From Mucilaginibacter saanensis (GTDB taxonomy: Bacteria; Bacteroidota; Bacteroidia; Sphingobacteriales; Sphingobacteriaceae), in the NCBI RefSeq assembly GCF_014200575.1, contig NZ_JACHBZ010000010.1, positions 62,001 through 126,000 on the forward strand: a stretch of DNA of 64,000 bases. The letters run 5' to 3'. The notes below the pieces were generated by a model. The model did no database searches. It saw nothing but the letters and a program-made list of their open reading frames with translations, and was not told where the DNA came from. The position numbers and the translations under genes were made by a program. Shown one piece after another: positions 1 through 64,000 of the stretch (position 1 is its first letter; each line of letters starts with the position of its first letter).

Positions 1-1
1 A

Positions 2-751
2 TTGGTAACCCCGCTGGCCAATCAGCACTTGGCCTATATTAGCGCCAACAAAGCCGAGGTAGCGGCTAGGCCCATAGTATTAACAGACGATGATCCCGAT
101 GCCATCCCGTTCACCCCGCCCGTTGCCTACCAAAAGCAAACGGAGTATCGTAAAACATTTATCCCTTTACAGCAGGCACCCGAATACAGACATCCGGTTT
201 CAGCACCATTAAACGGATTATCACCGGCATCAGCCCAAATCAATTCAAACTTAGGTATACAGCAGGGTAAACTCACCGATACACGCATCCAGCAACCGGC
301 ATACCAGTTGCAGCAAGCCACACAAGCCGATCCTGACAGCGTTGCAGCTCCTGCTAAAGCTGCAATTGTTAATATGAATATTACCTCTATATTTTCAAAG
401 CGCGACAGCGGCAACTATTATTTTGCTATAAATGTTACCACAGGTACAACTAACCTGGCCTCTTCGCGTTTTGGTATAGGACAGTTTAACCGTACCCATT
501 TTTATGGTTACGGCTTCAAACACCAGTTGGTTAATGCGGGTCCGGATGATCAGGTCATTTATGTGGGTAAATTTTATAGCCTGGCTGATGCAAAAAAATA
601 TGCAAAGAGCATTATCCCGCTATTACCTGAGATCATGAAGGTGCCCCGTGATAAATACAGTTTTTTTATCATAACAAAGGAAAATCTGGATAAATTAGCC
701 GATCAAAAAACAGTAGATAGTTATATTGACTATTACCAGAAAAATTATTGA
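2..751 (+). CDS. PorW/SprE-like TPR lipoprotein, C-terminal fragment
   Basis: The reading frame is already open at the left edge, so this is the 3' end of a longer gene and the TTG at its left end is not a credible start. The first ~120 residues are low-complexity, rich in P, Q and A. The last ~120 (from NYYFAINVTTG to the terminal YYQKNY) have the alternating beta/alpha pattern and the 'IDYYQKNY' style ending that I associate with the C-terminal domain of PorW/SprE, a TPR lipoprotein of type IX secretion. The stop codon lies one base before the ATG of the penicillin-binding protein, so the two are co-transcribed. The TPR part is outside the window, so the family call is inference. Confidence 0.6.
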   Translation: MVTPLANQHLAYISANKAEVAARPIVLTDDDPDAIPFTPPVAYQKQTEYRKTFIPLQQAPEYRHPVSAPLNGLSPASAQINSNLGIQQGKLTDTRIQQPAYQLQQATQADPDSVAAPAKAAIVNMNITSIFSKRDSGNYYFAINVTTGTTNLASSRFGIGQFNRTHFYGYGFKHQLVNAGPDDQVIYVGKFYSLADAKKYAKSIIPLLPEIMKVPRDKYSFFIITKENLDKLADQKTVDSYIDYYQKNY

Positions 752-752
752 A

Positions 753-2999
753 ATGAGAACTACTAAGCCTAAGCTTACCCAGCAGGATATAAGACGATAT
801 AATTGGTATATATGGCGAGCCGTAATTGCCGGTTTTGCATTTATTGCTATCATGATAGCGCTTACTATTTTTGACGTATTTGGCCAGTTACCCGCCTTCC
901 GCGACCTGGAGAACCCTAAAAGCAACCAGGCATCAGAGGTAATATCATCTGATAAAAAAGTACTGGGCACCTACTACATTCAAAACCGGTCAAACGTAAC
1001 TTATAAAGAATTATCACCTTACGTAATAAGCGCCCTGGTAGCTACCGAAGATAAACGTTTTTTTGACCATTCGGGTATTGACTTTGGTCGTAGCTTCACC
1101 ATTTTCCTGCACTTGCTAATAGGTCAAAAACAGGGCGGCAGTACAATCACCCAACAATTGGCACTTAATCTTTTTTCTGAAAGGGCTGCCAATCCGTTTA
1201 AGCGTATTGTTCAAAAAATGCAGGAATGGGTAACCGCCGTTAAACTTGAACGTCATTACACCAAAGAAGAAATATTGACCATGTACCTTAACACGGTTGA
1301 TTTTGGTGCATATAATACTTATGGTATCAAATCGGCGGCACGTACTTATTTTAATGTAACACCCGATAAACTTACGCCTGACCAGGCAGCACTGCTGATA
1401 GGCATGGTTAACGGCCCGGGCGTTTACTCGCCTACCAGGCATCCGGAAAATGCACTCAGACGCCGTAATCTGGTGCTGAACCGTATGGCAGAGAAAGGTG
1501 ATTTGAGCGAAGGCCAGGCTGCTGAATTTAAACAAAAACCACTCGGGCTTGATTTCCGCCCGAACAATCACTTTGACGGGCCTGCTCCATATTTCAGATC
1601 GGTATTAAAAAAAGAACTGCAGAAATTATTTAAGGAGCAAAATATTAACCGGCCCGATAATACCCCTTATGATCTGGACCGCGACGGTCTTAAAATATAT
1701 ACTACCATTGACGCCACCATGCAGCAATATGCCGAAGAGGCGCAGCAGGAGTATATGCGCAATTTACAAGTGCAGTTTAATGATCATTGGCGCGGACAAA
1801 ATCTGGCAAAAAACATACACAACTATAAGCTCCTTCTTCAACAGGGCATGTTACGTTCTGACAGATATAAGCAGTTGAAAGCCCAGGGCATGAGTGATGA
1901 TGATATTAAAACCAACTTTAACACTCCCGATAAGCTGAACCTGTTTACCTGGCATGGCGATATTGATACGTTGATGAAACCCATCGACTCTATTGTATAT
2001 TGCAAAATGCTACTGCGCAATGCCCTCATGAGTATGGATCCTACAACCGGCTATGTAAAGGCATGGGTTGGCGGTACCAACTTTGAGCATTTTAAATATG
2101 ACCAGGTTAAAAATGGTACCAGGCAGGTAGGCTCAACCGCCAAGCCCTTTACTTATGCGGTTGCCATTGATAATGGCTATTCGCCTTGCATGAAGATCAA
2201 TAATGTACCCGACACTATCAGGGGATATGGAGCACCATGGTGCCCACGCTCCTCGCCTTCAGAAACTTTACAAGGGTTTATTACATTGCGCCAGGCCTTG
2301 GCCCATTCGCAAAACTGGGTTACTGCTCACGTCATGGGCGAAGTAAAACCTGAGCCGGTGGTGGAACTGATCAAAAAAATGGGGATCACCAGTACGGTAC
2401 CTCCCTACCCTTCCATTTGCCTGGGTACATTTGATGCCTCGGTATTTGAAATGACAGCTGCCTACTCTGTATTTGCCAATCATGGTTTATGGACCGAGCC
2501 TACTTATATATTGCGTATAGAAGATAAAAATGGCAACGTTTTATATTCACACACGCCAAAAGTGGTACAGGCTATGAACCCGCAGGCGGCTTACGTAATG
2601 ACCTATATGCTTAAAGGCGTAATACAGGAAGGCACAGGCTCCAGGTTACAATGGAAGTACGGTCTTAACAACCCTATAGGTGGTAAAACCGGTACCACTC
2701 AAAACAACTCTGACGGTTGGTTTATTGGTATTACCCCACAACTGGTTACCGGCTTATGGACAGGCTGCGAGGACCGTGACATTGCATTCCAGTCGACCCG
2801 GCTTGGCGAAGGCGCCAACAGCGCCCTGCCTATATTTGCCCTGTACATGAAAAAGGTATACGCCAACCCTGCATTGGGTATTAAAAAGAATGTTGACTTT
2901 GATGCCCCCAAGAACGGTGTAAGCATTGTGCTGGATTGTAACCAGTACAACCAGCAGCAGCAAGGTGCTGATGAGGTAGATAAAAAATTAGGGTTCTAA
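753..2999 (+). CDS. Penicillin-binding protein 1A (bifunctional transglycosylase/transpeptidase)
   Basis: Class A PBP that polymerises lipid II and cross-links peptidoglycan on the outer face of the inner membrane. I chose the ATG one base after the upstream stop; a TTG 27 bases earlier is possible but overlaps that gene. The protein is 748 residues: a cytoplasmic tail, one membrane helix (~18-43), then a GT51 domain with the ATEDKRFFDH motif (catalytic Glu99) and GGSTITQQL (128-136). The transpeptidase domain shows SxxK as S461-T-A-K464, SQN at 519-521 and KTGT from K645. All catalytic motifs are intact and the length is normal. It ends in a Q-rich tail (NQYNQQQQ). Nothing suggests regulation apart from coupling to the SprE-like gene. 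Confidence 0.96.
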   Translation: MRTTKPKLTQQDIRRYNWYIWRAVIAGFAFIAIMIALTIFDVFGQLPAFRDLENPKSNQASEVISSDKKVLGTYYIQNRSNVTYKELSPYVISALVATEDKRFFDHSGIDFGRSFTIFLHLLIGQKQGGSTITQQLALNLFSERAANPFKRIVQKMQEWVTAVKLERHYTKEEILTMYLNTVDFGAYNTYGIKSAARTYFNVTPDKLTPDQAALLIGMVNGPGVYSPTRHPENALRRRNLVLNRMAEKGDLSEGQAAEFKQKPLGLDFRPNNHFDGPAPYFRSVLKKELQKLFKEQNINRPDNTPYDLDRDGLKIYTTIDATMQQYAEEAQQEYMRNLQVQFNDHWRGQNLAKNIHNYKLLLQQGMLRSDRYKQLKAQGMSDDDIKTNFNTPDKLNLFTWHGDIDTLMKPIDSIVYCKMLLRNALMSMDPTTGYVKAWVGGTNFEHFKYDQVKNGTRQVGSTAKPFTYAVAIDNGYSPCMKINNVPDTIRGYGAPWCPRSSPSETLQGFITLRQALAHSQNWVTAHVMGEVKPEPVVELIKKMGITSTVPPYPSICLGTFDASVFEMTAAYSVFANHGLWTEPTYILRIEDKNGNVLYSHTPKVVQAMNPQAAYVMTYMLKGVIQEGTGSRLQWKYGLNNPIGGKTGTTQNNSDGWFIGITPQLVTGLWTGCEDRDIAFQSTRLGEGANSALPIFALYMKKVYANPALGIKKNVDFDAPKNGVSIVLDCNQYNQQQQGADEVDKKLGF

Positions 3000-3101
3000 T
3001 CGGGTTTATCGACTCAGAATAAATAATTAAACTTAATACAATTTGTCATTCTGCCCACAGTGAAGGATGACAACAGCGGCATGGTGAGTACTGATAAATA
3101 A

Positions 3102-4919
3102 ATGGAGAAATTTGATTACAGGGAGGCCTTAAAAAACATACCTCATAAACCCGGTGTTTATCAGTACTGGGATAGTGAGCAGGAACTGATCTATATTGGT
3201 AAGGCCAAAGATCTGCGTAACCGGGTTGGCTCTTATTTTAATCAGGATGTACATGTAAATGCCAAAACCCGCGTTTTGGTATCAAAAATACGCAACATCA
3301 CCTTTACTATTGTTGATACCGAGGTTGATGCCTGGCTGCTGGAAAACAGCATGATCAAAAAGCATCAGCCCCGATACAATGTAATGCTCAAAGATGATAA
3401 GACCTATCCCTGGATCATCATCAAGAACGAAAACTATCCCCGTATCTTCTGGACGCGGCGCATCGTAAAGGATGGCTCCAAGTACCTGGGGCCTTATGCA
3501 TCTGTAAGCATGATGCATAATATTTTAGGGCTCATCAAAGAAACCTATCCGCTGCGTACCTGTAACCTGGCCCTAACCCGCCAAAACATTGATAAGGGAA
3601 AGTTTAAGGTATGTTTAGAGTACCAGCTGGGCAACTGTAAGGGGCCCTGCCAAAATTACCAGACCGAGAATGATTATGATAACAGTATTGAAGAGATAAA
3701 AGATATCCTGAATGGCAAAATTGGGGCCGTACTACGCCGCCTCAAAGGCGAAATGGATGCTGCAGTTGCTGAATACAATTATGAGCTGGCTCATCGTCTT
3801 AAACGAAAATTTGAGCTGCTGGAGAATTATCAGAGTAAATCAACCATTGTTAATTCGTCCATAACCGATGTAGATGTTTTCAGCATTGCATCTGAAGAGA
3901 AAATAGCCTTTGTTAATTTTTTAAAGGTGATGAACGGCACCATCATTCAAACACAAACTATCGAGCTTAAAAAGCGGCTGGATGAGAGTGATGAAGAGTT
4001 GCTCACCCTGGCTATTTCCGAATTCAGGAGCCGGTATAACAGCGATTCTAAAGAGATTATTGTTCCGTTTGATATTGACCTTGAAGATCACGCCGGCATT
4101 AAGTTTACGGTGCCCAAACTGGGCGAAAAAAGAAAATTACTTGACCTTTCGCAAAAAAATGTACAATTCTTTAAAAAGGAGAAGATTGACCAGTACGAAA
4201 AGCTGAATCCTGAAATACGTACAGAACGCTTGCTCACGCAGATGATGAAGGACCTGCGCCTTAACCAGCTACCCCGCCATATTGAATGCTTTGATAACTC
4301 CAACTTCCAGGGCAAATACCCGGTTTCGGCCATTGTTGTATTTAAGGATGGTAAGCCTTCTAAAAAGGATTACCGCCACTTTCACGTAAAAACGGTAGAA
4401 GGTCCAAATGACTTTGCAACCATGGAGGAAGCTGTACACCGCCGCTACCGCCGTATGCTGGATGAAGGTACCGAACTGCCTCAACTCATTATTATTGATG
4501 GTGGTAAAGGTCAGTTATCATCGGCCATGCATAGTCTTAAGCTATTGGGTATTGATAAGCAGGTTACCGTAATAGGTATTGCCAAACGTTTGGAGGAACT
4601 ATATTATCCGAATGACCAGTACCCGATGTACCTGGACAAAAAATCAGAAACCCTGAAAGTGATACAGCACCTGCGCGATGAGGCACACCGCTTTGGTATC
4701 ACCTTTCACCGTAAAATACGCGATAAGGGCACCCTGGCTACCGAACTGGAACTGATTGAAGGCATAGGCAAAACCACCGCCGAAAAGCTGCTGAAATACT
4801 TTAAATCAGTAAAAAAAATCCGCGAGGCTACGGAAGAAATGCTGCTGGAAGTAGTGAACCTTAAACAGGCCAAAGCTATTTTAGGATACTTTGGTGGAGA
4901 GGTGGAAAGTCAAAACTAA
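3102..4919 (+). CDS. uvrC: Excinuclease ABC subunit C
   Basis: UvrC makes the two incisions of nucleotide excision repair after UvrB has loaded on the lesion. The 605-residue protein has the GIY-YIG nuclease at the N-terminus (GVYQYWDSE...LIYIGKAKDLRNRV, ~18-40), a UVR motif around 205-240, the RNase H-like C-terminal nuclease (HIECFDNSN, IIIDGGKGQL) and a final helix-hairpin-helix (LELIEGIGKTTAEKLLKYF). Length and order are typical. A cysteine cluster (CLEYQLGNCKGPC) lies before the UVR region, as in most UvrC proteins. It follows pbp1A after ~100 bases holding a short inverted repeat (TGTCAT/ATGACA), so it may have its own promoter. Confidence 0.98.
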   Translation: MEKFDYREALKNIPHKPGVYQYWDSEQELIYIGKAKDLRNRVGSYFNQDVHVNAKTRVLVSKIRNITFTIVDTEVDAWLLENSMIKKHQPRYNVMLKDDKTYPWIIIKNENYPRIFWTRRIVKDGSKYLGPYASVSMMHNILGLIKETYPLRTCNLALTRQNIDKGKFKVCLEYQLGNCKGPCQNYQTENDYDNSIEEIKDILNGKIGAVLRRLKGEMDAAVAEYNYELAHRLKRKFELLENYQSKSTIVNSSITDVDVFSIASEEKIAFVNFLKVMNGTIIQTQTIELKKRLDESDEELLTLAISEFRSRYNSDSKEIIVPFDIDLEDHAGIKFTVPKLGEKRKLLDLSQKNVQFFKKEKIDQYEKLNPEIRTERLLTQMMKDLRLNQLPRHIECFDNSNFQGKYPVSAIVVFKDGKPSKKDYRHFHVKTVEGPNDFATMEEAVHRRYRRMLDEGTELPQLIIIDGGKGQLSSAMHSLKLLGIDKQVTVIGIAKRLEELYYPNDQYPMYLDKKSETLKVIQHLRDEAHRFGITFHRKIRDKGTLATELELIEGIGKTTAEKLLKYFKSVKKIREATEEMLLEVVNLKQAKAILGYFGGEVESQN

Positions 4920-4980
4920 AGTCAAAAACCAACTAAACGTTGCATAAATACAAGAGCAATAACTACTGTAAGCAACACCA

Positions 4981-5214
4981 TGTCATCCTGAGCGTAGCGA
5001 AGGATCTACTAACCGACGTACTAATCGCCCAACAGATTCTTCACTCCGTTCAAGAATGACAAAGTAACTATTTATTATTTCTCCTGTTCATTCTTCACGC
5101 GTCATTGCATCGCCCAACAGATTCTTCACTCCGTTCAGAATGACAAAGTAACTAATTATTATTTCGCCTATTCATTCTTTACGCGTCATTGCGAGGCACG
5201 AAGCAATGGCGCGT
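4981..5214. repeat. Dispersed intergenic repeats with an 84-85-bp tandem duplication
   Basis: This fills most of the 379-base space between the convergent uvrC and gldN genes. It starts with GTCATCCTGAGCGTAGCGAA, and a partner arm later (GATTCTTCACTCCGTTCA...GAATGAC) is its imperfect reverse complement. From 5024 an ~85-base unit is repeated directly and without a gap at 5109, with a one-base length difference and a few substitutions. The block ends in a second repeat type, a hairpin of ACGCGTCATTGC against AGCAATGGCGCGT at 5181-5214. There is no coding potential. Similar pieces recur near 3.05, 20.15, 26.13 and 32.9 kb. Confidence 0.85.
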
Positions 5215-5230
5215 GATAATTTATAAAACA

Positions 5231-5280
5231 AAAAAAGTCAAAATTCAATCACCTTACGGCTTTTGAATTTTGACCTTTTT
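5231..5280 (-). terminator. Rho-independent terminator after gldN, probably bidirectional
   Basis: Perfect 12-bp stem GTCAAAATTCAA / TTGAATTTTGAC with a 14-base loop. On the minus strand it is followed by a run of six T, and on the plus strand by CCTTTTTAA. It lies ~20 bases past the gldN stop, so it probably ends the gldKLMN transcript and may stop read-through from uvrC. Confidence 0.85.
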
Positions 5281-5298
5281 AATTGGCTTAAATATTTT

Positions 5299-6282
5299 TT
5301 AGTATGACCAGAGATTAAGCTCCCAATCCATCAGCGACTTCTTGATCTTTTCTGATTCGTAAAGCCTGTCGATACCCTGGGCGTAATCTTTTATACGTTC
5401 GTCTTTGTCATTACTTTCCTTAACGATGTAACTGGCGAACATCCGTTTCATAAAAACGTCATCAAAACTTAAACCAGTTGCATCGCTGTTACGGCTCACT
5501 ACTTCTTTGGTAGCTAATACCTGCCTGGCATCCGGAAAATATATCCAGAAAGCAGGTTGATAATCCAGATCAACGCCACCTGCCTTTGGCTTAATTAAAG
5601 GGGCAATACCAACAATGCGAGGCTCAAATACAGAGCGCTGCCTGTCAAAAACCCAGTCTTCCTTAATACGGAACTTCACTACGCTATCGGGGTTAAATTC
5701 GCCGGCACGTAGTTCCGATCCTATTTTGTTACCATCTTTATCAAACTTATCAACCACGCTGCTATCGGCCATTTTTGCCCTTGCACCATTTGCGTTAAGC
5801 GGCACGGTAAAACTATCGCCTCCGGGATCGTCCTTAGTGGCTGTTGGGTCATAAGCTGTTAATTCACCGGCAGAAATAGCATCAAGCAAAACGTCAATCA
5901 AACGGCGTTTAGGCGAGGCCAGGTACTGGTTCATTTTTTCGCGGATGTCGATTTCGCGCCATATACGTTTGGCAAAAGCCACATCATTTTCGCGTAGGTT
6001 AGGTAACGGTGTAACCTTGGCGTTTAAAATGTTGTTCTTTTTGTAATAACCATCAAGCGGTCTTTCAAAAGGCTTGTTAGGGTCAAAAGCCTTACGTTTA
6101 GATGTATCACCTACCGGCTGGCTCACCACATTATCCTGCTGGCTGTTAAGCTGCTGCTGGGCTTGTGGCTGTGTTTGCTGGGTAGTAGTAGTTTTCCTGG
6201 TACGCTTTTTAGCAGGGCGTTTTTGGGCATAAGCCGATACGCATGCTAAACAAAGTGCAACTACTAAAAATTTCTTTTTCAT
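5299..6282 (-). CDS. gldN: Type IX secretion / gliding motility protein GldN (PorN)
   Basis: GldN is a periplasmic protein that binds the lipoprotein GldK and builds the ring of the type IX secretion machine at the outer membrane. The 327-residue product has a signal peptide (MKKKFLVVALCLACVSAYAQ) followed by a basic KRPAKKRTRK stretch and a TQ-rich linker. The conserved core carries KRIWREIDIREKMN and SPKRRLIDVLLDAI. Its start is six bases past the gldM stop, and it is the last gene of the unit, followed by a strong terminator. Assignment rests on the core motifs and gene order. The Lys/Gln-rich linker is the only variable-looking part. Confidence 0.95.
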   Translation of the reverse strand: MKKKFLVVALCLACVSAYAQKRPAKKRTRKTTTTQQTQPQAQQQLNSQQDNVVSQPVGDTSKRKAFDPNKPFERPLDGYYKKNNILNAKVTPLPNLRENDVAFAKRIWREIDIREKMNQYLASPKRRLIDVLLDAISAGELTAYDPTATKDDPGGDSFTVPLNANGARAKMADSSVVDKFDKDGNKIGSELRAGEFNPDSVVKFRIKEDWVFDRQRSVFEPRIVGIAPLIKPKAGGVDLDYQPAFWIYFPDARQVLATKEVVSRNSDATGLSFDDVFMKRMFASYIVKESNDKDERIKDYAQGIDRLYESEKIKKSLMDWELNLWSY

Positions 6283-6288
6283 ACGCTT

Positions 6289-7788
6289 TTAATTTGCGGA
6301 TAATACAATGGGGTCAAGTCCTCTTTGCGTTCCATCTGGACCAACTGCAACAATATCTTTAAATATAACTGTAGAGCCAGGTGTAACGGTATTCATTGCA
6401 GCACGCATAGCACCTGTTAATTCAGACCCGCTGCCTGACAGTATCACGGCATCCTGGCGGGGCTTTACTATAAGTACGGTAAAACGTGTTACGTTAAACT
6501 TAGCATCAAAATCAAAATTCTCCAATTTGGCAAATACCCTGTCCTGCGCGCGAATGTTAGCAGCACTGGTGTTACCACCGCTTTTGCCTGCAAACTGAGG
6601 TTTAGGGTCAGGTATACGTTTAACACGAAACTCTGATGTACCTAATACCATACCTTTATCACCCAAAACAGTAACTTTTGCAGTACCTATGCTGTTTACA
6701 GTAGCTGTGTAATGACCACCACTGCCGCTGATAGAACCACCAGACATACTTACCTTCATACTCTCTTTACCTACACCAGGTGCAGATACCGAAAGCGGAT
6801 TTGGTACGCCAATGTACAATACGTTCATTTTATCAGGTGATACCACTGCAGACGGTTTTGCAACCATATAGGTAGCAGATAGCGGGTACACTTTTGGCGG
6901 ACCCTCTACCTGTTTTACAGATAAACTGCCTGTCCAGGTGTGTAAACCTTCGCCGCTTGCGGTTGTAGTATAAGTACCTACGCCATTAGCTGTTGGTACA
7001 GATGAACCGCCTACCGTAATGGCGGGGTTCGAATTTTGATCATAAGCAGTTAAGTAGATCTCGGCTTTGTATTGCTGGCCAGCCAAAATGTAGCTGCTTG
7101 GTGCAGATACTACCGGCCTGAACTGATTTAATGTTACCTGGGCCACATCAACCTTACCTAATATTTTTTTAACTACTTCGTTTTCTGCATTTTTATTATC
7201 GGCCTGTATTTTGGCTAAAGTGGTTAATGCCGCTCCCAATGGAATACCATCACCAAAATAAGCCTGTTGCCAGGTTTTTTTCTTAGGACCGATAGCATTC
7301 AGAGAAAAGTTAACCCCCGTGCTGTCTTTGCCTAATATTTGCAATAAATGCGTCCGGGTAGCTTCAATTTTCTCTTTTAAAACATCGGCCTTTTTATCGT
7401 TGATCATTACCTCGGGAGAGATATCAAGGCTTTCCCTTGCATCCACATCTCCGGTTTCCGGGTTAATACCACCGCCTTTTTTTATTAATTCAGCTTTCAG
7501 TTCTTCAATATACCCATTCAGGTCATTGGCTGTTTTACTGGCATCTTTGGCCTGAGCTTCCAATCGCTGCGCCTTTTCAGGTTGCTCTTTTAATTTGGTT
7601 GCCTCAAATGCCGAATAGGTACTTTGTAAACTGGTAGTAACGTTTGTTCTGGACTGATCTAAACTCGTTGTTATATTCTTAAACGCATCCAATAAGCTAT
7701 CGGGCACGTTCAGGGCAATTAAGCCTAAAAGCACCAAGTATAATATACCTATCATCCGCTGTCTTGGGGTTTCTTTACCTCCGGCCAT
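6289..7788 (-). CDS. gldM: Type IX secretion / gliding motor protein GldM (PorM)
   Basis: GldM forms, with GldL, the inner-membrane motor that converts proton-motive force to movement for type IX secretion and gliding. The 499-residue protein begins MAGGKETPRQRMIGILYLVL and has one N-terminal membrane helix (~12-30) whose end carries the conserved Asp (NVPDSLLDAF). A long periplasmic region follows, first helical (Lys/Glu/Ala-rich, ~40-220) and then several beta domains. This matches the family layout of a helical membrane-proximal domain and stacked Ig-like domains. It lies 40 bases after gldL and six before gldN. Confidence 0.97.
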   Translation of the reverse strand: MAGGKETPRQRMIGILYLVLLGLIALNVPDSLLDAFKNITTSLDQSRTNVTTSLQSTYSAFEATKLKEQPEKAQRLEAQAKDASKTANDLNGYIEELKAELIKKGGGINPETGDVDARESLDISPEVMINDKKADVLKEKIEATRTHLLQILGKDSTGVNFSLNAIGPKKKTWQQAYFGDGIPLGAALTTLAKIQADNKNAENEVVKKILGKVDVAQVTLNQFRPVVSAPSSYILAGQQYKAEIYLTAYDQNSNPAITVGGSSVPTANGVGTYTTTASGEGLHTWTGSLSVKQVEGPPKVYPLSATYMVAKPSAVVSPDKMNVLYIGVPNPLSVSAPGVGKESMKVSMSGGSISGSGGHYTATVNSIGTAKVTVLGDKGMVLGTSEFRVKRIPDPKPQFAGKSGGNTSAANIRAQDRVFAKLENFDFDAKFNVTRFTVLIVKPRQDAVILSGSGSELTGAMRAAMNTVTPGSTVIFKDIVAVGPDGTQRGLDPIVLSAN

Positions 7789-7828
7789 CTATATAAATCT
7801 TAGCTTGTAAAAAATCTATTAATTATAT

Positions 7829-8632
7829 TTAATTAACGCGTGGCTGGTTCATTGCTGTAAGCATATTGCCATAAACAGCATTTAATGATGCCAGGTTTTT
7901 TGCTAAACGGCCCACTTCTTCTTTAAACTGTTTTGAATCATCTAATGATTCGTTAAAGTTGTTCATGGTTAATGACAGATTTTTATAGAAGCTGTTCATT
8001 GATTTTAAATGAGCGCTTGAATCCTGAAGTTCCAATTCATAAACCGCATTTAATTCAGACAGATTACGACCCAGTTTGGTTACCTGTTCGTGATATGTTT
8101 TTGAATCGATATTGGAATTGGCCATTTCAGCTAAGTTAGCCGATGCCTTATCAAAGGCACCGCTTAATTTATCATAGCTTGCACCTGCAGTTTTAACTTT
8201 TTCAGTAAAAGCGATAGTAGCTTCGCCGGCATCGGTTACCCTTGATATAGCGGCAACTTTATCGCCAAATGTTCTTAAGCCATCGCCCAGGCTGCGTACC
8301 AGATCAGGACCAATTTTAGCGTCTTCCAGCATCTTATCTAAAGCTTGCGTATTTGAAGCGTTGCTGCTGATGACCGGTCTTGCTGATGCTTTTGGTAATT
8401 CGCCAGAAAAGTCTTCACTTAATTCCGGATAAACACGAACCCAGTCAATATCTTTATCTTCCCGTTGTAAACCTAATAGAAAAAACAACACCGCTTCGGT
8501 ACCCAAACCAACAGTTATAAATGTTGATGCCAGCGGCCAGTGTTGTATTTTGAACAGCAAACCGATAATTACTACGGTTGCACCTATTGATATTACGTTT
8601 CCTATCCCAAATGGTTTTTTCTTTCCTGCCAT
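7829..8632 (-). CDS. gldL: Type IX secretion / gliding motor protein GldL (PorL)
   Basis: GldL is the proton-channel partner of GldM in the inner-membrane motor. The 267-residue protein has two N-terminal membrane helices (~10-27 and ~34-54). Conserved polar residues sit where the family has them: Lys28 and His31 in the loop FKIQHWP, and Glu46 in the second helix (GLGTEAVLF), which corresponds by position to the proposed proton-carrying Glu. The remainder is a predicted cytoplasmic helical, coiled-coil-like domain with repeated 'LA..LNAVY' segments. It sits 47 bases after gldK and 40 before gldM. Confidence 0.97.
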   Translation of the reverse strand: MAGKKKPFGIGNVISIGATVVIIGLLFKIQHWPLASTFITVGLGTEAVLFFLLGLQREDKDIDWVRVYPELSEDFSGELPKASARPVISSNASNTQALDKMLEDAKIGPDLVRSLGDGLRTFGDKVAAISRVTDAGEATIAFTEKVKTAGASYDKLSGAFDKASANLAEMANSNIDSKTYHEQVTKLGRNLSELNAVYELELQDSSAHLKSMNSFYKNLSLTMNNFNESLDDSKQFKEEVGRLAKNLASLNAVYGNMLTAMNQPRVN

Positions 8633-8679
8633 AATACTTCAGAAATAAGTTGTTTAGTGTAGATGTTTATTAATTAAAT

Positions 8680-9993
8680 TTATCGTTTGTCTTTAATATC
8701 CCGGCCCAGGTATTGGGTTACACAGCGAAAACCAATGTATGATTTTGCTGTATCCTGGTATTCGTAAGTACGGGTAGCATTTTGAAGAAAGTATCCAATA
8801 TCTTTCCATGATCCGCCGCGTACAACTTTACGTTTCATTACTTCGGGATCTGTAGCTTTAGCTTCGTAATTAAATGTAGGTGCAAGGTCATGTACAAATG
8901 ATGATGCTGATTCATCAAATGTTGATGATGTCCACTCGGCTACGTTACCGGCCATGTTATACAAGCCGTAATCATTAGGGAAATAAGAGCGCACATTTAC
9001 GGTGTAAGCACCACCATCATCGGTATAGTTACCACGGCCAGGTTTAAAATTGGCCAGTAAACAACCCTTTGCATTTTTTATATAAGGACCACCCCATGGA
9101 TAATCAGTACCTATCCTGCCGCCGCGGGCAGCATATTCAAACTGAGCCTCGGTAGGCAATTCATAAGGTAAGCGGTGCGGCAAACGGTGCGAATCTTTGT
9201 AAGCATCGTTATAACGGGTACGCCATACCGTGAACGCCCTTGCCTGCCTCCACGTTACGCCAACCACCGGGTAGTTGCGGAAAGCAGGATGCGAAAAATA
9301 TCCCTCAACCATAGGTTCGTTGGCAGCATAAGAAAAATCGCTAAGCCAAACCAGTGTATCCGGATAAACCGCTACTGTATCATGTAATATAAAATCTGAA
9401 CGTCTTTTGCTTTTATCGTTTTTATAGTTGGCTGCATCACGCAGTACCATAATAGAGTAATTGTATTTTAATATACGTATATCTATCTCGTTGCGGTCAA
9501 ACACACGATCATCGCCCTGGTAATACATGCCCTGAAGTTTAGAAGCATTACCCGCCTGGCCTTTTTTATTACCCCATACAGGGTTTTTGTTTACATAGTT
9601 CCAGTTAATGAATTTTTTACCGCCAGTATTGGCATTGTTTGCGCCTTTTGGCTGATAATAGTATTTATTATCATTTACGTAGTTGGTAATAGCAATGGAA
9701 TCACGCACCCAGTAAACAAACTGCTTGTACTGGCTGTTGGTGATCTCGGTTTGATCCATAAAAAATGGAGGAAGGGTAACTTGTTTGGTTTGGGCTATTT
9801 GCGCAAAAGTTACGTCCTGATCGGTTTGCCCCATCAGGAAAGTTCCACCCGGAATATAAACCATACCATAAGGCACTTCGGACCTGAACGACCTTTGCGG
9901 AACCCCGGTTAGCTCGCCTCTATCTCCCCCTCTACCACAACCACTCCATATTCCGCCAGCCAAAACAACTATTAAAAAGTATATCTGCTTCAT
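8680..9993 (-). CDS. gldK: Gliding motility lipoprotein GldK (PorK), SUMF1-like
   Basis: GldK is an outer-membrane lipoprotein that pairs with GldN in the periplasmic ring of the type IX secretion system. The 437-residue protein has a lipoprotein signal ending WSGC (lipid Cys19). It then has a formylglycine-generating-enzyme-like fold (VYIPGGTFLMG at ~46, ELPTEAQFEYAARGG, YNMAGNVAEWTSSTF, VVRGGSWKD, YIGFRCVTQ). In GldK this fold is structural rather than catalytic. It is the first gene of gldKLMN. The 250 bases upstream are AT-rich, and I could not point to a clear -7 box there. Confidence 0.96.
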   Translation of the reverse strand: MKQIYFLIVVLAGGIWSGCGRGGDRGELTGVPQRSFRSEVPYGMVYIPGGTFLMGQTDQDVTFAQIAQTKQVTLPPFFMDQTEITNSQYKQFVYWVRDSIAITNYVNDNKYYYQPKGANNANTGGKKFINWNYVNKNPVWGNKKGQAGNASKLQGMYYQGDDRVFDRNEIDIRILKYNYSIMVLRDAANYKNDKSKRRSDFILHDTVAVYPDTLVWLSDFSYAANEPMVEGYFSHPAFRNYPVVGVTWRQARAFTVWRTRYNDAYKDSHRLPHRLPYELPTEAQFEYAARGGRIGTDYPWGGPYIKNAKGCLLANFKPGRGNYTDDGGAYTVNVRSYFPNDYGLYNMAGNVAEWTSSTFDESASSFVHDLAPTFNYEAKATDPEVMKRKVVRGGSWKDIGYFLQNATRTYEYQDTAKSYIGFRCVTQYLGRDIKDKR

Positions 9994-10245
9994 TTTAAAA
10001 TCAAAATTCAGTTATATGAACTATAACATTGTTGACGCCCGAATATATTAAAAATTGCGCTACCAAAGCCAAAAAACATTTATTAAGACCACAATATAGT
10101 CCACAAAATGCCCTAAGTATAAGTTAAACAAACTTTTCGTGCATATTAAACGACCGCCAAACTAATTACAATGATGTGAATTAGTTGTCATTATTACGCT
10201 AATATTTCAAAAAAAGTTGCAATAGAGTTAAATAAATTTCAAATG

Positions 10246-11004
10246 CTATTTATTAACGAGCTTAACATATTGGTCGATAGCCATTGTCATGGATGGTGCG
10301 GCCGGAGTTGGCGCAGGGATATCCAAAATAAGCCCGGCTTCAAGCACAGCTTTATGCGTTGTTGCGCCAAATGCTGCTATACGCGTGTTATTTTGTTTAA
10401 AATCCGGAAAGTTTTTATATAATGACTGAATGCTTGACGGACTGAAAAAAGCAATCACGTCATAAAACACCTCGGCAAGATCAGACAGATCACTGCAAAC
10501 CGTGCGGAACAGTACAGCAGGGGTAAAATTGTAACCGTTCTCTAACAGGAAACGCTGTGTTTCTTCGGCAGCTACATCAGAACAAGGGTAAAGGAATTTT
10601 TCGGCGGAATGTTTTTTCAACACCTCTGCCAGATCAGCAGCGGTTTGTTTGCCAAAAAATATTTTACGTTTGCGGTATTGAATATATTTTTGAAGGTAAA
10701 GTGCTATGGTTTCTGAAAGGCAGAAATATTTCATTTCTACTGGCACCTCAAAGCGCATTTCTTCGCAAATGCGGAAAAAATGATCAGCAGAGTTACGGCT
10801 GGTAAAAATAACCGCGGTAAAATCACCAAGGTTTATCTTTTCCTTTCTGAAATCTTTTGCCGGAACGCCTTCAACATGAATAAATGATCTGAAATCAATT
10901 TTCAAGTTTAGCTTTTTAGCCAGTTCTGCATACGGATTCTTATCGTTTTCGGGCTTTGATAAAGTAACTAATATACTTTTAACCTTTTTCTTTCTGTCTT
11001 CCAA
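10246..11004 (-). CDS. hemD: Uroporphyrinogen-III synthase
   Basis: HemD closes hydroxymethylbilane with inversion of ring D, giving uroporphyrinogen III for heme synthesis. The 252-residue protein shows the usual weakly conserved two-domain pattern. The N-half has FTAVIFTSRNSADHFF, and the C-half has VIAFFSPSSIQSLYKNFP and RIAAFGATTHKAVLEAGL, the phosphate/tetrapyrrole-binding loops of the family. No ATG is available: the frame runs from a TAG ~18 bases upstream, and TTG (MEDRKKKV) is the best start. It follows the DUF4271 gene closely, forming a pair found near gldK in related genomes. The short basic N-terminus is unremarkable. Confidence 0.9.
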   Translation of the reverse strand: MEDRKKKVKSILVTLSKPENDKNPYAELAKKLNLKIDFRSFIHVEGVPAKDFRKEKINLGDFTAVIFTSRNSADHFFRICEEMRFEVPVEMKYFCLSETIALYLQKYIQYRKRKIFFGKQTAADLAEVLKKHSAEKFLYPCSDVAAEETQRFLLENGYNFTPAVLFRTVCSDLSDLAEVFYDVIAFFSPSSIQSLYKNFPDFKQNNTRIAAFGATTHKAVLEAGLILDIPAPTPAAPSMTMAIDQYVKLVNK

Positions 11005-11022
11005 ATCAATTCTTTTAACTAC

Positions 11023-12006
11023 CTAAACTCTAATATTCAATGCCTTTATTAAAATTAAAATGGGGCAAATTTCGAGGGCACAAAGATACGTAAATAAATA
11101 AAACTTATGAAATCGAAAAGTAGAAATAATATTTACACTACTCCTGAGGTACTGCCATATGAATATAATAACCGTAATAATCAGTGTTACCGTAAGCAAT
11201 ATTGGCACATACCGATTGCCTAAAAGGCTAAAACAAATCACTACGGGCAAAAATATAAACGCTAAATTAAAATAAGTAAGGTGTAATATATTCAGATACT
11301 CGCTTACCAAGCGGTTGATATCAAACACAAAACCTAAAAACTTAAGCACTAAAAATTTTAAGGCAAACAGGGTAACAATGATAATGGTAAGGGATATATA
11401 GAGCCTGCTTCCACCAACAATATAGTATACTCCGTTGTAGGCGGCCAGTTGATATAGAAACAAACCGCAGGTTAAACAAAACAACAAAAACAAACCTAAA
11501 AATGCCCATGAACTTACAAAACCCTCTTCTTTACCCGCCTGCGATAGCACCCGTTTACTGTAAAATGACTGAAACACATAGCTTACATCTTTATTCAAAG
11601 CCATATTAAGCAGCGCGGTATACAGCAGCAGGCCTATAATAATGCCAATAATCCAGGGATCACGCAGGGGGCGGTTATGCCCGTCCTTAACCAAACCTTT
11701 TGACCTGGAATGTATATCCAGAAACCCATAACCTTTATACAATGTGTGTGCCAGTAAACTATCGACAAACTCTTTATTTACCGCTTCATCGGGAGCGCGC
11801 AAATAACGCATGGATATGGAATCGGCAACAAAAAGTTTCCGTGCCTGCATGGCTGCAGCCACTGAATCAAGCAGCGACGCCCCGCCGGTGCGTATACTTC
11901 TGATAGTGGGCTTAAGCTCGGGGCTGCGCACAGTAGAGTCCTGCTGTGCAAATACTGCAGAACAACTCCATAAAACAAGCAGAAAACACCAGGTAAGCAA
12001 ACGCAT
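11023..12006 (-). CDS. DUF4271 integral membrane protein
   Basis: A 327-residue membrane protein of a Bacteroidota-specific family of unknown function. It has a signal peptide (LLVLWSCSAVFAQ), an ~85-residue extracytoplasmic stretch, then about six membrane helices from DPWIIGIIIGLLLYTALL onward, with the motif KDVSYVFQSFYSKRV between helices 1 and 2. It ends just before hemD, so the two are probably co-transcribed. I recognise the family by this pattern and by its hemD neighbour. No enzymatic motif is visible. A -7-like box (TAAATTTG) lies 34 bases before the start. Confidence 0.85.
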   Translation of the reverse strand: MRLLTWCFLLVLWSCSAVFAQQDSTVRSPELKPTIRSIRTGGASLLDSVAAAMQARKLFVADSISMRYLRAPDEAVNKEFVDSLLAHTLYKGYGFLDIHSRSKGLVKDGHNRPLRDPWIIGIIIGLLLYTALLNMALNKDVSYVFQSFYSKRVLSQAGKEEGFVSSWAFLGLFLLFCLTCGLFLYQLAAYNGVYYIVGGSRLYISLTIIIVTLFALKFLVLKFLGFVFDINRLVSEYLNILHLTYFNLAFIFLPVVICFSLLGNRYVPILLTVTLIITVIIFIWQYLRSSVNIISTFRFHKFYLFTYLCALEICPILILIKALNIRV

Positions 12007-12039
12007 TTTAAAGCAAATAAAACCCCGTTAATTTTGCTG

Positions 12040-12047
12040 CAAATTTA
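12040..12047 (-). promoter_or_regulatory. Bacteroidota -7 box upstream of DUF4271-hemD
   Basis: On the minus strand this reads TAAATTTG, matching TAnnTTTG exactly. It lies 34 bases before the DUF4271 start. No good -33 TTG was found at the expected spacing, so this is only a candidate. Confidence 0.4.
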
Positions 12048-12109
12048 TTGTAATAATTGGTTGTTTTATAAATGTGGCACAATTTAGCCTGCCATGGGTA
12101 AACAAGCGT

Positions 12110-12826
12110 TTATTTTACAGGCTCACCGGTGGCTGCCCAAAAAATCAGGTAACCAGCCGCACCTTTTTTTACTTTAATGTGTACCAACACCCTGTTTGGA
12201 TCAGGGTAAATATTAAGAGCATCAATATTATGATGATTTTCTTCGGCCATTTTATTTTTGTTATCCCATTTGGCCAAATCATGTACCACGTAACTCAGGC
12301 ACGAATCCCTTGCAACAATATCGTTGTAATAATCGGGCAGTAAAAAATCCTTTATCTGCACCCCATCTTTATAAGTTAGTTCAAACTGCAGTTGCGATCC
12401 GCCTTCGGCACTGGTGAGGCATAGATACATATTTACATATTTTTTTTGCGGTACATAAAACCCAAAGCTGCCAACACCCGAAAGGTACATGGCCTGAAAT
12501 TTATTACCATCGCTGTTTTTATAATGCAACGCAATTGGCGGGTGCTCCGGCTCGGCCGGTATAAATGAATTATCGGGCAGCGCATGAGGTTTTTTATCGC
12601 CGTTAAACAAAGCGGCAGCCGTAGTCAGGTAACCATCGCCCTGCCCATCGCCATCAATTCCTTTTACCCATGTTACTAACTTGCCATGAGTAAGCGTAGT
12701 TACGGGGCGGGCATTTAACAACGTGTCAATATTGATCTGAATAGCATGACCCGTTTTTTGGGCATATGCAAAATTTGCAGCCAATATTCCAAAAATCAGT
12801 AACAGATATTTTTTTTCAGGTTTCAT
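12110..12826 (-). CDS. Secreted protein of unknown function
   Basis: A 238-residue protein with a clear signal peptide (LLLIFGILAANFAYAQ) and no other membrane segment. I do not recognise a family. The mature part is mixed beta (IQINIDTLLN, FQAMYLSGVGSFGFYVPQKK, LQFELTYKDGVQIKDFLLPD) with a C-terminal half that includes DALNIYPDPNRVLVHIKVKKG. No catalytic motif stands out. It stands alone on the minus strand, between DUF4271 and the phzF-like gene, with ~100-base gaps on both sides. Codon use and composition look like the neighbours, which argues for a real gene. Confidence 0.7.
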   Translation of the reverse strand: MKPEKKYLLLIFGILAANFAYAQKTGHAIQINIDTLLNARPVTTLTHGKLVTWVKGIDGDGQGDGYLTTAAALFNGDKKPHALPDNSFIPAEPEHPPIALHYKNSDGNKFQAMYLSGVGSFGFYVPQKKYVNMYLCLTSAEGGSQLQFELTYKDGVQIKDFLLPDYYNDIVARDSCLSYVVHDLAKWDNKNKMAEENHHNIDALNIYPDPNRVLVHIKVKKGAAGYLIFWAATGEPVK

Positions 12827-12939
12827 TTTTTAAACAAGGGGCTGTTCAAACAGAAAAATAAATATAGCCTAAAAATGACGGTTATTCAAATTATACTTAT
12901 CACGTATTTAACGATCTCTGCGGTCATCTATGTTAATTT

Positions 12940-13824
12940 TTATAAATAAAGTTTCCCCTCCATTACAATTACAGAGGAACCACTTACCCAGATACCATCA
13001 TCCGCTACTTTTACGTGAATCACCGACGGTTGATTTATGTATTCTCCCTGCAAAATTTTAAAATCAATGTCTTTTTTAATATAACCAAGTTTTTCCAGGT
13101 ATCCTGCTAAAGGACCGGCCGCCGTACCAGTAGCCGGATCTTCATCAATTCCAATACTCGGATTAAAAAACCTGGCTTCGGCCAGGTGATCAGCCTCAGG
13201 ATGATTTGTGGTGAATAAATAACACCCTTCAAAACCAAATTTTTCAGCAGCTTCTTTCAGCAAAGATTTATGAGAGATGGCCTTTTGCAGCAGTAATTTA
13301 TTCTTTACCGGAACCATCAGGTGTGCAACTTCGGTTTTTACTATATTAATATCCCAGCCATTCAGGTCAAGGTCCGTAACACTTAACCCAATAGCACGGG
13401 CTATAACTTCTGCTGGTACCGTTTTAACAATCTCCGCAGGATTCTGCTTCATTCCAACATAAGGTAAACCCTGTCGCTCTGTAATATCTAATAGAATTCT
13501 ATCGTCTTTTATCATGACCTGAGGCTGAGCTCCGTGATCTTTAAAAATATCCCATTTTTTAAGCAACGCTAAGCATACAGCACCCAGCAGGTTATGTCCT
13601 GCGCCAATAACTTCATGCTTTGCCTGGGTAAATGAGCGTACTTTAAAAACTTTTTCTGAAGTTGAGTAATTCACAAAGGATGTTTCTGAATATCCAAACT
13701 CCCGTGAAATATCGTAATACTGGTTGATATCAAGTTCCTCATCAGTATATACTACTGAAAGTTGGTTACCCTTATACCTACTGTCAGTGAATACATCTAC
13801 CACGTAGTAATCTAGTGTTTTCAT
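12940..13824 (-). CDS. PhzF-family isomerase/epimerase
   Basis: PhzF-like proteins have two diaminopimelate-epimerase-like halves and catalyse proton transfers on small metabolites. Few members are truly phenazine enzymes, so the substrate is unknown. From the ATG (MKTLDYYVVDVF) the protein is 294 residues. The catalytic Glu47 lies in REFGYSETSFV, and the second-half signature appears as DEDPATGTAAGPLAGYL. A TTG seven codons upstream is less likely. It is divergent from an HxlR regulator, with a perfect palindrome between the two starts, so it is the likely regulatory target. No phenazine or other biosynthetic genes lie nearby. Confidence 0.92.
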   Translation of the reverse strand: MKTLDYYVVDVFTDSRYKGNQLSVVYTDEELDINQYYDISREFGYSETSFVNYSTSEKVFKVRSFTQAKHEVIGAGHNLLGAVCLALLKKWDIFKDHGAQPQVMIKDDRILLDITERQGLPYVGMKQNPAEIVKTVPAEVIARAIGLSVTDLDLNGWDINIVKTEVAHLMVPVKNKLLLQKAISHKSLLKEAAEKFGFEGCYLFTTNHPEADHLAEARFFNPSIGIDEDPATGTAAGPLAGYLEKLGYIKKDIDFKILQGEYINQPSVIHVKVADDGIWVSGSSVIVMEGKLYL

Positions 13825-13842
13825 GTGTTTATTATTTATATT

Positions 13843-13850
13843 CAAAATTA
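13843..13850 (-). promoter_or_regulatory. Candidate -7 box for the phzF-like gene
   Basis: Reads TAATTTTG on the minus strand, an exact TAnnTTTG match, 18 bases before the chosen ATG. The palindrome then lies about 27-62 bases upstream of the box, a position that suits either an activator site or shared control with the divergent gene. Confidence 0.45.
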
Positions 13851-13876
13851 GATACTAATAGTTTACTTTTATTATC

Positions 13877-13912
13877 AGTTAACAAAAGGTAACCGGTTAC
13901 CTTTTGTTAACT
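13877..13912. promoter_or_regulatory. 36-bp perfect palindrome, probable HxlR operator
   Basis: The half-site AGTTAACAAAAGGTAACC is followed at once by its exact reverse complement, 18 bp per arm with no spacer. It lies between the divergent phzF-like and hxlR genes, ending nine bases before the hxlR ATG. A TACTTTTA hexamer just before it could be the hxlR -7 box, which would put the palindrome at the very start of the hxlR transcript. Dimeric winged-helix regulators bind such sites. Binding itself is inference. Confidence 0.75.
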
Positions 13913-13921
13913 ATCATCATT

Positions 13922-14275
13922 ATGGAAAATATAAACAAACAAGAAGCAACCTGCGAGCAGGAATTGATTGCCATCCGCGATAGTCTGGAGATATTAGGAG
14001 GAAAATGGAAACTTAGAATCATGCGTCATTTAAATAATCACATTGCTGAAATCAATACTTTTAAAAAGATCCAGCGTGAGGTAGAAGGAATATCGGCAAA
14101 AATGCTTTCAAAGGAACTACAAGACTTAGAAGCTAACCTGCTGCTAACAAGAACGGTAATGAATACCAGGCCCGTTACTGTAAGTTATGCCATAACCGAA
14201 TATGGAATGAGTGTGTTTCCGGTAACAGAAACATTAGTTCAGTGGGGACTAAATCATAGGCAAAAGATAAAGTAA
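13922..14275 (+). CDS. HxlR-family winged-helix transcriptional regulator
   Basis: A 117-residue DNA-binding protein with the HxlR signature: ILGGKWKLRIMRHL at ~24-37, the recognition-helix region GISAKMLSKELQDLEAN, and the wing/C-terminal YAITEYGMSVFPVTETLVQWG. I chose the ATG (MENINKQEATC) over a TTG six codons upstream, which lies inside the palindrome. One N-terminal cysteine (Cys11) sits where redox- or quinone-sensing relatives (YodB/HypR type) carry theirs, so thiol sensing is possible but unproven. It is divergent from the phzF-like gene, and autorepression through the palindrome is likely. Confidence 0.93.
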   Translation: MENINKQEATCEQELIAIRDSLEILGGKWKLRIMRHLNNHIAEINTFKKIQREVEGISAKMLSKELQDLEANLLLTRTVMNTRPVTVSYAITEYGMSVFPVTETLVQWGLNHRQKIK

Positions 14276-14392
14276 GAAACGGCAGGTACAGACAAGCACA
14301 CACTGTTAAACCCAGTAACATAAGCTGCCGCGCAAAAATAAATTTCGGTAATCGATCAAGAGTTAAAAGGGCTTCCTTACCTTTATCGCCCA

Positions 14393-15514
14393 ATGGCAGG
14401 CATTTACATACATATTCCCTTTTGCAAACAGGCATGTCATTACTGTGATTTTCATTTTAGTACTTCGTTAAAATATAAGGACGAGCTTTTGTATGCCCTC
14501 ATAAAGGAAATACAGCTGCAAAAAAGTTACCTGAATAATGAAACTATTGAAACCATTTACTTTGGCGGCGGTACACCATCGTTACTGGAGGCCGATGAAA
14601 TAAACCAGCTCATTAACACCATTACTGAACTTCATACCGTATCATCAAAGGCCGAAATTACACTGGAGGCTAACCCTGATGATCTTAATCATGCCAAACT
14701 AAAAGCCTTGCGCCAAACGGATGTGAACCGCTTTAGCATCGGTATACAATCATTTTTTGATGATGATTTGCTGTGGATGAACCGCGTACACCGCAGCAGG
14801 GATGCCGAAGCCTCAGTAAAACGAGCACAGGATGCCGGTTTTGAAAACATCACTGCCGACCTGATTTATGGCTACCCCTTATTGAGCGATACCAAATGGA
14901 AACAAAACCTCGATAAAATATTTGAACTGGCTATCCCCCATATATCTGCCTACTCCATGACGGTTGAACCACAAACTGCACTGGCGGCATTTATCAATAA
15001 AAAAGTACAGCCCGCAATGAACGAGCAGCAAAGTGCCGCCCAGTTTATGGTACTTATGGATGCCATGGCCGAGCATGGTTTCGAGCATTATGAAATATCA
15101 AACTTCTGTTTGCCGGGGCACTATTCCAGGCATAATTCCAATTATTGGCAAGGAGTAAAATACCTGGGCATTGGCCCATCGGCACACTCCTACAATAGCG
15201 AGGCCCGGCAATGGAATGTAGCTAATAATGCCAAATACATCCAAACCATTGAAAACGGCAAACTACCTGCCGAAACGGAAACCCTAACCGAAGAGAACCG
15301 CCTCAATGAATATATCATGACCTCTATCCGCACCATGTGGGGGCTTGATCTGGATAAGCTTAACCTGATCGCCAAAGCATCGGCCGATCAGTTACTCATT
15401 GCTGCCCGCCGCTATTTTGACAATGGCTGGTTAACGCAAAAAAACAATACACTGTACCTTACCCCCACTGGCAAACTCTACGCCGATAACATAGCGGCTG
15501 AATTATTTTTTTAG
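14393..15514 (+). CDS. hemW: Heme chaperone HemW (radical SAM, formerly HemN-like)
   Basis: HemW is a radical-SAM protein that binds and delivers heme; the older label is oxygen-independent coproporphyrinogen oxidase. The 373-residue protein begins MAGIYIHIPFCKQACHYC with CxxxCxxC at Cys11/15/18 for the 4Fe-4S cluster. It then has YFGGGTPSLL, TLEANPDD, RFSIGIQSF, DLIYGYP and the C-terminal HemN-like domain (HYEISNF, HNSNYWQG, YLGIGPSAHSY). The fourth Cys that marks true HemN (CxxxCxxCxC) is replaced: C-D-F follows Cys18. That supports HemW. It stands alone in its orientation. Confidence 0.94.
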   Translation: MAGIYIHIPFCKQACHYCDFHFSTSLKYKDELLYALIKEIQLQKSYLNNETIETIYFGGGTPSLLEADEINQLINTITELHTVSSKAEITLEANPDDLNHAKLKALRQTDVNRFSIGIQSFFDDDLLWMNRVHRSRDAEASVKRAQDAGFENITADLIYGYPLLSDTKWKQNLDKIFELAIPHISAYSMTVEPQTALAAFINKKVQPAMNEQQSAAQFMVLMDAMAEHGFEHYEISNFCLPGHYSRHNSNYWQGVKYLGIGPSAHSYNSEARQWNVANNAKYIQTIENGKLPAETETLTEENRLNEYIMTSIRTMWGLDLDKLNLIAKASADQLLIAARRYFDNGWLTQKNNTLYLTPTGKLYADNIAAELFF

Positions 15515-15734
15515 CATTACAATACTTAACAATAAAACTGTAAATCAGCAAGTTGTAAGAAATACCTGTCGCAACAAAAACCGTAATCAATTACGGGCCG
15601 TATCTTCATACAAATAACAAACATTATAAATTTAATAAAACCATTAAGAGCTCGTAATGGCTTTGTTACCTTTAAAAAACAAACAACCAGCACTCCTCAG
15701 TGTATTTAAAAACAATTGTAAACTAATCACCATA

Positions 15735-16283
15735 ATGAAAAAATTAATCATAGCGGCCTTTGCATTAGCAGCTTTTGCAGTAGCGCCAAAAGCTAACGCT
15801 CAAACAAAAATGGTAGGTGGCGCGGCCATGTATCCAACTAAAAATATTATTGAAAATGCCGTAAACTCAAAAGACCATACCACACTGGTAGCAGCTGTTC
15901 AGGCCGCAGGTTTGGTTGAAACTTTATCATCGGCCGGTCCGTTTACCGTATTTGCACCAACCAACGAAGCTTTTAATAAATTACCTGCCGGTACTGTTGA
16001 TGACCTGGTTAAACCAGCAAACAAAGCAACACTTACTAAAATTTTAACTTACCACGTAGTTGCCGGCAAATTAAGCTCGGCTGATCTTTGGGCTAAAGTG
16101 AAAGAAGGTAAAGGTAAAGCGGAACTAAACACTGTAAGTGGCGGAACATTAACCGTTATGGCACAAGGTAAAAAACTATACCTCGTTGATGAAAAAGGCG
16201 GAAAATCATGGATAACCATTGCCGATGTAAACCAAAGCAACGGAGTAATACATGTAGTAAATGCTGTATTAATGCCTAACTAA
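15735..16283 (+). CDS. Secreted fasciclin (FAS1) domain protein
   Basis: A 182-residue secreted protein with a signal peptide (MKKLIIAAFALAAFAVAPKA...AQ). It has a single FAS1 domain with both conserved boxes: GPFTVFAPTNEAFNKLP (H1) and the ILTYHVVAGKL / GVIHVVNAVLMP (H2) region. FAS1 proteins act in adhesion or matrix contacts, and the ligand here is unknown. The frame extends 26 codons upstream, but the ATG directly before the signal peptide is the sensible start. It is a single-gene unit with a strong terminator ~70 bases downstream. Confidence 0.93.
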   Translation: MKKLIIAAFALAAFAVAPKANAQTKMVGGAAMYPTKNIIENAVNSKDHTTLVAAVQAAGLVETLSSAGPFTVFAPTNEAFNKLPAGTVDDLVKPANKATLTKILTYHVVAGKLSSADLWAKVKEGKGKAELNTVSGGTLTVMAQGKKLYLVDEKGGKSWITIADVNQSNGVIHVVNAVLMPN

Positions 16284-16354
16284 GCTTTAAGTGACCGGAG
16301 TAGTGAAATTGATGAGATTATTGTTTACAGCTTAAAACTCCATAACTTATAAAA

Positions 16355-16390
16355 GAAAAACCCGGTTACGCCGGGTTTTCTTTTTGTTGG
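16355..16390 (+). terminator. Rho-independent terminator after the FAS1 gene
   Basis: GC-rich stem AAACCCGG / CCGGGTTT with a short loop, followed by TTTTCTTTTTG. The rest of the 337-base gap up to the cupin gene (to 16620) is AT-rich, with no ORF, RNA gene or clear promoter that I can see. Confidence 0.88.
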
Positions 16391-16620
16391 CAAAATTTCA
16401 ACATTAGTAAAAAATCACTGATCTGATGTTTCCCCGCAAGTGAACACCAGGCATTCCGCACGTCGATAAAAGGTGTGGCAATTGCCGTCATTTCAGTAAC
16501 ATCATTGCATTTTTTAACATAAAATCTATACCTTTTGAGGTTTTATTTCGTTATTTTGTCTGCTTTCCGGTATTACAGCTAATTAGTTTAAATTAAAACA
16601 GCCCGGAATGCAACTACAAT

Positions 16621-17502
16621 ATGAGTTTTATCCTTAGTCCGATTGATACTGTTGAAAATATTTCTCCCGAAGATTTCAAGAAGAACTATTTAGATCCACG
16701 CCGTCCGCTGGTTATAAAAGGGCTTACCAAAAGCTGGCCTGCCCGCGAAAAATGGACACCGGAATATTTAAAACAGGTAGTGGGCAAAAAGGTGGTGCCT
16801 TTATATGATAACTCGAAGGCCGATCCTTCTAAACCTATCAACTCGTCGGCAACCGAAATGCCTTTTGATGATTATATTGATATGATCCGCAGCCAGCCTA
16901 CCGAGCTCAGGATCTTCTTTTTTAATATTTTTAAACAAGCTCCCCAGCTTTTGGATGATATTGTATTACCAAAAGATCTGATGGGTGGCTTTTTAGAAAG
17001 TATGCCAGCCATGTTTTTCGGCGGCTCCAATTCGGTTACTTTTTTACATTACGATATTGACCTGCCGCATATTTTCCATACCCACTTTGGTGGTCGCAAG
17101 CATGTGATCCTGTTTGAGAACAAATGGAAACGCCGCCTGTACTGCATACCAAATGCTACCTATGCTTTGGAGGATTATGATGTGGCAAACCCTGATACCA
17201 AAAAATTCCCAGCCCTTGATGGTGTAGAAGGCATTGAGGTGTTCTTAGAACATGGCGACACCCTTTTTATGCCTACCGGTTACTGGCACTGGATGAAATA
17301 TATTGACGGTTCATACTCCCTGAGCTTGCGTGCCTGGGATGCATCCATTGGCCGCAAAGCAGCCAGCTTATACAACCTGGCCATTAAAGGTGGAGTTGAT
17401 AGCGTATTGAAAATGGCATTTAAAGAAAAGTACGCCAAATTCCGTGAAGAACTGGCTATAAAATGGGCCAACCGTGAGCTTGCTGCCGGTAAACCGTTAT
17501 AA
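16621..17502 (+). CDS. JmjC/cupin_8-like Fe(II)/2-oxoglutarate-type protein
   Basis: A 293-residue cytosolic protein of the cupin-like (cupin_8/JmjC) family, whose members are 2-oxoglutarate-dependent hydroxylases. The N-terminus has the family pattern RRPLVIKGLTKSWPAREKWTPEYL. The metal site reads HYDID (HxD, ~His142/Asp144), with a later His in GYWHWMKY. FGGRKHVILFENKWKRRLY fits the conserved strand with the co-substrate-binding Lys. The substrate is unknown and the neighbours give no clue. A terminator follows. Confidence 0.85.
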   Translation: MSFILSPIDTVENISPEDFKKNYLDPRRPLVIKGLTKSWPAREKWTPEYLKQVVGKKVVPLYDNSKADPSKPINSSATEMPFDDYIDMIRSQPTELRIFFFNIFKQAPQLLDDIVLPKDLMGGFLESMPAMFFGGSNSVTFLHYDIDLPHIFHTHFGGRKHVILFENKWKRRLYCIPNATYALEDYDVANPDTKKFPALDGVEGIEVFLEHGDTLFMPTGYWHWMKYIDGSYSLSLRAWDASIGRKAASLYNLAIKGGVDSVLKMAFKEKYAKFREELAIKWANRELAAGKPL

Positions 17503-17530
17503 ACATTTTACATACTAAATTTAAATATTG

Positions 17531-17567
17531 AATAGCGATGACAACACCCATCGCTATTTTTGTTTTT
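17531..17567 (+). terminator. Rho-independent terminator after the cupin-like gene
   Basis: Ten-base stem AATAGCGATG / CATCGCTATT with an eight-base loop, followed by TTTGTTTTTG on the plus strand. It sits 28 bases past the stop codon. Confidence 0.85.
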
Positions 17568-17606
17568 GCCCCGGCCCGCTTTTGGCTAAAGGTGCCTGTT
17601 CTGCAC

Positions 17607-18599
17607 TCATTGCCTGTTTGGTTTGATAAACTGCTCAACCGCCTTTACGGCGCTTAAAAATCTTGTTTCCCAATCAACGCCTTGTATGAGCACATACCCA
17701 ATCCCCAGGCTTTCCAGCTCCTGCCGGTGACTTTCATTGAGCTTAAGCCTGTCAGGCTCGTTTAACCGGGTCCCGTCTTGTATATACGGAGCATCTACAT
17801 CAAGATATAAATAAAGCCCGCAGCGGTTGGCCTCCGTAACCCAATCCGGAACTATCAGTTCCTCATGAAAAAGAAACCTGCTGTATGACTGTGTAATGTT
17901 CACATCAGTATCAATAAACAATAACTTATTGGCTTGCTTTATTTTATCATTAATAGCATGGGCATGCAATTCGGCTATCTGCACTAAATCCTGTGGGGTA
18001 CAATCCCGCGTATGTTCCAGAATTTCCCGGGCCATTTCAGGGGCAGCCACGGTATTAAAATGTTCGGCCAACCTTTGGGCCAGGCTGGTTTTCCCGGTTG
18101 ATTCGGTACCGTATAAGCAAATTTTAAGCGTATAATATGGCTTGACCACATCGGGCAAAAAATCCCAGAAAGCAAAAGGATTATTCCTGATCTGGGTGGC
18201 CGATATCGGTACTATATTACGTGGTTCATCAAAAATAACATGTTCACAGTTTAAAAACCGCCCCATATATGCGCCGTAAGCTTCAGAGGCGAAAATTACA
18301 TCAATAGGCGGCAGATGCTCTTTTAAATAGTTTGCCCAAAGCTTTGACACCCCTTCAGATGATTCAGAAGTATTGGGTAAAACCGCCTCGTCATATATCA
18401 GCAACAAAGGCTTAACCCTGGGGTTATTTTCATAAGCCTGTTCAAGCCAGCTTAAGCGCTGGCTACCGGGAATTGATTCATCATAACTGGCGCTTACCAA
18501 AACTATCAGCTCATCGCAATGGTTCAATCCAAACTCAATCAAAGCAATATGCCCGTTGTGGAGCGGCATAAACTTCCCTAAAACCAATCCTCTTTTCAT
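17607..18599 (-). CDS. nadR: NadR-like NMN adenylyltransferase / nicotinamide riboside kinase
   Basis: A bifunctional NAD-salvage enzyme: the N-terminal half is a nucleotidyltransferase, and the C-terminal half a P-loop kinase that phosphorylates nicotinamide riboside. The 330-residue protein shows GKFMPLHNGHIALIEF (the (H/T)xGH motif), ISATQIR, then Walker A GTESTGKTSLAQRL at ~165-178 and LLFIDTDVNITQSY. The N-terminal helix-turn-helix of enterobacterial NadR is absent, so this version should be an enzyme only. It stands alone, and I see no pnuC transporter in the window. Confidence 0.9.
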   Translation of the reverse strand: MKRGLVLGKFMPLHNGHIALIEFGLNHCDELIVLVSASYDESIPGSQRLSWLEQAYENNPRVKPLLLIYDEAVLPNTSESSEGVSKLWANYLKEHLPPIDVIFASEAYGAYMGRFLNCEHVIFDEPRNIVPISATQIRNNPFAFWDFLPDVVKPYYTLKICLYGTESTGKTSLAQRLAEHFNTVAAPEMAREILEHTRDCTPQDLVQIAELHAHAINDKIKQANKLLFIDTDVNITQSYSRFLFHEELIVPDWVTEANRCGLYLYLDVDAPYIQDGTRLNEPDRLKLNESHRQELESLGIGYVLIQGVDWETRFLSAVKAVEQFIKPNRQ

Positions 18600-18683
18600 C
18601 TTCTTTTACAATATAGCCTATAAGCTGATCGGAGGCTAAAACACCTTATTTATATTTATTTACCGCAGATTGCACCTGTCCTT

Positions 18684-19103
18684 TCATGAAGTATGGTCGC
18701 ATACAATTTTCCACTCGCCTTTTATTTTTTTGAACCACAGTGTGTAATAACCGCCGGGGGCATCCTTAGCACGTTTTAATCGCCAGCCGCCAAACAAAAA
18801 GGCATTGCCGGCATCAAGCACTTTTACCTGCAGTATGGTAAAGGTAAGCTGCCCCATGGCCGCCTTGTCCGGGTACTTCTGTTTATAATGCTCCAGGGTG
18901 GTTTGCCAGCCATAAGTTGGCGCGGTTTTACCAACAAACAGCAGCGAGTCTGATTTCCAGTATCCCTGCATAAAACCATTAACATCACCCCGGTTCCAGG
19001 CCAGTTGCTGGTCATGCATTACTTTTAATATGGCCTGCCTGTCCTGGGCCTGCACCGCGTAAAAACCCAAAAGCAATAAACAAGATAATAGATACTTTTT
19101 CAT
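18684..19103 (-). CDS. Secreted NTF2-like (SnoaL/DUF4440-type) protein
   Basis: A 139-residue protein with a signal peptide (MKKYLLSCLLLLGFYAVQAQ) followed by a small cone-shaped NTF2-like domain. Typical elements are MHDQQLAWNRGDVNGFMQGYWKSD, the pocket segment YGWQTTLEHYKQKYP, and the final strands GGYYTLWFKKIKGEWKIVCDHTS. Members bind small molecules or act as isomerases or polyketide cyclases. No catalytic residue can be assigned here. It stands alone, upstream of and divergent from the sugar kinase. Confidence 0.85.
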   Translation of the reverse strand: MKKYLLSCLLLLGFYAVQAQDRQAILKVMHDQQLAWNRGDVNGFMQGYWKSDSLLFVGKTAPTYGWQTTLEHYKQKYPDKAAMGQLTFTILQVKVLDAGNAFLFGGWRLKRAKDAPGGYYTLWFKKIKGEWKIVCDHTS

Positions 19104-19204
19104 GAATTAAATATAAACAGGATTTAAAAGATTACCATTATGAACACCGAAAAAATCATGTAGGCTCAAAATATCGTAAATCATGGTTCAGCAAAAAAAT
19201 CTGC

Positions 19205-19212
19205 TATATTTG
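19205..19212 (+). promoter_or_regulatory. Candidate -7 box for the PfkB kinase gene
   Basis: TATATTTG fits TAnnTTTG exactly and lies 20 bases before the kinase ATG, a natural distance for a short leader. No convincing -33 TTG was found. Confidence 0.45.
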
Positions 19213-19232
19213 AGTTTCACTACACCAACATT

Positions 19233-20111
19233 ATGAAAAATCAGGTATTAAGCTTCGGCGAAGTTTTATGGGATGCATTTGGCGATGGTAAAAAGGCTGG
19301 CGGCGCCCCGATGAATGTGGCAAGACATTTGGTGCAGCAGGGCGTTAAGGTAGCCTTTGCAAGTTCGGTTGGTATGGATAACAGCGGCGATCTGTTGATC
19401 TCCTTTTTACAAAAAAGCGGCTTGTATTCGCCCCTGATCCAGCGCGATGATGAACTGCCTACCTGCGAGGTTACCGTGCAGCTTGACGAAAACAACCAGG
19501 CCACTTATATCATACCTGAACCCGTTTCCTGGGATAATATTCAAACAACTGATCTGTTAACAGAAGTTGGCAAAAAGGCATCGGCCATTGTATTTGGCAG
19601 CCTGGCCTGCCGCCATACCGCCACCCGCGAAACCCTGTTAAACCTCCTTGATGAAACTCCGGCCCTTAAGATTTTTGATGTGAACCTGAGGCCACCGCAC
19701 TATACCCTGTCTACCATTGAAACGCTGACCGCCCGCGCCAACGTGGTAAAGATGAACGAAGAAGAAGCCAACCTGCTTATTGGCGGCAGCAGCAGCTCAT
19801 TAAAAGATCAGATAACGGAGTTCCGTTCTAAATATCATAACCAAACCATTTGCGTAACCCGCGGCGAACATGGTGCTATAGTATGGCATGACCATGAATT
19901 TTATGAAAGCCCTGGCTGCCCTGTAAAGGTAGGCGATTCGGTAGGTGCCGGCGATGCATTCCTGGCTACGTTTGTGGCAGGTTTACTGGCCAAACACCCC
20001 ATGCAAACCATTGTAGACAAAGCGTGTTCTGTAGGTGCCTTTGTAGCCAGTCAGCGTGGCGCTAACCCTGTTTATCCATCCGAGCTATTAAATAGCCTGG
20101 CTTATTTGTAA
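19233..20111 (+). CDS. PfkB-family sugar kinase, probably fructokinase
   Basis: A 292-residue ribokinase/PfkB-fold enzyme that phosphorylates a sugar using ATP. It has the N-terminal GEVLWDAFGDGKKAGGAPMNVARHL (sugar-binding GG and Asn), mid-domain FDVNLRPPHYT, ICVTRGEHGAIVW, and the C-terminal signature VKVGDSVGAGDAFLATFVAGLL with the catalytic GAGD Asp. The 'GEVLWD' opening is typical of fructokinases, so fructose is the likely substrate, but no transporter or hydrolase lies next to it to confirm this. Confidence 0.92.
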   Translation: MKNQVLSFGEVLWDAFGDGKKAGGAPMNVARHLVQQGVKVAFASSVGMDNSGDLLISFLQKSGLYSPLIQRDDELPTCEVTVQLDENNQATYIIPEPVSWDNIQTTDLLTEVGKKASAIVFGSLACRHTATRETLLNLLDETPALKIFDVNLRPPHYTLSTIETLTARANVVKMNEEEANLLIGGSSSSLKDQITEFRSKYHNQTICVTRGEHGAIVWHDHEFYESPGCPVKVGDSVGAGDAFLATFVAGLLAKHPMQTIVDKACSVGAFVASQRGANPVYPSELLNSLAYL

Positions 20112-20141
20112 GGATTAATTCTAATTACCTCTTTAATTAAG

Positions 20142-20222
20142 TTGTCACCCTCAGGAACGAAGGGGCTATTCGTGACCCTACATGTCGACGATTAGATTCT
20201 TCACTATTGCTCAGAATGACAA
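20142..20222. repeat. Degenerate copy of the GTCATCCTGA dispersed repeat
   Basis: Lies within the 348-base gap between the sugar kinase and the VWA gene. The left part (GTCACCCTCAGGAACGAAG) and right part (GATTCTTCAC...CAGAATGAC) correspond, with changes, to the two arms of the element near 5.0 kb. The remaining ~240 bases to the VWA gene have no ORF or hairpin that I can support. Confidence 0.65.
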
Positions 20223-20459
20223 TGTAGGTTTAATCAAGTAGTTTCATACAGACGGGCATGTATTATAATTTACTAATCAGTATTAATTTTCCACGCCCGC
20301 ACAATTAATACGTTTTTTCAGTGTTTACCTATACTAATAATAGCCGCACAGGTGTGCATCCTCTGTTTGTCATACTTACCTAACAATTTGCTTTAATAAC
20401 CGCCATACCAAACTTTTAAGAATAATTATCCGTTTCTTTATGTATAGAAAGGACATAAT

Positions 20460-21557
20460 ATGCGTGGTTTTGGATTTTCCAAGTTTAAGCCCAACCAGAT
20501 CCCTAAAGGCGGATTTGATGAACTGTTAAAATTATTTCTGGAATTGCTCAACTATACCTCGGGCGATGCAGGCGAAGCTTTAGCCTGGTTAAATGAACTC
20601 GACAAACAATACAACCTGACCAATGATGATTATGGTATGGGCGATTTTATTGACGAACTAAAGCAAAAAGGCTACCTGGATGAAGATAAGCAAAATGGAG
20701 GTTTTAATATTACCGCCAAAACAGAACAAAGCATCAGGCAATCTGCCTTAGAGGAAATCTTCGGCAAGCTCAAAAAATCAGGCAAAGGCAATCACCGCAC
20801 TCCGCAATCGGGCCAGGGCGATGAAAAAAATGCAGAACGCCGCGAGTTTGAATTTGGCGATAGCCTGGATCAGATTGATATGACCCAATCTATCCACAAT
20901 GCACAGGTTAATCATGGCATAGGCGATTTCATGATGACCGAGCGCGATCTGGAAGTGGAGGAAATGGACTATAAAACCCTTACCTCAACCGTGCTGATGA
21001 TCGATATATCACACTCCATGATACTATATGGAGAAGACAGGATAACCCCGGCTAAAAAAGTAGCCATGGCCCTTGCCGAGCTCATCCGCACCAAATACCC
21101 TAAGGATACTTTAGATATAGTGGTTTTTGGTAACGATGCCTGGCCCATAACTTTGCAGGACCTGCCTTATTTACAGGTTGGCCCTTACCATACCAATACC
21201 TACGCGGGGCTGGAACTGGCTACTGATTTGCTGCGCCGCCGTAAAACGCACAACAAGCAAATATTTATGATAACCGATGGCAAACCCACCTGTTTAAAGG
21301 AGGGTACCAAATATTACAAGAACAGCATCGGGCTCGACAGAAAAGTGGTGAACAAAACCCTGAATATGGCTGCCCAGTGCAAACGCTTAAAAATCCCCAT
21401 TACTACCTTTATGATAGCTAAGGACCCTTATCTGCAGCAGTTTGTACGTAAATTCACAGAAACAAACGGGGGTAAGGCTTTTTACAGTTCTTTAAATAAT
21501 TTAGGGGAGTATATTTTTGAGGATTACGCCAAAAACAGAAGAAAAACGGTGAGGTGA
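20460..21557 (+). CDS. VWA-domain protein paired with an AAA+ ATPase
   Basis: A 365-residue cytosolic protein. The N-terminal ~145 residues are helical and charged (a [17 protein letters not shown] helix, then a polar [20 protein letters not shown] linker). The C-terminal half is a von Willebrand A domain with an intact MIDAS: DISHSM (~181-186), a Thr in [10 protein letters not shown], and Asp in MITDGKPT. No signal peptide. The next gene encodes a MoxR/Mg-chelatase-like ATPase. Such VWA+AAA pairs work as chaperone or metal-insertion machines, but the client of this one is unknown. Confidence 0.85.
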
Positions 21558-21618
21558 GTATTGGCCAAAAAGGCCGGAGGATAAATTACCTGATCAGATT
21601 AAATAACAAAACAAACTT

Positions 21619-21650
21619 TCGGACTTCCCGACTTATCGGACTTCCGGACT
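21619..21650 (+). repeat. Short iterated CGGACTTCC repeat
   Basis: In the ~107 bases between the VWA stop and the chosen ATPase ATG, the unit CGGACTTCC occurs twice, with a related CGACTT between and GGACT after. This makes the stretch read as a degenerate tandem array. It is unlike coding sequence, which supports placing the ATPase start after it. Confidence 0.55.
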
Positions 21651-21664
21651 ACTTAAGCATTTAC

Positions 21665-23170
21665 ATGAATAAACTACTGGATATAAAAACACTGGGCCAG
21701 CTAAAAAAAACTGATTATAAAAGCCGCTCTGTTAAAGATGAATTACGTGCCAATTTAATAACCCAGCTAAAAAAACGCGAAGGTGGATTTGAAGGCATTG
21801 TAGGTTTTGAGGATACAGTTATCCCCGACCTGCAAACTGCCATATTATCCAGACACAATATTTTGCTGCTGGGTTTACGCGGGCAGGCCAAAACGCGTAT
21901 TGCACGCCTGTTGGTTAACCTGCTTGACGAATACATTCCCTACATTGAAGGTTCTGATCTGTTTGATGATCCATACAACCCTATCTCGTGGTATGGCCAT
22001 AGCACCGTAACCACCCTGGGCGATGATACCCCTATTGGCTGGATACATCGCTCGGAACGGTATACTGAAAAACTGGCTACGCCTGATGTTACCGTTGCCG
22101 ACCTTATTGGCGACGTTGACCCTATTAAGGCTGCCACCCTGAAACTGACTTATTCTGATGAACGCGTGATCCATTTCGGATTAATTCCGCGGGCACACCG
22201 CGGCATCTTCGTAATTAACGAGCTGCCTGATTTGCAGGCCCGTATACAGGTATCCCTGTTCAATATATTACAGGAAAGAGATATCCAGATACGTGGCTTT
22301 AAATTGCGCTTACCATTGGATATACAGTTTGTATTTACTGCTAACCCTGAAGATTATACCAACCGTGGCTCCATAGTTACGCCGTTAAAAGACCGTATTG
22401 AGAGCCAGATTTTAACGCACTACCCGCGCACGGTTGAAATTTCAAGGAAGATCACCCAGCAGGAAGCATCACTTACCCCTGAACAACGCAGCACCGTTGA
22501 GGCTGATGACCTGGTAAAAAACCTGGTGGAACAGATTGCCTTTGAAGCCCGCAATTCTGAATATATTGATAAAAAATCGGGCGTATCGGCACGTTTAACT
22601 ATCTCGGCCTATGAAAACCTGATCAGTAATGCCGAGCGCCGCATGATCATCAATAACGAGGCCAGCACCTTTGTACGTATTACCGACTTTTTAGGGGTAA
22701 TTCCCGCTATTACCGGCAAAATTGAACTGGTATATGAGGGCGAACTGGAAGGCCCCGGTAAAGTGGCTAATATCCTGATAGGTAAGGCCATTAAAACCTC
22801 CTTGCTGGAGTTTTTCCCCGATCCGGAGAAAGCTAAAAAAGCAAAAGGCGTAAATCCGTACGCCAGTATTATTAACTGGTTTGGCGAAGGCAATAACCTG
22901 GCACTGGTTGATGATATGCCTTTACAGGACTACAAAAAAGCGCTTAATGAAGTTGCCGGGTTAAAAGACCTGGTTAAAAAGACCCATCCGCGTTTAACCG
23001 AAAATCAGCAGTTACTGTTAATGGAGTTTGTGCTGCATGGCCTGTCTGAGTTTTCACAATTAAATAAAGGCTTTTTAGATAATGGCTTTGCATTTTCAGA
23101 CATGTTTAACAGCTTGTTTAACTTGCAGCCAGATGAAGATGATTTGGATTTAGACGATGACCGTTATTAA
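21665..23170 (+). CDS. MoxR / Mg-chelatase-like AAA+ ATPase
   Basis: A 501-residue AAA+ ATPase. Walker A reads GLRGQAKTRIAR (~63-74), Walker B GIFVINELPDLQ, followed by sensor-1 FVFTANPEDYTNRG and an Arg-finger region TPLKDRIESQILTHYP, as in the MoxR/ChlI group. The C-terminus is a helical lid and an acidic tail (PDEDDLDLDDDRY). The frame is open 37 codons upstream to the end of the VWA gene, but those residues come from the CGGACTTCC repeat. I therefore start at MNKLLDIKTLGQLKK. Co-transcribed with the VWA partner; function unknown. Confidence 0.88.
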   Translation: MNKLLDIKTLGQLKKTDYKSRSVKDELRANLITQLKKREGGFEGIVGFEDTVIPDLQTAILSRHNILLLGLRGQAKTRIARLLVNLLDEYIPYIEGSDLFDDPYNPISWYGHSTVTTLGDDTPIGWIHRSERYTEKLATPDVTVADLIGDVDPIKAATLKLTYSDERVIHFGLIPRAHRGIFVINELPDLQARIQVSLFNILQERDIQIRGFKLRLPLDIQFVFTANPEDYTNRGSIVTPLKDRIESQILTHYPRTVEISRKITQQEASLTPEQRSTVEADDLVKNLVEQIAFEARNSEYIDKKSGVSARLTISAYENLISNAERRMIINNEASTFVRITDFLGVIPAITGKIELVYEGELEGPGKVANILIGKAIKTSLLEFFPDPEKAKKAKGVNPYASIINWFGEGNNLALVDDMPLQDYKKALNEVAGLKDLVKKTHPRLTENQQLLLMEFVLHGLSEFSQLNKGFLDNGFAFSDMFNSLFNLQPDEDDLDLDDDRY

Positions 23171-23199
23171 ATAAAAAAGAGCATCAGGTAGTTATTTTT

Positions 23200-23293
23200 A
23201 GTATCAAGTAGTTAGTATCAAGTATCACGACAGTTATATTTTTCATAGTTTTGATATTTGATACCAGCTACTTGATACTAACTACTCGATACC
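23200..23293. repeat. Palindromic repeat between the ATPase and metallophosphoesterase genes
   Basis: Left arm GTATCAAGTAGTTAGTATCA (from 23201) faces a right arm containing CTTGATACTAACTACTCGAT (23271-23290), giving an ~25-bp stem with about two mismatches and a ~40-base loop that has further partial pairing. Within each arm the GTATCAAGTA unit is also directly repeated. No T-run follows on either strand, so this looks like a repeat element rather than a terminator. Confidence 0.75.
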
Positions 23294-23305
23294 AAAATCA
23301 AATTA

Positions 23306-24583
23306 ATGACGGAACAGGCGCTTAATATCATACTCATTATTGCTATACTGCTATTGATTGACCTGTACGTATTACATGGCATACGCGGCGCATTTAAAAA
23401 ATGGAAGTTGCCCCACTCGGGCGACTTTACTTTTTTTTACTGGTTTGCATCTGTTTTACTGATAACCGGCTTATTACTGGGGGTTTACATTAATTTAGGG
23501 GTAGGCATACGTGCAGCTATAATGCTGGCTTTTTTCCTGTTTTTTGTATGGAAACTCTCTTTTTTACCCTTCCTGCTGTTAGATGATCTGAGGCGAATGC
23601 TGGTATTACGCCGTAACAGACTGCACCGAAAACCCGAGGACATTAGCATCCCCCCGCAGGAACACGCCATACCCCGCTCTGAGTTTTTGATGAAAGCAGG
23701 CTTACTTGCCGGCGCTATCCCGCTGGCTGCTATCAAAATAAGCATGCCCAAAGGCTTGTATGATTATCATGTACGATATCAAACCATGTATCTCCCTAAT
23801 TTACCAAAAGCATTTGATGGCATTAAACTGGGGCAGATCTCTGACATACACTCCGGTAGTTTTTACAACCGGAAAGCGGTACGCGGCGGTGTTGAAATGC
23901 TACTGAATGAAAAACCCGACCTGATATTTTTTACCGGCGATCTGGTGAACGGCCAGGCTTCGGAAATGGGCGATTATCAGGATATTTTTTCAAAGGTGAA
24001 AGCACCGCTTGGCGTTTACAGCTCCTTAGGTAACCATGATTATGGCGACTATGGCACCTGGCCATCACCCGCTGATAAGAAGAAAAATCACACCGATTTA
24101 ATAGCCACCCATAAAAACATGGGCTGGGATTTACTCCTGAACGAGAACCGCCGCCTAAAGGTTGATGGCGAAGAAATCTGTATACTGGGTGTGGAAAACT
24201 GGGGCGAACTGAGTATGTTCCCTAAATACGGCCGCATGGATCTGGCAACAAAAAACACCGATGACCTACCCGTAAAACTACTGCTGTCACATGACCCATC
24301 GCATTGGCGGGGTGAGGTATTACCAAAATACCCGCAAATAGATGCCATGTTTTCGGGCCATACCCATGGCATGCAGTTTGGCGTACGTACCGAAAATTTC
24401 CAGTGGAGCCCGATTGAGTATATTTATAAAGAATGGGCAGGTATTTACCATCAAAATAATCAGCAGTTATATGTAAATGTGGGCTATGGTTTTGTTGGCT
24501 TAGCAGGCAGGGTTGGAATATTACCGGAGATTACGATATTTACACTAAAAGCCGGCCAAAATCCTTCCAGATACCAATCATAA
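23306..24583 (+). CDS. Membrane-anchored metallophosphoesterase
   Basis: A 425-residue protein with about three N-terminal membrane helices, a linker with a Tat-like RSEFLMKAGLLAGAI segment, then a calcineurin-type phosphoesterase domain. The five metal-site motifs are present in order: SDIHSG, FTGDLVNG, LGNHDYGDYG, LSHDPSHW and FSGHTHGMQFG. The catalytic domain should face the periplasm if the helices are read as drawn. The family includes YkuE/YaeI-like UDP-diacylglucosamine or phosphodiesterase enzymes, and the substrate here cannot be told. It begins a short plus-strand group with the next two genes. Confidence 0.9.
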   Translation: MTEQALNIILIIAILLLIDLYVLHGIRGAFKKWKLPHSGDFTFFYWFASVLLITGLLLGVYINLGVGIRAAIMLAFFLFFVWKLSFLPFLLLDDLRRMLVLRRNRLHRKPEDISIPPQEHAIPRSEFLMKAGLLAGAIPLAAIKISMPKGLYDYHVRYQTMYLPNLPKAFDGIKLGQISDIHSGSFYNRKAVRGGVEMLLNEKPDLIFFTGDLVNGQASEMGDYQDIFSKVKAPLGVYSSLGNHDYGDYGTWPSPADKKKNHTDLIATHKNMGWDLLLNENRRLKVDGEEICILGVENWGELSMFPKYGRMDLATKNTDDLPVKLLLSHDPSHWRGEVLPKYPQIDAMFSGHTHGMQFGVRTENFQWSPIEYIYKEWAGIYHQNNQQLYVNVGYGFVGLAGRVGILPEITIFTLKAGQNPSRYQS

Positions 24584-24613
24584 AGATTAATGCAGGCGGA
24601 TATTCATAACTAA

Positions 24614-25498
24614 ATGAAAAAACTATTTCAACCTGTTTTTGATTTCCTGCTGTTCAGTAATATTTTCATGTCGCTTTGTGCCGTGGCGCAGGCACTCATC
24701 ACCTTTCAGTTAATAGGCGCAAAGCCCATATTTACAGTACTGGCGTTATTGTTCACGTCAACACTGGGTATATATAATTTTTGTATCCTCATAACCCGCC
24801 CGGCCCAGCCCTGGGCATCGCCCTATAAACGGGTGCGTTGGTTTTTTGCACATTACCGACTCATGGTAACCTTTACCATAGTATCATTGCTCTCACTTAT
24901 CCCATTATTCTTTTTAATTACTACCGAATCAAAAATATTACTCATTTTTCTGGGTTGCCTGTCATTCAGCTACGGGTTGCCATTGTTCAGCGTCGGCGAT
25001 CATAAATTTGGCCTGCGCAACATCCCTGGCTTAAAACCATTCCTGATCACGCTGGTATGGACAATGAGCTGCGTGTTATTCCCGGTGCTGGAAATACTGC
25101 ACCTGCACACTAATGATATATCTATGCGTGATACTACCATACTCATAGCCAAACGCTTTTTATTTATCGGTGCCCTTACTATCCCCTTTGATATCCGCGA
25201 CTTGTTTGATGACCGTAAACAGGGACTAAAAACCATACCCGTGGCCTGGGGCGAAAAAAATGCCTACTTGTTTTGCCAGATTTTATTAGTCGGGTATGTG
25301 ATTTTACTGTTTCTTTTCAAACAAAATGGCTTCAGTACCGATTTCTGGGCCTTAACCCTTACCGTTATATTAACCGGATGGCTCATATTTAAATCGGCCT
25401 GGAAAAAGGATGAATACTACTATTTCTTTTTTATGGATGGGGTGCTGATATTGCAATATGTAGCATTAATGGCTTTCAGGTTTATCATAGGTCATTAA
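24614..25498 (+). CDS. UbiA-superfamily-like integral membrane protein
   Basis: A 294-residue protein with about eight membrane helices. It resembles UbiA prenyltransferases in overall pattern and keeps the second aspartate motif as FDIRDLFDDRKQGLKTIPVAWG. The first motif (NDxxDxxxD), needed for Mg-diphosphate binding, is not visible. The matching loop reads GIYNFCILITRPAQPW, so prenyl transfer by the usual mechanism is doubtful. It is followed four bases later by a methyltransferase, hinting at a shared role in lipid or quinone-like metabolism. Both family and role are inference. Confidence 0.65.
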   Translation: MKKLFQPVFDFLLFSNIFMSLCAVAQALITFQLIGAKPIFTVLALLFTSTLGIYNFCILITRPAQPWASPYKRVRWFFAHYRLMVTFTIVSLLSLIPLFFLITTESKILLIFLGCLSFSYGLPLFSVGDHKFGLRNIPGLKPFLITLVWTMSCVLFPVLEILHLHTNDISMRDTTILIAKRFLFIGALTIPFDIRDLFDDRKQGLKTIPVAWGEKNAYLFCQILLVGYVILLFLFKQNGFSTDFWALTLTVILTGWLIFKSAWKKDEYYYFFFMDGVLILQYVALMAFRFIIGH

Positions 25499-25502
25499 CA
25501 AC

Positions 25503-26123
25503 ATGGCGGCTAACTATAATAATTCGGCCTGGTTTTATGACCCGCTTTCGCGTTTAGTGTATGGTCGTGAGCTTATCAATGCACAGCTGTACTTGCTTCA
25601 GCATATAAAGCCCAACTCCAGTATACTCATTGTAGGTGGCGGCACCGGCTGGATTCTTGACGAGTTGACCAAGCTCCACCCCTCGGGTTTGCGTATCACT
25701 TATGTTGAGGTAGCTGCAGGGATGATGGCTTTATCCCAAAAAAGAAATACCGGCAATAACCTGGTAATTTATATTAATGACGCCATTGAACATGTAAACC
25801 TGTCCAATGATGATTTTGATGTAGTAATTACGCCTTTCTTGTTTGATAACTTTACTGAGCAAACCCTCAGCACGGTGTTTACCCATATTCATAAACTGCT
25901 AAAACCGGGTTGCCTTTGGCTCAATGCCGATTTTCAGCTCACCGGCAAATGGTGGCAGCAGTTTCTATTAAAAAGCATGTTTGTTTTTTTTAAAGTGATT
26001 TGCGGTATTGAGGCCAGCAAATTACCGGCTATAGAGGTATACTTTACCCAGAATGGATACAAAACGATAGCCGAAAAAGCCTTTTTTAATGATTTTATTA
26101 TCGCAAAGGTTTATACGATGTAA
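25503..26123 (+). CDS. Class I SAM-dependent methyltransferase
   Basis: A 206-residue Rossmann-fold methyltransferase. Motif I reads SILIVGGGTGWILDEL (~40-55), then the acidic end of strand 2 in ITYVEVAAGMMALSQ, motif II-like DDFDVVITPFLFDNF, and motif III KLLKPGCLWLNADFQL. The start is four bases after the UbiA-like stop, so they share a transcript. The acceptor is unknown; the membrane-protein neighbour suggests a lipophilic one. Confidence 0.88.
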   Translation: MAANYNNSAWFYDPLSRLVYGRELINAQLYLLQHIKPNSSILIVGGGTGWILDELTKLHPSGLRITYVEVAAGMMALSQKRNTGNNLVIYINDAIEHVNLSNDDFDVVITPFLFDNFTEQTLSTVFTHIHKLLKPGCLWLNADFQLTGKWWQQFLLKSMFVFFKVICGIEASKLPAIEVYFTQNGYKTIAEKAFFNDFIIAKVYTM

Positions 26124-26132
26124 TAAAACGCA

Positions 26133-26225
26133 TCATTGCGAAGCACGAAACAATCTATATGCTATACAAAACATCAATAAAGAATTGACCTGCCTATGTA
26201 GAGATTGCTTCGTTCCTCGCAATGA
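26133..26225. repeat. CATTGCGA-type inverted repeat element
   Basis: Left arm CATTGCGAAGCACGAAACAA (from 26134) pairs with a right arm ending TTCGTTCCTCGCAATG (to 26224), about 23 bases with three mismatches, around a 45-base AT-rich centre. It lies between the convergent methyltransferase and response regulator genes. The same CATTGCGAGGCACGAAGCAAT motif closes the repeat block near 5.2 kb. Confidence 0.75.
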
Positions 26226-26248
26226 AGTACGGTTAGTTTGTGTATCCT

Positions 26249-26941
26249 TTATTGGTTATACACAAACTTATACCCTATTCCTCTTACGGTTTGCAGGTAT
26301 TGCGGTGAGTCGGCATTGGTTTCAATTTTTTTACGCAAGCGCACTATATGCATATCCAGGGTGCGGGTATTTACATCGGCATTGTAGCCCCAAACTTCCA
26401 TCATCAGTTCCTCGCGGTTGATCACCTTGTTCTTATTTTTCAGAAAATAAAGTAATATCCTGTTTTCCAGTATCGTCAGTTCAATTTTACGACTATCCCT
26501 GATGAGCAGGTGGGTATTGGGCAGGTGCTCCATATTGGCAAAGCGGTATGATTCCGTTTTTTCGCTGTTTAACGAAAACTTGATCTTATTATCAATCATA
26601 GCCACCAATACGTCCATATTAAACGGCTTGGTAATATAGTCAGACACACCAAAGTTATAAGCCTCAATCTTATCAACATCCTGGGCTTTTGCCGTCATCA
26701 TGATAATGAGTTTATCATACCCTTTTTCCCTGATGTTATTACACACCTCTGAGCCGGGCTTGCCGGGCAGCATCCAGTCGAGCAAAACAATGTCGGGCTG
26801 TTCTTCCAGAATCATATTTTCGGCATCGTCGCCGTTGTCGGCTTCCAATACTTTATATCCTTCTGATTGCAAACGCTCTGCCACCAGGAAACGCAGGTTT
26901 TCATCATCTTCAACCAGCGCAATTTTAATTTCTTTGTTCAT
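26249..26941 (-). CDS. OmpR-family response regulator
   Basis: A 230-residue two-component regulator. The receiver domain has the acidic pocket E11/D12/D13, phospho-acceptor Asp55 (IVLLDWMLPG), Thr in MMTAKAQ and Lys in TKPFN. The C-terminal winged helix has ENRILLYFLKNKNKVINREELM and NTRTLDMHIVRLRKKIE...LQTVRGIGYKF. It is the last gene of a minus-strand unit, three bases after the kinase stop. It resembles the RprY type of Bacteroides, so it should be a DNA-binding output for the adjacent kinase. Confidence 0.95.
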   Translation of the reverse strand: MNKEIKIALVEDDENLRFLVAERLQSEGYKVLEADNGDDAENMILEEQPDIVLLDWMLPGKPGSEVCNNIREKGYDKLIIMMTAKAQDVDKIEAYNFGVSDYITKPFNMDVLVAMIDNKIKFSLNSEKTESYRFANMEHLPNTHLLIRDSRKIELTILENRILLYFLKNKNKVINREELMMEVWGYNADVNTRTLDMHIVRLRKKIETNADSPQYLQTVRGIGYKFVYNQ

Positions 26942-26944
26942 ATC

Positions 26945-28588
26945 TTAATTTTCGTATGGAAGCGTAACTATAAATTCTGAGCCCTCATTAACTTTACTGT
27001 GAACGGTTATTTCACCATCCATAAAATTAACCAGTTCTTTACAAAAAGCCAAACCCAAACCTACACTCCCGTTCTGGTTATACTGGTTTTCTATCCTGTA
27101 AAATTTCTTAAAAATGTTATTCAGTTCCTCCTTAGGGATACCTATACCTTTATCAACAAACGAAAACACAATATTCCTCTTTTCATGTGTAATATTTATG
27201 TTAAGCTCTTTTTTTTGCGGATGTGAGTATTTGTAGGCATTTTCAATCAGGTTTTGGAAAACGCTGCCCAAAAGCACCGGATCTGTATAAAAAATATGTA
27301 CCCCGCTCACTTTGCAGTGCAATTTAAAATCGGGATATTTAATTTTAAAGGTTTCGGTATAACGGCTTACAAAATCATCAACCACTATCTCCTCTTTTTT
27401 CAGTGTAATTGATTTATTTTCGAGTTGGGTAAATGACAGCAGCTTATTCATCAGGTCATTCAGCTTATCGGCCTCTTCGTCCAGGATTTTACCGTAATGT
27501 TTACGCTGCCTTTCAGTAAGTTCACCATCGCCCCGCAAATTGGAGCCGGCAATTTTTATTACGCTTACCGGCGTTTTAAACTCATGTGTAAAGTTGTTTA
27601 TAAAATCGTACTGCAACTTAAACAGTTTAAGATTCACGTTCAAATTACGGTAAATAAGCCATGCTATCAACACCAGGAAAAGCGATATCAGCAACACAAT
27701 TGCTCCAATGGGCATAAACCTGCGGTTAATTTCGGCAGTAAGATACCCCTGCTCAGAGCTGAAAAATAATTTATAATCGGAAAAGGCACCCGGAAAAGAT
27801 ACTTCCGTGATCATTTTATCGCCCTGGCTATCAACCGGATCATATACTACTGGTTGTATCGACACGGTTTGGTATAATTCATGGCGCGAGTTTTTAACCT
27901 TCAGCAAATACGGATCAAGCTGAAAGCTCATCATATTTTGTTTGTAGGATGCCGAAACCGTATTATGGTGTTGCAGCTCACGGTATATTTTAACGTCTTC
28001 ACGTCGTAATATATTAGAGTAAGTGATTTTATCGGGCTTTACATCCCAGAACGTTTTAAACAATTCATCCTGACTTGACACGCGCGACGTATCAGAAAAA
28101 GCAATATAGTTACTGAGCTTAACTGCCATCTCCTTAAAGTCAGATTCATCAGCCGGGCGGGTTTGTTTATTGCCATGCACCCGGTGCCCTTGATACCAAT
28201 ATTGGTATACCGATTTAACCGATATATCCAAGTTGTTTTTGCGAACAGTGATATGGGTTTTGCTGCCTATAAGCACATCGTAAAAAGTGATTTTTTTTAC
28301 AAAAGCATAATCATGAAAAACAGAGGCTGCATATTTAGCTGCCGACGCAGAATCTAAAAAGCCCTGATACGAGGTTATTTCGGGCACCTTATTCTGAAAA
28401 AACTCATTATATGGTTTTATAGTTTGCTCCAATACCTCTATTTTTTTGGAAGCAAACTCATTCTCTACATATTTTGAGGTAAGGTTATAAGATATAAACA
28501 ATGCAACCACAAAAGTTACCGATATGAGCACCAGGAATATGACGATCAGCGAAAAGTTTTTACGGTAAACATTTTTATGTACAGGCAT
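26945..28588 (-). CDS. Sensor histidine kinase, RprX-like
   Basis: A 547-residue membrane kinase: one helix at ~13-33, a ~250-residue periplasmic sensor region, a second helix (~GAIVLLISLFLVLIAWLIY), then directly the dimerisation domain with phospho-His335 in FTHEFKTPVSVIK. No HAMP domain is visible. The ATPase domain has the N-box NLIENAYKYS, G1 DKGIGIP and G2 GSVGLGLAF. It starts eight bases after the upstream peptidase-like gene and ends three bases before the regulator, so all three are translated from one message. The signal is unknown. Confidence 0.94.
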   Translation of the reverse strand: MPVHKNVYRKNFSLIVIFLVLISVTFVVALFISYNLTSKYVENEFASKKIEVLEQTIKPYNEFFQNKVPEITSYQGFLDSASAAKYAASVFHDYAFVKKITFYDVLIGSKTHITVRKNNLDISVKSVYQYWYQGHRVHGNKQTRPADESDFKEMAVKLSNYIAFSDTSRVSSQDELFKTFWDVKPDKITYSNILRREDVKIYRELQHHNTVSASYKQNMMSFQLDPYLLKVKNSRHELYQTVSIQPVVYDPVDSQGDKMITEVSFPGAFSDYKLFFSSEQGYLTAEINRRFMPIGAIVLLISLFLVLIAWLIYRNLNVNLKLFKLQYDFINNFTHEFKTPVSVIKIAGSNLRGDGELTERQRKHYGKILDEEADKLNDLMNKLLSFTQLENKSITLKKEEIVVDDFVSRYTETFKIKYPDFKLHCKVSGVHIFYTDPVLLGSVFQNLIENAYKYSHPQKKELNINITHEKRNIVFSFVDKGIGIPKEELNNIFKKFYRIENQYNQNGSVGLGLAFCKELVNFMDGEITVHSKVNEGSEFIVTLPYEN

Positions 28589-28596
28589 AAGGGGGC

Positions 28597-30495
28597 TTAA
28601 GGTTTAACCCGCATATTGTCGTCCAGGAATTTTTCTATCTCGGTGTACATTTCCATGCGGTTATGCTCACTTCTGAAAAAAGCCCGCTCATTGGGTTTTA
28701 AAAAATATTTCACGTCAACATTACGCTTACGCAACTCACGTACAAACTGATTTAATTCACTAATGTTTGCCCGCTGGTCTTTTGCACCCTGAAAAATGAT
28801 TAAAGGAACCTTTATTTTATCGGTATGAAATACCGGCGAAATGGCCCTTAACTGGTCGGCATCGGTTTCTGGATTTCCAACCATTTCATATATCATTTTT
28901 AAGTATGGCTTAAGAAACGGGGGCGCATCTTTAATATACGTAAAAAAGTTAATGAGCCCGTACTGCACAACGGCACACTTATAAAGCTCCGGATGGAACG
29001 ATACACCATAAAGCGCCGAAAAACCGCCAAAGCCACCACCAAAAATGGCTATTTTTTTAGGATTGGCTATTTTTTGATCAATAAGCCAGTGCACACCGTC
29101 GGTTATGTCATTTTGTATTTTTCCACCTACCTGTTTAAAACCAGCGCTTCTGAAGGATTTCCCGTAACCATTTGACCCGCGATAATTTACCTGAAAAACG
29201 GCATATCCCCTATTGGCCAAAAACTGTACACGCTCATCATATCCCCATGAGTCGCGGCTGCGCCAGGGGTCATCATGCGGTATAACTACCACCGGCAAAT
29301 TTGTTCGTTTATTGCCCAGCGGTAAGGTTAAATATCCGCTGATCAGCAAACCATCACGTGCTTTGAAAGCTATAGGCTGCATGGTGCACAGCTCGTCAGG
29401 CACCAAACCTGAGTTAATATCACCCAACTTGGTGAGCTTATTAGTATTTTTTTCGTACAGGTAATATGAGCCCGGATTACGATCGGTATAAGTGTTCAGG
29501 ATAAACTTATTCTCGGTGCTGTCGCGGTCAATCACCCGTATTTCGTTGCCTTTAAGTTGCGGCCTCTGTTCTAAATTATGATATAAACTTTCAATATCAG
29601 GCGTTAAAAAGTGCTTACGCGGCTTTGCCTCTTCCCAGGCGGCAAACTCCACCCGGCGCCTATTTTTCGAGTAATCAACATACAGTACGTCTGCTTTGCT
29701 ACAGCTAAAAATTGTTTTTTGCTCCTTGCCATCTTCCGCATTAATTTCAACCAGTGCCGTTTTATCGCGATTAACATTTGAAAGCGCGTAGAAGTAGTTT
29801 TTAACCCCGGTAAAGGCAATTGGCCTTACGGAGTTTTTAAAGTTGTTTTCGATGATAGTTTTAAACGGTGCATTATCGTTGGGACGGTATAAAATAGTTT
29901 CGTTTACCCCGTCTGATGCCCTGACAAGCCGTATTTTGCCGTCAGCATCCGGAAACCACTCGGTAATATTACCCGGATTTATCAGGTATGGGGTTAACTC
30001 ACCGGTTTTAATATTCAAGCGATAAATGTCAAAATTCCCGGGGTCGCGTTTATTCATCTTGATAGTTATCAAATCAGGCTGTTGCTTATTCCGGTTAACC
30101 AGGCTCACCCTCACCTTTTCCTGCGACAGAATGATGCGGATTTTAAAGGTAGATACATCAATGGCGTACATTTTAAACGTATCAAAATCAATAATATCCT
30201 GACTAAAAACCAGCTGATTATTAAAAGTCCAGAAATAATCGCCCCGAACGGATGAATCATCAAAAGATGTGGCCATACGTTCCTTTCCGTCGGCCAATGA
30301 TTGTATAAAAAGGTTCTGTTTATCTTTATATGGCTTTAGGTACGATACGTATTTACCATCAGGAGATATTTTGTAAAAGCTTTTTTCGGGGGTCTTAAAA
30401 AAATCAATAATAGGTATCTGCCTTACTTTATTCTTGCAGGAACACAAAGTAATTATAAAAGCAATAAGCAGTAGATATCTCAATCGGCCCAACAT
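28597..30495 (-). CDS. S9 (prolyl oligopeptidase)-like lipoprotein lacking catalytic Ser and His
   Basis: A 632-residue protein with a lipoprotein signal (lipid Cys20 in TLCSC), a beta-propeller-like N-terminal half and an S9 alpha/beta-hydrolase C-terminal half (VVIPHDDPWRSRDSWGYDERVQFLANRGYAV, NYRGSNGYGKSF). The nucleophile motif, normally GGSxGG, reads FGGGFGGFSALYG, with Gly488 (GGC) in place of Ser. The DEGHGF segment carrying the catalytic His reads NERAFF, with Ala605 there. The Asp (GAKDQRAN) is kept. The frame is intact, so this is a pseudoenzyme, not a broken gene. I chose the ATG at the signal peptide over a GTG five codons upstream. It heads an operon with a kinase and regulator. 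Confidence 0.9.
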   Translation of the reverse strand: MLGRLRYLLLIAFIITLCSCKNKVRQIPIIDFFKTPEKSFYKISPDGKYVSYLKPYKDKQNLFIQSLADGKERMATSFDDSSVRGDYFWTFNNQLVFSQDIIDFDTFKMYAIDVSTFKIRIILSQEKVRVSLVNRNKQQPDLITIKMNKRDPGNFDIYRLNIKTGELTPYLINPGNITEWFPDADGKIRLVRASDGVNETILYRPNDNAPFKTIIENNFKNSVRPIAFTGVKNYFYALSNVNRDKTALVEINAEDGKEQKTIFSCSKADVLYVDYSKNRRRVEFAAWEEAKPRKHFLTPDIESLYHNLEQRPQLKGNEIRVIDRDSTENKFILNTYTDRNPGSYYLYEKNTNKLTKLGDINSGLVPDELCTMQPIAFKARDGLLISGYLTLPLGNKRTNLPVVVIPHDDPWRSRDSWGYDERVQFLANRGYAVFQVNYRGSNGYGKSFRSAGFKQVGGKIQNDITDGVHWLIDQKIANPKKIAIFGGGFGGFSALYGVSFHPELYKCAVVQYGLINFFTYIKDAPPFLKPYLKMIYEMVGNPETDADQLRAISPVFHTDKIKVPLIIFQGAKDQRANISELNQFVRELRKRNVDVKYFLKPNERAFFRSEHNRMEMYTEIEKFLDDNMRVKP

Positions 30496-30633
30496 GGTAA
30501 AACGCCCCACTTTATTATTCTGGTTAAATTACTTAAATAAGTCAATGTTATCAAAATGTCACTACAATTTTACCCGTTTATAACATTATATAAATAATAG
30601 AATAAACGCGTTAAAGCATAAATATTAATTGAT

Positions 30634-30641
30634 TATTTTTG
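30634..30641 (+). promoter_or_regulatory. Candidate -7 box abutting the TPR gene
   Basis: TATTTTTG matches TAnnTTTG and ends five bases before the chosen ATG. If used, the transcript would start at or very near the start codon. No -33 TTG at the expected distance. Confidence 0.35.
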
Positions 30642-30646
30642 AGCTG

Positions 30647-32452
30647 ATGAGGGGTTTATTTAGTTCTATTATAATTGTTATTGCCATGAGCAGCAGGCTT
30701 TTTGCGCAGGATAACGAGTTGCAGCTGGCCAAACAATACAACACCAACGGCGAGCCGCAAAAAGCCCTTGAAATATATCAGAAATTATATAAGCAAGATA
30801 ACGAAGCTTATTATTCTTACTATATCAATACCTTACTCAGCCTTAAAAAATTTGACGATGCCGAAAGCGCAACCAAAAAACTGATACGCAAACACCCCCA
30901 GGCACATGAATATCAGATTTTGCTGGGCACTGTTTATACCCAGCAAGGCAACCTTAACAAAGCTGATGCTATATACGATGGTCTCATACAAAACCTGCCT
31001 GCCGACAGAAACGAAATAGCCATGCTGGCGGGCCAGTTTTACCAGAGCGCCAACCTGGAGTATGCCATAAAAATATTTTTGCAGGGCCGTAAAGTATTAA
31101 ACAACAACGATGCCTTTACTTATGAACTGCTTAACCTTTACCGTTTTAAAAGAGATAAGGCTGCCTTAACCAAAGAATACCTGAATTTTTTACCCTCAAA
31201 CCCCGACTTTATTACCCAGGCAGAAAACGCCTTTGCCAACGTATATGAGGGCGATGCAGACTATAATATGCTCAAAGGGGCCTTGCTTAGGCGCATACAA
31301 AAAGATCCGCAGCAAATTGTTTATACCAATTTGCTTACCTGGCAATATATGCAGCAAAAGGAGTTTGACCTGGCCCTTAACCAGGAATTGGCCATGAGTC
31401 GCCGGCAAAATGATGATGGCAATAGCATTTATGAGCTGTGCCGTACCTTAACCACCAATGAGGCCTATGATGCGGCCATACGCGGCTATGAGTACATTAT
31501 AAGCAAGGGTAAAACGCTGCCATTGTATATACCCGCAAAAATTGAGCTCATCAATACCAAAAACTTAAAGATAACGTCAGGCAAATACCTGCCCGCAGAC
31601 CTCCTGGGGCTTGAGCAGGATTATACCGACCTGCTTACCGAATTTGGCCGTAACACCAATACGGTTTTTGCCATGCAAAAGCTGGCGCAACTGCAGGCTT
31701 TTAAACTGCACAAGTTTAACGATGCACAAAAACTGTTGGAGGATGCAGTAAATGTCCCGAACATCAGGCCCGAACTGTTGGCTTCCTGCAAGCTTGATCT
31801 TGGCGATGTATACCTGATCAACAACCAGCCCTGGGAAGCTACCCTGCTGTACAGCCAGGTTGAAAAAGATTTTCCGAATACGGATATCAATCAGGATGCT
31901 AAATTCAGGAATGCCAAGCTGGCTTATTATACCGGCGATTTTACCTGGGCCAAAGGACAACTTGATGTGTTAAAGGCTGCCACTTCACAGCTGATTGCCA
32001 ATGATGCACTTAATTTACAACTGCTTATTGATGATAATACCGCAGGCGATAGCACAGGCGGCGCATTAAAGATATATGCCCGCGCCGATCTGCACATATT
32101 TGCCGAGCAGCCCGATAAAGCCGTTATAACCCTGGATAGCATCGATAAAAAATTCCCTAATAACAGCCTGAGTGACGATATCCTGATGTCGAAATCGCGC
32201 ATACTGATCCAACAAAAAAATTATACCAATGCTGTGCCGCTGTTAAAGAAAATTGCTGATGAACACCCTAACGATCTGTGGGCCGATGATGCAGTTTTTA
32301 TGCTGGGCGATATTTATGAAAACCGGCTTGCCGATAAAGCCAGCGCACAGGTGTGGTATCAGAAAATTATAACCAACTACCCCGGCAGCCTTTGGATAAA
32401 TGAGGCCCGTAAGCGTTTCAGAACTTTAAGGGGCGATAAGCCCGATTCCTAA
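30647..32452 (+). CDS. Secreted tetratricopeptide-repeat protein
   Basis: A 601-residue protein with a signal peptide (MRGLFSSIIIVIAMSSRLFAQ) and TPR-like helical repeats along its whole length. Clear units include LAKQYNTNGEPQKALEIYQKLY near the start, LGTVYTQQGNLNKADAIYDGLI, and near the end LMSKSRILIQQKNYTNAVPLLKKI and FMLGDIYENRLADKASAQVWYQKI. The ATG is six codons inside a frame that opens with TTG. Such proteins scaffold complexes in the periplasm or at the outer membrane. The partner is unknown. It is divergent from the pseudo-peptidase operon. Confidence 0.88.
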   Translation: MRGLFSSIIIVIAMSSRLFAQDNELQLAKQYNTNGEPQKALEIYQKLYKQDNEAYYSYYINTLLSLKKFDDAESATKKLIRKHPQAHEYQILLGTVYTQQGNLNKADAIYDGLIQNLPADRNEIAMLAGQFYQSANLEYAIKIFLQGRKVLNNNDAFTYELLNLYRFKRDKAALTKEYLNFLPSNPDFITQAENAFANVYEGDADYNMLKGALLRRIQKDPQQIVYTNLLTWQYMQQKEFDLALNQELAMSRRQNDDGNSIYELCRTLTTNEAYDAAIRGYEYIISKGKTLPLYIPAKIELINTKNLKITSGKYLPADLLGLEQDYTDLLTEFGRNTNTVFAMQKLAQLQAFKLHKFNDAQKLLEDAVNVPNIRPELLASCKLDLGDVYLINNQPWEATLLYSQVEKDFPNTDINQDAKFRNAKLAYYTGDFTWAKGQLDVLKAATSQLIANDALNLQLLIDDNTAGDSTGGALKIYARADLHIFAEQPDKAVITLDSIDKKFPNNSLSDDILMSKSRILIQQKNYTNAVPLLKKIADEHPNDLWADDAVFMLGDIYENRLADKASAQVWYQKIITNYPGSLWINEARKRFRTLRGDKPDS

Positions 32453-32548
32453 GCTTGTTGTCATTAGTAGCATTGAGGTATTAGTTAGCCGCATAATAAT
32501 TAAAAAAAGGGTTGATAATCAAATAACCAAATCACTCAACTAAATAAT

Positions 32549-32556
32549 TACTTTTG
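32549..32556 (+). promoter_or_regulatory. Candidate -7 box for the DUF4286 gene
   Basis: TACTTTTG fits TAnnTTTG and ends seven bases before the ATG, implying a very short or absent leader. No -33 element seen. Confidence 0.35.
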
Positions 32557-32563
32557 TACCACC

Positions 32564-32866
32564 ATGATTGTATATAACGACACGATAATAATTGAAGAAA
32601 CCATTCAGGAAGAATGGCTTAACTGGATCAAAACTGTTCACATCCCCGCTGTAATGGCTACAGGCTGTTTCAGTTCTTATAAAATATTAACCGTTGTTGA
32701 TTCGCCAAACGAAGGGGTTACCTACTGTATCCAGTACAATGCCGATAACATGGAGCAGTTTCAACAATTTTACATGAACCATCTGTACAAATTCCGAAGC
32801 ATTCATCAGGAACGCTTTGATGAAAAATTTGTAATGTTTAATACCTTGATGAAAGAGGTAGAATAA
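32564..32866 (+). CDS. DUF4286 family small protein
   Basis: A 100-residue cytosolic protein of the Bacteroidota DUF4286 family. The pattern MIVYNDTIIIEETIQEEWLNWIKTVHIPAVMATGCFSSYKIL, then YCIQYNADNMEQFQQFY and RFDEKFVMFNTLMKEV, suggests a ferredoxin-like alpha/beta fold resembling ABM monooxygenase or EthD-type dimers. No function is established that I know of. It stands alone and is followed by a strong bidirectional terminator. Fragments of dispersed repeats (GGATCACACT, TGTCATTGCAAGGCGC) lie between. Confidence 0.85.
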   Translation: MIVYNDTIIIEETIQEEWLNWIKTVHIPAVMATGCFSSYKILTVVDSPNEGVTYCIQYNADNMEQFQQFYMNHLYKFRSIHQERFDEKFVMFNTLMKEVE

Positions 32867-32950
32867 GTTAAGATTTACCGATCCACCATCCTAAACTTGT
32901 TTCAGGATCACACTCTCCTCTCCATAATGTCATTGCAAGGCGCAAAGACT

Positions 32951-32999
32951 AAGTAAAACAAAAAGGCTCCCGGTAACCAGGAGCCTTTTTGTTTTACTT
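32951..32999. terminator. Bidirectional terminator with 20-bp perfect stem
   Basis: Arms AAGTAAAACAAAAAGGCTCC and its exact reverse complement flank a nine-base loop. The T-rich outer part serves both strands. It sits between the convergent DUF4286 and OmpA-like genes and overlaps the last codons of the latter. Confidence 0.9.
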
Positions 33000-33821
33000 A
33001 GTGATGAGGTTATACAACTCATCCAGTTTTGGCGTAAGTACAATTTCAATGCGGCGGTTTTTAGCACGGGCCTCATTGGTTGGCGCCGGGTCAATAGGCT
33101 GAAACTCACTTTTACCGGTGGCTGTTAATCTGTGCGGATCAACTTTTTCGGTTTCGGTAAGGTAACGGGTTACCGATGTGGCGCGTAAAACGCTCAAATC
33201 CCAGTTATCCTTGATCTGGCCCAGGTTTATTACCTTTTTATCATCGGTATGGCCTTCAATGGCCATGTTAATATCTGGTTCTTTATTTAATACCGCTGCC
33301 AGTTGTTGCAGGGCGGCTTTACCTTTCTCGTCAATAATAATACTACCTGACGGGAACAATAATTTATCGGCCAAAGAAACATATACCTTGCCGTTACGGA
33401 TATCAACCGTTAAACCACTTTGCTGAAAACCAAGCAGGGCTTGTTGCAACTTATTTTTAAGTGCATTAGCGGCTTCATCGCGTTTATGCAAAATGTCTTC
33501 TACCTCTTTTAAGCGGGCTTCACGCTTTTCCAGGTCGGCAGCCAAACGGGTTAATTTTGAGGAGCTGGCATCCAGGTTACTATTCAGTTTACTGTTGTTG
33601 TTTCTCAGGTCGGCCATTTTATCTTTCAGGTTGGCCAGTTCACGATGCAGGCGCATGGTATCGGCCTGTAACTGAAAAACCTGTGCCTCCAGGGTTTCAG
33701 TACGTGTACTTAATGAATCGCGCTCGGCAACCAGGGCTTTATACGCCTTTGGCGACATGATTTTACAGGAATAAAAGCTAAGGGATAAAGCAAGGGCTAA
33801 CAAATAATATTTAATCTTCAT
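32994..33821 (-). CDS. OmpA-family lipoprotein with coiled coil
   Basis: A 275-residue peptidoglycan-binding envelope protein. From the ATG (MKIKYYLLALALSLSFYSCK) it has a lipoprotein signal with Cys19. A long coiled coil of heptad-like Leu/Arg/Asn repeats (~30-125, ERDSLSTRTETLEAQVFQLQ) follows, then a C-terminal OmpA domain with INMAIEGHTDD, NWDLSVLRATSVTRYL and the Arg-rich NEARAKNRRIEIVL, which bind diaminopimelate in this family. A frame extension to a TTG upstream overlaps the next gene and is unlikely. Single gene, ending in a bidirectional terminator. Confidence 0.93.
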   Translation of the reverse strand: MKIKYYLLALALSLSFYSCKIMSPKAYKALVAERDSLSTRTETLEAQVFQLQADTMRLHRELANLKDKMADLRNNNSKLNSNLDASSSKLTRLAADLEKREARLKEVEDILHKRDEAANALKNKLQQALLGFQQSGLTVDIRNGKVYVSLADKLLFPSGSIIIDEKGKAALQQLAAVLNKEPDINMAIEGHTDDKKVINLGQIKDNWDLSVLRATSVTRYLTETEKVDPHRLTATGKSEFQPIDPAPTNEARAKNRRIEIVLTPKLDELYNLITK

Positions 33822-33849
33822 TGTAATATAGGGTTTGTAATAAAATGTA

Positions 33850-34515
33850 TCAGGCAAGTGCGTTTCTTAAAAAAACATTAAGTGGGTGTATGTAGCTGCA
33901 TATACCCGCAATTTCATCTGCCGCATTATTCTTAACGATTTCTTTGTCGGTTATCTTATGCCAGGCCACAAAGCTTTTTAGCTTCAGCAGGTCGATATTT
34001 TCGTTATCGGCACCATACTCCCGCGGTACAGATTTTAATTGCTCCTGCTTCCTGAAATCGCCAAATAGCTTAATAAATTCAGGGGCATCAATTATCTGTT
34101 TCAAATCCCTGGCATTATAATCAATTTCCTGGCGTATAGCTTTTAAGTGGGGAGCTTCGGGCATCCAGTAGCCGCCACCAATAAAAGAGTTACCGCCTGG
34201 CTGTATCTGCAAATAATACTCGGCACCGCCTGGTCTTAACCCGGTAGTGGGCAGGCTTATACCAAAGTTATTTTTATAAGGTGTTTTGTTTTTGCTGAAA
34301 CGGATATCACGGTAAATGCGCATTACACACTTCTTGGGGTCAAGGGCTTCGTCAATCCCCGGATCAACTTTGTGCATCGTGCCCAATAGCTGCGCGGTAA
34401 ATTCAATTACGTTTTCGCGGGCCTTATCATAACGGTCTTTATTGTCTAAAAACCATTCGCGGTTATTGTTATTTACAAGATCCTTTAAAAATTCAAGACT
34501 TTCCTGGTGTATCAT
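33850..34515 (-). CDS. DUF2461 domain protein
   Basis: A 221-residue cytosolic protein of the widespread DUF2461 family, function unknown. Family markers are FLKDLVNNNNREWFLDNKDRYDKAR near the start, KCVMRIYRDIRFSKNKTPYKNNFG, and PGGNSFIGGGYWMPEAPHLKAIRQEI in the middle. It overlaps the 3' end of the DUF983 gene by 23 bases, so the two are co-translated, and it ends ~30 bases before the OmpA-like ATG. No catalytic motif visible. Confidence 0.9.
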   Translation of the reverse strand: MIHQESLEFLKDLVNNNNREWFLDNKDRYDKARENVIEFTAQLLGTMHKVDPGIDEALDPKKCVMRIYRDIRFSKNKTPYKNNFGISLPTTGLRPGGAEYYLQIQPGGNSFIGGGYWMPEAPHLKAIRQEIDYNARDLKQIIDAPEFIKLFGDFRKQEQLKSVPREYGADNENIDLLKLKSFVAWHKITDKEIVKNNAADEIAGICSYIHPLNVFLRNALA

Positions 34516-34897
34516 CAGTATCTAAATGGGGCTGGTAATGTATTTTAGGCGATAGCCAATATAATAAAAACACACGCGAATATCTGAAATTTATAGGTGC
34601 GAGTACAAAGCAGCCTAAAATTATGACACTTAAATACAACCAGGGCGAATCGGAGTTATTAGTTACCAGGTAAGTAAGCCAGGCCAAACCCAATGCCTCG
34701 CCAACGTTAAGCGCATAGCTCACATACATGGCGGCATAAAAATATCCCGGCTCAATTTCGAAATACAAATTGCAATGCGGGCAGTTAAGATTTATTTTGT
34801 TTGAAAAACTATAGGCGCCTCCCTGAAACATATTACCCCTGCGGCAACGCGGGCATTTACAGTGAAGCATAGCCCATGACTTTGACGTTTGGATCAT
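34493..34897 (-). CDS. DUF983 zinc-ribbon membrane protein
   Basis: A 134-residue protein. An N-terminal zinc ribbon (CKCPRCRRGNMF...CPHCNLYFEIEPGYFYAAMYVSYA) is followed by two or three membrane helices, the last being LYLSVIILGCFVLAPINFRYSRVFLLYW. DUF983 genes are often found beside cytochrome oxidase genes, and here the oxidase block starts ~130 bases upstream. A link to oxidase assembly is suggestive, not shown. The 125-base gap upstream holds several GTTGTA/TACAAC stretches but no clear feature. Confidence 0.88.
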   Translation of the reverse strand: MIQTSKSWAMLHCKCPRCRRGNMFQGGAYSFSNKINLNCPHCNLYFEIEPGYFYAAMYVSYALNVGEALGLAWLTYLVTNNSDSPWLYLSVIILGCFVLAPINFRYSRVFLLYWLSPKIHYQPHLDTDDTPGKS

Positions 34898-35022
34898 GGT
34901 GTTGTACGTGATACGTTTACGTTGTAAGTTTTGGGACGATATAATTCATACAACAGGGAATGCAAGAAGCTATGTAACAGACGTTGTTTGCAAAAAGACA
35001 CATACAACGCAAAACAAAGTTC

Positions 35023-35301
35023 TTAGTTCAGGTGCAGCTTTTCTTTACGCACACTGATATCCACATTTTTACGGCGATATTTTTTGTACCAGATAAAGCC
35101 AACAACACCGGCAGCCAAATAAGGAGCGCCCAGTAAAAATAAAATACCGTTGTTTAAGCCTTTTGCTGCATTACCGCCCCGCTCTGTGTTTGACTCCACA
35201 GTGGCAGCGCATTGCGCGCATTGTGCTTTTACAGGTTGCCTGCTGCAAACCATAAGGCCGAGGGCAAATACAAATAATAAAATTCTAAAACCTGTTTTCA
35301 T
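35023..35301 (-). CDS. Small exported Cys-rich membrane protein at the end of the oxidase operon
   Basis: A 92-residue protein with a signal peptide (LLFVFALGLMVCSRQPVKAQ), a CAQCAATVESN motif right after the cleavage site, and one membrane helix (ILFLLGAPYLAAGVVGFIWY) followed by a basic tail. I know no assigned function. The CxxC just outside the membrane and its place after DUF420 and sco suggest a copper- or thiol-related role in oxidase assembly. It is the last gene of the respiratory block, 25 bases after DUF420. Confidence 0.8.
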   Translation of the reverse strand: MKTGFRILLFVFALGLMVCSRQPVKAQCAQCAATVESNTERGGNAAKGLNNGILFLLGAPYLAAGVVGFIWYKKYRRKNVDISVRKEKLHLN

Positions 35302-35326
35302 GACAGCAAATTTAACTAATTATTGG

Positions 35327-35902
35327 TTAAAAATGATAATAAGGCTGTATCATCAAATAAACAATTACACCGGTAATGGTGACATACAACCATAAAGGAA
35401 ACGTCCATCTTACCAATTTCTTATGTTTCTCCACCTGCATTTGTAATCCGCGGTAAAAACTCAGTAAAATAAGCGGTAAAACACCCGCAGCAAGTATAAT
35501 ATGCGGCACTAAGATGCAAAGGTATAAAGTACGCAAACCGCCAGCCGCCGCACGCTCTGCAGGCGAAAGCACGCCATCAAAATTGGCATCACCATAAAGA
35601 GTGTCTGTACGCATCAGGTAATGGAACAGGATGTATGACACCAGGAACAACGATGACAGGCAAAAAGTAATAATATTAAGCCTTTTATGAACCGCGATAT
35701 TACCTTTTTTGATAAAGTATAAGGACGTAAGTAACAGTATGGTACAGGTACCATTTAAAAACGCGTTAAGCATCGGCAAGTAAGGCGTAAATGCCGGTGC
35801 AACTGCCGGGCCCGGTATCAGGTGCCTGTTTAAAACAACAACTACCGTTATTACAAATATGGTTACGGCCGCTACAAAGCGGATTATAAATTTATCGGTC
35901 AT
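35327..35902 (-). CDS. DUF420 (CtaM-like) cytochrome oxidase assembly protein
   Basis: A 191-residue protein with about five membrane helices, matching DUF420 (AFTPYLPMLNAFLNGTCTILLLTSLYFIKKGNIAVHKRLNIITFCLS). The Bacillus member CtaM is needed for maturation of the aa3 oxidase. Between helices it has an inserted loop with DANFDGVLSPAERAAAGG, an EF-hand-like acidic stretch (D-N-D-G-L-S...E). Conserved His residues in VHKRLN, FHYLMR and PHIILA could bind heme or metal. It lies 79 bases after sco. Confidence 0.9.
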   Translation of the reverse strand: MTDKFIIRFVAAVTIFVITVVVVLNRHLIPGPAVAPAFTPYLPMLNAFLNGTCTILLLTSLYFIKKGNIAVHKRLNIITFCLSSLFLVSYILFHYLMRTDTLYGDANFDGVLSPAERAAAGGLRTLYLCILVPHIILAAGVLPLILLSFYRGLQMQVEKHKKLVRWTFPLWLYVTITGVIVYLMIQPYYHF

Positions 35903-35981
35903 TTTGTTGGAGTATGGAGTAATGACAAAAGATAAATGACTTCTAAGCCTGTACTTTTGTTCTTAATCTTTGTTCTTTTAT

Positions 35982-36677
35982 CTAATACAAAGCCTTATCA
36001 ACTTTGCGCAGCTCTTCGGCTATTAACACTTTAATTTCATCAGTAAGGCGATTAATATCGTTGGTGTTGGCACCAGAATAATATCCCCTGATGCGTTTAT
36101 CCTGATCTATCAGGATTAGTTTGTCGCTATATATGTAATCGTCATTGCCGGCCTTTAAGGCATCAACTAAAAAACCTTTGCGGGCCAAGCTGTAAATAGA
36201 AGTGGTATCGCCGGTTAAAAACAACCACCGGTTTGATTCGGGTTTCAGGCTGTCAGCATATTTCTTTAATACTGCAACGGAATCGCGCTCAGGGTCAACG
36301 GTAATGGATGCAAAGTACACCATCTTATTTTTCCGGTAAGTATCAACCATGTAGCTCATGTTCCTGTTAATGGTTGCACAAACCGCAGGGCAATGCGTAT
36401 AAAAAAAGCCAGCAACAAATATTTTCCCTTTAAAGGTAGTTTCCGATACCGGTTTTCCGTTTTGATCAGTCAGGGAAAAAGCGGGTAACTGGTGATAAAC
36501 GGTATCGGGAATAAAGTTGCCATGAAACTTGTGGCCGGTTTTGGCTACCACTTTAGGGCCGTAAATGGCAAGTGGCTTATACCTGTTTTTACCTTTAGCG
36601 GTAAGTAAATAATACAAAAATCCTGGTACTGCTAATATGAGCACCAGGATTACAATTTTCTTTCCTATCGCGGCCAT
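35982..36677 (-). CDS. SCO1/SenC-like copper chaperone, metal-binding His replaced
   Basis: Sco proteins deliver copper to the CuA site of oxidase subunit II. The 231-residue protein has one N-terminal membrane helix and a thioredoxin-like domain with the copper motif C96-P-A-V-C100 in GFFYTHCPAVCATIN and the ITVDPERDS segment. The third ligand, a His before the ILID strand in most homologs, falls at NDDYIYSDKLILID, where Tyr183 (TAT) stands instead. Its start overlaps the stop of subunit IV by one base (TAATG), so translation is coupled. Whether Tyr183 is a lineage feature cannot be told here. Confidence 0.9.
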   Translation of the reverse strand: MAAIGKKIVILVLILAVPGFLYYLLTAKGKNRYKPLAIYGPKVVAKTGHKFHGNFIPDTVYHQLPAFSLTDQNGKPVSETTFKGKIFVAGFFYTHCPAVCATINRNMSYMVDTYRKNKMVYFASITVDPERDSVAVLKKYADSLKPESNRWLFLTGDTTSIYSLARKGFLVDALKAGNDDYIYSDKLILIDQDKRIRGYYSGANTNDINRLTDEIKVLIAEELRKVDKALY

Positions 36678-37024
36678 TAGTAGCTCCTCAGATCAATCCA
36701 GTGGTGGCTTTCGTTAGTAAGTACCAGGATTAAACCGATGATAAATAATATCGGAACTATAATTGAAAGCGCTAAACCCAGTTTCTCAAACTTTAAGTGC
36801 ATAAAGTAAGCTACTATATAAAACGCCTTAAATAACGTTAAAACAATATAAACAGGGTTTGCATATTTTATATTCATGTGGCCACCCGGTACCAATATAA
36901 GTGCAATGAAGAACTCAACGCAGGTAACGGCCAGTAATATGAAAAACACTTTCCATATTTTCTTTCTGGTCATGGTTTCGTGTTCGCCCTCTTCGTGGTG
37001 AACTTCTTGTGAATCTGCTGACAT
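36677..37024 (-). CDS. Cytochrome c oxidase subunit IV family protein
   Basis: A 115-residue small oxidase subunit from the ATG at MSADSQEVHHEEGEHET; the frame opens 16 codons upstream at a non-ATG start. A His/Glu-rich N-terminus is followed by three membrane helices: WKVFFILLAVTCVEFFIALIL, the one with the family's YFMHLKFEK segment (YIVLTLFKAFYIVAYFMHL), and LSIIVPILFIIGLILVL. It lies 11 bases after the second subunit III gene and overlaps sco by one base. Confidence 0.9.
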   Translation of the reverse strand: MSADSQEVHHEEGEHETMTRKKIWKVFFILLAVTCVEFFIALILVPGGHMNIKYANPVYIVLTLFKAFYIVAYFMHLKFEKLGLALSIIVPILFIIGLILVLTNESHHWIDLRSY

Positions 37025-37035
37025 ATATATATATT

Positions 37036-37761
37036 TTATACTAAGTAAAAGAATGTAAACACAAATACCCAAACAAGGTCTACAAAGTGCCAGTAAAGGC
37101 CTACTTTTTCAACCATTAAATAGCTACCGCGTTTTTCGTAAGTTCCTAACAATACATTAACTGTAATAATGATATTAATGATAACCCCGGTAAATACGTG
37201 GAAACCATGGAAACCTGTTATGGTAAAAAATAAGTTGGCGAATTCCTGAGCAGTTAAATGACGGGTTGTATCAGTACCAACGCCTTCCGTAAAAAACTCC
37301 TTCAATTCATGCAACGGAGGAGTACTACCCCACCAAAAGCCTTCGCTATGTAAGTGAGCCCATTCTAAAGCCTGGCATCCAAGAAACATAAAACCACCTA
37401 TAACGGTAGCTATCATCCACCAGATAACCTCTTTTTTTGCATTACGATGGCCTGCCTCAACAGCTAATACCATAGTAACCGAGCTCATGATCAAGATAAA
37501 GGTCATTAACCCCACGAAAACCAATGGTGCACCATGTTCTATCATACCAGGTACCGATTGGAAAACCTTGTCGGCCGCCGGCCATACGCTTGCGCTGAAA
37601 CGTAAAGCACCATAAGAAATCAATAACGATGAAAAGGTAAATGCATCCGACAGGAGAAAGAACCACATCATTATTTTTCCGTACTCCACATTGAAGGGAG
37701 ATCTCCCTCCTGACCACGGAGTTGTTTTTATTTCATCAATTTGTGATACTGCTGTACTCAT
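37036..37761 (-). CDS. Cytochrome c oxidase subunit III (second copy in cluster)
   Basis: A 241-residue heme-copper oxidase subunit III with about six or seven membrane helices. The N-terminus is PWSGGRSPFNVEYGKIMMWFFLLSDAFTFSSLL, and the C-terminal end has the family signature FTITGFHGFHVFTGVIINI and GLYWHFVDLVWVFVFTFFYLV. The loop between helices 4 and 5 is longer than usual (STPPLHELKEFFTEGVGTD). It follows another, shorter subunit III-like gene. Both were kept in frame, so both are likely in the complex. Confidence 0.93.
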   Translation of the reverse strand: MSTAVSQIDEIKTTPWSGGRSPFNVEYGKIMMWFFLLSDAFTFSSLLISYGALRFSASVWPAADKVFQSVPGMIEHGAPLVFVGLMTFILIMSSVTMVLAVEAGHRNAKKEVIWWMIATVIGGFMFLGCQALEWAHLHSEGFWWGSTPPLHELKEFFTEGVGTDTTRHLTAQEFANLFFTITGFHGFHVFTGVIINIIITVNVLLGTYEKRGSYLMVEKVGLYWHFVDLVWVFVFTFFYLV

Positions 37762-37783
37762 TTGTACTTAATATATGGGTGTA

Positions 37784-38368
37784 TTAATTTTGGTTCAAAA
37801 GTAAAAAAACATACAGATAAATCCATATAATTCCGAGAAAATGCCAAAAAATAGAAGTCATTTCCATTTTAAACATGTTCCGTACCTGTGGAATGTTCTT
37901 GTATGTGCCCCTAAGGGTATTCAATAGTAACAATATAGCTGCAATTATGTGAACTAAGTGCATCCCTGTAAATATATACACAAATGAACGCGAAGCGTTT
38001 GTATCTGTTAGAAATATATTCATTTTATAAGTTAACACGTACCAGGCATATACTTGAATAGCAAAAAAGGTTACCCCAAGTACAAACGTTAACCATAAAA
38101 ACATCCGTTGTTTATCAAACTGCAGCCCTTTGGCGGCCTTTGATGCTAAAAATAAGGTTATACTGCTTAATATAATAACCGCCGTGCTGTATTTAAATGC
38201 ATCGGGCATTATTACATTAAGACCATGACCTTTACCGCCGCTGTAAACAATGAAACCGCTTGTTAAGGCCGCAAAAAACATAAACGATGTGAATATGAAT
38301 ATCCACATGTTAAATTTTTTGGGAGCCAGATCAAGCCTGTCATTACCTTTTTGTATCTGAGCCATCAT
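37784..38368 (-). CDS. Cytochrome c oxidase subunit III (first copy in cluster)
   Basis: A 194-residue protein with five membrane helices and the subunit III ending FVYIFTGMHLVHIIAAILLL ... MEMTSIFWHFLGIIWIYLYVFLLL. It lacks the first two helices of the long form. Its start overlaps the ctaB stop by four bases (ATGA), so expression is coupled to heme synthesis genes. The paralog 22 bases downstream is longer and more divergent. Confidence 0.92.
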   Translation of the reverse strand: MMAQIQKGNDRLDLAPKKFNMWIFIFTSFMFFAALTSGFIVYSGGKGHGLNVIMPDAFKYSTAVIILSSITLFLASKAAKGLQFDKQRMFLWLTFVLGVTFFAIQVYAWYVLTYKMNIFLTDTNASRSFVYIFTGMHLVHIIAAILLLLNTLRGTYKNIPQVRNMFKMEMTSIFWHFLGIIWIYLYVFLLLNQN

Positions 38369-39228
38369 TTCACTTTTCCTATAAAATCAAATAAAAACAT
38401 TAATTGCACTATGGGCAAATACATAAAGGAGCCAAACATTAATTTGCGGGCCGCCTCTATTGTTTGCATGCGTAACAGGCCATAAGCCTGGTATAAGAAT
38501 ATCAAACTACATACTAATGACACCCCGCCTACATAATAACCACCAAAATTGTAAATGGTTGGCAATAAGCTTACAGGCACCAAAATCAATGTAAATATAA
38601 AGGTAATTACCGCACTTCCTAAATTACGGTTACCTGTTGGCAAAAGCCTGAAGCCAGCCAGTTTATAGTCATCATCCAAAACCCAGGCAATAGCCCAAAA
38701 GTGTGGAAACTGCCATACAAACTGTATCCCGAATAATATCAGGGCTATCTCGTCAATTTTTCCGTGGGCTGCCACGTAACCAATTAGTGGTGGCAACGCG
38801 CCAGGTATAGCACCTACAAATACTGCAATGGGTGATTTACGCTTTAACGGCGTATATGCAAATGCGTATAATAAAATGGAGAATACCGATAGCAAACCGG
38901 TTAACAGGTTTAAGCTACCCAATAAATAAGTACCAGCCATCCCCATACCCAAACCCAAAACAAGCGCCTGCCCTGTATTCATTTTTCCTGACGGAATAGG
39001 ACGATCCATAGTGCGCTTCATCAGCTTATCCAGATCTTTTTCAATGATCTCGTTAAAAGCATTAGCGGCTGATGTTACCAAAAAACCACCTACAATTAGT
39101 TTAACCCAGTTGATCCAGTCGATATGACCGTTTGCCCTGCTCCCGATCAAAAATGATATAGAAGCCGAAAAAACTACCAAAAAGGTAAGTCTTAATTTAA
39201 TCAGTTTTGAGAAATCACTCCATTTCAT
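38365..39228 (-). CDS. ctaB: Protoheme IX farnesyltransferase (heme O synthase)
   Basis: CtaB attaches a farnesyl chain to heme b, giving heme O for the oxidase. The 287-residue UbiA-family protein has about eight or nine helices. The first motif is NAFNEIIEKDLDKLMKRTMDRPIPSG with the Mg-diphosphate acidic residues, and the second motif is WVLDDDYKLAGFRLLP. Both are intact. It overlaps ctaA upstream and the subunit III gene downstream by four bases each, forming a tightly coupled unit. Confidence 0.96.
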   Translation of the reverse strand: MKWSDFSKLIKLRLTFLVVFSASISFLIGSRANGHIDWINWVKLIVGGFLVTSAANAFNEIIEKDLDKLMKRTMDRPIPSGKMNTGQALVLGLGMGMAGTYLLGSLNLLTGLLSVFSILLYAFAYTPLKRKSPIAVFVGAIPGALPPLIGYVAAHGKIDEIALILFGIQFVWQFPHFWAIAWVLDDDYKLAGFRLLPTGNRNLGSAVITFIFTLILVPVSLLPTIYNFGGYYVGGVSLVCSLIFLYQAYGLLRMQTIEAARKLMFGSFMYLPIVQLMFLFDFIGKVK

Positions 39229-40286
39229 TTGCTTACCCCCCTAACATTAACTGACCTATGTAAATTCAACAGCAAATAAAATTGTGCGCCAAATATCAAG
39301 CTTGCTAAAATTATATGTGCCGCCTGTGCAAACGGAGGCAACGCCCAGTATGATAACAATATACCGGTAACTATCTGCAGCATAATAATGAGAAAATTAA
39401 AGCTCATTAACTGCTGATGTACAGAATGCCTGCTGAAACGCTTGCGTATTAAAGCATATAGCATAATATTAACAACTAAAACCAGCACGGCCATATCGCG
39501 GTGATGCTGGAATATTTCGCCGGCGCTTACAATCCAGTTATTGCGGTAACCGCCCTGAAATTGTGTAGCTACAGCATCAATTTTTTCACGAACCTCGGTA
39601 CCAAAAGCTATCTGCAAAATGCTTAATAACAAAGCCAGTATAGTTATAACATATATAAGCGGACTGGTATTTAACACACCGTTGCCCAATACTTTTGCCC
39701 TGTGATAAGTATATATAAGAATAGCCAGTATAGCCAATGCCAATAGCATATGTACAGTAACTATCCAGGCCACCAGATTGGTTGATACTACTATGGAGCC
39801 AAGCCAGGCTTGAAAGCCCACCAGGATAACGTTAAAAACGCCTAAAAGAGCTATTCGCTTGCTACTACCCCAATAACTGAAGCCATACACGGCCGACAAT
39901 AATAAAAATATACCTGATACGGCTCCTATAAGGCGGTTAACATATTCTGTCCAGGTTTTGCCGGCATTAAACTCCTCCGGAACCAGTATCGACCTGTCAT
40001 CGCGTATCCGTTTGGCCAAATCACTGTACCCAAATACATCAAGCGTGTTGGCAAAGCGTTGATTTTTTGCTAAGCGCTTATCAACATATTTCTGCTTGTA
40101 ATCCTTTGGCAAATCGGCACTGCTTGTAGGCGGTATATACCTTCCGAAGCATTTAGGCCAGTCGGGGCAACCCATTCCTGAACCTGTACTGCGCACAACA
40201 CCACCAGCCAATATCAGCACAAAAAGTACAACGATTGTTATGAGGTTGATTTTCTGGAACCTATTTTTAGATGCGGATATGCTCAT
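39225..40286 (-). CDS. ctaA: Heme A synthase (CtaA/COX15)
   Basis: CtaA oxidises heme O to heme A. The 353-residue protein has eight membrane helices in two four-helix bundles. GVVRSTGSGMGCPDWPKCFGRYIPP near the N-terminus carries the conserved Cys pair in the outer loop. WTEYVNRLIGAV, VTVHMLLAL, FQHHRDMAVLVL and AQAAHIILA hold the heme-binding His residues. It starts ~83 bases after coxA, with a terminator-like hairpin between, and overlaps ctaB by four bases. Confidence 0.95.
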   Translation of the reverse strand: MSISASKNRFQKINLITIVVLFVLILAGGVVRSTGSGMGCPDWPKCFGRYIPPTSSADLPKDYKQKYVDKRLAKNQRFANTLDVFGYSDLAKRIRDDRSILVPEEFNAGKTWTEYVNRLIGAVSGIFLLLSAVYGFSYWGSSKRIALLGVFNVILVGFQAWLGSIVVSTNLVAWIVTVHMLLALAILAILIYTYHRAKVLGNGVLNTSPLIYVITILALLLSILQIAFGTEVREKIDAVATQFQGGYRNNWIVSAGEIFQHHRDMAVLVLVVNIMLYALIRKRFSRHSVHQQLMSFNFLIIMLQIVTGILLSYWALPPFAQAAHIILASLIFGAQFYLLLNLHRSVNVRGVSK

Positions 40287-40294
40287 TTAAATAT

Positions 40295-40349
40295 TTCTAA
40301 AAATTTAGGGTACCTGTTATGGAAATAGTTTCCCTACAGATACCCTAAA
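40295..40349 (-). terminator. Terminator or attenuator hairpin between coxA and ctaA
   Basis: A 14-bp stem with one mismatch (TTTAGGGTAcCTGT against ACAGaTACCCTAAA) is capped by an inner GGAAA/TTTCC hairpin. On the minus strand the stem is followed at once by TTTTTAG. It sits in the only sizeable gap inside the oxidase block, so it may reduce transcription into the heme-A and assembly genes. Confidence 0.7.
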
Positions 40350-40369
40350 AGATCAGATAAGTATTAAAA

Positions 40370-42259
40370 TTATTTTACTTGTTCGTTTGCTTTCAGCGTA
40401 CTTGTAAACTTGTTAAGTTCCTCTAAACCTTTAGGGTTATCTTCAAAATCATGAGGCAAGTTTGAGCTCATAGTTTGTGAAAAAGGAACAGTTTGAGGTA
40501 TGTAATCCTCTTCGGCACCTGGCTTGCTGTAGTCATAAGGCCAACGGTAAACAGTTGGTATTTCGCCCGGCCAGTTACCGTGTAAATGCTCAACAGGTGT
40601 AGTCCACTCCAGGGTATTTGATTCCCATGGGTTTTGTGTGGCTTTTTTACCAATAAATATCGAAGTGATAAAGTTGTATAAGAAAGCTACCTGAGCACAA
40701 GCTGCCATAATAGCCGCCCATGTAATAAAGGTATTTACTGTTAACCAGCGTTGCATGCTTACAAACTCAGTAAATGCATAGTAACGACGAGGAACACCAT
40801 CTAAACCCATAAAGTGCATTGGGAAGAACACCAGGTAAGCACCGATAAAGGTTAACCAGAAGTGCAGATAGCCTAATTTCTCGTCCATCATTTTACCAAA
40901 CATCTTAGGGAACCAGTGGTAAACACCAGCAAGCATACCAAATATAGCTGCAGAACCCATTACCAGGTGGAAGTGAGCCACAACAAAGTACGTATCATGC
41001 AGATTAATATCCAATGCAGCGTTACCCAGGAAAATACCTGTTAAACCACCTGATATAAAGAATGACACCATACCTATAGCAAACAACATAGCAGGTGTAA
41101 ACCTGATATTACCGCGCCATAATGTAGCGAGCCAGTTAAATGTTTTTACTGCTGATGGTACCGCAATGATCAGTGTAGTGATCATGAACACACCACCAAG
41201 GAAAGGGTTCATACCGGTTACAAACATGTGGTGACCCCATACAATGAATGATAATACGGTAATACCAATTAGTGAGTAAACCATGGCATGGTAACCAAAT
41301 ATAGGTTTACGTGAATTTACCGACATAACCTCTGATGAGATACCCATTGCCGGCATAATTACGATATATACCTCAGGGTGACCCAGGAACCAAAATAAAT
41401 GCTGGAACAGGATTGGGCTACCACCTTCATAAGGTTGTTGCACCCCGTTCAATACAATGTCTGACAGATAAAAGCTGGTACCAAAGCTGCGGTCAAATAT
41501 CAATAACACCACACCTGCCACTAACACAGGGAATGCCAGGATACCTAAAATTGCAGTAAGGAATAAAGCCCATATAGTTAAAGGCATTTTCCAAAGGTCC
41601 ATACCTTTTGTACGCATATTTAATACAGTACTTACGTAGTTTATACCGCCCATTAATGATGATGCGACAAACATTACCATACTGATGAGCCAAAGCGTCA
41701 TACCCTCGCCAGATCCCGGCATTGCTTTTGGTAATGCTGATAGCGGAGGATAAATTGTCCAACCACCGCTGGCAGGCCCCTTTTGCACCAGGAAGGACGA
41801 TAACATAACCACACTGGCCATAAAGAAGAACCAGTACGACAGCATGTTCATGAACGGCGACGCCATATCACGTGCACCTATCTGAAGTGGTATTAGTAAG
41901 TTGGCAAAAGTACCGCTCAAGCCGGCTGTCAATACAAAGAATACCATGATGGTACCGTGAATGGTTACCAGTGACAGGTAAAAATCGGCGCTTATACGAC
42001 CATTAGGTGCAAAACGACCCAATAATGTAGTTAACAAAGGGAATGTTTTGTCGGGATAAGCTAATTGAATCCTGAACAAAATAGATAATATCATTGCAAT
42101 AACTGCCATGGTGATCCCTGTGATCAGGAATTGTTTGGCAATCATTTTATGATCCATGCTAAATACGTATTTAGACAGGAAAGACTGGTTATGATGATGT
42201 TCGTGACCGTGATCGTCGTGATGTGCTACTCCGTGGTCGTGAACTGCTAATGTTGACAT
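40370..42259 (-). CDS. ctaD: Cytochrome c oxidase subunit I (aa3 type)
   Basis: The catalytic oxidase subunit that reduces oxygen at heme a3-CuB. The 629-residue protein has about 12 core helices plus N-terminal His-rich and C-terminal extensions. Ligand sites are all present: HGTIMVFFVL (heme a), WFLGHPEVYIVIMPAMG (CuB His, cross-link Tyr and the Glu of A1-type proton channels), HHMFVTG (CuB His pair) and HDTYFVVAHFHLVMG (heme a3 and a). The start is 14 bases after subunit II. The His/Asp tract at the N-terminus (HDHGVAHHDDHGHEHHH) may bind metal. Confidence 0.97.
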   Translation of the reverse strand: MSTLAVHDHGVAHHDDHGHEHHHNQSFLSKYVFSMDHKMIAKQFLITGITMAVIAMILSILFRIQLAYPDKTFPLLTTLLGRFAPNGRISADFYLSLVTIHGTIMVFFVLTAGLSGTFANLLIPLQIGARDMASPFMNMLSYWFFFMASVVMLSSFLVQKGPASGGWTIYPPLSALPKAMPGSGEGMTLWLISMVMFVASSLMGGINYVSTVLNMRTKGMDLWKMPLTIWALFLTAILGILAFPVLVAGVVLLIFDRSFGTSFYLSDIVLNGVQQPYEGGSPILFQHLFWFLGHPEVYIVIMPAMGISSEVMSVNSRKPIFGYHAMVYSLIGITVLSFIVWGHHMFVTGMNPFLGGVFMITTLIIAVPSAVKTFNWLATLWRGNIRFTPAMLFAIGMVSFFISGGLTGIFLGNAALDINLHDTYFVVAHFHLVMGSAAIFGMLAGVYHWFPKMFGKMMDEKLGYLHFWLTFIGAYLVFFPMHFMGLDGVPRRYYAFTEFVSMQRWLTVNTFITWAAIMAACAQVAFLYNFITSIFIGKKATQNPWESNTLEWTTPVEHLHGNWPGEIPTVYRWPYDYSKPGAEEDYIPQTVPFSQTMSSNLPHDFEDNPKGLEELNKFTSTLKANEQVK

Positions 42260-42273
42260 ACGCTTATCTTATA

Positions 42274-43470
42274 TTAATTATTTAACGCTAACCTATTTTG
42301 TGAACCTGTTTGTGGCTGATCTGCTGCAGCAAAATGCAGCTCTTTTCTTAACTGATCAGTTAAATAAGGTTTTTGCTTTGATAACCATGACTGGTATTCA
42401 GCTTGAGAAACTACACGAACAACTTTCTGCATGTTGTAGTGACCGCCACCGCATATTTTATTACAGTAAACCAAATATTCAAATTTAGGATCGTCAAGTT
42501 TTCTACGCATATCTGCAGTAGTAATTGTTGGGGTAAACTTAAAGAAGGTAGGCAATCCAGGTACCGCATTAAGCTGAACCCTGAAATGTGGCATGTAAAC
42601 ACTATGTATTACATCCAGTGCCTGTATATTTAACCTTACTGATTCATTAACCGGTAAATACATGGTATCAGCCTGTAAATCATCAAAGCTACTGCGTTTT
42701 TTGAAATTAACACCCAGCTTGTTTGCTGCAGAAACCAGTCTGAAATCTTTAGGACCTAATTTACCATCTTTACCTGGGTAACGTAGCTCCCATGCAAACT
42801 GGTGACCGGTAATATCGATATCGATAGAAGCCTTCTCGCCTTTTGCATCAGCAGAGTTTGTAATTTTTTGCCATGTAAAAAATCCAAATACCACCAGTAC
42901 AGTTAAAACGATAGCTGGTGCTATTGTCCAGATCTTTTCAATGGTATTGTTATGTGGTAAGAAGTGTGCACGACGTTTATCAGAATGTCTGTATTGGAAC
43001 AAAAATGTAAACAGCAATATCTGCGTGATAAAAAACACAATCATGGTTAAAACTGTGGTGACGGTAAACATCTCGTCAATTTTAACACCATGGGCAGATG
43101 CTGCCTCAGGTAATGTCATGCTTCCTTGTACCGTAAATGACCAGTAAGCGCCATATATACCTGCTAAAAGGAACACTAAGCAAATTACTGCCATCACGGT
43201 ATTCCATTTCATGCCTTTTTTACCCTGTATCTTCAGGGTCAAATCGTATATCTTAAGGATTTTACCTACAACGGCTACTCCAAGGCAAACCAGGAAAAAT
43301 AGCAGTACATAATACGCAACACCTGTCCAGTCAACTTGCATGGCATCGGATTGGGTTCCGCTGCTTGCAGCTGCTTCAGTTTGCGCCATCAGCAAGTTTG
43401 TGCCCAGGAGCATAAACGCAGTGATAAACGATAGTAATGTTTTAGAATTTATAAATTTTCTGAATCCCAT
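42274..43470 (-). CDS. ctaC: Cytochrome c oxidase subunit II
   Basis: Subunit II takes electrons at its CuA centre and passes them to subunit I. From the ATG (MGFRKFINSKTLLSF) it is 398 residues: signal peptide, two extra N-terminal helices, the two usual helices (TVLTMIVFFITQILLFTF, IWTIAPAIVLTVLVVFGFF), then a cupredoxin domain. The copper site reads HSVYMPHFR and YCNKICGGGHYNMQ with both Cys, His and Met. The Glu usually between the Cys is Lys, in a pattern that seems common in this phylum. No c-type heme is fused. It sits three bases after actF. Confidence 0.95.
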   Translation of the reverse strand: MGFRKFINSKTLLSFITAFMLLGTNLLMAQTEAAASSGTQSDAMQVDWTGVAYYVLLFFLVCLGVAVVGKILKIYDLTLKIQGKKGMKWNTVMAVICLVFLLAGIYGAYWSFTVQGSMTLPEAASAHGVKIDEMFTVTTVLTMIVFFITQILLFTFLFQYRHSDKRRAHFLPHNNTIEKIWTIAPAIVLTVLVVFGFFTWQKITNSADAKGEKASIDIDITGHQFAWELRYPGKDGKLGPKDFRLVSAANKLGVNFKKRSSFDDLQADTMYLPVNESVRLNIQALDVIHSVYMPHFRVQLNAVPGLPTFFKFTPTITTADMRRKLDDPKFEYLVYCNKICGGGHYNMQKVVRVVSQAEYQSWLSKQKPYLTDQLRKELHFAAADQPQTGSQNRLALNN

Positions 43471-43518
43471 TTTAATGTCAGTTTGGTATTCTGTATTTTG
43501 ATGCAAAAATAACAATTA

Positions 43519-44784
43519 TTATATGTGATGATGAAGACTCTCCTGCAGGAAAGGGTGTTTTTTAGGAATAAGCGATTTGAATTTGCTCAACGCATTCAGC
43601 GTCAAGAAAATAAATAACCCGGCAAATCCAATAAAAACTCCTAACTCTATCAAGCCAAACTCTGTATACCATTCAGATTGCGGCCCAACGGTGCCAGGCA
43701 TTATCATTATAAAATAATCAAGCCAGTGACCCGCAACTAAAATTAAACAGGTTACCTTTAATACACCGGTGATACGTTTTGAATCGCGGGCCATGATGAT
43801 CAGTAACGGAGCCATAAAGTTTAACACAATATTGATCCAGAACCATGGCTTAAATTCAGGCTCCCACCTTCTCAAGAAGTAAACGGTTTCTTCAGGTATG
43901 TTGGCATAGTAGATAAGTAAAAACTGTGCAAACCATACATACGTCCAGAATATCGAGAAACCAAATATTAACTGACCTAAGTTATGCAGGTGATCCTGTG
44001 TAATCCACTGCATATAACCTTCGCTTCTCAGCCAGATGATCATCAGGGTAATGATTGATAAACAACTTACCCACATGGCTGCAAAGTTATACCAGCCAAA
44101 CATGGTTGAAAACCAATGAGCTTCTAATGACATAATCACGTCAAAAGAGAATACAGGTTGAGTAAAACCAAAGACAACCAGGAATGCTGCAGAAATAGTA
44201 AAGCTCTTCCTGTAATAAAATACGCCGCCCAGTTCATCCTCTGTTTCAGAATACTTAGCCAGTAACCAGCCAAATGTTGTGTATGCTCCTAAAAACAAAA
44301 ATATACGGATCAGGAAAAATGGCATATTCAAAAAGCCTGCCTTTCCTGCCAAAACAGCATCATAGTTTTCACTGCCTTTTACGGTAACACCGCTTTGATG
44401 CCAAATTTTGTATAAATATGGCGCAACAACCTGCTTACCTTCTATTACTGTGGTATGAGTTAAATTTAAACCGGCCAATATTATAATAAATAATACAACC
44501 GCAGCTATAGGCAATACCCTTGCAAAAGCCTGAGGCACGCGCAATAATGAAGCTGACCAACCGGCCTGTGCCACGTACTGCAGCGCGCAGAAAAATACAC
44601 CAGCCGTGCAAACGCAGGTAAAATAATAGCCCATTAGCAGCAGGTTTGCAAATGTACGCTCACCATGATTGGTTAAAAAACCAGCAGCTATGGTTATGAC
44701 ACCAATAACGATGGCAACCAGGCTATATGTTTTTACCTTACCGGTAAATTCAAATCGCTCGTCAAAATTATTATGAGTATTCAT
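43519..44784 (-). CDS. actF: Alternative complex III membrane subunit ActF
   Basis: ActF is one of the two large quinol-side membrane subunits of alternative complex III. The 421-residue protein has about ten helices and resembles ActC/NrfD-type folds. Recognisable segments are WSASLLRVPQAF, HWFSTMFGWYNFAAMWVSCLSIITLMIIWLR, FSIFWTYVWFAQFLLIYYANIPEE and GHWLDYFIMIMPG. It starts 13 bases after actE and is followed three bases later by the subunit II frame, which ties the complex to the oxidase. Confidence 0.93.
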   Translation of the reverse strand: MNTHNNFDERFEFTGKVKTYSLVAIVIGVITIAAGFLTNHGERTFANLLLMGYYFTCVCTAGVFFCALQYVAQAGWSASLLRVPQAFARVLPIAAVVLFIIILAGLNLTHTTVIEGKQVVAPYLYKIWHQSGVTVKGSENYDAVLAGKAGFLNMPFFLIRIFLFLGAYTTFGWLLAKYSETEDELGGVFYYRKSFTISAAFLVVFGFTQPVFSFDVIMSLEAHWFSTMFGWYNFAAMWVSCLSIITLMIIWLRSEGYMQWITQDHLHNLGQLIFGFSIFWTYVWFAQFLLIYYANIPEETVYFLRRWEPEFKPWFWINIVLNFMAPLLIIMARDSKRITGVLKVTCLILVAGHWLDYFIMIMPGTVGPQSEWYTEFGLIELGVFIGFAGLFIFLTLNALSKFKSLIPKKHPFLQESLHHHI

Positions 44785-44797
44785 TCAATTCTAATTC

Positions 44798-45373
44798 TTA
44801 TAAAGTTTGTAAATGGTGAACATACATAATTACTTTCCAGCGTTCTTCAGGAGCCAGCTGTGAAGCGTAAGATCCCATTGCGTTTACGCCGTAGGTAATG
44901 GTATGGTATATTTTACCGTCTGTTAGATCTTTCATGGCGCCACCGCGTGATGACTGTCCTTTTGAGTATGATGGCGGAGCCGGGTAACCGTGCTGCACTA
45001 CCAAACCATCGCCCTGGCCACCTTTACCATGACATGGTGAGCAAAAGTGCTCAAACAAAATTTTACCATCTTTAAAGTTTTGCTGAGTTTGCGCAATCAT
45101 TGTTTTTACTTCAACACTTGCTTTTTCGTAACCATCCTTGTTATTTGGATAATCAAACTTTACAAAACCTACCGGTATAGTTCCGGCTGGTGGTACCTGT
45201 GCTGTTTTTCCGTCCTTAAAATTCGGATTTTTTTGATCCGGATCGTATGCGATGTGCTCATACATATTAGGGGCGTACTCCCATCCGGTACTCCTTTTAT
45301 CCTTGCACGATGTAACAACAATCGAAGCAGCGATAATGATAACTATCGTTCCTAATATTCTAAATTTATTCAT
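44798..45373 (-). CDS. actE: Alternative complex III monoheme cytochrome c ActE
   Basis: A lipid-anchored cytochrome c that carries electrons from the complex to the oxidase. From the ATG (MNKFRILGTIVI) it is 191 residues with lipid Cys23 (VVTSCKD). The heme site is C111-S-P-C-H115, and a Met-containing segment (GVNAMGSYASQL) supplies the likely sixth ligand. The frame opens 12 codons upstream inside actD. The chosen ATG already overlaps the actD end by eight bases. Confidence 0.94.
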   Translation of the reverse strand: MNKFRILGTIVIIIAASIVVTSCKDKRSTGWEYAPNMYEHIAYDPDQKNPNFKDGKTAQVPPAGTIPVGFVKFDYPNNKDGYEKASVEVKTMIAQTQQNFKDGKILFEHFCSPCHGKGGQGDGLVVQHGYPAPPSYSKGQSSRGGAMKDLTDGKIYHTITYGVNAMGSYASQLAPEERWKVIMYVHHLQTL

Positions 45374-45902
45374 AGCTAACATATTTTCTGTCGTTATGCT
45401 TAACTTCAACAGCTCCTGCTTCTTTTAATATAGTGTTAATATCCTCGTGTGGAATGTTTCCTTTGGCATCAATAGCAACTACAAATTTATCGTTGGTTGC
45501 TCTCAGGTCCATTACCCTTGGCGCGCGGCCCGGGAAAAGGTGAGTTGCGAAAAAGAAAGTAAATGCCATACCATACGATGCAAACAATACCGTCCACTCA
45601 AAGGTTACCGGGATAAAATCCGGGATGGCAAAGAAGTTTTTACCACCGATGTTCATTGGCCAGTCGTGTACCAGGAAATAATAAACCAATGTAAAGATGG
45701 TTGTACCTCCCATGCAGCCAAACATGAATGCTGCGTAACCTAACCTTGAATCCTTAATACCCAGTTTGGCATCAATACCGTGGATAGGCATTGGCGTGTA
45801 AACATCGTAAATAGGGACGCTATTTTTTTGTAGTTTGTCAATCCCGTGCATCAGATCATCGGGATCATCAAAAATGCCTAATATATATTTGGTGCTACTC
45901 AT
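45366..45902 (-). CDS. actD: Alternative complex III subunit ActD (DUF3341)
   Basis: A 178-residue subunit with two membrane helices (GYAAFMFGCMGGTTIFTLVYYFL and FEWTVLFASYGMAFTFFFATHLFPG) and a cytoplasmic, ferredoxin-like N-terminal part (ILGIFDDPDDLMHGIDKLQKN). The motif YDVYTPMPIHGID is typical of DUF3341. It lies nine bases after actC and overlaps actE. Confidence 0.95.
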   Translation of the reverse strand: MSSTKYILGIFDDPDDLMHGIDKLQKNSVPIYDVYTPMPIHGIDAKLGIKDSRLGYAAFMFGCMGGTTIFTLVYYFLVHDWPMNIGGKNFFAIPDFIPVTFEWTVLFASYGMAFTFFFATHLFPGRAPRVMDLRATNDKFVVAIDAKGNIPHEDINTILKEAGAVEVKHNDRKYVSYE

Positions 45903-45911
45903 CAGTTTTTA

Positions 45912-47384
45912 TTATGCTTTTTCGTATTCAGAATGGTCAATACTATCAAACTTGATCAAATTTTCTTTGTAGAATTCTACATGTGACGGATCCAGATGGC
46001 CTTCGTCAATATGTTTCTTCTTAGCCTGCTCACTCGCGCTCTTCAACAGTAGTTTTACCTCGGCAATAGCTACAGAAGGCATCACCCTGATGAACAGCAG
46101 GAACATGGTAAAGAATATACCGATTGAACCTACAAACACACCTACATCTACCCAGGTTGGATAAAACATAGCCCAGCTTGATGGCAGGTAATCACGGTGT
46201 AACGAAGTTACGATGATCACAAAACGCTCAAACCACATACCTATGTTCACTATAATAGATAATACCCATGATATAGCGATGTTGGTTCTTACTTTCTTTG
46301 ACCACATCATTTGGGTCATTAATACGTTACAACCATACATCATACAACCTGCCCACCAGTACGGACCGATAAACCTGTTCAGGAATGTATATTGTTCGTA
46401 CTCGCCACCAGAATAGTAAGCTATAAAGAACTCAGTAATATAAGCCACACCTACAACAGAACCTGTTACCAGAATAATTTTATTCATGGATTCGATGTGG
46501 AACATGGTAATATAGTTTTCAAGTCCTAACACTTTACGGGTTATCAGTAACAGTGTTTGCACCATGGCAAAACCTGAGAAGATAGCTCCCGCAACGAAAT
46601 AAGGAGGGAAAATTGTAGTGTGCCATCCCGGTTCAAGAGATGTTGCAAAGTCCATGGATACAATGGTGTGCACCGATAATACCAGTGGCGTAGATAAACC
46701 TGCTAATATTAATGATACGGTTTCAAAACGCTGCCATGTTTTAACAGAACCCGTCCAGCCGAATGACGCTACCGAGTAAATACGACGGCGTAAGCCAGTG
46801 GCACGGTCACGGATAGAGGCCATATCTGGCAATAAACCTGTGTACCAGAATACCAATGAAACCGAAAAGTAAGTTGATATCGCAAATACGTCCCAGATAA
46901 GCGGTGAGTTAAAGTTAACCCATAAAGAACCGTACTGGTTTGGTAATGGAAGTGAGTAAACTGCCATCCACGGACGGCCCATGTGAGCGCCGATATAAGT
47001 GGCGGCGCAAATTACCGCAAAGATTGTCATCGCCTCGGCCGAGCGGTTAATGGAGTTACGCCAGTTTTGACGGAACAGTAACAATACGGCCGATATAAGC
47101 GTACCGGCGTGACCAATACCTACCCACCATACGAAACCGGTAATGTCCCAGGCCCAACCTACAGTTTTGTTTAGTCCCCATGATCCTATTCCGAACCAGA
47201 ATGTGTAGCTAATAGATACAACCCAAAGCATTGCACCTAATGACGCTACTGTAAAACCGATCCACCAGGCTTTTCCTGGCATATTTTCTACTGGGCGTAA
47301 AATGTCGTCAGTAATCTGACCGTAGGTAATGTTTTTACCCGTTATTAACGGTTCCCTTATTATTGATTCACTATGAGATGCCAT
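45912..47384 (-). CDS. actC: Alternative complex III quinol-binding membrane subunit ActC
   Basis: ActC is an NrfD/PsrC-like subunit with about ten helices that oxidises quinol near the periplasmic face. The 490-residue protein includes AWWIGFTVASLGAMLWVVSISYTFWFGIGSWG, FVWWVGIGHAGTLISAVLLLFRQNWR, RPWMAVYSLPLPNQYG and GWHTTIFPPYFVAGAIFSG, all typical ActC segments. The His of GIGHAG and the later Asp/Glu are the expected quinone-site residues. It starts 27 bases after actB. Confidence 0.96.
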   Translation of the reverse strand: MASHSESIIREPLITGKNITYGQITDDILRPVENMPGKAWWIGFTVASLGAMLWVVSISYTFWFGIGSWGLNKTVGWAWDITGFVWWVGIGHAGTLISAVLLLFRQNWRNSINRSAEAMTIFAVICAATYIGAHMGRPWMAVYSLPLPNQYGSLWVNFNSPLIWDVFAISTYFSVSLVFWYTGLLPDMASIRDRATGLRRRIYSVASFGWTGSVKTWQRFETVSLILAGLSTPLVLSVHTIVSMDFATSLEPGWHTTIFPPYFVAGAIFSGFAMVQTLLLITRKVLGLENYITMFHIESMNKIILVTGSVVGVAYITEFFIAYYSGGEYEQYTFLNRFIGPYWWAGCMMYGCNVLMTQMMWSKKVRTNIAISWVLSIIVNIGMWFERFVIIVTSLHRDYLPSSWAMFYPTWVDVGVFVGSIGIFFTMFLLFIRVMPSVAIAEVKLLLKSASEQAKKKHIDEGHLDPSHVEFYKENLIKFDSIDHSEYEKA

Positions 47385-47411
47385 ATATTTTAATCTCTGT
47401 ATATAAAAATT

Positions 47412-50400
47412 TTAAGCTTCTGATTCAGATACGTTTCTAACCTTCACCTGGTAACCGATACCTGGTTGTACGTTTAACTCTTCCAACACGTAATAAGTTC
47501 TTTCGCTCTTCAGTGCTTTTGAAACTTCTGAGTTAGGATCATTCCTGTTACCAAAAACTATAGCGTTTGCTGAACATGTTTGCTGACAAGCCACTTTGAT
47601 TTCGCCATCTTTAAGCGGGCGTTTTTCAATTTTAGCTTTTAATTTACCAGCTTGTATACGTTGTACGCACATAGAGCATTTTTCCATTACCCCACGGAAA
47701 CGGGTTACAACATCTGGGTTTAACACCAGTTGAGTATGCTCATTGTTCAAATAGTTATCAAAACGAGAATCGTTCCAGTAGTTGAACCAGTTAAAGCGGC
47801 GTACTTTGTAAGGGCAGTTATTTGCACAATAACGTGTACCTACACAACGGTTGTATGCCATCTGGTTTAAACCTTCTGATGAGTGAACTGTTGCCAGTAC
47901 CGGACAAACTGTTTCGCAAGGTGCGTGATCGCAGTGCTGGCAAAGCATTGGCTGGTGTACAACGGTTACGTTATCAAAGTTGCTCAGTTTATCAATTTCC
48001 CTTTCTTCGGTAATTGATTCACCTTTTTCCTCGTAACTGTAATAACGGTCAATACGTATCCAGTGCATTTCGCGACGGCGGCGTACTTCGTCTTTACCTA
48101 CTACAGGAATATTGTTTTCAGCGCTACAGGCTACCACGCAGGCACCGCAACCGGTACAGGCGTTAAGGTCAATGGCCATAACCCAGTCATAAACAGGGCG
48201 GTCATGGTCATCCCATAAGCTTTCTTTGTTATAATCTCTGTGACCTTTTTCGTTTCCGCTGTGTACAGCAGGATCTTTCTTGTACTCAGTAAAGGTAGCT
48301 TCGCGGATAATGCTGCGGCCTTCATAAGTGTGGTGAGTTTGTGTTTGCGCAAGCGGCGATTTAATACCGGTTGGGTTAAATGACGCAACAGCAGTAGTCT
48401 GGAAAGTTCCGTTACGGAAGCTATAGAAAGGGAATGCGTTTTTACCCACATTATCACCTACCGGGCCAGCTTGTGTACGGCCATAACCAACAGCTATAGA
48501 GATGGTACCCTGTGCCTGACCTGGTTGGGCCAGTATTGGTACATCAACTGTATAACCATTTGCCTCAACCCTGATCACATCACCTTCTTCCAGTTTTAAC
48601 CTTTTGATATCAGCAATAGAGATAGCTGCATAGTTATCCCAGGTAACTTTAGATACCGGATCAGGCAACTCCTGCAACCAAGGGTTGTTGGCGCGTTTAC
48701 CATCACCAATAGCTTGTGACTGATAAACCTGTAACTCATATTTGCCATCAGGAGCAACCAGTGAGTTGCTGTGATTTAAAATAGTTTGTGCAACTGCATT
48801 CAGGTCACGGTTAAAGGTATAAGTACCGGCTGTATTAGGAGCGGTTTTGATCATACCCGTTTGCAGCAGGGTTTCCCAACCGCTTTGACCTGATAAGCCA
48901 CCTTTAGCCAACAGGCCGTTGTTCCAGTTATTACGTAAATAGGTGTAATAATCTTTAACAGGATTTTCTGACCATACCAATAAGCTATGCTCTGCCTGGC
49001 GGGTATTATAAACCGGGTTAATGGTTGGCTGTATTACAGTATAATAACCTTCAACTGCGTTAGCATCGCCCCATGATTCCAGGTAATGATGATTTGGCGC
49101 TACAACTGTTGCCAGTCCGGCTGTTTCATCATTATGGTCAGAGAATGATATTTTTAAACGTACTTTGTTAAGTGCCGCTACTAATTCTTTTCCTTTAAAG
49201 TAATCGTAAACAGGGTTAGCATTCAGGATTAATACTGCTGCTACCTCGCCGCGGTTAACTTCGTTTACAAATTCAACAAACTCAGCATCGTTACCTGCAT
49301 ATTGTTTTGATGGGTTATCCAGATCAATAGTTGTACCATAGCTACCAAGCAGGGAGTTAATGGCATTAACCAAAATCTGAGTAGCAACATCATTTGAACC
49401 TGCAACTACCAGCGCTTTACCTTTAGCAGCAACCAATTCCTTAGCTGCTATGGTGATAGCATTATCGGCTGCTTTGTTAGCTAACTTAGTTGAACCCGGT
49501 AAAGTTGTACCTGAAATAGCATTATAAAGACTGATCAGCGCAACACCTTCTTCAGATGGTTTGATAGGGATACGAACATCGGCATTGGTACCGGTTAAGC
49601 TCATACCACTTTCAAACTGGATGTGGCGTGACATCTTTTTGCTTTCAAGCGATTTATTGTTACGATTTGATACGTACTGGCGGGTAAACTCTTCGCCTGA
49701 TATCCAGGTACCCAGGAAATCAGCAGCGAAACTTACAATGATATCAGCCTTATCAAAATTGTAGTGAGGTAATACTGCTTTACCAAAGCTGTTTTGGTTG
49801 GCTTGTATGATACCTGTATAAGATACAGCGTCGTAATTGATATGTTTAGCAGTTGGGTATTGCTTAATAAAATCGGCAATAACTGCTAAGGTAGACGGGC
49901 TGTAAACAGTTGATGTAATTAAGCGGATATTTTTACCGGCTGCTTTAATAGCGGCAAGTTCTTTAATCACAAACGCATCAACTTCTGTCCAACCGGCATC
50001 TGTACCGTTAATTTTAGGGTCTTTTAAGCGGTTTACATCATACAGATCCAATACCGAAGCCTGGGCCTGTGCACTTAAACCACCTCTTGAAAAAACATCA
50101 TTAGGGTTACCCTCAACTTTGATAGGGCGACCTTCACGAGTTTTAACCAATATAGCCTGTCCTTCATAAGTTGAAGAATAGTAGTTGGCTACACCAGGTG
50201 TAACTTCTTCAGGCTTTATCAGGTAAGGGATTGATTTATGTACCGGCACGCGTTGACAAGCAGCCAGGGTTACCGCACCAACACCAAATCCAAGCGCCTT
50301 CAAAAAGTCGCGACGCGGAGTTTTTGCTGATAAACCATCCCCGCTAAGCACATCCTCAATTGGAATTGGTTCGGCAAATTCGTTTTTATTTTTCTCAACA

Positions 50401-50459
50401 AATTCTGGTGTTCTGTTTAGTTCTTCTAAACCTTTCCAGTATTTTTTATTGCTGTCCAT
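47412..50459 (-). CDS. actB: Alternative complex III iron-sulfur subunit ActB
   Basis: A 1015-residue fusion of a molybdopterin-oxidoreductase-like domain (without the cofactor in known complexes) and a ferredoxin-type domain. The N-terminus has a Tat-like motif TPRRDFLKALGFG (Arg49-50) and a lipobox ending at Cys68 (LAAC). The C-terminal third carries the cluster ligands CTGCGACVVAC, CQHCDHAPCETVCP, CVGTRYCANNCPYKVRRFNW and CSMC...CQQTCSANAI, consistent with three 4Fe-4S and one 3Fe-4S clusters. It follows actA after 37 bases. Confidence 0.96.
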   Translation of the reverse strand: MDSNKKYWKGLEELNRTPEFVEKNKNEFAEPIPIEDVLSGDGLSAKTPRRDFLKALGFGVGAVTLAACQRVPVHKSIPYLIKPEEVTPGVANYYSSTYEGQAILVKTREGRPIKVEGNPNDVFSRGGLSAQAQASVLDLYDVNRLKDPKINGTDAGWTEVDAFVIKELAAIKAAGKNIRLITSTVYSPSTLAVIADFIKQYPTAKHINYDAVSYTGIIQANQNSFGKAVLPHYNFDKADIIVSFAADFLGTWISGEEFTRQYVSNRNNKSLESKKMSRHIQFESGMSLTGTNADVRIPIKPSEEGVALISLYNAISGTTLPGSTKLANKAADNAITIAAKELVAAKGKALVVAGSNDVATQILVNAINSLLGSYGTTIDLDNPSKQYAGNDAEFVEFVNEVNRGEVAAVLILNANPVYDYFKGKELVAALNKVRLKISFSDHNDETAGLATVVAPNHHYLESWGDANAVEGYYTVIQPTINPVYNTRQAEHSLLVWSENPVKDYYTYLRNNWNNGLLAKGGLSGQSGWETLLQTGMIKTAPNTAGTYTFNRDLNAVAQTILNHSNSLVAPDGKYELQVYQSQAIGDGKRANNPWLQELPDPVSKVTWDNYAAISIADIKRLKLEEGDVIRVEANGYTVDVPILAQPGQAQGTISIAVGYGRTQAGPVGDNVGKNAFPFYSFRNGTFQTTAVASFNPTGIKSPLAQTQTHHTYEGRSIIREATFTEYKKDPAVHSGNEKGHRDYNKESLWDDHDRPVYDWVMAIDLNACTGCGACVVACSAENNIPVVGKDEVRRRREMHWIRIDRYYSYEEKGESITEEREIDKLSNFDNVTVVHQPMLCQHCDHAPCETVCPVLATVHSSEGLNQMAYNRCVGTRYCANNCPYKVRRFNWFNYWNDSRFDNYLNNEHTQLVLNPDVVTRFRGVMEKCSMCVQRIQAGKLKAKIEKRPLKDGEIKVACQQTCSANAIVFGNRNDPNSEVSKALKSERTYYVLEELNVQPGIGYQVKVRNVSESEA

Positions 50460-50496
50460 TTAAGCTATATAAACTGTAATGCTAAATTCTTATTTA

Positions 50497-51780
50497 TTAA
50501 TAGTGACATTTACCGCACTCGATACCACCCAATACTGCGGCAGTAACTTTCTCACCCTTCTTGATCTTATCGTGAGCAGTAAGTATGCTATCGTAGTAAG
50601 CGTTTCCTTTACCGTTAACTTCGGTACGTTTGTGGCACTGTATACACCATTTCATGGTAAGCGGTGAGTATTGGTAAACCTCTTTCATAGTTTCAACCGG
50701 ACCATGGCAAGCCTGACATTTAATACCGCCAACCTTTACGTGTTGTGAGTGATTAAAGTAAGCCAAGTCAGGCAGGTTGTGAACACGAATCCATTGGATA
50801 GGTTTAGCCTGGGTGCTGTCATACTTCTGCGTTTTAGGATCGTAACCTAAAGCATCATATATTTTATGAATCTCCGGCGACTCGGTTTTAACAACCTTGT
50901 GGCAGTTCATACAAACGTTTAATGATGGTATAGAAGCATTTTTTGACTTGTAAGCACCTGTGTGACAGTACTGGCAATCAATTTTCATGGTACCTGCGTG
51001 CAACTCATGTGAGTATTTAATAGGCTGTACCGGTTGGTAACCTGTGTGCACGTTAGTGTTCCACAAGGTAACCCATCCCCAGCTGCCCATGGCAAGCGTA
51101 CCGCACAGGATGATAAAGAATACCAGTTTTTTATTTTTCAGGATCCTTTTGATCAGGTCCTTTTTCTTAGCCTCAGCTACTTCTTCGGCAGTTGGCTCAA
51201 CCTCTTCATCAATTATAACACCTTTACCTTTTAGTAATAAGCGCTCTAATGTGGCTACAACCCTGTTTAATACCAGTATTACAATAAATGCAATAACGAT
51301 AACAGCAATTAAACCCCAGATAACCATACTGCTCGGACCAGTTTCTGCCGCAGCGCCTGTAGCACCCGCCGCACCTGGCTTAGGAGCAGCCTGCATGGTC
51401 TTCCATTCGGTGCGCACATAGGCTAATACATTGCCTACATCACCGTCAGAAAGCTCGGTAAATACCGTCATGCCTGCCTGGTTAAACTTGTTGTAAATTG
51501 CTAAAGCCTTAGGGTTTTTAGCGGCAATCAGGGCCTGGTTGTTTTGAATCCACTGAACAAGATACTTGTCATCTGTTTCTTCGGTAAGTTGCGGACCAAG
51601 CGCCGGACCAATTAATTGCTGATCGATTTTGTGACAGGTAGTACATTTGGATTTAAAGATCGCTTCACCCTTTGCCGCATCGGCCTGAGCGTAAGCATTA
51701 GAAAAACCCCAAAAAGCAAACCCGGCAATCAGTATAACCGACCTTGAGAATTGTTTAAAAATCAATGAGAAACTTCTCAT
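50497..51780 (-). CDS. actA: Alternative complex III multiheme cytochrome ActA with extra heme domain
   Basis: A 427-residue protein with six CxxCH sites, at Cys46, 269, 290, 355, 379 and 422. The layout is a signal peptide, a monoheme class I cytochrome c domain (KSKCTTCHKIDQQLIGPALG, ~34-125), a Pro/Ala linker, two membrane helices (~152-171 and ~219-238), then the pentaheme domain that is the canonical ActA. So the usual five-heme subunit carries an added N-terminal heme. It is the first gene of the block, and a -7 box lies ~80 bases upstream. The last heme site ends the protein (CGKCHY). Confidence 0.94.
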   Translation of the reverse strand: MRSFSLIFKQFSRSVILIAGFAFWGFSNAYAQADAAKGEAIFKSKCTTCHKIDQQLIGPALGPQLTEETDDKYLVQWIQNNQALIAAKNPKALAIYNKFNQAGMTVFTELSDGDVGNVLAYVRTEWKTMQAAPKPGAAGATGAAAETGPSSMVIWGLIAVIVIAFIVILVLNRVVATLERLLLKGKGVIIDEEVEPTAEEVAEAKKKDLIKRILKNKKLVFFIILCGTLAMGSWGWVTLWNTNVHTGYQPVQPIKYSHELHAGTMKIDCQYCHTGAYKSKNASIPSLNVCMNCHKVVKTESPEIHKIYDALGYDPKTQKYDSTQAKPIQWIRVHNLPDLAYFNHSQHVKVGGIKCQACHGPVETMKEVYQYSPLTMKWCIQCHKRTEVNGKGNAYYDSILTAHDKIKKGEKVTAAVLGGIECGKCHY

Positions 51781-51863
51781 AAAGTGTATTTATGCTAAAT
51801 AATTTTTATATTAATGTTTGAACCCGCTGTAAAGATGTATGCTGCATCTGAATATTACAGGCA

Positions 51864-51871
51864 CAAAAGTA
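51864..51871 (-). promoter_or_regulatory. Candidate -7 box for the act-cox operon
   Basis: TACTTTTG on the minus strand, an exact TAnnTTTG match, 83 bases before actA. It is the best promoter candidate in the 254-base gap. A clear -33 TTG is lacking. Confidence 0.45.
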
Positions 51872-51977
51872 AAATTTATTACAGTATCGCTGACACATAA
51901 ATGACAGTAACCTATAATTTATAATCGTTCTAAATAATTACAAAAAGCCCTTTAAACAACATAGGAGGGGTTTTTAT

Positions 51978-52016
51978 CTGAGAATGCAAAAAAATTAACT
52001 CTTCCTGCATTCTCAG
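51978..52016. other. Hairpin downstream of the deoxyhypusine synthase-like gene
   Basis: Perfect 11-bp arms CTGAGAATGCA / TGCATTCTCAG around a 17-base loop, 19 bases past the end of the minus-strand gene. No T-run follows directly on either strand, so it may stabilise a 3' end or act with another signal. Confidence 0.5.
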
Positions 52017-52034
52017 CTTATTGAAAATTTTAAA

Positions 52035-53015
52035 TTATTGTTTTAATATCCAGGCAAATATCAGTGGTGCAACAATTGTTGCATCGCTCTCTACAATAAA
52101 TTTGGGCGTATGTATGTCAAGCTTACCCCAGGTTATTTTTTCATTTGGCACCGCACCTGAATAGGAACCATAAGAGGTTGTTGAATCAGATATCTGGCAA
52201 AAGTAACTCCAGAACGGAACATCATGCATTTCCATATCCTGGTAAAGCATAGGTACTACACAGATCGGGAAATCGCCGGCAATACCACCACCTATCTGGA
52301 AAAAGCCGATGCCTTTGCCTGATGAGTTCTTGGTATACCAATCCGCAAGCCAGGCCATATACTCAATACCACTTTTCATGGTAGATGCCTTTAGCTCGCC
52401 TTTAATAATATAGGATGCAAATATGTTACCCATGGTACTGTCTTCCCATCCGGGTACTACAATGGGCAGATTTTTTTCGGCAGCGGCCAGCATCCATGAG
52501 TTTTTAGGATCAATTTCATAATACTGTTCCAGCTCGCCGCTCAGCAATATCTTATACATGTACTCATGCGGAAAGTATCGCTCGCCGGCATCTTCTGCAT
52601 CTTTCCATATTTTGTGGATATGCTTTTGCAAACGGCGGAAAGCCTCTTCCTCGGGGATACAGGTATCGGTAACGCGGTTATAATGGTTTTCAAGCAGGTC
52701 CCACTCTTCCTGAGGGCTCAGGTCGCGGTAATTAGGTACCCTTTTGTAGTGCGAGTGCGCTACCAGGTTCATAATGTCCTCTTCCAGATTGGCTCCGGTG
52801 CATGAAATGATAGCAATTTTATCCTGACGGATCATCTCGGCCAGCGAAATACCCAACTCGGCCGTACTCATGGCACCCGCAAGGGTAACCATCATTTTAC
52901 CGCCTTCGTCAAGGTGCGTTTCATATCCTTTTGCGGCATCCATTAATGCTGCTGAGTTAAAATGCAGATAGTTTTTTTCAATAAACTGCGAAATAGGTCC
53001 TCGTGTGATGCTCAT
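52035..53015 (-). CDS. Deoxyhypusine synthase-like enzyme
   Basis: A 326-residue NAD-dependent enzyme of the deoxyhypusine synthase family. Bacteria have no eIF5A substrate, and characterised bacterial relatives act in polyamine (homospermidine-type) synthesis, so that is the likely class. The core shows MMVTLAGAMSTAELGISL, SCTGANLEEDIMNLVAH (NAD site), FQIGGGIAGDFPICVVPML and ITWGKLD, where Lys298 matches the catalytic lysine of the family. Stands alone on the minus strand, with no other polyamine gene in the window. Confidence 0.9.
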   Translation of the reverse strand: MSITRGPISQFIEKNYLHFNSAALMDAAKGYETHLDEGGKMMVTLAGAMSTAELGISLAEMIRQDKIAIISCTGANLEEDIMNLVAHSHYKRVPNYRDLSPQEEWDLLENHYNRVTDTCIPEEEAFRRLQKHIHKIWKDAEDAGERYFPHEYMYKILLSGELEQYYEIDPKNSWMLAAAEKNLPIVVPGWEDSTMGNIFASYIIKGELKASTMKSGIEYMAWLADWYTKNSSGKGIGFFQIGGGIAGDFPICVVPMLYQDMEMHDVPFWSYFCQISDSTTSYGSYSGAVPNEKITWGKLDIHTPKFIVESDATIVAPLIFAWILKQ

Positions 53016-53037
53016 AGTATATCAATAAAATTCGGTG

Positions 53038-53045
53038 CAAAAGTA
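53038..53045 (-). promoter_or_regulatory. Candidate -7 box for the deoxyhypusine synthase-like gene
   Basis: TACTTTTG on the minus strand, 22 bases before the ATG. It is the same octamer as upstream of actA. Confidence 0.45.
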
Positions 53046-53185
53046 GGCATTTTTATGATGCACAGATTTTAAAAGTGCAGATTATAGATGCGCCGCATTT
53101 ACTTGCACATCAAAGCTTCATCTGCGCATTTTAAATTTGCACAGCTGCACATCTATTAATCTTTATATTAGCGGCCACATTACCT

Positions 53186-54322
53186 ATGAGAAAAATAATT
53201 ACTACCATACTGATACTTTTTAGTGTCCAGGCCTCTTTTTCACAAACGCATTTGTTGCCAAAGTTTATCAGAAAAATGTATTTTGATAAGGATACCACCA
53301 AGAAAAGCAGCTTTGTTATTCTGCCTGTACTAAGCTCGGCTCCCGAAACAGGGCTTGAAGCAGGCGGAGCCGGTTTGCTATCTTTTTATACCGATACAGT
53401 AAGTCGAAATACTCGGGTATCTAACGTTTTTGCCTATGCAACACTGACAACCAAAGGGCAAAGCCGCTTAAGCTTAAGCACCAGCTACTGGACCCCGCAA
53501 AACAAATATCACATTACAGCAGGCGTGGGCTACATTAATTTCCCCTTTGATTTTTATGGTATAGGAAATAATACCCTTAAATCCAATGCCGACAGGATTG
53601 GGCAAAAACGGGTAAAGGTAAATTTTGCTGCAGAAAGAAAAGTGGCCGATAACCTGTATGTGGGCCTGGTGGCAGGAGGTTTCCATTATGACTTTAGCGA
53701 CGGCCAGCCTAACAGTGTTTTTTATACCGATCCGCGGGTGGAGCAACGCAATGGCGGTACCAGCGTATACGTTGGGCCAAGCTTTATTTTTGACAGCCGC
53801 AACAATAACACCTATACCACCAGGGGAGCTATCATCACCAGTTCATTTGAAATAACACAGGGCTTATTTGGCAACAATGGCTATAGCGGCGGCTTTTTTA
53901 ACATCGAATACTCGCAGTTTTTTCTGCTTACCAAAAAACTGGTACTGGGTGTTGATATACAGGAACAAAGCCTTACCGGCAGTCAATCACCATTTTATTT
54001 AATGCCAACCCTGGGGAATGACGAAATTATGCGGGGCTATTACAACGGCCGTTACCGCGACCGTAATATGCTGGTTGGCCAAACCGAATTACGCTACCGC
54101 CTGAGCGAGCGTATTGGCATAGTTGGCTTTGTAGGTACCGGCGAGGTTTTTAATAAAACCTTTACCCTATCTGAATTAAAGCCAAATTATGGCGGTGGTG
54201 TCCGTTACTTTTTTGATATAGAAAAAGGCCTGAGCATCCGTGCTGATTACGGCATAGGCCAAAAAGTTGCCGGCGAAGCCAGGCAAAGCGGCTTTTATGT
54301 TGGCTTAGGACAGGCATTTTAG
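53186..54322 (+). CDS. Omp85/BamA-type outer-membrane barrel protein
   Basis: A 378-residue protein with a signal peptide (MRKIITTILILFSVQASFSQ), no POTRA domains and a 16-strand-like beta barrel. Family marks include SAPETGLEAGGAGLL at the start of the barrel, RNNNTYTTRGAIITSSFEI, MRGYYNGRYRDRNMLVGQTELRYRL (the RGxxxGRYRD loop of Omp85) and a C-terminal Phe (VGLGQAF). It lacks the insertase accessory domains, so it is more likely a small porin-like Bac_surface_Ag protein than BamA. A related gene follows ~200 bases later. Confidence 0.87.
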   Translation: MRKIITTILILFSVQASFSQTHLLPKFIRKMYFDKDTTKKSSFVILPVLSSAPETGLEAGGAGLLSFYTDTVSRNTRVSNVFAYATLTTKGQSRLSLSTSYWTPQNKYHITAGVGYINFPFDFYGIGNNTLKSNADRIGQKRVKVNFAAERKVADNLYVGLVAGGFHYDFSDGQPNSVFYTDPRVEQRNGGTSVYVGPSFIFDSRNNNTYTTRGAIITSSFEITQGLFGNNGYSGGFFNIEYSQFFLLTKKLVLGVDIQEQSLTGSQSPFYLMPTLGNDEIMRGYYNGRYRDRNMLVGQTELRYRLSERIGIVGFVGTGEVFNKTFTLSELKPNYGGGVRYFFDIEKGLSIRADYGIGQKVAGEARQSGFYVGLGQAF

Positions 54323-54527
54323 TATTTCCTCATCGCCACCGGCAGGTATTATAATTATCTGCTGCTGGCATACCGCCTCCCCTACCCGGAGTTATTTCCT
54401 GATATTCAATTCATGCTGATACCCGCATCAAATAATTGCCTGCAAATTTGGTGTTCAAACATTTTCAGGGTTTTCCGGTTTAAAGTTTAAGTTATGATAC
54501 TATAACTAACTTATAAATAATTGGAAT

Positions 54528-55889
54528 TTGAACACCATCATCACTAAAGCGCAACGTAGCCACGGCCATAAAAAGTTTTATTTATTGTATACGATTTTAG
54601 CAGTGGCCTTACTTGCAGCACTACATGATGATGCCTATAGCCAGACCCAAGCTCCCGACTCCGTAAAGGCAGATTCCGTTCACAAGGATTCCTTAAAACA
54701 AGTTAAGCAAAAACGTGCCGACAACATATCTAAACAGTACGATATTGGTGATTTGTTCAACGTGATTTTTCATCCCAGCAAAAAGCCAGATTCACTTCAT
54801 AAAAAATCAGGGATTACCATTATCCCTAATATTGCATCAAACCCAAGTATTGGTTCGCAGTTAGGGATTAAGGCGGTAGCCGGTAAAAAATTAGGGAATG
54901 ACCCCAATACGCTTTTATCTGTAGCTGCTACATCTGCATCTATTACTACCAAGGGGATCATTTATTTTTATGTGAACCATAATATTTTTACGCCAGGCAA
55001 TAAGTGGAATATCCAGGGTAGCCTGGTAGCGGCCAAAACCGTTACGCCCGATTTTGGATTAGGCATAGGCCGCCAGAATATTGACGGAACCGAAGCTGAT
55101 AAAATACTGGCCAACCCACAACGTAAAGGTTATGCCCTGCATTCGCAATATTATAATTTCAGGGAAAAGGTTTATAAGGAGGTGGAGAAAAACCTGTTTA
55201 TTGGCGCAGGTGTGTCATTTGATATCAGACGAAAAATTCAGGATAAGGACACAGCCAGCTTAACGCCTTCTAATATCTATAACGAAAGGTATGGGTTCCC
55301 GCTTGATCATTACAGCGCAAACGGGCTTCTTTTTAATATACAATACACCACCCGCGATAACCAGAACCGTGCCTATAAAGGCATTTATGCCGATGCCGGC
55401 ATCAGAGTTAATCAAACCTGGATGGGAAGTACCAAAAGTGCCGTGCAGCTTACTACCGATTTCCGGAAGTACTTTAGCCTGTCTGACAGTAATCCGGAAC
55501 ATGTTATTGCTATATGGAACTGGGGCTCGTATCTGCTAAACGGCGCTGTACCCTACCTGGAGCTACCCGGAACCGGCAGGGATCCAAGTTTCAGAAGCGG
55601 CCGTGGATATACCGTTACCTACTTTAAAGGCACCCAATACAATGATTCGGAAATTGAATACCGTTTTCCGATAACACGAAACAAGTTTATTAGTGGGGTT
55701 ACCTTTTTTAGTATGCAAACGGCCAATGATAAAACAGGCACCAGCTTATTTCAGATATGGCAGCCCGGCGGCGGTGCAGGTTTGCGCGTGCTGTTTAATA
55801 AAGCTACCCGCACTAATTTATGCCTTGACTATGCCTATGGTAAATACGGCTCCAAAGGATTCTTCCTGGGCTTAAATGAGGCTTTTTAA
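54528..55889 (+). CDS. Omp85/BamA-like outer-membrane barrel protein, second copy
   Basis: A 453-residue barrel protein related to its upstream neighbour: TTKGIIYFYVNHNIF, LGIGRQNIDG, TTRDNQNRAYKGIYADAG, LPGTGRDPSFRSGRGYTVTYFKG, and the closing GLNEAF. A 60-residue Lys/Asp/Ser linker precedes the barrel instead of POTRA domains. No in-frame ATG exists near the signal-peptide-like start (FYLLYTILAVALLAALHDDAYSQ), and TTG is the only fitting start. The surface loops differ from the first copy, so the pair could handle different ligands. Confidence 0.85.
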   Translation: MNTIITKAQRSHGHKKFYLLYTILAVALLAALHDDAYSQTQAPDSVKADSVHKDSLKQVKQKRADNISKQYDIGDLFNVIFHPSKKPDSLHKKSGITIIPNIASNPSIGSQLGIKAVAGKKLGNDPNTLLSVAATSASITTKGIIYFYVNHNIFTPGNKWNIQGSLVAAKTVTPDFGLGIGRQNIDGTEADKILANPQRKGYALHSQYYNFREKVYKEVEKNLFIGAGVSFDIRRKIQDKDTASLTPSNIYNERYGFPLDHYSANGLLFNIQYTTRDNQNRAYKGIYADAGIRVNQTWMGSTKSAVQLTTDFRKYFSLSDSNPEHVIAIWNWGSYLLNGAVPYLELPGTGRDPSFRSGRGYTVTYFKGTQYNDSEIEYRFPITRNKFISGVTFFSMQTANDKTGTSLFQIWQPGGGAGLRVLFNKATRTNLCLDYAYGKYGSKGFFLGLNEAF

Positions 55890-55972
55890 TCGTCAAAAAC
55901 AATTGCTCAAAACAGGAAAGGCTGTGTTCAACTCCTTAACAGCATTAAAACAAACGGGGGGATACGTTGCAC

Positions 55973-56758
55973 TTAGTATTTGATCAGGAAATGCTCCTTT
56001 ACCCTACCCGATTTGAAAAACACCAGGCCTATCCAAAACAGATCAACCGTTACGGTAACATGCGGGTGCTCCTTGATCTGCGCCCAGGCTTCTTTCATTC
56101 CTTCGCTCCAGTATATATCGTCAAATATTAACACGGTATCTTCATGCACTTTTGGCAGGCACCATTCAAAATACTTTAATGTGGCATCTTTTTGATGGTT
56201 ACCATCCACAAATACAAAATCAAGTTGATCAAGGCTATTAATAGCTCCCGGCAGGTTATCGTCAAAGTTACCAGTTATCAGCTCCACGCTGTTAAGTCCG
56301 GCCTGTGCAAACGTTTCCTGGGCAACGCCAGCCGTTTGCGGGCAACCCTCCATGGTATAAACGTGAGCTTCGGGAGCTGCTTTTTGCAGATAAAGGGTAG
56401 TAATACCCAGACAAGTGCCCAGTTCAATAATGTTACGGGGCTTAAAATTTGCAGCCAGCCGGTAAAGCAGCTGCGCCAGCTTAGGTTGCTTAAGCGCATT
56501 GGCGGCAATATCCCCTACCCGCTTTTGCCGGTTATTATTCAAATGCGAACCTGCCCCAAGGTCGGTTATTGAGATCACACGATTGTCAACAAGTAGCTTT
56601 TGGCGGATATTTTCAACCTCATGGTATACTTTTTGGTCGGCATAATTGTAAATTACTGTATCAACCAGCTTGTAGACAAACGGAGAGTGTAAACCGTGCC
56701 TGTTTTTTGCCCTAAGGCGGTGCAACAGGTAATCCTTAACGAACCTAAAATTTAACAT
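55973..56758 (-). CDS. Class I SAM-dependent O-methyltransferase-like protein
   Basis: A 261-residue methyltransferase of the O-methyltransferase/Methyltransf_24 type. Motif I is NIIELGTCLGITTLYLQ (~110-126), then VYTMEGCPQTAGVAQETF, LDFVFVDGNHQKDATLKYFEWC (acidic metal/substrate site) and VLIFDDIYWSEGMKEAW. It lacks a signal peptide. The extended N-terminal ~90 residues (LLHRLRAKNRHGLHSPFVYKLVD) are conserved-looking but of unknown role. It faces the SirB1-like gene across ~45 bases. Acceptor unknown. Confidence 0.88.
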   Translation of the reverse strand: MLNFRFVKDYLLHRLRAKNRHGLHSPFVYKLVDTVIYNYADQKVYHEVENIRQKLLVDNRVISITDLGAGSHLNNNRQKRVGDIAANALKQPKLAQLLYRLAANFKPRNIIELGTCLGITTLYLQKAAPEAHVYTMEGCPQTAGVAQETFAQAGLNSVELITGNFDDNLPGAINSLDQLDFVFVDGNHQKDATLKYFEWCLPKVHEDTVLIFDDIYWSEGMKEAWAQIKEHPHVTVTVDLFWIGLVFFKSGRVKEHFLIKY

Positions 56759-56803
56759 CGCTGTAAAAATAAATAAAGGTTTAGTATTTTAGCATTACAG
56801 CGT

Positions 56804-57661
56804 ATGATAAATCCGATAGAAGTAAACTCTTTGATCCGCCTGCTTGATGACCCTGACACTGAGATATATGAGCACGTGCATGACAAATTGCTATCGTTCG
56901 GTGTAGAGGCCATAACCTACCTGGAAACTGCATTTGAACAGGCTTTTGATGCCATACAACAGGAGCGCATTGCCAACCTGGTACATGAAATTCAGTTCAT
57001 TACCCTTAAAAACGACCTGAAACTCTGGCATCAAAGCGGATCATTCGATCTGTTGCAAGGCATACTGATCATTAACCGGTACCAATACCCTGATCTGGAT
57101 GAGCAAAAGATCATTAACCAGGTTGAAGGTATTAAACGCGACATCTGGATACAAATGATGCACGAAGCCAGCCCTAAAGAACAGATTAAGCTTATTAACC
57201 ATGTTTTTTATAACATATACGGCTTTAGCGGCAATACCTCCAATCATCTGGACCCACAAAACAGCTACCTGAGCCAGGTGCTGGAAACCAAAAAGGGTAA
57301 CCAGATATCATTAGCTATCATTTACTCCATTATAGCCCAAAAGCTGGATATACCTGTGTATGGCGTAAACCTGCCGCAGCATTTTATATTGGCTTACCTT
57401 GATGAAAGCCAGCAGGCAGAGTTTGAAAGCGGCATCTTGTTTTACATTAATGCCTTTAACAAGGGCTTTATTTTTGGCCGTCGCGATGTGGACATGTTCC
57501 TGAAACAGCTTAACCTTAAATTCGATAAGCAATTTTACGAACCCTGCTCCAATACCGATATTATTAAACGCGTGATCCGTAACCTTATCAGTGCCTATGA
57601 AAACTTAGGCTCCGTAGAAAAAGTTGCAGAAATGAATGAGTTACTGGATATATTGGAGTGA
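56804..57661 (+). CDS. SirB1/transglutaminase-like TPR protein
   Basis: A 285-residue cytosolic protein. The middle holds the SirB1 N-terminal transglutaminase-like motif (NSYLSQVLETKKGNQISLAIIYSIIAQKLDIPVYGVNLPQHFILAYL), and the N-terminal ~100 residues are helical. SirB1 members lack the catalytic Cys of true transglutaminases, and so does this one at the expected place. Function unknown; the name comes from a neighbour-regulated gene in Salmonella. It is a single gene ended by a short hairpin. Confidence 0.85.
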   Translation: MINPIEVNSLIRLLDDPDTEIYEHVHDKLLSFGVEAITYLETAFEQAFDAIQQERIANLVHEIQFITLKNDLKLWHQSGSFDLLQGILIINRYQYPDLDEQKIINQVEGIKRDIWIQMMHEASPKEQIKLINHVFYNIYGFSGNTSNHLDPQNSYLSQVLETKKGNQISLAIIYSIIAQKLDIPVYGVNLPQHFILAYLDESQQAEFESGILFYINAFNKGFIFGRRDVDMFLKQLNLKFDKQFYEPCSNTDIIKRVIRNLISAYENLGSVEKVAEMNELLDILE

Positions 57662-57670
57662 GCCCCCCTG

Positions 57671-57690
57671 CCCCCTGAAGGGAAGTTTTT
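57671..57690 (+). terminator. Terminator-like CCCCCTGAAGGG hairpin after the SirB1-like gene
   Basis: CCCTGAAGGG stem-loop followed by AAG and five T, starting nine bases past the stop codon. An almost identical unit lies after pgi, suggesting a repeated 3' element. Confidence 0.6.
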
Positions 57691-57721
57691 GAAAAATAAT
57701 TACAGTTCATAGCTTATGGCA

Positions 57722-57957
57722 GGTGTTTTCACCCTAAGCGTTCGGAAGAATCAAAATGAATATCAAATCCTGGTTTTGGCTAAAGCCTTATGATTTTTTA
57801 TTTGCGATCCGTTGGCTAAAGCCAACGGCAATGATAAATTCAAAGTGTTTTTAATACTTTTCATTCATTGCCGTCCCATTTATGGGACGGATAGAGAAAC
57901 TGAAAATGAGGCTTTAGCCAAAACTCTAATCTTCCGAACGCTTAGGGTGAAAACACC
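57722..57957. mobile_element. Nested palindromic (REP/MITE-like) element without a gene
   Basis: It occupies most of the 381-base gap before the esterase. Outermost is a perfect 28-bp inverted repeat (57722-57749 and 57930-57957), then a 14-bp one (TTTTGGCTAAAGCC / GGCTTTAGCCAAAA). Inside are two hairpins, CCGTTGGCTAAAGCCAACGG and CCGTCCCATTTATGGGACGG, each with a CAATGA/TCATTG foot facing inward. The inner parts match the hairpins next to the Y1 transposase gene 5 kb away. The rest of the gap is plain AT-rich sequence. Confidence 0.85.
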
Positions 57958-58042
57958 GCACCATTCATTGATATATTAAGCTCTCCGCATAATTTAGCAG
58001 ATTTACGAAGTTTTAAAAACTTCGTAAATCTTAACAGTAATT

Positions 58043-58954
58043 CTACTTTCCCTTCAAAAAGCCATTCTCATCTAACCAGGCAGCGGCCCAGTCAAACCAT
58101 TTATCTTTGCTTTTAGAGTTGTTTAGCCCAAAGCCATGACCGCCTTCCTGAAAAAGGTGCATTTCGGCCTTTACGTTATTTTTAAGCAAGCCATCATAAA
58201 ACATCAGGCTATTTTGTACCGGCACCGTTTTATCATCCTGGGCATGTACCAAAAAGGTGGGCGGCGTATTGGCGGTAATTTGTTTTTCGTTGGAGTACAG
58301 ATCAACCTGTGCCGCAGATGGTGTTTTACCGATCAAGTTTTCCCTTGAACCTACGTGTGCATATTCGCCAAAGGTTATTACCGGGTACAACAGCAGCATA
58401 AAATCCGGACGAACGCTGATACCTTTATTTTCAATTACTGGTTTATCAAAATGTGTTCCGGCCGTTGAGGCCAGGTGCCCCCCTGCCGAAAAGCCGATAA
58501 TGCCTATTTTATCTGGATCAATCCCCCACTCCGCAGCATGCTGGCGTACAATCAATATGGCCGTTTGTGCATCCTGCAGCGGACCAATGGATTTATCTTT
58601 CATAATATCATCACTTGGCAGGCGATATTTTAACACAAAAGCGGTAACTCCTATCTTATTAAATGCCTGCGCAACGGCAACACCTTCATGTGCCGAGGCC
58701 AGACCGCTATAACCACCACCCGGGCAAACCACAATAGCTGCACCGTTTGCTGTACCTTTAGCCGGCAAATATGGTGTAAGTGTGGGCTGGCTTACCTCTG
58801 ATATCCAGGAAGTTTCATTCGTTTTCTCAATATAAGCGGCAGGCGCTGGTTTTGAATTAGGCACTCCGTTAGGGTACAAGGGAATTGATTTCTCCTGGCT
58901 GTAGGCCATAGTTGTTGCAATGGTTAAAATAAAAGCAGATAAAATGGTTTTCAT
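58043..58954 (-). CDS. Secreted alpha/beta-hydrolase (esterase/acetylxylan esterase-like)
   Basis: A 303-residue protein with a signal peptide (MKTILSAFILTIATTMAYSQ) and a hydrolase fold of the BD-FAE/lipase-like group. Motifs are AIVVCPGGGYSGLASAHEG (oxyanion HGGG-like region), nucleophile GFSAGGHLAS, Asp in VHAQDDKTVP and His in EGGHGFGLNN. The Ser, Asp and His are all in place. Such enzymes often remove acetyl or other esters from plant polysaccharides, but no sugar-utilisation genes lie alongside. The frame opens ten codons earlier at a non-preferred start. Confidence 0.9.
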   Translation of the reverse strand: MKTILSAFILTIATTMAYSQEKSIPLYPNGVPNSKPAPAAYIEKTNETSWISEVSQPTLTPYLPAKGTANGAAIVVCPGGGYSGLASAHEGVAVAQAFNKIGVTAFVLKYRLPSDDIMKDKSIGPLQDAQTAILIVRQHAAEWGIDPDKIGIIGFSAGGHLASTAGTHFDKPVIENKGISVRPDFMLLLYPVITFGEYAHVGSRENLIGKTPSAAQVDLYSNEKQITANTPPTFLVHAQDDKTVPVQNSLMFYDGLLKNNVKAEMHLFQEGGHGFGLNNSKSKDKWFDWAAAWLDENGFLKGK

Positions 58955-59007
58955 AAGTTTAAGACGGATAAATGGTTGAGGCAAATTACAATTTTATGCC
59001 GAAACAT

Positions 59008-59038
59008 AAAACGGCGCTACATAATGCAGCGCCGTTTT
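59008..59038. terminator. Bidirectional terminator after prfB
   Basis: Stem AAAACGGCGCT / AGCGCCGTTTT around a nine-base loop, with T5 on the plus strand and TTTT at the stem base on the minus strand. It lies ~60 bases past the prfB stop. Confidence 0.8.
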
Positions 59039-59099
59039 TATTAATAATGTTACAATGATTGTAATAATACGTATCCGGGTAACCTGTTACTCTTTCTAT

Positions 59100-60192
59100 T
59101 TAGCTTTTAGGGCCGCCAAACTCCATCAGGTATGCCTTCAGAAATTCGTTAAGCTCGCCATCTAATACAGCAGCTGCATTTGATGTTTCATGATCAGTAC
59201 GCAGATCTTTTACCAGTTTGTACGGATGTAATACGTAGTTACGGATCTGTGAGCCCCACTCTATTTTCTTTTTGTTGCCTTCAATGGTATTGGTTATCTC
59301 CAAACGTTTACGCATTTCGGCCTCATACAATTGTGATTTTAGCAAACGGATGGCATTATCCTTATTCTGCAATTGTGAACGTGACTCCTGGTTTTTGATC
59401 ACAATACCCGATGGCTTGTGGTATAAACGTACCGCGGTTTCCACCTTGTTCACATTTTGACCGCCTGCACCACCCGAGCGGAAGGTTTCAAACTCAATAT
59501 CGGCCGGGTTAATGTCAATCTCAATAGTATCATCAACCAGGGGATATACATATACCGATGCAAATGATGTATGGCGTTTGGCATTGGCATCAAATGGCGA
59601 TACCCTCACCAACCGGTGAACGCCGTTTTCGCCTTTTAAATAGCCATAGGCAAAATCACCCTCTAACTGCAGGGTTACGGTTTTAACACCGGCCACATCA
59701 CCAGGCTGGTAATCCTGCTCGGTAACTTTGTAACCGTTCTTCTCGCCCCACATAATGTACATACGCATCAGCATACCTGCCCAGTCGCAGCTTTCGGTAC
59801 CACCGGCGCCCGCTGTAATTTGCAGTACGGCATGAAACTGATCTTCTTCGGCCGAGAGCATGTTTTTAAATTCAAGCTCCTCAACGGCTTTTATGGTAAG
59901 GTTGTATTGCTCCTGCATTTCGGCCTCGGTGGCATCGCCACCCTGGTAAAATTCAAACAGCACACCGGTATCTTCAATTATCGATAACACTTTCTGGAAC
60001 TCATCTGTCCATACTTTTTTTACCTTGATAGATGCCAGCACCTTTTCGGCGTCTTTAGGGTGATCCCAAAAATGCGGGCCAACAGTTATTTCCTGTTCTA
60101 TTTGTAATTGTTCAAGCTTCTTGTCAATGTCAAAGATGCCTCCTCAGGGAAGCTGCTCTATCCCTTAAATCCTGAATCTGTTCTTTAGTCAT
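59100..60192 (-). CDS. prfB: Peptide chain release factor 2 with programmed +1 frameshift
   Basis: RF2 ends translation at UGA and UAA. The gene reads in two frames: the first 20 codons from ATG ([20 protein letters not shown]) run into TGA, and the rest continues in the +1 frame (D-I-D-K-K-L-E-Q-L...). The joined protein is 363 residues, normal for RF2. It has the stop-recognition SPF ([12 protein letters not shown]) and the catalytic GGQ ([18 protein letters not shown]). This is the classic RF2 autoregulation: low RF2 favours shifting at the internal UGA. A downstream-only reading (MLASIKVKK...) would lose the N-terminus and is not the true start. Confidence 0.96.
60129..60144 (-). promoter_or_regulatory. 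prfB programmed frameshift site
   Basis: On the coding strand: AGGAGG CAT CTT TGA C. A Shine-Dalgarno-like AGGAGG stands three bases before the slippery CTT, followed by UGA and C, the same arrangement as in Escherichia coli prfB. Confidence 0.93.
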
Positions 60193-60231
60193 GCGGCAAA
60201 TATATGCAATTTGATAATCGGCTTAAATAAA

Positions 60232-60266
60232 AAGGCCTGCAAATTGTTTATCAACTTGCAGGCCTT
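60232..60266 (-). terminator. Terminator of the 145-residue protein gene
   Basis: Perfect 11-bp stem AAGGCCTGCAA / TTGCAGGCCTT with a 13-base loop and TTTATTT after it on the minus strand. It separates this gene from prfB, which should have its own promoter. Confidence 0.85.
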
Positions 60267-60288
60267 ACAAAGGTAGATTATTATATTT

Positions 60289-60726
60289 TTAGGCAACCAT
60301 TAGTTTGTTAACCAGCAAACTCAGGTCTGCGCGGTTACCATTTAGTTTGGTAAGCATGTTAGTTAAGCCAAATTCTTTAATCTGCTCACTTTTTGAAGCT
60401 TTTACCAGCTCCTGCATTACCCGTGGTATCAGCGCATTTGCCGCGGCCAGGGCGTGTACGGGATCAATATGATAAAATGTATTTAAGCGGTTGGCAAAGC
60501 GGTTAACGATGCTTGAAACTAATGAATGATTGTAAATACCCGACGATTGAAAGTACTTTACAAGTTCCTTCAATTTGCCATTTTCCATCTGGCCTTTTAA
60601 AACCTCAATAATTGAACTTGAGGCTTCAATCATCACTGCATCGTGGTGCTTTGCAGGAATTACAGGGTTGTTAACAACAGCCGTCCCGGCGTTATTTTTT
60701 ACAAGCAAAAAAAGTTTCTCAAACAT
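60289..60726 (-). CDS. Conserved helical protein of unknown function
   Basis: A 145-residue cytosolic protein, mostly alpha-helical (MIEASSSIIEVLKGQMENGKLKELVKYFQ; IVNRFANRLNTFYHIDPVHALAAANALIPRVMQELVKA; LTKLNGNRADLSLLVNKL). No membrane segment or catalytic motif. The pattern of a small helical bundle with 'AVVNNPVIPAKHHDAVM' recalls DUF937/YidB-like proteins, but I am not sure of this. It has its own terminator, so it is a monocistronic gene. Confidence 0.75.
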   Translation of the reverse strand: MFEKLFLLVKNNAGTAVVNNPVIPAKHHDAVMIEASSSIIEVLKGQMENGKLKELVKYFQSSGIYNHSLVSSIVNRFANRLNTFYHIDPVHALAAANALIPRVMQELVKASKSEQIKEFGLTNMLTKLNGNRADLSLLVNKLMVA

Positions 60727-60955
60727 GACCTCTTATATTTTACTTTAAATTTACAAATTGATGGCAAATCACTCATTTGATTGCCAACACCACAAATATA
60801 TTAAATAAACATTTGAAATTTCAAAACAATTGTTAAATATTTTTAAATTTTTCGTAATTTTTTGGTGTAAAACAAACACTATCTGTGCGGTGTTCAAATA
60901 ACACTAAGAATAGTTAGTTTTGATTTTAATATCTACCTAACAATTAAGTTGTTAA

Positions 60956-62626
<1,671 letters not shown>

Positions 62627-62634
62627 GCACCCCG

Positions 62635-62655
62635 GCCCCCTGAAGGGGAGTTTTT
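62635..62655 (+). terminator. Terminator-like CCCCCTGAAGGGG hairpin after pgi
   Basis: Short CCCC/GGGG stem-loop and T5, nine bases past the stop. It is the twin of the unit after the SirB1-like gene. Confidence 0.6.
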
Positions 62656-62667
62656 GATTAGCATATT

Positions 62668-62707
62668 TAACAGAAAAGCGACTGCAACTGCAGTCGCTTT
62701 TCTGTTA
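62668..62707 (+). terminator. Strong hairpin terminator after pgi
   Basis: Near-perfect 19-bp inverted repeat centred on GCGACTGCA-AC-TGCAGTCGC, with a T-rich outer arm (CTTTTCTGTTA) followed by TGGGGTTTTT. It is the main transcription stop for pgi. Confidence 0.85.
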
Positions 62708-62737
62708 TGGGGTTTTTATACCTATTACCTATTTTTA

Positions 62738-63082
62738 GGCTAAAGCCAGATTTACATGTTGGTTATCCGTTGGCTGAAGCCAACGGCAATGAAGGAAAAT
62801 TCAACTATAGTAAATTGCTTGCAAGCATATAGCAAATCACTCCCCTAAATTCCTACAAATTGAGTGAGTAAATACTATAAAAAATCATTACCGTCCCATT
62901 TATGTACGGATCATTGAAGCAGTAAAACTAAACTCAACAGCGAAAGATTGGTTACAAGCACAATTTAAATTGCTCACTTATTTCCTATAAATCGGAGAAG
63001 TAAATACTATAAAACAAAAAAATCATTGCCGCCCCATTTATGGGACGGATCATTAGAGCAGATAAAGTGGCTTCAGCCAAAA
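62738..63082. mobile_element. REP-like hairpin cluster upstream of the Y1 transposase gene
   Basis: Together with the pgi terminators this fills the 488-base gap before the transposase. It starts GGCTAAAGCC and ends GGCTTCAGCCAAAA. Inside are the hairpins CCGTTGGCTGAAGCCAACGG with a CAATGA foot and, inverted, two TCATTACCGTCCCAT/TCATTGCCGCCCCAT hairpins (one imperfect). The last two lie within a ~100-base direct duplication that includes GTAAATACTATAAAA. The parts match the gene-less element 5 kb upstream. Confidence 0.85.
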
Positions 63083-63114
63083 TAATTCATACATTTAACT
63101 AATAAGCCCTTATC

Positions 63115-63546
63115 ATGTCTTTCGTTAAAATCTGGATTCATTTAGTTTTCTCTACAAAAAATCGTGAGCCATGGCTCACAGAAAAACTTAGATACGATGT
63201 TCATAAACATATTGTTGAAAACTGCTTAGAAAAAGGCATATTCCTACAGGCCATTAACGGTTATACCGATCATTTGCATTGTCTGATCTCCTTGGGTAAG
63301 GATCAAAATATTGCTAAAATAGGTCAACTTATAAAAGGAGAATCTTCCTTTTGGATCAATAAAAATAAATTAACGGCCGAACAATTTAGCTGGCAGGATG
63401 ATTATTTTGCAGTGTCTGTAAGCGAATCACAAGTACAAGCAGTGGTTGCCTATATTAAAAATCAGGAAAAACATCATGCCAGCAAATCATTTCAGGATGA
63501 GGTTGATGAGTTCATGACAAGATATGGCTGGCAGGTAATTAAATAA
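63115..63546 (+). CDS. REP-associated tyrosine transposase (Y1/IS200-like)
   Basis: A 143-residue single-domain HUH nuclease that cuts and rejoins single-stranded hairpin DNA. It begins MSFVKIWIHLVFSTKNREPWL, has the HUH pair His53-Leu-His55 (GYTDHLHCLISL) and the catalytic Tyr113 in VVAYIKNQEKHH, all intact. It lacks the long C-terminal arm of typical RAYT proteins, so it is near the IS200 size. REP-like hairpins end 32 bases before its ATG, but I see no matching end downstream, so it may act on hairpins in trans rather than be a complete IS. Confidence 0.92.
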   Translation: MSFVKIWIHLVFSTKNREPWLTEKLRYDVHKHIVENCLEKGIFLQAINGYTDHLHCLISLGKDQNIAKIGQLIKGESSFWINKNKLTAEQFSWQDDYFAVSVSESQVQAVVAYIKNQEKHHASKSFQDEVDEFMTRYGWQVIK

Positions 63547-63630
63547 AAATGCCTCCGCGCAGTATGCAGAGGCCTCCAATTATGATTATAAATTCTAATA
63601 AATTCAACATCTATACTCACAAAAACCCTC

Positions 63631-64000
63631 ATGAATTTTAAACTTATTATAGCTCTGTTATCAATAATTTCATTATCATTTTCAAATTATATGAATCATG
63701 ATGATGTAGCTAACATTTCAAAAAGTAATAAAATCGGGATTCGTTTTTTTAAAGGAAAAAAGCCCATTGTTTATTCAACCACCAATAAAACTCAGTTATC
63801 CTTTTTTAAGGATCTGATAAAAAAAGGAAAGGACACTCCTAATTTAAAATGCGACACAACCGGAGAAATAATATATTTCAAAGGCAAGCAAAGATTATTA
63901 AAGATATACTTTTCTACCAAGGAATCGGGTAGTAAACTTTCTTCCGGTGCGGCTACCTATACAATAAATAATAACACAATAACATCTCTATTAGCATATA
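63631..64000 (+). CDS. Secreted protein of unknown function, 5' part
   Basis: An ATG opens a frame that runs through the right edge without a stop (123 codons seen). It starts with a signal-peptide-like MNFKLIIALLSIISLSFSNY, then a Lys/Asn-rich soluble part (KIGIRFFKGKKPIVYSTTNK, GEIIYFKGKQRLLKIYFSTK) of likely beta structure. It is markedly richer in AT and Lys/Asn than the neighbouring genes. No family recognised. It follows the transposase by ~85 bases, so it may belong to a transferred or variable stretch. Confidence 0.6.
   Translation, partial: MNFKLIIALLSIISLSFSNYMNHDDVANISKSNKIGIRFFKGKKPIVYSTTNKTQLSFFKDLIKKGKDTPNLKCDTTGEIIYFKGKQRLLKIYFSTKESGSKLSSGAATYTINNNTITSLLAY

Follow-up and report, generated by a model that had tools for sequence, protein, structure and literature searches.

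Regulatory pseudopeptidases of the S9 family are already known in vertebrates, where the S9B proteins DPP6 and DPP10 modulate Kv4 channels; in DPP10 the serine is replaced by glycine within the motif GKGYGG (PMC4350108). The lipoprotein analyzed here is encoded in a window of 64,000 nucleotides (the whole stretch of DNA that was analyzed) from Mucilaginibacter saanensis, and it resembles DPP6 and DPP10 in combining a propeller with a hydrolase domain, in being anchored to a membrane, in having lost the nucleophile and in its presumed non-catalytic role, exerted on a membrane protein. DPP10 differs in that it keeps its histidine and aspartate, is a single-pass type II membrane protein rather than a lipoprotein and comes from animals, and its structure (4wjl) is only weakly similar in sequence to the window protein (E 7e-6). 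The cold-adapted acylaminoacyl peptidase 5l8s, also an S9 protein, has intact serine and histidine motifs, unlike the window protein, and we know of no kinase that accompanies it. Full-length homologues from other families of the class (e.g. L160, L182), 31-44% identical, likewise differ from the window protein in that 24 of 25 keep the triad, with a GxSYGG-type motif and EGHGF, and in that no such kinase is encoded beside them.

With respect to kinases and their accessory proteins, LuxP and TorT have the periplasmic-binding-protein fold and not that of S9, and WalH and WalI are encoded together with WalK. PMC8534201 describes LuxP as a separate periplasmic protein that reads a ligand for the kinase LuxQ, lists TorT with TorS, and presents WalH and WalI as membrane-tethered extracytoplasmic proteins that tune the kinase WalK; it gives the sensor of LuxQ as PDC and that of TorS as all-helical, whereas the sensor of the window kinase has no significant match in Pfam. 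WalH and WalI contact WalK through transmembrane helices, whereas the anchor of the window lipoprotein is a lipid, so that any contact with the kinase would have to be periplasmic. Among the titles and abstracts listed by searches of the open-licence literature, none deals with this operon. Here a bacterial S9 pseudopeptidase belongs to a nearly universal operon of the Sphingobacteriaceae, a large environmental family (soil and water), with a change from enzyme to pseudoenzyme that was repeated in several lineages and for which intermediates are available.

The lipoprotein, the kinase and the regulator

The gene for the S9-type pseudopeptidase lipoprotein lies on the minus strand at 28597..30510 and encodes 637 aa from a GTG start codon, with an alternative ATG at 30495. 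Residue numbers are counted here from the GTG; subtracting 5 yields the ATG-based numbering (Gly488, Ala605). The original prediction had placed the three genes within 26249..30495, with eight bases between the first two and three between the last two, and both coordinates and spacing are right: the S9 gene lies at 28597-30495 (from the ATG), the kinase gene at 26945-28588 and the regulator gene at 26249-26941, all on the minus strand. The protein has a lipobox cysteine at position 25, a beta-propeller spanning approximately residues 40-370 and an alpha/beta-hydrolase domain spanning approximately residues 371-637. It belongs by descent to Peptidase S9 (PF00326; 139.4 bits versus a curated Pfam cut-off of 22.6), and its predicted model has the propeller and alpha/beta-hydrolase architecture, aligning in Foldseek with 5l8s over 639 alignment columns for 637 residues. 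This acylaminoacyl-type chain is the closest solved structure (sequence E 2e-33; Foldseek TM 0.77/0.81 over the whole length) and ranks above the S9B chain of DPP10. Two narrower identities were rejected using NCBIfam equivalog cut-offs: Dpp5 (NF053518; 70 bits versus 900) and the Atxe2 lasso peptide isopeptidase (NF033523; 44.9 bits versus 400). A hydrophobic stretch followed by a cysteine was identified by rule in 93 of 95 kinase-linked rows versus 14 of 24 unlinked ones, and a stricter lipobox pattern in 74 of 96 linked rows (96 including L229) versus 11 of 24.

The residues of an active S9 peptidase are not all present: Gly493 and Ala610 stand in place of the serine and histidine of the Ser-Asp-His triad, and Asp578 is kept. 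Both losses had been proposed from the window, together with retention of the aspartate and of the reading frame, and the alignment with 5l8s bears this out, pairing GGSYGG with GGGFGG and DEGHGF with NERAFF and locating the aspartate in QGAKD, within an open frame. The structure prediction that had been suggested as a check agrees as well. In the AlphaFold model (pLDDT 86.3, pTM 0.86, with confidence dropping around residues 441-460 and 521-560), residue 493 lies between strand 482-492 and helix 494-505, residue 578 follows strand 570-575, and residue 610 lies between strand 600-605 and helix 615-633. As modelled, the three residues occupy the elbow and the loops where the triad is generally located in the S9 hydrolase fold, and an intact triad elsewhere in the fold is unsupported by the model and the alignments.

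Downstream, the sensor histidine kinase (547 aa; 26945..28588, minus strand) presents HisKA and HATPase domains with every box of the kinase core intact, the H, N and G boxes being invariant across 47 aligned kinases, and the response regulator (230 aa; 26249..26941, minus strand) presents REC and Trans_reg_C domains, as expected of an OmpR/PhoB-type two-component system. The kinase is HAMP-less, as had been claimed: the Pfam HisKA match starts at residue 328, no HAMP domain was found, and in the kinase model a single helix spans residues 280-352. Among the named Bacteroidota systems, identification of the kinase as PorY or PhoR (86.7 bits versus 350 and 97.7 versus 500) and of the regulator as PhoB or RprY (133.4 bits versus 270 and 126.2 versus 370) was rejected using the NCBIfam cut-offs. 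The sensor domain on the periplasmic side of this kinase (aa 36-290; 27719..28483, minus strand) is an orphan: its best Pfam hit, at 14.5 bits, stays below the cut-off of 23.4, sequence comparison with the PDB yields nothing up to E 10, and no Pfam family matches more than one of 31 sensor members, even at E 0.1. The top-ranked Foldseek matches of the whole kinase are mostly kinase cores. When 395 genomes of the phylum were scanned with a profile of the 31 sensor sequences, 11 gave a match, each with one copy and each from the Sphingobacteriaceae. The single kinase sequence as query (1e-35) matched 23 of 295 genomes of the class: in 10 family genomes the match covers nearly the whole protein, and in the 13 others it begins at residue 248 or later and covers only the kinase core.

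Spread of the lipoprotein and its linkage to the kinase

The S9 lipoprotein was identified in 289 of 301 Sphingobacteriaceae genomes (E 1e-60). After exclusion of two partial loci below 300 bits (L325, L342), loci sharing identical residues 400-560 were merged into 233 family entries, 30 of which (L356, L386-L414) are gene fragments ending before the active site, partly from genomes already counted; the remaining 203 are distinct family proteins that show the active site. Asking, as the original prediction had advised, whether homologs stand beside the kinase and regulator, we scored kinase adjacency where a locus left 1.2 kb or more of room and regulator adjacency where it left 2.4 kb. The kinase directly adjoins the S9 gene in 199 of 199 family loci, and the regulator adjoins in 136 of 136. 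Among the 25 S9 relatives from other families of the class, such a kinase is adjacent in 0 of 24 and the regulator in 0 of 17. Two of those 17 loci, L184 and L198, contain another kinase match; in L184, which encodes a triad-intact relative, a regulator and a kinase follow 0.7 and 1.4 kb downstream, respectively, just 27-30% identical to the window pair, an arrangement that may be coincidence. Diverged second S9 copies, 32-36% identical, are located elsewhere in family genomes; L229, examined among them, belongs to genus g16, is unlinked and has an intact triad. Genus g16 is probably Sphingobacterium and g14 probably Pedobacter.

Upstream of the S9 gene, in divergent orientation, lies a gene for an exported TPR-repeat protein, at 30629-32452 of the window. 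This neighbor is present in 78 of 78 loci in the range L009-L086, in 32 of 40 in the range L116-L155 and in 0 of 7 large g16 loci, and in g16 the S9, kinase and regulator genes stay together though the TPR gene is absent.

Twelve family genomes lack the S9 lipoprotein at the threshold used. Two of them, G153 and G262, have the kinase at the edge of a contig, with the last part of the S9 gene still recognizable in G153; another five present kinase-core matches only, including G067, a genome scored 100% complete. The remaining five (G010, G033, G049, G060, G070) are among the six genomes of g11; in each, kinase and regulator are complete, the S9 gene is missing, and the divergently encoded TPR gene is the immediate upstream neighbor of the kinase. 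Hence, the kinase can manage without the lipoprotein there. Rooting the kinase tree on g5 and g8 puts g11 close to its base, so that loss and primitive absence of the S9 gene are indistinguishable. The S9-less g11 loci (L337-L341) come from reduced genomes of 1.7-2.0 Mb.

Repeated loss of the active site under purifying selection

The triad is broken, by loss of the serine, the histidine or both, in 180 of the 203 family proteins showing the active site (including L069, which is truncated before the histidine but lacks the serine), and intact in 23, which belong to genera g6, g8, g13, g15, g18, g21, g22 and g25 and are encoded in the same operon. The single other-family relative with a broken triad, L198, has Phe/Asp/Arg in the triad positions and no such kinase adjacent, and represents a separate loss. 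Within Mucilaginibacter, the histidine is absent in 90 of 90 distinct rows and the nucleophile position holds Gly in 64, Arg in 19 and Ser in 7 of them, with a further 9 rows from similar genomes standing outside this tally. The histidine position is occupied within one genus by A, F, G, K, N, R, S, T, W or Y; the aspartate is kept in 231 of 233 aligned rows. The original prediction had reasoned that relatives keeping the catalytic motif in the same operon would make this a recent loss in a single strain. Such relatives exist, as the 23 intact proteins demonstrate, but the second step does not follow, and a single-strain loss is rejected by the absence of the histidine throughout the genus and by its loss in at least six linked lineages. 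On the sequences compared, the loss of the active site is old and genus-wide and extends beyond this genome.

The order of events was approached by parsimony on a rapidly built tree (120 lipoproteins, trait columns masked), in which linked and unlinked proteins fall on two sides of a split with a support of just 12. Histidine was lost in at least six linked lineages (g14; g7, g20 and g12; one g21 row; g4 and g16; Mucilaginibacter and similar genomes; g5), and additionally in L198 outside them, and none of the costs tried produced a regain; since a second His-less g21 row (L313) had been thinned out before the tree was built, six losses are a minimum for this sample. Serine changes 12 times within the linked rows. 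Equal-cost parsimony was uninformative for serine (1 loss, 12 regains), while costing regain double yields 12 linked losses and 2 regains, and forbidding it yields 21 losses, of which one falls outside the linked group. Rows in which the serine is gone and the histidine kept occur in g2, g18, g19 and g21, suggesting that the serine goes first. A test of association between linkage and loss was powerless, with only one pair found by the paired test: linkage arose once, which leaves no independent replicate with which linkage and loss could be tested as repeated events.

The intact proteins may preserve the original function: a working peptidase, with the kinase responding to its substrate or product, and with later losses elsewhere ending only cleavage and leaving binding in place. 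The 23 intact members in the common operon and the Ser-less, His-keeping members of four genera fit this scenario. Its weak point is that hydrolase-domain positions conserved in unlinked relatives are altered in the intact linked members also: T499 is replaced by Ala and D515 by Ser in 18 of 18 linked triad-intact members, both being conserved in 18 unlinked relatives (those left of 24 rows after exclusion of the six most divergent). Cleavage may thus have changed early. We regard this account as possible, if somewhat doubtful; it is largely compatible with a role of the lipoprotein in sensing, and the probabilities that we attach to the two overlap.

Residual hydrolytic or transferase activity through other residues, such as Ser498 or the kept Asp578, is much harder to sustain. 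The near-universal aspartate would suit it, as would a serine at 498 in 97 of 99 Mucilaginibacter-like rows, but the g14 rows (35 of 35) have Ile or Val there and the two g15 rows Cys, the model puts position 498 within the helix that follows the elbow, and the histidine position is highly varied in one genus; we deem such activity improbable. Less credible still, to the point of being negligible, is neutral decay of a redundant peptidase. Both catalytic residues are gone, and three family copies outside the genus (G001, G076, G230) have one stop within the matched range. Against decay, which is already refuted for the genus, the Mucilaginibacter copies listed contain no inner stop, the S9 gene is retained in nearly every family genome, and dN/dS of the lipoprotein is 0.016-0.065 in 18 of 18 pairs, all lacking the histidine, in line with the original claim of loss without decay. 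Although dS is above 1 in many pairs, the 8 in which it is lower than that yield 0.016-0.048; the kinase is similar (0.012-0.082 in the 17 pairs with a value). The S9 lipoprotein is under strong purifying selection. Since its cutting residues have been lost repeatedly and the protein is nevertheless strongly conserved, it is probably a sensing or binding partner and not an enzyme.

Rate covariation, the promoter element and the proposed co-sensor

Covariation of branch rates was computed for 102 taxa, using 150 of 201 branches for the comparison of the propeller with the kinase sensor. This was the strongest cross-protein pair tested overall (rho 0.42, bootstrap 0.27-0.55), exceeding hydrolase-sensor (0.20), kinase core-regulator (0.29), propeller-regulator (0.11) and the propeller against the two halves of the TPR protein (0.13 and 0.03), with within-protein controls at 0.30-0.54. 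On branches inside the genus only, propeller-TPR (0.31) is about equal to propeller-sensor (0.29), and with smaller baselines TPR-propeller reaches up to 0.37 versus 0.49 for propeller-sensor, so part of the signal may be common to exported proteins. The covariation lends moderate support to a contact between propeller and sensor.

We consider it fairly probable that the pseudopeptidase lipoprotein is a dedicated accessory subunit, or co-sensor, of the adjacent kinase. The clam formed by propeller and hydrolase would take up a peptide or another envelope ligand without cleaving it, and the propeller would contact the orphan periplasmic domain of the kinase, a step to which the rate covariation gives statistical support. 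The state of the ligand would then alter the kinase through the continuous helix from TM2 to DHp, with no HAMP domain in between, the direction of the signal being our assumption. The trees suggest a history in which coupling to the kinase and regulator arose on a single ancestral branch, when the S9 peptidase was still active, and in which several losses of the triad followed, often beginning with the serine. The sensing unit put forward in the original prediction is supported in part, by loss without decay, by the conserved coupling and by the propeller-sensor covariation, whereas strict necessity of the lipoprotein is contradicted by the five g11 genomes. Chances appear about even that the locus represents a new type of bacterial receptor, in which an S9 protease fold has turned into a ligand-gated lipoprotein co-sensor of a kinase with an undescribed sensor domain, and in which active, Ser-lost and Ser+His-lost stages are extant in one family. 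Were this true, the living stages would make the change from enzyme to receptor traceable stepwise, and a real kinase contact would provide both a tractable enzyme-to-receptor system and a function for the orphan sensor domain.

A 17-bp element, GTAAAATTGTAGTGACA (30557..30573, minus strand), made up of two similar 6-mers 11 bp apart, is a candidate site for the regulator. Promoter-like boxes recognized by eye, TTTG (30552-30555) and TAATTTAA (30524-30531), lie 20 bp apart on the minus strand (30524..30555) and resemble what we take to be the Bacteroidota -33/-7 promoter pattern. With at most one mismatch, the element is present in 66 of 69 loci of one Mucilaginibacter set and in 37 of 54 of a second set of the same genus, some of the other 17 loci beginning inside the gene. 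Per genome of the genus, it occurs once in 36 of 41, twice in one and not at all in four, three of these being 71% complete or less. In 30 of 30 sites examined, it lies upstream of the S9 start codon at a distance of 57-70 bp. Variants such as GTAAAAATAAGGTTGCA are located at the same place in most of 39 g16 rows, and g14 and g21 present no clear counterpart when 4 to 8 mismatches are allowed. A pair of similar 6-mers with this spacing would suit a regulator of the OmpR/PhoB type, which makes autoregulation likely. Judging from this arrangement, the two-component system is probably autoregulated, and the regulator would adjust the amount of the sensory pair, probably by way of this element in front of the operon.

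The same element can be read differently, with the lipoprotein as the output of the system: the regulator would set its amount, and it would serve on its own in a peptide-binding or chaperone-like role in the periplasm without contacting the kinase. The position of the S9 gene, first in the operon behind a conserved element, accords with this reading, as does the occurrence of kinase and regulator without the S9 gene in g11. It fits poorly with a propeller-sensor covariation that exceeds propeller-regulator and both propeller-TPR values over all branches (though not TPR-propeller within the genus), and with a kinase that adjoins the S9 gene at every family locus scored, the exceptions being just diverged second copies. 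We judge an output role rather unlikely and retain the co-sensor as the preferred reading. A large regulon defined by the element was also rejected: at up to three mismatches, the genome of the window contains 31 sites versus 69 in a reversed control, so that solely the operon copy stands out. One weak copy in this genome, with three mismatches, is intergenic and precedes a reading frame of 330 aa (L381, C14:32509-32525).
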